From a virus, in the IMG/VR virus record IMGVR_UViG_3300042542_000330, positions 1-21,317 of that record: a stretch of 21,317 nucleotides of DNA; one strand, written 5' to 3'. The position numbers were made by a program, and so were the translations under genes. A model generated the notes under the pieces. It did not search any database. It was not told where the DNA came from and was given only the letters and a program-made list of their open reading frames with translations. This document shows positions 1 through 21,317 of the stretch, in pieces (the first letter of the stretch is position 1; each line of letters opens with the position of its first letter).

Positions 1-63
1 CGCACGACCAAACTGATTGAACAACTGGAGAAGAAAATTGAAGTACACATGGCGAAGTCTTAA
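1..63 (+). CDS. 3' end of an unidentified gene (partial)
   Basis: Only this frame is open from the left edge; the other two forward frames stop within the first 18 bases. It encodes about 20 residues (ending EVHMAKS) before TAA. The visible tail, KLIEQLEKKIEV, looks like the end of a charged helix or coiled coil. Too little is present to name a family. It overlaps the start of the next gene by 26 bases, consistent with the compact operon that follows. Confidence 0.5.
   Translation, partial: RTTKLIEQLEKKIEVHMAKS
28..31 (+). promoter_or_regulatory. Shine-Dalgarno that selects a TTG start
   Basis: A GGAG core (in GGAGAAG) sits seven bases before the TTG at 38. The later in-frame candidates, GTG at 68 and ATG at 80, lack a comparable site. 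This supports the unusual TTG start. It is inferred from spacing only. Confidence 0.5.
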
Positions 64-229
64 TGACGTGCTGGCCTCGATGCCAGAGACCGATGTCAAA
101 GCGCTGCTGGATGCTGAGATGGCTGGCCCTCGCCGCGTCAAGGTGATCGAGCGCCTGCACCAGCGCTACAACACGCTGCGCGTGGCCAGAGAGAGGGCCG
201 AGCTGCTGGCGCTGGCCACCAAGTCATGA
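38..229 (+). CDS. small conserved phage hypothetical protein
   Basis: About 63 residues if read from TTG at 38, chosen because GGAG lies seven bases upstream. The core reads SLNDVLASMPE, then DVKALLDAEM, then ERLHQRYNTLR and ARERAELLAL. It is alpha-helical and charged, without Cys or membrane segments. I recognise the general LNDV...LHQRYxTLR pattern from small phage proteins of unknown function but cannot assign a role. Its stop overlaps the next ATG (ATGA, 226-229), indicating translational coupling. The start is the main uncertainty. Confidence 0.65.
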   Translation: MKYTWRSLNDVLASMPETDVKALLDAEMAGPRRVKVIERLHQRYNTLRVARERAELLALATKS

Positions 230-441
230 ACAGGTTTGAGGCGTGGGAAGCGCACAACCTGGCAAAGTTTGCACAAGACGCCGCCACACGGCTGCTTGAG
301 CAAGAAGAGCTGATCGAGAGTCTGCAAGCAGACTTGAAGACAGCAATCCGTGCCTATCGGCACTTAGTAATCGAAGGAGCAAAAAATGACAGTCTACCCA
401 TCAGTACCGAACAAAGATTTCAAATGGACCAGCGGGGCTGA
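226..441 (+). CDS. small helical hypothetical protein
   Basis: 71 residues, ATG overlapping the upstream stop as ATGA. Residues about 5-50 are strongly helical and amphipathic (LLEQEELIESLQADLKTAI), a likely short coiled coil. The last 18 codons overlap the next gene by 56 bases, a long overlap for this operon, so the C-terminal tail is constrained by two frames. No known domain recognised. Coupling to neighbours suggests a shared early or middle operon. Confidence 0.65.
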   Translation: MNRFEAWEAHNLAKFAQDAATRLLEQEELIESLQADLKTAIRAYRHLVIEGAKNDSLPISTEQRFQMDQRG

Positions 442-547
442 CGTACAGGCCACTTGGCGCAAGTGGGGCTGGACTCCACCGTCCGAGAAGATGACGCCTC
501 CACCGCAGCCAGTAGAGAAGGTCGAGCCACTGCGGAGATACAAATGA
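386..547 (+). CDS. small Trp-rich hypothetical protein
   Basis: 53 residues, starting MTVYPSVPNKDFKW and containing TWRKWGWTPPSE followed by a proline-rich stretch and a basic end (LRRYK). An AAGGAG ribosome binding site lies seven bases before the ATG at 386. The stop overlaps the next ATG as ATGA (544-547). The three closely spaced Trp residues after TWRK and the Pro-rich tail suggest a peptide that binds a partner rather than an enzyme. Function unknown. The start, ribosome binding site and ATGA coupling make it a convincing gene despite its size. Confidence 0.7.
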   Translation: MTVYPSVPNKDFKWTSGADVQATWRKWGWTPPSEKMTPPPQPVEKVEPLRRYK

Positions 548-690
548 AGTGCCCACAGTGCAAAACTTGGACTGAAGTAATCGACAGCCGTATGCGATCT
601 GATAACACCCGTCGCCGCAGATATGTGTGCGCCAACATGCACAGGTTCACCACACTTGAGTTGGTTTTGCCGGAGAAAAAAACATCATGA
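544..690 (+). CDS. NrdR-type zinc-ribbon microprotein
   Basis: 48 residues. The sequence follows the zinc ribbon of the NrdR repressor of ribonucleotide reductase: MKCPQC at the start, VIDSR at 12-16, RRRRYVC at 23-29 and HRFTTLE at 33-39. NrdR is normally about 150 residues with a C-terminal ATP-cone; that cone is absent here. Ligands appear to be C3, C6, C29 and probably H33 (CANMH) in place of the fourth Cys. Likely role, by inference: a small nucleic-acid-binding or regulatory protein. A longer upstream extension in this frame is ignored because ATG 544 overlaps the previous stop as ATGA. Confidence 0.75.
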   Translation: MKCPQCKTWTEVIDSRMRSDNTRRRRYVCANMHRFTTLELVLPEKKTS

Positions 691-779
691 TCGATTGCAA
701 ACACAAATGGGAACCGTTGAACGACGCGCCTTTGTATCGCTGCATCCGCTGCGGTGCTTTTTTAAGGATCATCAAATGA
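687..779 (+). CDS. 30-residue putative zinc-binding microprotein
   Basis: Starts at the ATGA overlap 687-690 and ends in another ATGA overlap at 776-779. It carries C4 and H6 near the start (DCKHKW) and C19/C22 (YRCIRCG), a CxH...CxxC arrangement typical of a minimal zinc knuckle. No family assigned. The tight ATGA coupling on both sides and the paired Cys/His spacing support it as real despite its 30 residues. Zinc binding is inferred. Confidence 0.6.
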   Translation: MIDCKHKWEPLNDAPLYRCIRCGAFLRIIK

Positions 780-943
780 ACTGCTGCGATGAATACGGCA
801 ATTGCAGGCAGGGCAGGGATTGCCCGGTGCGAAAGCAATTGGAAAACGAAAAGCCAACCCCGGCTGATGGGCAGTTGGTATGGGCTGTGTTGGGATTCAT
901 TGTCCTGATGCTTGGGCTGTTGACATTGAGGAGTTGTTTATGA
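776..943 (+). CDS. small Cys-rich single-pass membrane protein
   Basis: 55 residues from the ATG at 776 (ATGA overlap with the previous stop). The N-terminal 17 residues hold four Cys (NCCDEYGNC, GRDCPVRK). A hydrophobic helix follows at about 33-51 (LVWAVLGFIVLMLGLLTL), and one Cys lies at the extreme C-terminus. The layout suggests an inner-membrane peptide with a Cys-rich cytoplasmic head. Role unknown. Its stop overlaps the next ATG at 940-943. Confidence 0.65.
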   Translation: MNCCDEYGNCRQGRDCPVRKQLENEKPTPADGQLVWAVLGFIVLMLGLLTLRSCL

Positions 944-1311
944 GCCATGTCATCAAGGCGCTGGAGGCATTCGCTGAGTTCGGTCGCTTGACTGCGCAAG
1001 AGTTTGCCGACTATGCCGACATCGGCAGGTATGACGCACACGCTGTGCTCAACCGCATGAACAAGCGCACCAAGGCTGGCGAGAAGCGCATCTACGTTGC
1101 TGACTGGACCCATGCACACGACGATGCACGGCGCTACCCACGGGCGGTGTTCATGATGGGCGACAAACCTGACAAGCCAAGGCCCAAGCCGGACATCCGG
1201 CTGAACCGACAGCGCAGTGAGCACAAGTCACTCAAAGCCATCCGTATGACCAGCGTGTTCAACATGGCGCTGCCACGCGACAAGATCAGAGAAATAAGGA
1301 GATCACTATGA
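940..1311 (+). CDS. hypothetical protein with possible winged-helix N-terminus
   Basis: 123 residues from the ATG at 940 (ATGA overlap). Residues about 3-50 read like a winged-helix fold: ALEAFAEFGRLTAQEFADYADIGRYDAHAVLNRMNKR, then a basic strand region (GEKRIYVADW). The C-terminal half is basic and proline-rich (DKPDKPRPKPDIRLNRQR), a likely disordered DNA-contacting tail. This suggests a small DNA-binding regulator, by inference from the helix-turn-helix-like pattern only. The in-frame extension upstream to 880 lacks support. Confidence 0.7.
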   Translation: MSHVIKALEAFAEFGRLTAQEFADYADIGRYDAHAVLNRMNKRTKAGEKRIYVADWTHAHDDARRYPRAVFMMGDKPDKPRPKPDIRLNRQRSEHKSLKAIRMTSVFNMALPRDKIREIRRSL

Positions 1312-1508
1312 AATGCAAATGCCATCCCGACTCGCCGTTCCATTGGGCGCACAACCCACGGCCAAGCATTTTTTTGCAAGACCCTATATTCAGGGCCAAG
1401 GGCGCGATGGTCAGCACCGACTACCGAGCCTTTGGCATCTACAGCCGGGCCAAGCCCAACGTCAAGCCGTTCCTGAATAAGCACGAGGTGCCCAAGGGAC
1501 GGCTGTGA
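1308..1508 (+). CDS. small CxCH-motif hypothetical protein
   Basis: 66 residues, starting at an ATGA overlap with AAGGAG ten bases upstream. The N-terminus MKCKCHPDSPFHWAH contains C3, C5, H6, H12 and H15, a possible metal site. The rest is basic with no recognisable domain (STDYRAFGIYSRAKP). It is the last plus-strand gene. Its stop lies only three bases from the stop codon of the convergent minus-strand virion gene. Confidence 0.65.
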   Translation: MKCKCHPDSPFHWAHNPRPSIFLQDPIFRAKGAMVSTDYRAFGIYSRAKPNVKPFLNKHEVPKGRL

Positions 1509-1511
1509 CGC

Positions 1512-4151
1512 TTACTCTTGCGGCTCTTGCACAGCGCCGCGAGCAGCGCCTGTTGTCAGGTCTTGCACAGCGTCAGCGACCCACTGGATGCCGTACTTGC
1601 GGCCCACGTCGATGGCGTCTTGGATCTTCTTCTGGTCAAACCCTGCGGCGCGGGGCTGGACAGCCTGGAAGACCTTGACGGCGTCGGTTGGGTTGAGCAG
1701 CAGCTCTTTGAGACGCGCTTCGGTGGCCTCAGACGCCTTCTTTGCCCAGAACTTGCTGAACAGCGATGTGATGGCGTAAGTTGCGCCAGACACAGGGTTG
1801 TAGATGCGCGACAGAATTTGCTCAGGTGGTACGCCAGTCAGTTGCTCGATAGGCGTTTTCGGTACTGTCTCGCCCCTGAACGGCACGTTGGTGATGTCCC
1901 TGTTCAGACGCCCTGACACGGTCACAAAGTCCTGCACCTTCTGAGCGTAGGTTGGGCCAAAGACGCGGTTGAACACCGCAGCGTTGTTGCGGTCGGTCAG
2001 CGCAGCGACAGGGTCTTTTGCGTTGATCAAGTCGTCCAGCATAAACGCCCGTACAGCATTGACGGAGTCCTTGTTCGCGCCGTACTGCTGCATGAACTTG
2101 TTGGTGAACTTGATGTCGCCGTACATCTTGCTGACCAAGTCCTGAGCGCTGCCCATTCCCTCGGCGCTGATGATCTGGTCGCCAGCCACGCGCTGGAACT
2201 CGGTGTTCAGGCGGGTGCGCTGGGCAATCAACTGTTGCACGTCTTGCGTTGCGGTTTGCAACTCGTCACGCAGGCCAGGCACCAGCGACACGCCGCCTTC
2301 GTTCTTCTTGAGCCACTTGGCCGCCGCCTTGGGGTCCAAAACGTCGTTCTTGAGCGCGGCGTTGGTAAAGCTGTCCAAGAAGGCCGAGCGCACCAGTTGC
2401 GTACCCTCTGGCCCGACGGCGTTGATGAACTCGGTGACGTTGGACTTGTTGCCGATGATCGCGGGGGCGATCTGCTCCACAAACTTCTTACGGTCCACAG
2501 CCGCCAAAGTAGCGGTGTCAAACGGCAGACCGACCTTTTGCAAATACGCCTTGTCAGCGTTGCGGTAGGCAGTGACAAACTCAGGGTCCAGGCTGTCGAT
2601 GTGACCGCCGACGCGCTGCTTCAACTCAGACAGCAGTCGAATGTCGGTCGGCACGTCAGTCTTGCTCAACTGGCGGTTGATCTCGCGCTTGAGCGAGTCC
2701 AAGTCCTCAATCGTGGCCGCGCTGAACTCTCTGCCGCCTGGCGTCATCGGAGCGCCTTCGGCGGTCAAGATGGCGCTTGGCTCGGTAGTTGTAGGACGGA
2801 ACCGCGCTTGCACCCGGCTGTAGATGGACGGGAACGTCTTGAACACGTCAGACGCACGCTCGCCAGCCACAAAGTTATAGATGTCGTCCACCGATCCGGC
2901 GGGCAGTTCCACATTCTTGGTTTTGGCGATGTTGAACGCCTCGGTGTACAGCGGCTTGACCTCTGCGTAGGCCGCTTGTTCCTTTTTCGCAACCAGATTC
3001 GACACACGCTGGCCGAACGCGGTAGGGTCAACCGACTGGCTTTTGTAAGCGTCGGCGATCTGCTCGTCCAGCGAGCGAACGCGGCGGGCTTGCGCTTTGG
3101 CCAAGTCAGGGCCAGTCGCCGTGACGACAGCCTTGGTTGGGTCGCCAAACAAGCGAATCTGGTTTTGCAGCAGCGCGGTCTTAGCGGCCTCGTACTGGTT
3201 GCCGTACTGAGCGCGGAATACCGGATCGCGCGACGACAGGTTCTGGATGAAGTTGTTGATGACCGGGTTGTCGGCCAGCAGGGCAGACACGGGCATCTGC
3301 ACCGCAGCGCCACCAGGCGCTTTGAGAGACACGCCTTGCTGCGCTTTGGCAGCGTCGGTCAGCGTCTTCATGAAGTTGGGGTCGGCAGCGCCTGCTGCGA
3401 TGAAGATGTTGCTGATGCGGTTGTCCACATCCTTGAGCAGTTCGTCCTCTGGGACTGTACCGCGCACCTTGTCCCATTGGCCCTTGACGACATCAAAACC
3501 TTTGCCTGCCAGCGGAGCGCCCTTCAAGGCAGTTCCCAAGCCGTAGGCCGAGCCAGCGCCGCCTAACAAGCCGCCGGTAATCTGACCGACTGTTGCGCCT
3601 GTTTCGCCGCCGAGTTTGCCGCCAATTGCGCCGCCGGCCTGACCACCAGCTTCAGCGCCAGCGCCGATGACGACTTGCTCCGCAGGGCGCATGGCCGCTT
3701 GGCCGAACATCCCCATGCGGCGAGTTGCTGCCAGCGCGGGGAACAAGTAGTTTTCTGGCGACGCAGCCGCTTCAATGCCAGCGGCTAGGATTCGCTGCCC
3801 ACCAGTTGTAGGGGCAGCGCCTGTGCTGCCCAGCGCCTGCATGGTTGGCTGGCGCACGGCCTCGCGGCCTGTACGGTAAGCGTCAACCACACCTGCTGCG
3901 GGGGCTTGCGCGGGCGCTCCAGCCGCACGCATACCCAACTCTAGGGGGTTGACACCCAGACGACTCAGCGTGTCGAACAAGACATTGGCTGTGCCCGACA
4001 CCATGCCTGCGCTGCCTGCCAAACCTTTACGGGCGGCTTCTGCTGCGATTGCACCTGTGCTTGGTGCTGGCGCTGTTGGCTCTTGGTCCAGAACAAAGCC
4101 AGAAGGCAGCGCCGATTCTGGGTCTAAAACAAATCCTGCTGGTAGTGCCAT
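1512..4151 (-). CDS. large internal virion / ejection-type protein
   Basis: 879 residues; it ends the late operon. The N-terminus has two copies of LPxGFVLDxE (about 3-11 and 15-23), then an Ala/Pro-rich linker. A glycine-zipper stretch follows at about 162-210 (GGQAGGAIGGKLGG, then GGLLGGAGSAYGLG), of the kind that packs helices in membranes. The remaining 650 residues are largely helical with low aromatic content. No lytic transglycosylase motif is visible. Position at the end of the late operon after nozzle and fibre genes, as for T7 genes 14-16, suggests a core protein ejected into the envelope. The ribosome binding site (GAGG, seven bases upstream) lies inside the previous gene's end. 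Function is inferred from position and composition. Confidence 0.75.
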   Translation of the reverse strand: MALPAGFVLDPESALPSGFVLDQEPTAPAPSTGAIAAEAARKGLAGSAGMVSGTANVLFDTLSRLGVNPLELGMRAAGAPAQAPAAGVVDAYRTGREAVRQPTMQALGSTGAAPTTGGQRILAAGIEAAASPENYLFPALAATRRMGMFGQAAMRPAEQVVIGAGAEAGGQAGGAIGGKLGGETGATVGQITGGLLGGAGSAYGLGTALKGAPLAGKGFDVVKGQWDKVRGTVPEDELLKDVDNRISNIFIAAGAADPNFMKTLTDAAKAQQGVSLKAPGGAAVQMPVSALLADNPVINNFIQNLSSRDPVFRAQYGNQYEAAKTALLQNQIRLFGDPTKAVVTATGPDLAKAQARRVRSLDEQIADAYKSQSVDPTAFGQRVSNLVAKKEQAAYAEVKPLYTEAFNIAKTKNVELPAGSVDDIYNFVAGERASDVFKTFPSIYSRVQARFRPTTTEPSAILTAEGAPMTPGGREFSAATIEDLDSLKREINRQLSKTDVPTDIRLLSELKQRVGGHIDSLDPEFVTAYRNADKAYLQKVGLPFDTATLAAVDRKKFVEQIAPAIIGNKSNVTEFINAVGPEGTQLVRSAFLDSFTNAALKNDVLDPKAAAKWLKKNEGGVSLVPGLRDELQTATQDVQQLIAQRTRLNTEFQRVAGDQIISAEGMGSAQDLVSKMYGDIKFTNKFMQQYGANKDSVNAVRAFMLDDLINAKDPVAALTDRNNAAVFNRVFGPTYAQKVQDFVTVSGRLNRDITNVPFRGETVPKTPIEQLTGVPPEQILSRIYNPVSGATYAITSLFSKFWAKKASEATEARLKELLLNPTDAVKVFQAVQPRAAGFDQKKIQDAIDVGRKYGIQWVADAVQDLTTGAARGAVQEPQE

Positions 4152-4155
4152 GCTG

Positions 4156-5397
4156 TTACCTCACTGGGGTCCATGTTTTGCCGCCGTCAGTAGACATGAT
4201 ACGTTCTTTGGTCTGGGGATTGGTGGCGTATTGGGGTGCAACAGGCGCGGTTTGGAACTCAGGGAAGTCCAATGCCAAATCCAAGGCGACGGGATCGTAA
4301 CCACCGCTGCGCTCTGCGATCTTGCGCTGGCGTGTGATTTCGTCGGTGGCCTTTTTGGTGTTCACGCGCTTGATGGTTTCCAATGCCTTACGCATCTTCT
4401 CCATTGTGTCTTTGGTCGGCGTAGAGGTTGCCAGCGTAGACAGGTAATCGGCAGCGCCGCCCAGCAAGCTGGGGTCTGCACCCGCAGCACGCAGTTCTTT
4501 CTGGCTCAGGTCGCCAGCGCCAGCAATCGCTTTGGCGAACTGCACTTGTGCAGCCCGGTAGGACGACGGGTTGCCGGAAGTAATGGCGTCGCCGATGTTC
4601 GCCAGCGCGTTGTCGGCAGAGAACACCGCTTTCGACTGCGGCTCGATAGTGCTCTGCACCTTGGCACGAAAGCCTGGGATGTCGACCAAAGCCTTTTGAC
4701 CTGGCAACACGTTAGTGATCGTAGGTGTTCGAGAGCGACTTTCTGCATCGACACGCTTGTTGACCACCGCTTTTTGCGTCGGCGTCAACTCCGCGAATGT
4801 TTTGTTGTCAAACAGTTCAGCAGACACGCGCTCGGCTTCAGCACCAAACGCTGGGCCTTTGGCCTCTTTAGGTGCGGTCAGGCGCTGGTACTCCGCTTTG
4901 AACGCGGCGTCGTACTCTGGCGAGCCTTCAGGCCCCTTCGTCGCGGCGAAAGCGCGCGCGTTGGTCAGTTCGTTGGTTGTAGGCGGTGCTCGCTCACGCC
5001 CGGCAGCCGCTGTCGAAGCAGCAGCCGCAGCCGTACGCTGCGCGATCAAAGCGCCGCTTTCTTGCTGCTGGCGATATATCTGCGCCAACTGCTGCTTGCT
5101 TTGTATGTCATCCCCCAGCGCGGCCATACCCTGCCGAAAAGACTCGGGATTGGTAAAGTCAATCTGGCTTGCAACTTGTTGAGCGCGGGTGATGCGCTGC
5201 AACTCAGGGTCTTGGCCACCAAGAGCACCACCGATGGCGCCGCCCAGCATATTAGCCCCACGGCCAATGGCGAAGTTCGCTTGCTGGAAGGGGTCAAGCC
5301 TAGCGAACTGCAACGCCTGAGCGTCGGCGCGTTCTTGCTGCTGCTGCTGATACATCTGAGGCGAAAAGCCAAACAGGGATGGAACAATATCTGCCAT
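4156..5397 (-). CDS. internal virion protein, putative
   Basis: 413 residues with a strong AAGGAG site before the ATG. It opens with MADIVPSLFGF, a Gln run (MYQQQQQERA) and a glycine zipper at about 44-60 (GRGANMLGGAIGGALGG). Ala/Gln-rich helices follow (AALGDDIQSKQQLAQIYRQ), then a mixed helical domain. The C-terminus ends in a short beta-like motif, MSTDGGKTWTPVR. It is sandwiched between two other Gly/Ala/Gln-rich proteins, fitting an ejected core protein. No enzymatic motif seen. The assignment rests on composition and location. Confidence 0.7.
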   Translation of the reverse strand: MADIVPSLFGFSPQMYQQQQQERADAQALQFARLDPFQQANFAIGRGANMLGGAIGGALGGQDPELQRITRAQQVASQIDFTNPESFRQGMAALGDDIQSKQQLAQIYRQQQESGALIAQRTAAAAASTAAAGRERAPPTTNELTNARAFAATKGPEGSPEYDAAFKAEYQRLTAPKEAKGPAFGAEAERVSAELFDNKTFAELTPTQKAVVNKRVDAESRSRTPTITNVLPGQKALVDIPGFRAKVQSTIEPQSKAVFSADNALANIGDAITSGNPSSYRAAQVQFAKAIAGAGDLSQKELRAAGADPSLLGGAADYLSTLATSTPTKDTMEKMRKALETIKRVNTKKATDEITRQRKIAERSGGYDPVALDLALDFPEFQTAPVAPQYATNPQTKERIMSTDGGKTWTPVR

Positions 5398-5407
5398 GTC
5401 TTACTCC

Positions 5408-6448
5408 TTAGATGATCGGGACGGGGTTGCCAAAGGTGTCGTAGGCAAAAGACGTTCCGGCAAGATTACCTGCGCTGGGCTGGGTAGAACCACCACTAAA
5501 CAGGTTGCGCACACCAGACGCAAAAGTTGGGTTCATGCTTGCTTGCGTCAGCGCCGTTGCAAACGGGTTAAAAGCGTTGGCATTAAATTGATTCTGCCCC
5601 GCAGCAGACAAACCACCGCGCAGCAAAGCCGCACCGCCTTCTGGGTTGGCTATACGCCCACCCAAAGCCGAACCAAGGTTCAGTGGGTCTTGGCCAAGGG
5701 CTTCCAAACCAGTTGCACCTTGCAGGTACGCTTGATACGGACCCAGAGCCGCAGCCTGACCGCCGTAGCCTTGTGTGAGCAGGTTGCCACCAGTGCCAAA
5801 CAGACCAGCGCCGAAGGCCGTTTGCTGCTGCCCGGCTTGCATGGCGTTGGCTGCCAGCGCAGCGTCTTGCTGGGCCAAAGCGTTGTAGTACGCCTCCATC
5901 TCGGGGCTGGCAGCACCAAGGCCCGCCGCGCCGCTTGGGCGTGCGCCTGTGGCCCCAACAGCCAAGCCGCCACGGCCAGTTTGGAACAACTGATTCTGAA
6001 GCTGCGCCATCTGACGCTCACGGCTTGGGGCCAGCAGCTCTTGCTGCCTAGACATGAACTGCTGCGCGGCCTCTTGAGGCGACTGCGCCAGGTACTGCTG
6101 GCCAAGGCCGAACAGACCCTGCGCCGCTTGGCCCAAAGGCGCAAACTGCTGCTGCGCTTGCTCGGCTTGCGTCAGCCCGCCGCCTGCCAGACCCAAGAAG
6201 CGGTCTTGCATCGCTGCCAGCTCGGGATTCAGCTCGTAGCTGGCACCCGACACACGGCCTTGAGGGTCGGTCTGGAACTGCGACGAACCAAAGCGCGTCG
6301 TGATGCCGACCGGACGGAAGCGAGCTTCTTCAGCCGCGAGCTGCGCTGCGCGTTCTTGCGCGGCTGCTTGAGCCTGCGCGGCTTTACGGGCAGACCTGCC
6401 GCCGAGCAAACCACCTAAAATTGCACCGCCTGCTGCGATAAATGGCAT
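5408..6448 (-). CDS. internal virion protein, putative (gp14-like position)
   Basis: 346 residues from ATG at 6448, chosen over the ATG at 6460 because GGAG is six bases upstream. The N-terminus is a glycine zipper with an adjacent basic helix (AAGGAILGGLLGGRSARKAA). Long Gln/Ala-rich helices follow (QAEQAQQQFAPLGQAAQGL, MSRQQELLAPSRERQ). The end is Asn/Gly-rich (NQFNANAFNPFATAL). Small internal virion proteins of podoviruses share this Ala/Gln-rich, zipper-bearing style. It is first of three such genes in a row. No specific family confirmed. Confidence 0.7.
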   Translation of the reverse strand: MPFIAAGGAILGGLLGGRSARKAAQAQAAAQERAAQLAAEEARFRPVGITTRFGSSQFQTDPQGRVSGASYELNPELAAMQDRFLGLAGGGLTQAEQAQQQFAPLGQAAQGLFGLGQQYLAQSPQEAAQQFMSRQQELLAPSRERQMAQLQNQLFQTGRGGLAVGATGARPSGAAGLGAASPEMEAYYNALAQQDAALAANAMQAGQQQTAFGAGLFGTGGNLLTQGYGGQAAALGPYQAYLQGATGLEALGQDPLNLGSALGGRIANPEGGAALLRGGLSAAGQNQFNANAFNPFATALTQASMNPTFASGVRNLFSGGSTQPSAGNLAGTSFAYDTFGNPVPII

Positions 6449-6449
6449 A

Positions 6450-6743
6450 TCAAACTCCAATCAAAACGTCGTCCACCTTTGACGGGTCTTTCTCGTCGGT
6501 GGCGTGAATACAAAACCAAACGCAATCCGTGATCGCCTTGACGCCGTGCGTCAAACCAGCCTTGATCTCAATGCAGGCTGGCGCTTCAATGACTTCAACT
6601 TCCTCGCCCTTGAGCACCGCCACCTTGCCACTGGCCAGGATTGACAGGTGGCTGAACTCATGCGTGTGCTTCAGAATGGCTGTGCCCGCGCTGAACTGCG
6701 CTTCCTTGGCGTACAGACCATCGCTGAAGTGATGAGTGATCAT
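6450..6743 (-). CDS. small single-domain cupin protein
   Basis: 97 residues starting at the ATG of an ATGA overlap (MITHHFSDGLY). A single cupin barrel is visible: motif 1 HTHEFSH gives H26, H28 and H32; GKVAVL at about 39-44 is the turn; the second motif contributes H66 (KAGLTHGV). Cupins bind a divalent metal and have varied functions. No substrate can be inferred. Phages are known to carry such cupins occasionally. Its place inside the virion operon, between a fibre and internal proteins, could mean a tail-associated role or a moron. A start five codons upstream is possible but less likely. Confidence 0.75.
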   Translation of the reverse strand: MITHHFSDGLYAKEAQFSAGTAILKHTHEFSHLSILASGKVAVLKGEEVEVIEAPACIEIKAGLTHGVKAITDCVWFCIHATDEKDPSKVDDVLIGV

Positions 6744-7420
6744 GCTGTACGCTTCCACATCGCTACGGTGATGTACGGCTGGAGGTTGGCGTTTGTACCG
6801 GATGCGCCTTCTGTGCTGTTGGCAACAGTGATGCCTGTAACAGCAGACCCAGTGTTTGTCGTAGAAGAACCTGAACCGCCGTCAGCAGCACCCCCTGCAC
6901 CAGAAGGGGCTAGATACGTATGTACGTGCCCTGGATCGGTAACAGTGGCTGTGTGAGTGTGACTAACAACAACAGCATCCTTGCTGCCACCAGTTTCTTC
7001 CAAGGTGTCGAACAAGGTATCACTACCGTTCAAGCCCACCATGACACGACCAGCACCGAAGGCTACCCAAGTACCAAAACCTAACAATGTAGCAGGGTTG
7101 GTTGTTACACCTGAGTTGATATAGATCGAGCCGACAGGAAACAAAGCGTCTTTTACAGCAGCAGCCACATCTTGCACGAAAGCGGTAGTGGCGAGTTTGG
7201 TGGTGTCGTCGGTCGCCGCTTGCGTCACACCTGTTGTACCAGTGGGCAGCACTGGATTGCCTGTGAACGTGGGGGACGTCAAATCAGCTTTGGTCGCCAC
7301 GGCCACAGCAATGTTGACGAATTCCGTGTTGATCTCGGTGCCCTTGACGATCTTCAGCGGGTCGCCAGACGGTAGCGCATCTTTCGTGGCGAAATTCGTA
7401 CTTTGTATGTAATTGGACAT
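6740..7420 (-). CDS. tail fibre with phage collar-type, HxH C-terminus
   Basis: 226 residues, start preceded by AAGGAAACTGAT. Residues 48-60 (LTSPTFTGNPVLP) match the short repeat of phage tail fibres, and TTKLATTAFVQ at 73-83 is the usual companion segment. From about 93 (LFPVGSIYINSG) comes a collar-like head with GFGTWVAFGAGRVMVG, then two HxH motifs (H154/H156 and H165/H167), which in related fibre tips bind metal along a trimer axis. The end NLQPYITVAMWKRTA is the typical terminus of this family. Likely a trimeric receptor-binding fibre attached to the nozzle gene product encoded just upstream. Confidence 0.85.
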   Translation of the reverse strand: MSNYIQSTNFATKDALPSGDPLKIVKGTEINTEFVNIAVAVATKADLTSPTFTGNPVLPTGTTGVTQAATDDTTKLATTAFVQDVAAAVKDALFPVGSIYINSGVTTNPATLLGFGTWVAFGAGRVMVGLNGSDTLFDTLEETGGSKDAVVVSHTHTATVTDPGHVHTYLAPSGAGGAADGGSGSSTTNTGSAVTGITVANSTEGASGTNANLQPYITVAMWKRTA

Positions 7421-7437
7421 ATCAGTTTCCTTGAAGA

Positions 7438-8982
7438 TCAGGACATCTTGCCATCTTTGGATTGGATTTCAATCCGCTGAATCGACAGCGGTGCGCCGTT
7501 GATGTTGGATTCGTATCCGGTTTGCACGATTTTACCGCTGCCAGTGGCTTGAACGCTCAAAGTTTGCAAGGCCACGCCATCAGAATACTGGGCGATGTTG
7601 TATTCGCCAATTCCGTACTCAGACACACCTTGCGTTGGGATCAGCGCGTTGGCCGACAAGTAGTTGGTGCTGAAGTCAAAACCCCACTTCATCGTCACAA
7701 ACTGGTTCGTGCCGCCGATCACCACCACCTTCAGGCGCTTGAGCAGCGACGTGACGTTGGCGTTACCCAAGTCAGCGTGGTTGGTGAAATACTGCATCCG
7801 GTAGGCCGAAGTGTGGTCTTGGTAGGTGCTGTACTTGCCGATGTAGCCATTCTTGCCGATCAGCACGTCACCGTTGCGCCGCGAGAGCAGCGCCGTTGGC
7901 TCAATTGAGTTCCATGTAGTGACGCGAAACGAGCCGTCTTGCAACTGCACGCGGGTGTCAAAGCAGTACACCTCCTTGACCGACGGCAGCGTCAGCAGAT
8001 AGAACGCCCCTGCTTCTGAGTACACCGACTTGATGTTGGCCAGCGTCTCGCCAGCCACAATCGACATGAAGTCGCTGCGGATGTTCTTGGACAGATCGCC
8101 CAGCGGGGCTGACTTCTCAACAATCGTCCTGGCAAACGACCGGATGCCCGAGTTGGACAAGAACAAGATGTCCTTGCCTGTGCTCTGGATGGAGTCGCGG
8201 GCGATGCAGCCAATGCCGCCCACCGTGTCGCTCAGGCTCATTGTGGCTGGCGTCGTAGCGTTGGCGTAGACCAGAATCTGGCGGCTGCCGAAGATGATCA
8301 GGAAGCTGTTGTGCGCTGCCAAGCCGGTGATGTTGTCTGCGCCGTTGGGCCACACACGGTCGATGTTGAGCGAGCCAGCGGTGCCAGTGCTCCAGATGTG
8401 GCCAGCCAACAAGTCAGAAAAGAACACCGTGACGTTGTCGGTGGCAGTATCTGCAACCCACAGCCGACCAAAGGCCGACAGCACGATGTTGCCCGAAGGC
8501 ACAGTGCCGACGTAGCCAGTCTTCTCGGTAACGCGGCGATAGGTGGTCGTGCTGACGGCTGGATCGAAGATCAGCGGGTCGTGGCCCGCTTGGAAGAAGT
8601 AAGTGATGCCATTGAGCGAAGCCACCGACCAGTTACTGGCCGTGATCGTCGGCGCTGTACCCCCGCCCCCATATGTCAGTTCAGACACGGCGTTGGAGCC
8701 GTCCAGCTTGAACAGCTTGTTGTTGCCAGCAAACAGGATCGTCAGCGTGCCGTCAGCCTGCACCAGCTCATGGATGACGCCCACGTTGTTGGCCCCGAGG
8801 TCGCCAGACGACGAGTTGACCCGTGCCCAGCCTTTGCGTGCGCCGATGCGACCGTACTGGTCAATGATGCAGTTCGTCGCGACCAAAGCAAAGCCAGCCG
8901 CCAAGTCCAGCGGCGAGTCTTGCGTGTTCAGGCCAAAAAAGCCTGGCGCTGAGATGCTTGCGGTCTGGAGGGTTTGGCTCAT
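7438..8982 (-). CDS. tail tubular protein B / nozzle protein (T7 gp12-like)
   Basis: 514 residues, beginning with an ATGA overlap with the adaptor gene. The N-terminus GFFGLNTQDSPLDLAAGFALVATNCIIDQYGRIGARKGW is characteristic of phage nozzle proteins. Blade-like beta repeats follow (GITYFFQAGHDPLIFD, AFGRLWVADTATDNVTVFFSD, NSFLIIFGSRQILVYAN), indicating a beta-propeller. It is shorter than T7 gp12 (794 residues). It forms the distal tube of the short tail through which DNA exits. The adjacent adaptor gene supports the call. Confidence 0.85.
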   Translation of the reverse strand: MSQTLQTASISAPGFFGLNTQDSPLDLAAGFALVATNCIIDQYGRIGARKGWARVNSSSGDLGANNVGVIHELVQADGTLTILFAGNNKLFKLDGSNAVSELTYGGGGTAPTITASNWSVASLNGITYFFQAGHDPLIFDPAVSTTTYRRVTEKTGYVGTVPSGNIVLSAFGRLWVADTATDNVTVFFSDLLAGHIWSTGTAGSLNIDRVWPNGADNITGLAAHNSFLIIFGSRQILVYANATTPATMSLSDTVGGIGCIARDSIQSTGKDILFLSNSGIRSFARTIVEKSAPLGDLSKNIRSDFMSIVAGETLANIKSVYSEAGAFYLLTLPSVKEVYCFDTRVQLQDGSFRVTTWNSIEPTALLSRRNGDVLIGKNGYIGKYSTYQDHTSAYRMQYFTNHADLGNANVTSLLKRLKVVVIGGTNQFVTMKWGFDFSTNYLSANALIPTQGVSEYGIGEYNIAQYSDGVALQTLSVQATGSGKIVQTGYESNINGAPLSIQRIEIQSKDGKMS

Positions 8983-9626
8983 ATCGCGACAAACTCTTGG
9001 TTCTCTGGGTAGCGGGTGCTCTCCAGCGCAATGTAGTCGGCCAGCATCCCGCGATAGAGCTGGTACGCCTCAGACGAGTTGAGACCGCCGTCTTCACCGC
9101 GCTCGACCAGCGCCCGAGCGTAGGCGTTTTGCACCACCAGCACGTCAGGCACCATCACCACGGTGCTGTCTGAGGTCAAGGGCGCTTGAGGCACAGTCAG
9201 CGCAAAGGGAATTGTGTAGACGTTATCTGGACGGTCGTACAGTACCACCTTGGTGTCGCCGTTGCCGTCCACGCCGTCAAATGCGTAGTATTCTGGGATG
9301 CCACTGATCGCGGGAACCAAGTTCTGAAAACGGTTCATCTCCACAAAGCTGATGTTTTGCAGACCGACGTTGGCAGTGACGTTGAGGGCGTCCATCACCT
9401 GGAACTTCTGGCCAGCGCCTGTCATCGAGTAGATGTAGGTGCCCGGCGTCGTGGTGATCGTCACAGTCTGACCCAGCACGTTCCAACTGAACGCGTCCTC
9501 GATCTGGCGCTTGGCGTCGTTGACAAACCGCCCGATCAGGGCCGAGTAGGTTGTTTCGTTGCTGGACGACACCTGCGTCTCGCGCAGCCGGACCAGCACG
9601 TCGTTGATGAGTTGAAGGTAGGTCAT
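8979..9626 (-). CDS. tail adaptor / tail tubular protein A (T7 gp11-like)
   Basis: 215 residues, close to the roughly 196 of T7 gp11. Hallmarks are MTYLQLINDVLVRLRE at the start, YSALIGRFVNDAKRQIEDAFSW at about 27-48, and a C-terminal helical bundle (ALVERGEDGGL...ALESTRYP). It forms a ring connecting portal to nozzle. Overlaps both neighbours by ATGA, and adaptor followed by nozzle is the conserved podovirus order. Confidence 0.88.
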   Translation of the reverse strand: MTYLQLINDVLVRLRETQVSSSNETTYSALIGRFVNDAKRQIEDAFSWNVLGQTVTITTTPGTYIYSMTGAGQKFQVMDALNVTANVGLQNISFVEMNRFQNLVPAISGIPEYYAFDGVDGNGDTKVVLYDRPDNVYTIPFALTVPQAPLTSDSTVVMVPDVLVVQNAYARALVERGEDGGLNSSEAYQLYRGMLADYIALESTRYPENQEFVAI

Positions 9627-9961
9627 TGGCGTGTCAATCCGATTTGTTCAAAGGTTGCGATGACAGAAATAGTTGAGCCAGATTCTGATAGCGCAGTGAT
9701 GTAGTCGCCTTCTTCTAAAACAAAGTACTGGTTGAGCTCAATCTCGGCAAGCGTCGATTTACCAGTGAGCGTGAACTCAGTGGTGATTGGTATGGTTGAA
9801 GCTGCGCTTGCGTCATACCAACTAAAACTGATGTGCTTGTTTGAGCTGCCGTTATTCGATGCGTGAAGAAGCACACACTTAGCGTAATAGCCAGTCGGCA
9901 CTGTATACAGCGTTGTAGCTGTAGCAGCAGTTAAATTTCTACCGACTGATACTGGTCTCAT
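9623..9961 (-). CDS. beta-rich hypothetical, probable minor structural protein
   Basis: 112 residues with an ATGA overlap on each side. Sequence is beta-strand rich (TLYTVPTGYYAKCVLLHASN, HISFSWYDAS, YFVLEEGDYITALS) and ends FEQIGLTRQ. This resembles small virion proteins with a jelly-roll or Ig-like fold that often lie beside tail or head genes. No enzymatic motif. Its place immediately before the adaptor supports a virion role, but this is inferred. Confidence 0.65.
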   Translation of the reverse strand: MRPVSVGRNLTAATATTLYTVPTGYYAKCVLLHASNNGSSNKHISFSWYDASAASTIPITTEFTLTGKSTLAEIELNQYFVLEEGDYITALSESGSTISVIATFEQIGLTRQ

Positions 9962-10251
9962 TTCTTGTTCCTTGCGGAGATCGCTTTGGCTTTGGCCTTA
10001 GCGTCCTCTTTGGACGATGCGCCCCAAGCCTTCAGAGACAAGAGTAGCCGGGTGGGCTTACCATCTTTCATCTCAGGCCCAGGCATATTGCCCATGCGTG
10101 CTAAAAAGGAGGCCCTACGAGGGTTGTCGCCCGACTTCACAGGGGCTTTGAGATTGCCCCCGGTTGACGCATTATAAGACGCCCGACCCTTGGCATTCAA
10201 GCCTCCGGTCTTGGCTTGTCCTTCTTTGCGTTGCCAAGCGGGCGTTTTCAT
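9958..10251 (-). CDS. DUF6321-like basic small protein
   Basis: 97 residues with MKTPAWQRKEGQ at the start, GGLNAKGRASYN at about 16-27, VKSGDNPRRASFLARMGNMPGP at about 38-59, and a Lys-rich end. I recognise this as the pattern of a widespread phage family (DUF6321) of unknown function; the family name is from memory. It is strongly basic, so DNA or RNA contact is plausible. The last of four basic genes linked by 1- or 4-base overlaps. Confidence 0.75.
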   Translation of the reverse strand: MKTPAWQRKEGQAKTGGLNAKGRASYNASTGGNLKAPVKSGDNPRRASFLARMGNMPGPEMKDGKPTRLLLSLKAWGASSKEDAKAKAKAISARNKK

Positions 10252-10394
10252 TTCTTTTTAGCCGTTTTAGCCGCAGCTTTGAAGGCGGCGGCTGTTGGAG
10301 CACCCTTGGTGCCGGGTCTGCGCATCTTCTCGCCAGAACCCGCTTTGATGCGCTCTTTCTTGGCGTTGATGTTGGCGTAGAGGCCGGGCTTCAT
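10248..10394 (-). CDS. lysine-rich 48-residue phage protein
   Basis: Starts MKPGLYANINAKKERIKAGSGEKMRRPGTKGAP and ends in an Ala/Lys helix (AAAKTAKKK). ATGA overlaps at both ends (10391-10394 and 10248-10251). The GLYANINAKxxRIxxGSxEKMRxPGxKGAPT pattern recurs in phages as far as I recall, without known function. Very basic, with no Cys or hydrophobic core, so probably nucleic-acid-binding or unstructured. Confidence 0.7.
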   Translation of the reverse strand: MKPGLYANINAKKERIKAGSGEKMRRPGTKGAPTAAAFKAAAKTAKKK

Positions 10395-10546
10395 TTTTTC
10401 TTCCTCGCCTTGCCAGCTTGCGACAGGGCGATGGCCACTGCCTGCTTCTTGGATTTGACAACGGGGCCACCCTTGCCCGAGTTCAGCTCACCAGCCTTGA
10501 ACTCGCGCATGACCTTGCTGATCTTCTTTTCAGCTTTGGTCTTCAT
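10391..10546 (-). CDS. DUF6496-like basic small protein
   Basis: 51 residues. The pattern KKISKVMREFKAGELNSG, then PVVKSKKQAVAIALSQAGKA matches the DUF6496 family (from memory), found in phages and bacteria and of unknown function. The tail is poly-Lys. It starts at a one-base TGATG overlap with the preceding gene and ends in an ATGA overlap. Probably binds DNA or RNA given its charge. Confidence 0.75.
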   Translation of the reverse strand: MKTKAEKKISKVMREFKAGELNSGKGGPVVKSKKQAVAIALSQAGKARKKK

Positions 10547-10695
10547 CAGTAGCCCCGCTTGGCTTTATTGGTTGCGGTGCGAGAGCCGCGAACAGGCATG
10601 GACTTGACGGGCTTGCCCGACTTCATCGACATCTCTTTGGCTTCTTTTTTGCCCTTGGGTGTGTAGGCAAACTTCTTTGTTCCGACCATTGGCAT
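10546..10695 (-). CDS. lysine-rich 49-residue phage protein
   Basis: Starts MPMVGTKKFAYTPKGKKEAKEMS, then SGKPVKSMPVRGSRTATNKAKRGY. An AAGGAG site is seven bases before the ATG at 10695. The VGxKKFxYTPxGKKxAK pattern is a common start of tiny basic proteins in environmental phages, as far as I recall. It is rich in Lys and Gly and lacks hydrophobic segments. First of the four-gene basic cassette. Confidence 0.7.
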   Translation of the reverse strand: MPMVGTKKFAYTPKGKKEAKEMSMKSGKPVKSMPVRGSRTATNKAKRGY

Positions 10696-10705
10696 GATGT
10701 GCTCC

Positions 10706-10921
10706 TTAGATGATTGATTCAACTGTTTTGCGGGGGCGACCCATGCGCTTTACAGGTGTTGGGGCCGTCATCGGTAACTCTTTGCTGGCCTCTTGGACCT
10801 GCACTTGCTCGCCTTGCTCATCGACCAAAACGTAGCCGCCGTGGCCGCGCATCGAGTCAATGTCGTGCTGTAAAGTGAACGTCACCGTATTACCACTTGC
10901 CAAACAACGAAATGTAGCCAT
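10706..10921 (-). CDS. small hypothetical protein with AT-hook-like tail
   Basis: 71 residues. The N-terminus MATFRCLASGNTVTF and HDIDSMRGHGGYVLVDE form a likely compact domain. The C-terminus carries KRMGRPRKT (about 58-66), similar to the GRP core of AT-hook DNA-binding peptides. The GGAG ribosome binding site overlaps the end of the upstream terminator T-run, so transcripts that read through are immediately translatable. Family unknown. Confidence 0.65.
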   Translation of the reverse strand: MATFRCLASGNTVTFTLQHDIDSMRGHGGYVLVDEQGEQVQVQEASKELPMTAPTPVKRMGRPRKTVESII

Positions 10922-10930
10922 AAAAACTCC

Positions 10931-10958
10931 AAAAAAAAGGGGGCGCGTGGCCCCCTTT
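10931..10958 (-). terminator. intrinsic terminator, strong
   Basis: On the minus strand a perfect 9-bp stem (arms 10950-10958 and 10936-10944, GC-rich core GGGGGC/GCCCCC) with a 5-base loop (10945-10949) is followed by eight T (10931-10938; the first three also lie in the stem). This is a textbook Rho-independent terminator, placed between the 108-residue gene and the next gene. Confidence 0.88.
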
Positions 10959-10962
10959 CTGT

Positions 10963-11289
10963 TTAGACTACCGCCCGAGCAACGATGAGTTGCAAAGTGG
11001 TAGACGCCAAGTTCACCGAAGACCCGGTTGGGTTGTAGGTCACGATTGTCACGGTGTTGGCAGCGGAAACATAAGCCCGTTTGACCAGGCCAGCCTCGCT
11101 GACGCCATGTGAAAAACCGAGAACCATGTCGCCCAGCGCAACGCCGGGGACAGTCACTGTGTCTGTATCTGTCGCACCGCCAGCAACAGCGCCAGCGTCA
11201 AGAGTACAGGTCACATCCCAAGTGTCTGTGAACAGACCTCGGAATTGGTCATTCCCGCGACGGGAAGTAATTGCGGATGCAGCAGCCAT
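10963..11289 (-). CDS. small putative capsid-associated protein
   Basis: 108 residues with a strong AAAGGAG site eight bases before ATG. Sequence after residue 20 is beta-rich with VPGVALGDMVLGFSHGVS, YVSAANTVTIVTYNPTG and NLASTTLQLIVARA. Comparable small proteins directly downstream of coat genes often act as head decoration or stabilising proteins. This one is bracketed by two hairpin terminators, so it is transcribed with, but less than, the coat gene. Capsid role is inferred. Confidence 0.65.
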   Translation of the reverse strand: MAAASAITSRRGNDQFRGLFTDTWDVTCTLDAGAVAGGATDTDTVTVPGVALGDMVLGFSHGVSEAGLVKRAYVSAANTVTIVTYNPTGSSVNLASTTLQLIVARAVV

Positions 11290-11302
11290 TTGAATCTCCT
11301 TT

Positions 11303-11332
11303 AAAAGACGCCCCCGGCTTGTGACCGGGGGC
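11303..11332 (-). terminator. hairpin terminator after the major capsid gene
   Basis: On the minus strand an 8-bp GC stem (arms 11325-11332 and 11310-11317, GCCCCCGG/CCGGGGGC) with a 7-base loop (11318-11324) is followed, after three bases, by TTTT (11303-11306). The short T-run suggests partial termination. It sits just downstream of the coat stop codon, the place of the terminator after gene 10 in T7. Confidence 0.75.
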
Positions 11333-11338
11333 TATTCA

Positions 11339-12313
11339 TTAGGCTGGTACAGCCAAGGCGTAAGCGGCGGAAGCGTTAGCAGCCGACGAAGAGGCGGCAG
11401 TACGCAGGGCCTTCACGCCGTACAGAGTGTCAGCAGTGAACAGGGTACCGAGGTATTCCTGCTTGTACTGAGTCTGCGAACGGATGCCCATCTGCTCAAC
11501 CAGCACCATCGCGTCGCGGTGGCCCATCAAGCAGATACGGTCAGCGCCGCTGTTACCAGCGCCGGTGTCGGCGTTGGAAGAAGCGAACACAGCCATACCG
11601 TAGAGCTGACCGATTTCACCGTTGCGGATAGCGTCGCCGTTGCCGATGAACGCTTGCTCGGTGTAACGGGCCAGACCCATCAGGGTGTTGCGGCTCGAAG
11701 GAGGGATCAGGAAGAAACGACCGTCCATAGGAACGTCGTTGTCGTCCAGGCGCTGGATGGTGCGGCGGATAGCAGCGTCAGTCAGAGCAGCAGCGTTGGA
11801 AGTCGAGCTGTTGTAGGCAGTCGTACCGTCGGAACCAACGTAAGCCTTTGTGGAGCTGGCGCTGGTTGCGTAGTCGTCTGTACCCACGGTCGCGCCGTTG
11901 AAGGCACGGCCCAACTGGACCAAGCTGGTGTCGATGCGGCGGGCCAAGGCATAACCGGCGTCTTCTGTGTAGAAAGAACGCAGCGATGTCAGGGCTTGCA
12001 CTTCAACGATGTCTTCGATCAAGCGGCTGTATTCGTAGTGTTGGTTGATCAACACTTGAATGTTGGTGTCGCTCTCTGCAATCAGAGTCACGGCATCAGT
12101 AGCGGCTTTGGCCGAAGCGTTGCCACGGGCTGGGCTAGGGATGTTGACGGTATCACCCTTCTTGCCTTTGAAAGACATCTTCTTGACCAGGTTGGCCAAG
12201 ACGAGGTTTTTCTTATAGGCAGCAACGATTTCATCAGACCAGATTTCTGGGATGAAGTTCGCTGCGGAGGTGGTGGTTACCGAGTTGGTTGGGGAAAATG
12301 CTTGGTTTGCCAT
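11339..12313 (-). CDS. major capsid protein
   Basis: 324 residues, preceded by GGAG eight bases from ATG. The N-terminus FIPEIWSDEIVAAYKKNLVLANLVKKMSFKGKKGDTVNIPSPARG is typical of podovirus HK97-fold coat proteins. Other hallmarks are DTNIQVLINQHYEYSRLIEDIVEVQA, RFFLIPPSSRNTLMG (PPSSR at the P-domain strand) and the C-terminal LMGHRDAMVLVEQMG. The scaffold gene lies directly upstream and a terminator directly downstream. No fused decoration domain seen. Confidence 0.9.
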   Translation of the reverse strand: MANQAFSPTNSVTTTSAANFIPEIWSDEIVAAYKKNLVLANLVKKMSFKGKKGDTVNIPSPARGNASAKAATDAVTLIAESDTNIQVLINQHYEYSRLIEDIVEVQALTSLRSFYTEDAGYALARRIDTSLVQLGRAFNGATVGTDDYATSASSTKAYVGSDGTTAYNSSTSNAAALTDAAIRRTIQRLDDNDVPMDGRFFLIPPSSRNTLMGLARYTEQAFIGNGDAIRNGEIGQLYGMAVFASSNADTGAGNSGADRICLMGHRDAMVLVEQMGIRSQTQYKQEYLGTLFTADTLYGVKALRTAASSSAANASAAYALAVPA

Positions 12314-12334
12314 GTTAAAAGCTCCAGAGTTAAA

Positions 12335-13075
12335 TTATCGAACACGCCCTTCAGAGTACGCCTGCATGATTTCATCACTCAGTGTTTCGTACCTTCCGGG
12401 GTCTGTCATCTTGAGACGAATGAGGTCGGCTCGTCGGTAGACTCGTTTTGAACTCTCGCCAGAGCCACCTACGTCAACTTGCGCGGCTTTCATGCTTTTG
12501 GCCCGAGTGGCGTCAGACGCTTTCTCGGTTTCCTTGGCCTTGATGCCACGAAGCTGCTTGAAGGTGGACAACAGTTCATTGGCCGAATCATAGTCAAACT
12601 CTCCATCGGCTTTCGCGTAAAGACCCAAACGCACAGGTGAAGACTTCACCCAGTTTTGGAACTCAGAATCATTGACGACTTCGGAAAAGTCGGGGTGATC
12701 CTGCGCCAGCTTTTGCTGAATTTGCATCCGTTTGAACTCTTGGCTCGCCTGGCGAGCTGCAAGAACGTCGGGATGTTTATCAATCGTCGCTTGAACTGCT
12801 TTTTGAGGGTTCTCAAAAAAGTCAACTTCAGGTTCTTCCTCCTGAATACGCTGCTGCTTAGAATTGAGGTTCTGCTTGAGCAACTCATCAGCTAATTTAC
12901 GGACTTCGCCGACCTCTTGGGCCTGCTTGCCAATCAGCTTTTCAGCTTCTTGGTGCATCCGCACAACTTCTTCGAGACTTTTGGCCCTGTATTTCTCAGG
13001 AAGTTCCGGCGCAGTTGTCTTTGCTTCTTCAGTTTCGAGTTCGCCTAGCGGCTCAGATTCATTGTCAATCAACAT
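12335..13075 (-). CDS. capsid assembly scaffolding protein
   Basis: 246 residues from ATG at 13075, chosen because AGGA is seven bases upstream; an upstream in-frame ATG at 13111 gives 12 extra, less plausible residues. The N-terminus is acidic (NESEPLGELETEEAK), then LPEKYRAKSLEEVVRMHQEAEKLIGKQAQEVGEVRK, a region typical of podovirus scaffolds. A long helical middle and a basic C-terminus (KRVYRRADLIRLKM...AYSEGRVR) would contact the coat. It is directly followed by the coat gene. Confidence 0.85.
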   Translation of the reverse strand: MLIDNESEPLGELETEEAKTTAPELPEKYRAKSLEEVVRMHQEAEKLIGKQAQEVGEVRKLADELLKQNLNSKQQRIQEEEPEVDFFENPQKAVQATIDKHPDVLAARQASQEFKRMQIQQKLAQDHPDFSEVVNDSEFQNWVKSSPVRLGLYAKADGEFDYDSANELLSTFKQLRGIKAKETEKASDATRAKSMKAAQVDVGGSGESSKRVYRRADLIRLKMTDPGRYETLSDEIMQAYSEGRVR

Positions 13076-13126
13076 ATTGGGTTCCTGCCAAAATGGTTGT
13101 AGGATAATCAACTCGGCGCTGGGCGC

Positions 13127-13354
13127 TTATGAGTTGGCTTTGCGCTCGGCGTTCAACTTTTCGATGTGTTTGCGCTCAAACCGACCGTATTCGCTCGGAA
13201 ATTGCCCAGACCACCCCTCCAACTTGAACGTCGGTGCGCTCATGATGCGTTGGGCAAGCCCACCGCACCCACACTGCACACTGGCCGTCTCATAATCGAC
13301 CAGTGCCTCAGTGCGCTGCCCGCAATTGCAGGCAAATTCATAGATTCTTCTCAT
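13127..13354 (-). CDS. FmdB-like zinc-ribbon protein
   Basis: 75 residues. The start MRRIYEFACNCGQRTEALVDYE and QCGCGGLAQRIMSAPTF follow the FmdB regulatory-protein family, where the Cys pairs are normally CxxC. Here both pairs are CxC (C9/C11 and C28/C30). The C-terminus is basic with SEYGRFERKHIEKLNAERK. GAGG six bases before the ATG; overlaps the upstream gene by 17 bases. Role in the phage unknown; perhaps a virion or regulatory zinc protein. Zinc binding is inferred from the Cys pattern. Confidence 0.75.
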   Translation of the reverse strand: MRRIYEFACNCGQRTEALVDYETASVQCGCGGLAQRIMSAPTFKLEGWSGQFPSEYGRFERKHIEKLNAERKANS

Positions 13355-13577
13355 TCAAATCCTCATATGCTCGTTCGCTGACCCCTTTCAGGGTTTTCAG
13401 CCAAGTCAGGATCGAAATCTCGCCTTTGCGAAATTGTAGGCTTTTTTCATCTGCAATGGTAGAGACATTATTCATCGCCTCTAGCATCACATCAACATCT
13501 TCCATCAAATCAAGCCAGCCTTGCTGGGAGAATAAATCGAAGCGGTCTTCGTAGTACTTTTGTAATTCTGGCGTCAT
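13338..13577 (-). CDS. conserved phage hypothetical protein
   Basis: 79 residues if started at MTPELQKYYEDRFDLF (ATG 13577). A GTG at 13589 would give a GTGA overlap with the endolysin stop and four extra residues; the MTPE start resembles homologues as I recall them. The pattern GWLDLMEDVDVMLEAMN, then DEKSLQFRKGEISILTWLKTLKGVSERAYEDL is helical and acidic, and recurs next to lysozyme genes in environmental podoviruses. Function unknown. Confidence 0.7.
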   Translation of the reverse strand: MTPELQKYYEDRFDLFSQQGWLDLMEDVDVMLEAMNNVSTIADEKSLQFRKGEISILTWLKTLKGVSERAYEDLNEKNL

Positions 13578-13585
13578 GTGTTGTC

Positions 13586-14092
13586 TCACGATAAAAATAA
13601 GGCAATTTCGGCTTCCCGGCGCTTGACCAGCCCCGGCAAGACTTTACCACCACCTTTGGTCCAAGCGCGGAATGCTTCGGCTGCGCCTTCCCAATCCCCC
13701 CGGTTGGCTTTCATGCGGATGGTGCTGCGTTGCAAGTTGCCCAGCCCGAAGTTAAAACTTATAGAGACCAGAGCGTCAAAGCTGCCTTGACGGCCAACAC
13801 AGCCGGGAACAAGTCGTAGAACACCGCGTTCAAAAGTTGCGACGTCCTCACGGAATAATTGGTCGATTTCTGCTTTCGTCCAGACACGGTTGTCCTCCGG
13901 TTTCAAGGGCATCTCTTTGCGGATCATGGGGATGGTCTTGCCCTCCACGCGCACCACGGGCAGCCTGATCTGTTCTTGGTACAGGACGTGGCCGTAGCCG
14001 ATCGTCCAAATGTGCGCTGGGCAAAGGTAAGGTCGAGAGCGAAAGCCCTCGTACTTGTGCATCAGGTCTTCGCCCGCCTTGCTCAGTTTCAC
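13586..14092 (-). CDS. endolysin, GH24 lysozyme (T4/lambdoid type)
   Basis: 168 residues from a GTG at 14092. That start gives a GTGA overlap with the holin stop and has GGAG six bases upstream, so it is preferred over a TTG at 14122. The catalytic pattern E-x8-C-x5-T is present: E15, C24, T30 (KYEGFRSRPYLCPAHIWT), followed by IGYGH. The later FDALVSISFNFGLGNLQRST and GLVKRREAEIALF are also family hallmarks. It cleaves the peptidoglycan glycan strand. There is no signal or anchor at the N-terminus, so it depends on the adjacent holin for release. Confidence 0.9.
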   Translation of the reverse strand: MKLSKAGEDLMHKYEGFRSRPYLCPAHIWTIGYGHVLYQEQIRLPVVRVEGKTIPMIRKEMPLKPEDNRVWTKAEIDQLFREDVATFERGVLRLVPGCVGRQGSFDALVSISFNFGLGNLQRSTIRMKANRGDWEGAAEAFRAWTKGGGKVLPGLVKRREAEIALFLS

Positions 14093-14592
14093 TTCTTGCT
14101 CCAAGTCCGTGACCCGAACCAAAAGCCTAAAATTCCCCCAAGCATGGCCATTTCGTCGCTGGAAAACAGGATGTCAGAGTAGCGGATCACATCATCCATG
14201 CTCTGAATCAGTTGGGGGTTGTTCCACAGGTAGGCGCACATAAACACGTTGATAAGCAGCAACTCGATCACGAAGATGTACGTTACCGTGGGGCGTACAG
14301 TGCCCACGTAGCTGGACACCCATACAGATGCTTTATCCAGCACCTTGGCGTCGTGCTCCAGCGCAGCTTCAGTCATCTGCGCTTCGGTCTGCATTGCCAC
14401 CTGCTCGGTGCGGATTTCTTCTATCTTGGCCTGCGCGGCAAAACCGGCGGCAGCCAGTTGAAGTTCGCGCTCGGTCTGCATCTGAGCCAGAGCCAGTTCA
14501 TGTTTCTGGTCAGCTTTGTTCTGGAAGTATTCCAGCAGCTTGGGCAGGCCGGAGATCAGCAGACCCCCGAGAGTTGAAATAAGTGAAAGCAT
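14089..14592 (-). CDS. holin, 3-TM (GTA-type holin superfamily)
   Basis: 167 residues. Hydrophobic helices lie at about 3-20 (LSLISTLGGLLISGLPKLL), 103-123 (VTYIFVIELLLINVFMCAYLW) and 148-162 (MAMLGGILGFWFGSR). Between the first two is a long charged helix (about 30-75). VRPTVTY at 99-105 and GFWFGSRTWSKK at the end are typical of the 3TM holin family (PF11351, from memory). It would form inner-membrane lesions at lysis. Directly upstream of the endolysin. Confidence 0.8.
   Translation of the reverse strand: MLSLISTLGGLLISGLPKLLEYFQNKADQKHELALAQMQTERELQLAAAGFAAQAKIEEIRTEQVAMQTEAQMTEAALEHDAKVLDKASVWVSSYVGTVRPTVTYIFVIELLLINVFMCAYLWNNPQLIQSMDDVIRYSDILFSSDEMAMLGGILGFWFGSRTWSKK
14099..14102 (-). 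promoter_or_regulatory. Shine-Dalgarno deciding the endolysin GTG start
   Basis: GGAG on the minus strand, six bases before GTG at 14092. The same GTG overlaps the holin stop as GTGA, so holin and endolysin are translationally coupled. The spacing favours this start over an upstream TTG. Confidence 0.6.
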
Positions 14593-15209
14593 CAGTTACC
14601 CCTTTTGGTTAGCATTGCGCTGGCGATCTCCAGCATGAATTTGGTTTGCTCAATGTTCTGTGGTGGCTCTGTCCAACCCACTGTAATCTGCCCAACAAAC
14701 CTGTGGCTGTCTGGTGGCACGCTCACTCGGCAGGTGTAGGCCACACCCTTCTCCAAGTACCACAGACCTACCTCAGACTGCGCGTAACGGTACTCGCCAC
14801 AGGGTATCTCGTTGGTCATCAGCCTGACCACGTCCGCGTTGTTGGCGGAGTTTTGACTGAACAGCCCGACATCAATGTCTTCAATCGTCTTGTCCCTGCC
14901 GTCCTTGGTATATGCCCTGTACAGCACCCGGCTGTTGAACAAAGGGTTGACCTTGAAGATCGCTACCACTGTTGCGTTTGTTTTCTTGAGCAGCATCGAG
15001 CTTGCGTCATCGGCACGGTCCGTGTTGATCTCCGGCAGCTTCTTGGACTCCTTGTAAGCGTCCATCATAAAAGTCTGGTTCTGCCACAGGAAGTACCCGG
15101 CAAAGGCCACAATGCCCATTACAAGGATGGCGAACAGTTTGAAAGGCGAGTCCACATACCCGAGCACCTTGTCGAGTGTTGAGTTGGCGTTCAGCTTTTC
15201 GTCGCTCAT
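14592..15209 (-). CDS. single-pass membrane protein of the lysis region
   Basis: 205 residues, ATGA overlap with the preceding gene and TGATG overlap with the holin. One hydrophobic helix at about 23-43 (FKLFAILVMGIVAFAGYFLW), a cytoplasmic N-terminus by charge, and a C-terminal soluble domain of about 160 residues with two Cys (C137, C160) that could form a disulfide if periplasmic. No known domain recognised. Position suggests lysis control or envelope modification. Not a typical spanin: no long periplasmic coiled coil. Confidence 0.65.
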   Translation of the reverse strand: MSDEKLNANSTLDKVLGYVDSPFKLFAILVMGIVAFAGYFLWQNQTFMMDAYKESKKLPEINTDRADDASSMLLKKTNATVVAIFKVNPLFNSRVLYRAYTKDGRDKTIEDIDVGLFSQNSANNADVVRLMTNEIPCGEYRYAQSEVGLWYLEKGVAYTCRVSVPPDSHRFVGQITVGWTEPPQNIEQTKFMLEIASAMLTKRGN

Positions 15210-15655
15210 TTTCGGACGTACAACATATAAAGAATGATGCCGTAAATAAGCAGTGCAGCCAAGACCAGAGACGCCATGCTGATGGCGATGTATTCAACAA
15301 GCTGAGCCAGCTTTTCCTTGCGTCTATGTGCTTCGCGTTCTGCTTCTTCTTTGGCCTCTCGGCGTTTACGGGCAGCTTGCGCTTGGAACTTCTGCCAATC
15401 AGCCCACATGCCCGGACGGCCAGCGTAGACCATGCGCTCACGCAACTCCTCTTCCTGTTGGCGCATCTGCTCCAGCGCCATGAACTCCTCAAGATCAGAG
15501 CCGCCGCCCTTCTTGTTGGCACTCTCTTGAATCTTGGCCTTGTTGTCGAAGTAATCAAAGACCCGTGAGCCGAGCTGATGCAGCTCCTTGCCGTTAGCCA
15601 GAGCACCTTTTATTACTGCAAAGGCTGCATTGGCAGCGGCAATTTCGGCAATCAT
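15206..15655 (-). CDS. C-terminally anchored coiled-coil membrane protein
   Basis: 149 residues. N-terminal helix MIAEIAAANAAFAVIKGALANGKELHQLG, then NKKGGGSDLEEFMALEQMRQQEEELRE and a GRPGMWADWQKFQ motif. A Lys/Arg/Glu coiled coil at about 90-118 leads into one TM helix at 120-146. I recall the GGGSDLEEFMALE...GRPGxxxDW pattern in other marine and freshwater phages, function unknown. ATGA overlaps on both sides tie it to the membrane-protein string before holin and endolysin. Possibly an antiholin or tail-associated anchor; unproven. Confidence 0.68.
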   Translation of the reverse strand: MIAEIAAANAAFAVIKGALANGKELHQLGSRVFDYFDNKAKIQESANKKGGGSDLEEFMALEQMRQQEEELRERMVYAGRPGMWADWQKFQAQAARKRREAKEEAEREAHRRKEKLAQLVEYIAISMASLVLAALLIYGIILYMLYVRK

Positions 15656-15744
15656 TGCAACACCTCAATAAATACTTTGGCGCACCAAATGATAAGCCCT
15701 ACCAACAGGACCGCAGCGATGAAGCTGACGGCCCAATCTTTCAT
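15652..15744 (-). CDS. 30-residue membrane microprotein
   Basis: Encodes MKDWAVSFIAAVLLVGLIIW, then CAKVFIEVLQ. One TM helix at about 4-24. ATGA overlap with the gene upstream (15741-15744) and with the gene downstream (15652-15655). The coupling and clean TM helix support it. It may be a pinholin-like or lysis accessory peptide, but no family is known. Confidence 0.6.
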   Translation of the reverse strand: MKDWAVSFIAAVLLVGLIIWCAKVFIEVLQ

Positions 15745-15920
15745 TTGAGTATCCACACAGCGGAGAATATCGTCCCGGCCATTGACAAGATCATGACACC
15801 TGCGGTCTTGAGCATGATGCCCTCGATGCGCTTGAGCCTGGCGTTGATCTGCTCGTAACGGATAGCGCAGACTTCTTCGTGTGTTGACAGTCTTGCCTCA
15901 GTGGCGTTAATCGTGCTCAT
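15741..15920 (-). CDS. XhlA-like small membrane protein, putative
   Basis: 59 residues from the ATG at 15920, which overlaps the glycosyltransferase stop as ATGA; an ATG at 15929 sits too close to its AAGGA site. Architecture: a helical N-terminus (ATEARLSTHEEVCAIRYEQINARLKRIEG) then a TM helix at about 38-58. This coiled-coil-plus-TM layout and INARLKRIE resemble XhlA (hemolysin XhlA, PF10779), which partners a holin. Sequence similarity is suggestive only. Confidence 0.6.
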   Translation of the reverse strand: MSTINATEARLSTHEEVCAIRYEQINARLKRIEGIMLKTAGVMILSMAGTIFSAVWILK

Positions 15921-16963
15921 TTCATCCATTCCTTATTGGCAAGTAGTCGGGGATCGTTAGGCTTGAATTTTAAAGCCTCGTCCAGTTCTTGTCTTGCCTT
16001 ATCCTTATGGCCGAGATGCCACGCCGCGATGCTGCACAGGTCGTGTGGCTTGTCAGACCATGCAGCAGGGTCCATTGTGTAGACCTCCAGCTTTTCTTTG
16101 ATCTTCAGCGCCCTGTTTGCTGCAAAATAACAAGTTTCCCAATCATGGGTGTTATAGCAGAACATGGCGTAATCTACCCAAGGCTCACGGGTGTTCGGCT
16201 CCTCAAGGCAAGCGCCCTGATACCACTTCGCAGCCTCTTTGATCTCGCCTAAGTTTTCGTGTGACTTGCCCAATAGCCTCATGGCATAACATCGCTCATG
16301 GCTCCAGCTTGCTTGCGGCATTGTCAGGTACTTCTTAAGCGCAGGGATGGCCTCTTTCCACTGAGAATAGAACGTCAATTCTCTGGCGTAATAGAAAGCA
16401 TTTCGGTGACAGTACGGGTCTTCTTTTACCGCCAACTCAAGCAAGGGCAAATACTGGCTGCGTGACTTTGTTTCATCAGGATGGTGACTGACAAGCAGCA
16501 TATCTGTATGTGCGTACACCTCGGGGATTCTGTTGTCAGCCCGGATGTACTCATGGATCGGGTGATGCCAGTGGTAGCCGTAGCGATGGTGTATTTTCTC
16601 GCTGTAGAACACGACCCCATTGCTCCAATCGAACTTGTAGCGCAGACGGGTTGTGTCTGTTGCCCACACACGTTCAATCTCTTTGCGCCATCCTGGCTCT
16701 AACACTTCGTCTAGGTCTAGCGAGATGCAGATGTCAATGTCAGGTGGCAGCAACGCAAGGGCAGCATCTCTGGCTTTGTCAAACCGCCAAGGCTTTACGC
16801 ATATCTCAAAGACTCTAGCGCCAGCGTTCATCGCCAACTGAACCGTGTCATCAGTTGAGCCTGTGTCGGCAATGACAATCAGGTCAGCATCTTTAGCTGA
16901 AGCACAGAATCTTTTGACAAAATGCGCTTCATTTTTGCTGATGGCGTAGACAGCTATTTTCAT
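15917..16963 (-). CDS. family 2 glycosyltransferase with C-terminal TPR repeats
   Basis: 348 residues. The GT-A core shows YAISKNE (6-12), IADTGSTDDT (31-40) for nucleotide binding, and a metal site SLDLDEVLEP (81-90, with D83/D85 in a DxD arrangement). HWHHPIHEYI may add catalytic His/Glu. Residues from about 185 to the end are helical hairpins of TPR type (AIPALKKYLTM, AAKWYQGACLEE, ARQELDEALKFKP). Sugar donor and acceptor are unknown. It lies between tail-fibre and lysis genes, so host surface glycan or virion glycosylation are both possible. Two bases separate it from the preceding gene. Confidence 0.85.
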   Translation of the reverse strand: MKIAVYAISKNEAHFVKRFCASAKDADLIVIADTGSTDDTVQLAMNAGARVFEICVKPWRFDKARDAALALLPPDIDICISLDLDEVLEPGWRKEIERVWATDTTRLRYKFDWSNGVVFYSEKIHHRYGYHWHHPIHEYIRADNRIPEVYAHTDMLLVSHHPDETKSRSQYLPLLELAVKEDPYCHRNAFYYARELTFYSQWKEAIPALKKYLTMPQASWSHERCYAMRLLGKSHENLGEIKEAAKWYQGACLEEPNTREPWVDYAMFCYNTHDWETCYFAANRALKIKEKLEVYTMDPAAWSDKPHDLCSIAAWHLGHKDKARQELDEALKFKPNDPRLLANKEWMK

Positions 16964-16965
16964 GC

Positions 16966-17229
16966 TTAACAGTCTTCAGCGCCTTCAAAGCCAACTTGCA
17001 GCTTCAGGTCAGCATACAAGCCATCCATCAAGTTGCCTTGTGGGGTAGCGCAATAGAAGGCGTGTTGTGCAACTTCCTGTGCGTTTGCGTGACGAGCATC
17101 AGCATTGGCAGACACAGACACTTGGTATTGCACCTGATCTTTGTTGCCAAAGATGTTGGTGATACGGGCGTATGCGTCCGTGAATGGGACGCCGACGTTG
17201 CTTGTGGGGATAGAGATTTTCAGAGCCAT
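16966..17229 (-). CDS. small hypothetical protein of the tail-fibre region
   Basis: 87 residues, MALKISIPTSNVGVPFTDAYARITNIFGNKDQ at the start, TAATG overlap with the preceding fibre-like gene. The first half is beta-like, the middle helical (HANAQEVAQHAFYC), with a short beta end (LKLQVGFEGAEDC). Position suggests a tail or fibre accessory such as a chaperone or minor tail protein. Function unknown. Confidence 0.65.
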   Translation of the reverse strand: MALKISIPTSNVGVPFTDAYARITNIFGNKDQVQYQVSVSANADARHANAQEVAQHAFYCATPQGNLMDGLYADLKLQVGFEGAEDC

Positions 17230-18653
17230 TAGAAGGTCACCTCAGTTGTTTCGATTTTTGCTACCCATCGGATTGTGGTTGCTGCTGCGCCAGTTACCGT
17301 CACAGCAATACCGCCGTTGGTGGTGTCAGCAGTGATTGCCAAGACCCATGCAGCAGCACCAGCGTCTTGTGCGATAACAGTTGGAGTAACAGCCGCAACC
17401 AGCGTAGTAGATGCAGCGTTAGCACCTCGCTTGATTACGCCTTCAAACTTCCAGCCCGATGTAGTACCGCCACCTGTGACGTTGGCGATGCAAGTGCCTT
17501 GGAATGTATAGGCGCTGTTGTTGGGTAGGATGACTTGGTTAGTTGTAGAAGCGGCATTTGCATCACTTGCAAGCCTTGTTGCAGTTGCGTCTGTGGTTTG
17601 GCGACCAAGCAATAAAGTAGCAAGTTGCTGCATACCAGATGCACTTTGAATCGGTGTATTGCTAGCAGACGTGACAAAATTTCCAATAATTGATCTTGCT
17701 GTCCCTCGTGCCCCACCAACAACAGCAGCATTAAACCCATTCGCTGTATTGTTTTGCCCACCAATAACAGCAGTATTTGTGGCGCTCGCTGTACCAGAAT
17801 CAGCGCCTACGACAACAGCACTATTCCCGTTTGCTGAGTTTGTTTGACCACCAATAACAACAGCACGTCCACCACCTGCTGAACTTCCACTGCTACCAAT
17901 AATAATTGTATTAGTAAAACTTGCTGAGTTGTTTTGACCACCAACAACAGCAGAATTTTGACCGCTTGCTGTGTTGTCTGAACCGCCCCCTACAAAAGCA
18001 TTGGTATTGCTTGCTGTGTTGACTTGACCACCAACAACAGCAGCTTGGGCGCTACTTGATATATTATCTTGACCGCCTAGAGCAACTGACCGTTGCCCAC
18101 TGGCGCTGTTAAAAAATCCAGCAAAGACACCGGCAGAGTTTGAGGTAGCGTTATTGTTACTTCCTCCAATAATAGCGCAATTAGCCTCAGAAGCATTACT
18201 ACTATCACTACAAATTACAACAGAATTAGCGTTGTATGCACCCCTTGAAGACTGTGTTAATGACAACCATCCAGTTGCAATGGACGACTGGCCCGAATCG
18301 CCAATTGAAATACATTGTTTAGAGAAAACAAGGGTTAAAAATCCCCCTACACCAAGCGTGTATAACAAAGTATTAGTTCCGCCTCCAATTGTGCTTGCGG
18401 AGCGTATCTGTAATTTTTGATTGGAAGAACTAAACCCTTGATTAAGAATCGTAATTGATTTACCGTCAATTGGTGCGGTTGGTAAATAAACATTAACGGG
18501 AGCGTTACTTATATTTCCACCCGTTCTAAATAATTGAATGGGAGCGCAATCATCTGTGAGATATATAGAATTTGAAGTAGAGCCGCTTTGAACTCTAAAT
18601 GAATCCCAAACCTGAATTGCAGGCGTGTTTTCGGATGCAAAGCCCGTAAACAT
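17229..18653 (-). CDS. tail protein with YadA-head-like repeats
   Basis: 474 residues. N-terminal domain about 1-115 with SGSTSNSIYLTDD and GKSITILNQG, a common phage-tail beta module. Residues about 156-318 hold eleven repeats around AVVGGQxNTAS/N (for instance NSAVVGGQNNSASFTNT), similar to the beta-roll of YadA-type trimeric adhesin heads. Residues 340-474 form a C-terminal beta domain (QVILPNNSAYTFQG, WKFEGVIKRGANAAST, TIRWVAKIETTEVTF) seen, as I recall, in other phage tail proteins. One-base TAATG overlaps with both neighbours. Probably a trimeric receptor-binding or adhesive fibre. Parts are AT-richer than the rest of the window, suggesting transfer. Confidence 0.75.
   Translation of the reverse strand: MFTGFASENTPAIQVWDSFRVQSGSTSNSIYLTDDCAPIQLFRTGGNISNAPVNVYLPTAPIDGKSITILNQGFSSSNQKLQIRSASTIGGGTNTLLYTLGVGGFLTLVFSKQCISIGDSGQSSIATGWLSLTQSSRGAYNANSVVICSDSSNASEANCAIIGGSNNNATSNSAGVFAGFFNSASGQRSVALGGQDNISSSAQAAVVGGQVNTASNTNAFVGGGSDNTASGQNSAVVGGQNNSASFTNTIIIGSSGSSAGGGRAVVIGGQTNSANGNSAVVVGADSGTASATNTAVIGGQNNTANGFNAAVVGGARGTARSIIGNFVTSASNTPIQSASGMQQLATLLLGRQTTDATATRLASDANAASTTNQVILPNNSAYTFQGTCIANVTGGGTTSGWKFEGVIKRGANAASTTLVAAVTPTVIAQDAGAAAWVLAITADTTNGGIAVTVTGAAATTIRWVAKIETTEVTF
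17700..18188 (-). repeat. degenerate tandem repeats coding for YadA-head-like units
   Basis: Eleven imperfect units of about 13-16 codons each. On the plus strand they appear as recurring ccaccaacaacagcag and ccaccaataacagcag segments followed by variable ttgct/gctgt stretches. Repeats inside a fibre gene can change length by recombination. Confidence 0.7.
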
Positions 18654-19096
18654 CAGTAATCTCCACCAATAGCAGTCAGGTGAAAACCTGCCGCCACTGC
18701 TGTGCCGAACGTGGCGTACACACGATAACCTGCTGCCAAGCTAATACCCAAAGGCAAGATGATGTCAGGCTGTTCTGCTACCTGCGATACCGTAGTTGCA
18801 GACAGTGTTCGCTCAAGATACAGCGTGTTGTTGGCTGCTGTGGTTGTTGCCGCGCCGTTGTTGATCCAGATGCGGATAACAGTTGCCACGTTAGTGCCAA
18901 GCGCCCTGACTTTGATGAAGTCCAGACGTGAACCGTCAGTGGCATCAGCCGTAAAGATCGGGCCGTAGATCGTTCCAGCAGTCAGGTCGGTCGTTGTGTT
19001 GGCCGACAAGCCGGGAGTGCCAGCAGTTGCGGCTGTTCCGCTTACCCAAGAGTTGACAGGGACTAGCGGGAAAATAGGGTTTGTGTTCTGTGCCAT
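18653..19096 (-). CDS. beta-rich tail-associated hypothetical protein
   Basis: 147 residues. Start is immediately after the stop of the collagen-like gene. Visible segments: TPGLSANTTTDLTAGTIYGPIFTAD, SRLDFIKVRALGTN, RIWINNG, EQPDIILPLGISLAAGYRVYATFGTA. These indicate a jelly-roll or beta-sandwich fold. I recall this arrangement beside fibre genes in other phages, without function. Possibly a fibre tip or capping protein. Confidence 0.65.
   Translation of the reverse strand: MAQNTNPIFPLVPVNSWVSGTAATAGTPGLSANTTTDLTAGTIYGPIFTADATDGSRLDFIKVRALGTNVATVIRIWINNGAATTTAANNTLYLERTLSATTVSQVAEQPDIILPLGISLAAGYRVYATFGTAVAAGFHLTAIGGDY

Positions 19097-21317
<2,221 letters not shown>

Follow-up and report, generated by a model that had tools for sequence, protein, structure and literature searches.

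Introduction

Leaky terminators placed after the coat gene are a known means by which phages make more coat than tail protein. The locus examined here raises the question of whether two hairpins, one behind the coat gene and one behind the gene that follows it, could grade the late transcript of an uncultured phage in this manner. The sequence analyzed (hereafter the window) is a virus record of 21,317 bases whose late genes are encoded on the minus strand, in the order coat gene, 108-residue gene, 71-residue gene, several tiny lysine-rich frames and tail genes. The features under discussion, in window coordinates, are the following.

11339..12313, minus strand: gene of the major coat protein (324 aa), matching phrog_267 (major head protein) at E 2.5e-49 and PF19821 at E 3.1e-12
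11310..11332, minus strand: H1, a hairpin with a 9-bp stem and the loop CACAA, beginning 6 nt past the coat TAA (11341-11339)
11303..11309, minus strand: tail of H1, GTCTTTT, a weak T-run (from sequence)
11296..11302, minus strand: AAAGGAG, the Shine-Dalgarno sequence of the 108-residue gene, immediately following the H1 T-run (from sequence)
10963..11289, minus strand: 108-residue gene (from the ORF list; predicted beta-sandwich; 42-sequence alignment)
10936..10958, minus strand: hairpin H2, six G-C and three A-U pairs, loop CACGC, 4 nt past the stop codon (TAA, 10965-10963) of the 108-residue gene
10931..10938, minus strand: T-run of eight after the G-C core of H2, the first three pairable (from sequence)
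10927..10930, minus strand: GGAG, the Shine-Dalgarno sequence of the 71-residue gene, immediately following the H2 T-run (from sequence)
10706..10921, minus strand: 71-residue gene, adjoining H2 here and lying directly 3' of the single hairpin in relatives without the 108-residue gene

Structure of the two hairpins

A sequence-only reading of this DNA had described a GC hairpin with a weak T-run just past the coat stop, and its place and orientation are borne out. H1 reads GCCCCCGGT-CACAA-GCCGGGGGC (11332-11310, minus strand), and its T-run consists of four T only (11306-11303), reached after a 3-nt delay behind the stem. The isolated hairpin gave an RNA fold of -20.7 kcal/mol, and the 61-nt gap holding it gave a fold z of -4.04, which was equalled by 0 of 200 shuffles.

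H2 reads AAAGGGGGC-CACGC-GCCCCCTTT (10958-10936); the 61-nt gap holding it folded with a z of -3.80, again equalled by 0 of 200 shuffles. It had been read as a 9-bp hairpin followed by eight T. The hairpin, its place and its orientation stand, but the count does not, as three of the T were used twice. Five U are free, or eight if the A-U pairs stay unformed. Eight T at H2 are untypical among the near relatives of the window: L002 has CCCCCTTTCTAC, and L006 likewise.

The two structures were picked up by different searches. A simple terminator scan detected H1 and missed H2; the compact-hairpin scan of this analysis detected H2 and missed H1 at its threshold because the H1 T-run is weak. A search of the window against Rfam 15 gave 0 matches at gathering score.

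Genes around the hairpins

For the 108-residue protein, a beta-sandwich was predicted by AlphaFold2 with a mean pLDDT of 84.8, and a weak likeness to the C-terminal parts of tail spikes was observed by PHROG search and structure comparison. Comparison of the fold with the PDB gave nothing at E <= 0.001 (the best match, at 0.014, was a phage depolymerase), so no function is claimed for this protein. It is probably structural and, judging from the model, could be a head decoration protein. Neither the 108-residue protein nor the DNA of the hairpin region had a match when compared with cultured phages.

The 71-residue protein has an N-terminal start that is well conserved among relatives and gave no match in Pfam and PHROG searches; near its end stands GRPRK, which we take to be an AT-hook-like motif. 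The tiny lysine-rich reading frames are found 3' of this gene (window 10694-9958), the last of them, of 97 residues, matching DUF6321 (PF19846, E 5.8e-22). Elsewhere in the window, two long frames with collagen-like G-P-T repeats (21306-19097) probably encode tail or head fibres. At 1508-1512, the late genes of the minus strand and the genes of the plus strand end nearly back to back, and the listing of the hairpin scan held no terminator-like hairpin at this junction.

Conservation among relatives

A coat-protein relative scan yielded 80 loci of 70-96% identity, 77 of them with a readable coat stop; L023, L074 and L075 were left out because the contig ended before the stop. Removal of near-duplicates and of loci with less than 60 nt past the stop (e.g. 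L047, L066) gave a set of 50 loci, window included, which was scanned with the compact-hairpin criterion from -1500 to +2500 nt about the coat stop.

In 49 of these 50 deduplicated loci, a compact hairpin began at most 50 nt past the coat stop. The exception was L053, where the coat TAA is replaced by TAC and the next in-frame stop falls within the loop of the hairpin, which is itself intact. Through this change (around 3960-4000 of that locus), the coat would be extended by a few residues. When a usable T-tail was also counted, hairpins were found at 0-50 nt in 27/50 loci and, in two neighbouring bins at 350-450 nt, in 19 and 3 of 48. Outside the positions behind the coat and 108-residue genes, the whole set contained one hairpin with a usable T-tail, at 1650.

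Two more scans extended these observations. A hairpin was present behind the coat gene in 34/35 deduplicated loci of the further set, and it was kept in four of the five loci whose coats are 25-35% identical to the query. Around the 108-residue gene, in loci obtained by a separate scan, a hairpin was found upstream in 76/77 loci and downstream in 78/78, the latter number being that of the loci where the gene was located (it was not located in L128 and L149). As the further sets share some contigs with the first 80-locus set, they represent an extension and not a fully independent replication.

In six of the 50 loci (L060, L065, L071, L073, L077 and L080), the coat gene is directly followed by the 71-residue homologue, with one hairpin between them. 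The further set showed the same arrangement in L201, L209, L215 and L218; since L201 lies on the contig of L080, these amount to at most nine separate cases. Their single hairpin is of the H1 type (C-first) in some and of the H2 type (G-first) in others. When both genes are present, the polarity of the arms is fixed, H1 being C-first in 42/42 loci and H2 G-first in 42/42. For this polarity, the only explanations that we offer are shared ancestry and a need to avoid direct repeats.

Selection on the stems and T-runs

The arms of each hairpin are matched to each other. H1 stems made of their own arms averaged -18.0 and permuted ones -11.8, and for H2 stems the means were -13.5 and -11.3; in both cases 0 of 1000 permutations were as good. 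Within a clade of 12 sequences, double changes were found in 5/11 H2 pairs and 3/7 H1 pairs, and the covariation scores (0.258 for H2, 0.238 for H1) exceeded all 500 shuffles and every slid register. In alignment A3, some stems were moved by one base by MAFFT, which lowered the pair counts there.

A T-run of at least four followed H1 on the coding side in 42/50 loci and on the opposite strand in 0/50. For H2, the numbers were 25/41 and 11/41 (L070 was left out of this count), so that the strand bias is less clear than for H1. As a background, a T-run of at least four was found behind 50 of the 2228 hairpins lying within open frames (window plus ten relatives).

This background also bears on the idea that H1 and H2 are chance hairpins of a G+C-rich genome, devoid of function. 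Compact hairpins are indeed common in coding sequence, as the 2228 found inside open frames indicate, but those studied here are position-specific (49/50 and 34/35 loci), their stems covary and their T-runs are far above background, which makes a chance origin highly improbable. H1 and H2 are real, conserved and terminator-like.

Proposed mechanism

The explanation that we prefer, with a probability of roughly 0.6, is that the late minus-strand transcript carries a pair of leaky intrinsic (Rho-independent) terminators, H1 and H2. According to this scheme, a polymerase that has moved past the coat gene would sometimes leave at H1, giving a coat mRNA without the later genes. A polymerase passing H1 would transcribe the 108-residue gene and would sometimes leave at H2, and the remaining polymerases would go on to transcribe the 71-residue gene and those of the tail. 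The outcome would be mRNA amounts that fall stepwise from the coat gene to the 108-residue gene and then to the tail genes. H1 would leak through its short and delayed T-run, and both hairpins would leak through a ribosome positioned at the stop codon that precedes them by 4-6 nt. The purpose would be head-to-tail stoichiometry.

The hairpins themselves, their orientation, their conservation, the covariation of their stems and the near absence of comparable sites nearby are in favor of terminators, and it is from such sequence features that we infer termination, leakiness and the stoichiometric purpose. The graded expression put forward in the sequence-only reading appears plausible on these grounds, for a gradient whose size is not readable from sequence.

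Predicted terminator strength and T-run-poor copies

The strength of the two putative terminators was estimated by two scores: score 1 is a simplified d'Aubenton-Carafa-type formula and score 2 a fuller sum. By score 1, the window gave -8 for H1 and 47 for H2, and values above 0 were obtained for 22/50 H1 and 16/42 H2 copies; T7 Tphi reached 22 on the same scale. By score 2, H1 and H2 of the window gave 15 and 57, and 43/50 and 35/42 copies were above 0. Ordinary terminators elsewhere in the relatives score 30-50; most H1 copies therefore fall below them. On sequence, H2 looks the stronger terminator of the two, and the larger step, if a gradient exists, would therefore be expected after the 108-residue gene.

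A minority of copies have kept the stem with the T-run nearly absent (for example L032 and L061 at H1; L032, L036, L040 and L058 at H2). An intrinsic terminator should not tolerate near-loss of its T-run. Either these T-run-poor copies work in another way, or less of a T-run suffices in their hosts. Stems that are kept and covary despite a poor T-run would suit hairpins acting at the mRNA 3' end as stabilizers or processing points: the stems would block 3'-to-5' exonucleases and the coat mRNA would outlive the remainder, termination being slight or absent. The resulting mRNA gradient would appear identical in plain RNA-seq. A stabilizer, however, has no need for T-runs restricted to the coding side, as they are at H1 (42/50 versus 0/50), and we consider this explanation doubtful.

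Stop-codon spacing and translation

Both candidate terminators stand very close to the stop codon that precedes them. For H1, the distance from stop to stem had a median of 7 nt and was 6-12 nt in 48/50 loci, the outliers being L053, whose stop falls within the hairpin, and a locus with a distance of 1 nt. For H2, the G-run began 4-7 nt past the stop in 41/42 loci. In distant relatives, the hairpin starts 14-47 nt past the coat stop (5/8 records scanned). A general rule by which terminators behind capsid genes abut the stop codon was considered and dropped in view of these distant relatives.

The effect of such spacing is documented in E. coli by an excerpt of PMC4824070, in which the terminator tR2 shows less than 10% termination at 5 nt past a stop and becomes fully active at a distance of about 27-30 nt. 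According to the same excerpt, a terminator 5-6 nt past the stop is nearly silent as the ribosome covers the stem, and termination was hardly altered when the upstream gene was translated at half the rate. H1 and H2 lie within this ribosome-silencing spacing and would therefore be leaky and translation-sensitive in a host with coupled translation. They could be strong where the host polymerase runs ahead of the ribosome. Since a spacing of 4-7 nt nearly abolishes termination in E. coli, the degree of termination at H1 and H2 would hinge on the host.

These data lend some weight to a gating by translation, in which the hairpins would be purposely held 4-12 nt past the stops. A ribosome close behind the polymerase would cover the hairpin base and let transcription pass, so that heavy translation of the coat gene would open the downstream genes and slow translation would shut them. 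The short and narrow spacing, the 14-47 nt seen in distant relatives and the silencing of tR2 at 5 nt are in line with such a gate. Against it, the compact gaps of phage genomes could alone impose a short spacing, the gate would depend on the degree of transcription-translation coupling in the host, and termination responded little to halved upstream translation in E. coli (PMC4824070, excerpt). We therefore regard purposeful gating as unlikely.

A broader scheme, to which we give little credence, is a gene-by-gene ladder. Each hairpin would lie in the ribosome footprint of a stop codon, and translation of the coat gene, and of the 108-residue gene where present, would set the number of polymerases that arrive at the tail genes; each hairpin would travel with its gene, and the opposite polarity of the two would prevent deletion of the 108-residue gene between direct repeats.

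Promoters, polymerase and host

No sigma-70-like site was found on the minus strand between the coat gene and the 71-residue gene, nor, on the same strand, in the 21-nt gap before the coat gene. T7-type RNA polymerase (PF00940) was found in 0 of 11 relatives, the T7 control giving an E value of 9.9e-110. It was likewise found in 0 of six further relatives, including the contig of L115, which is identical around both hairpins. The records of these relatives may be incomplete. Short gaps, the lack of sigma-70-like sites at these places and the negative result for T7-type polymerase in the 17 relatives suggest that the late genes are transcribed as a single unit. The polymerase result also makes the host polymerase the likely reader of H1 and H2.

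A promoter-like site with 10/12 matches was nevertheless found on the minus strand at 10200-10171, inside the DUF6321 gene and between H2 and the tail genes. It could be a second source of tail mRNA, without readthrough. Such sites are, however, no more frequent in the window than in shuffles (8 against 8.0). Together with the low scores, the T-run-poor copies, the atypical eight T of the window at H2 and the stop spacing, this site counts against the reading of H1 and H2 as terminators.

Two clues to the host were considered and set aside. Purine bias as a sign of host coupling (A+G of 0.518 in coding sequence and 0.468 in the coat gene) was not decisive in the light of an excerpt of PMC13323073. 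A single locus on a 3150-base contig in an Actinomycetota MAG was too weak for naming a host.

Comparison with known systems

In the filamentous phages f1 and M13, which are unrelated to the phages studied here, a terminator behind gene VIII stands between a coat protein made in great abundance and a minor one that is scarce.

The closest precedent is Tphi of T7. The sequence-only reading had named a partial terminator after the T7 coat gene, and this is correct according to the T7 record and an excerpt of PMC5592923, by which T7 genes 11 and 12 are expressed by Tphi readthrough only. In vitro, Tphi causes 54% termination by T7 RNA polymerase (PMC11347151, excerpt). As at H1, a hairpin with a T-run stands directly behind the major capsid gene, the Shine-Dalgarno sequence of the next gene lies close behind the T-run, and the downstream genes are reached by readthrough, which is here a proposal made from sequence. 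In contrast to the pair described here, Tphi is a single site and is read by T7's own RNA polymerase. T7 gene 10 has its own promoter; the coat gene of the window is preceded by a 21-nt gap with no sigma-70-like site on the minus strand. Tphi lies 167 nt past the 10A stop and 9 nt past the 10B stop. The parallel with T7 is incomplete because T7-type polymerase was not found in the 17 relatives.

Two other phages offer related arrangements. In LUZ100, a terminator immediately 3' of the MCP gene was mapped by ONT-cappable-seq (PMC10134795); LUZ100 differs in that it is T7-like, encodes its own polymerase and has a local promoter, and a single site is named in the excerpt of that source. In SPP1, a siphovirus of Bacillus subtilis and thus a different kind of phage, a program-predicted terminator is placed at 8775-8815, with MCP gene 13 ending at 8777 (PMC6316719, excerpt). 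As here, the hairpin and T-run abut the stop of the MCP gene and precede a small gene, gene 14, which starts at 8828.

Significance

The post-capsid attenuator, best known from T7, appears to occur in a two-step form across a large group of uncultured phages, among which T7-type RNA polymerase was not found in 17 relatives. If the link to translation is true, the ratio of head to tail proteins in these phages would be tied to the translation of the coat gene itself. The hairpin pair in addition provides a practical annotation rule for the late operons of such phages.
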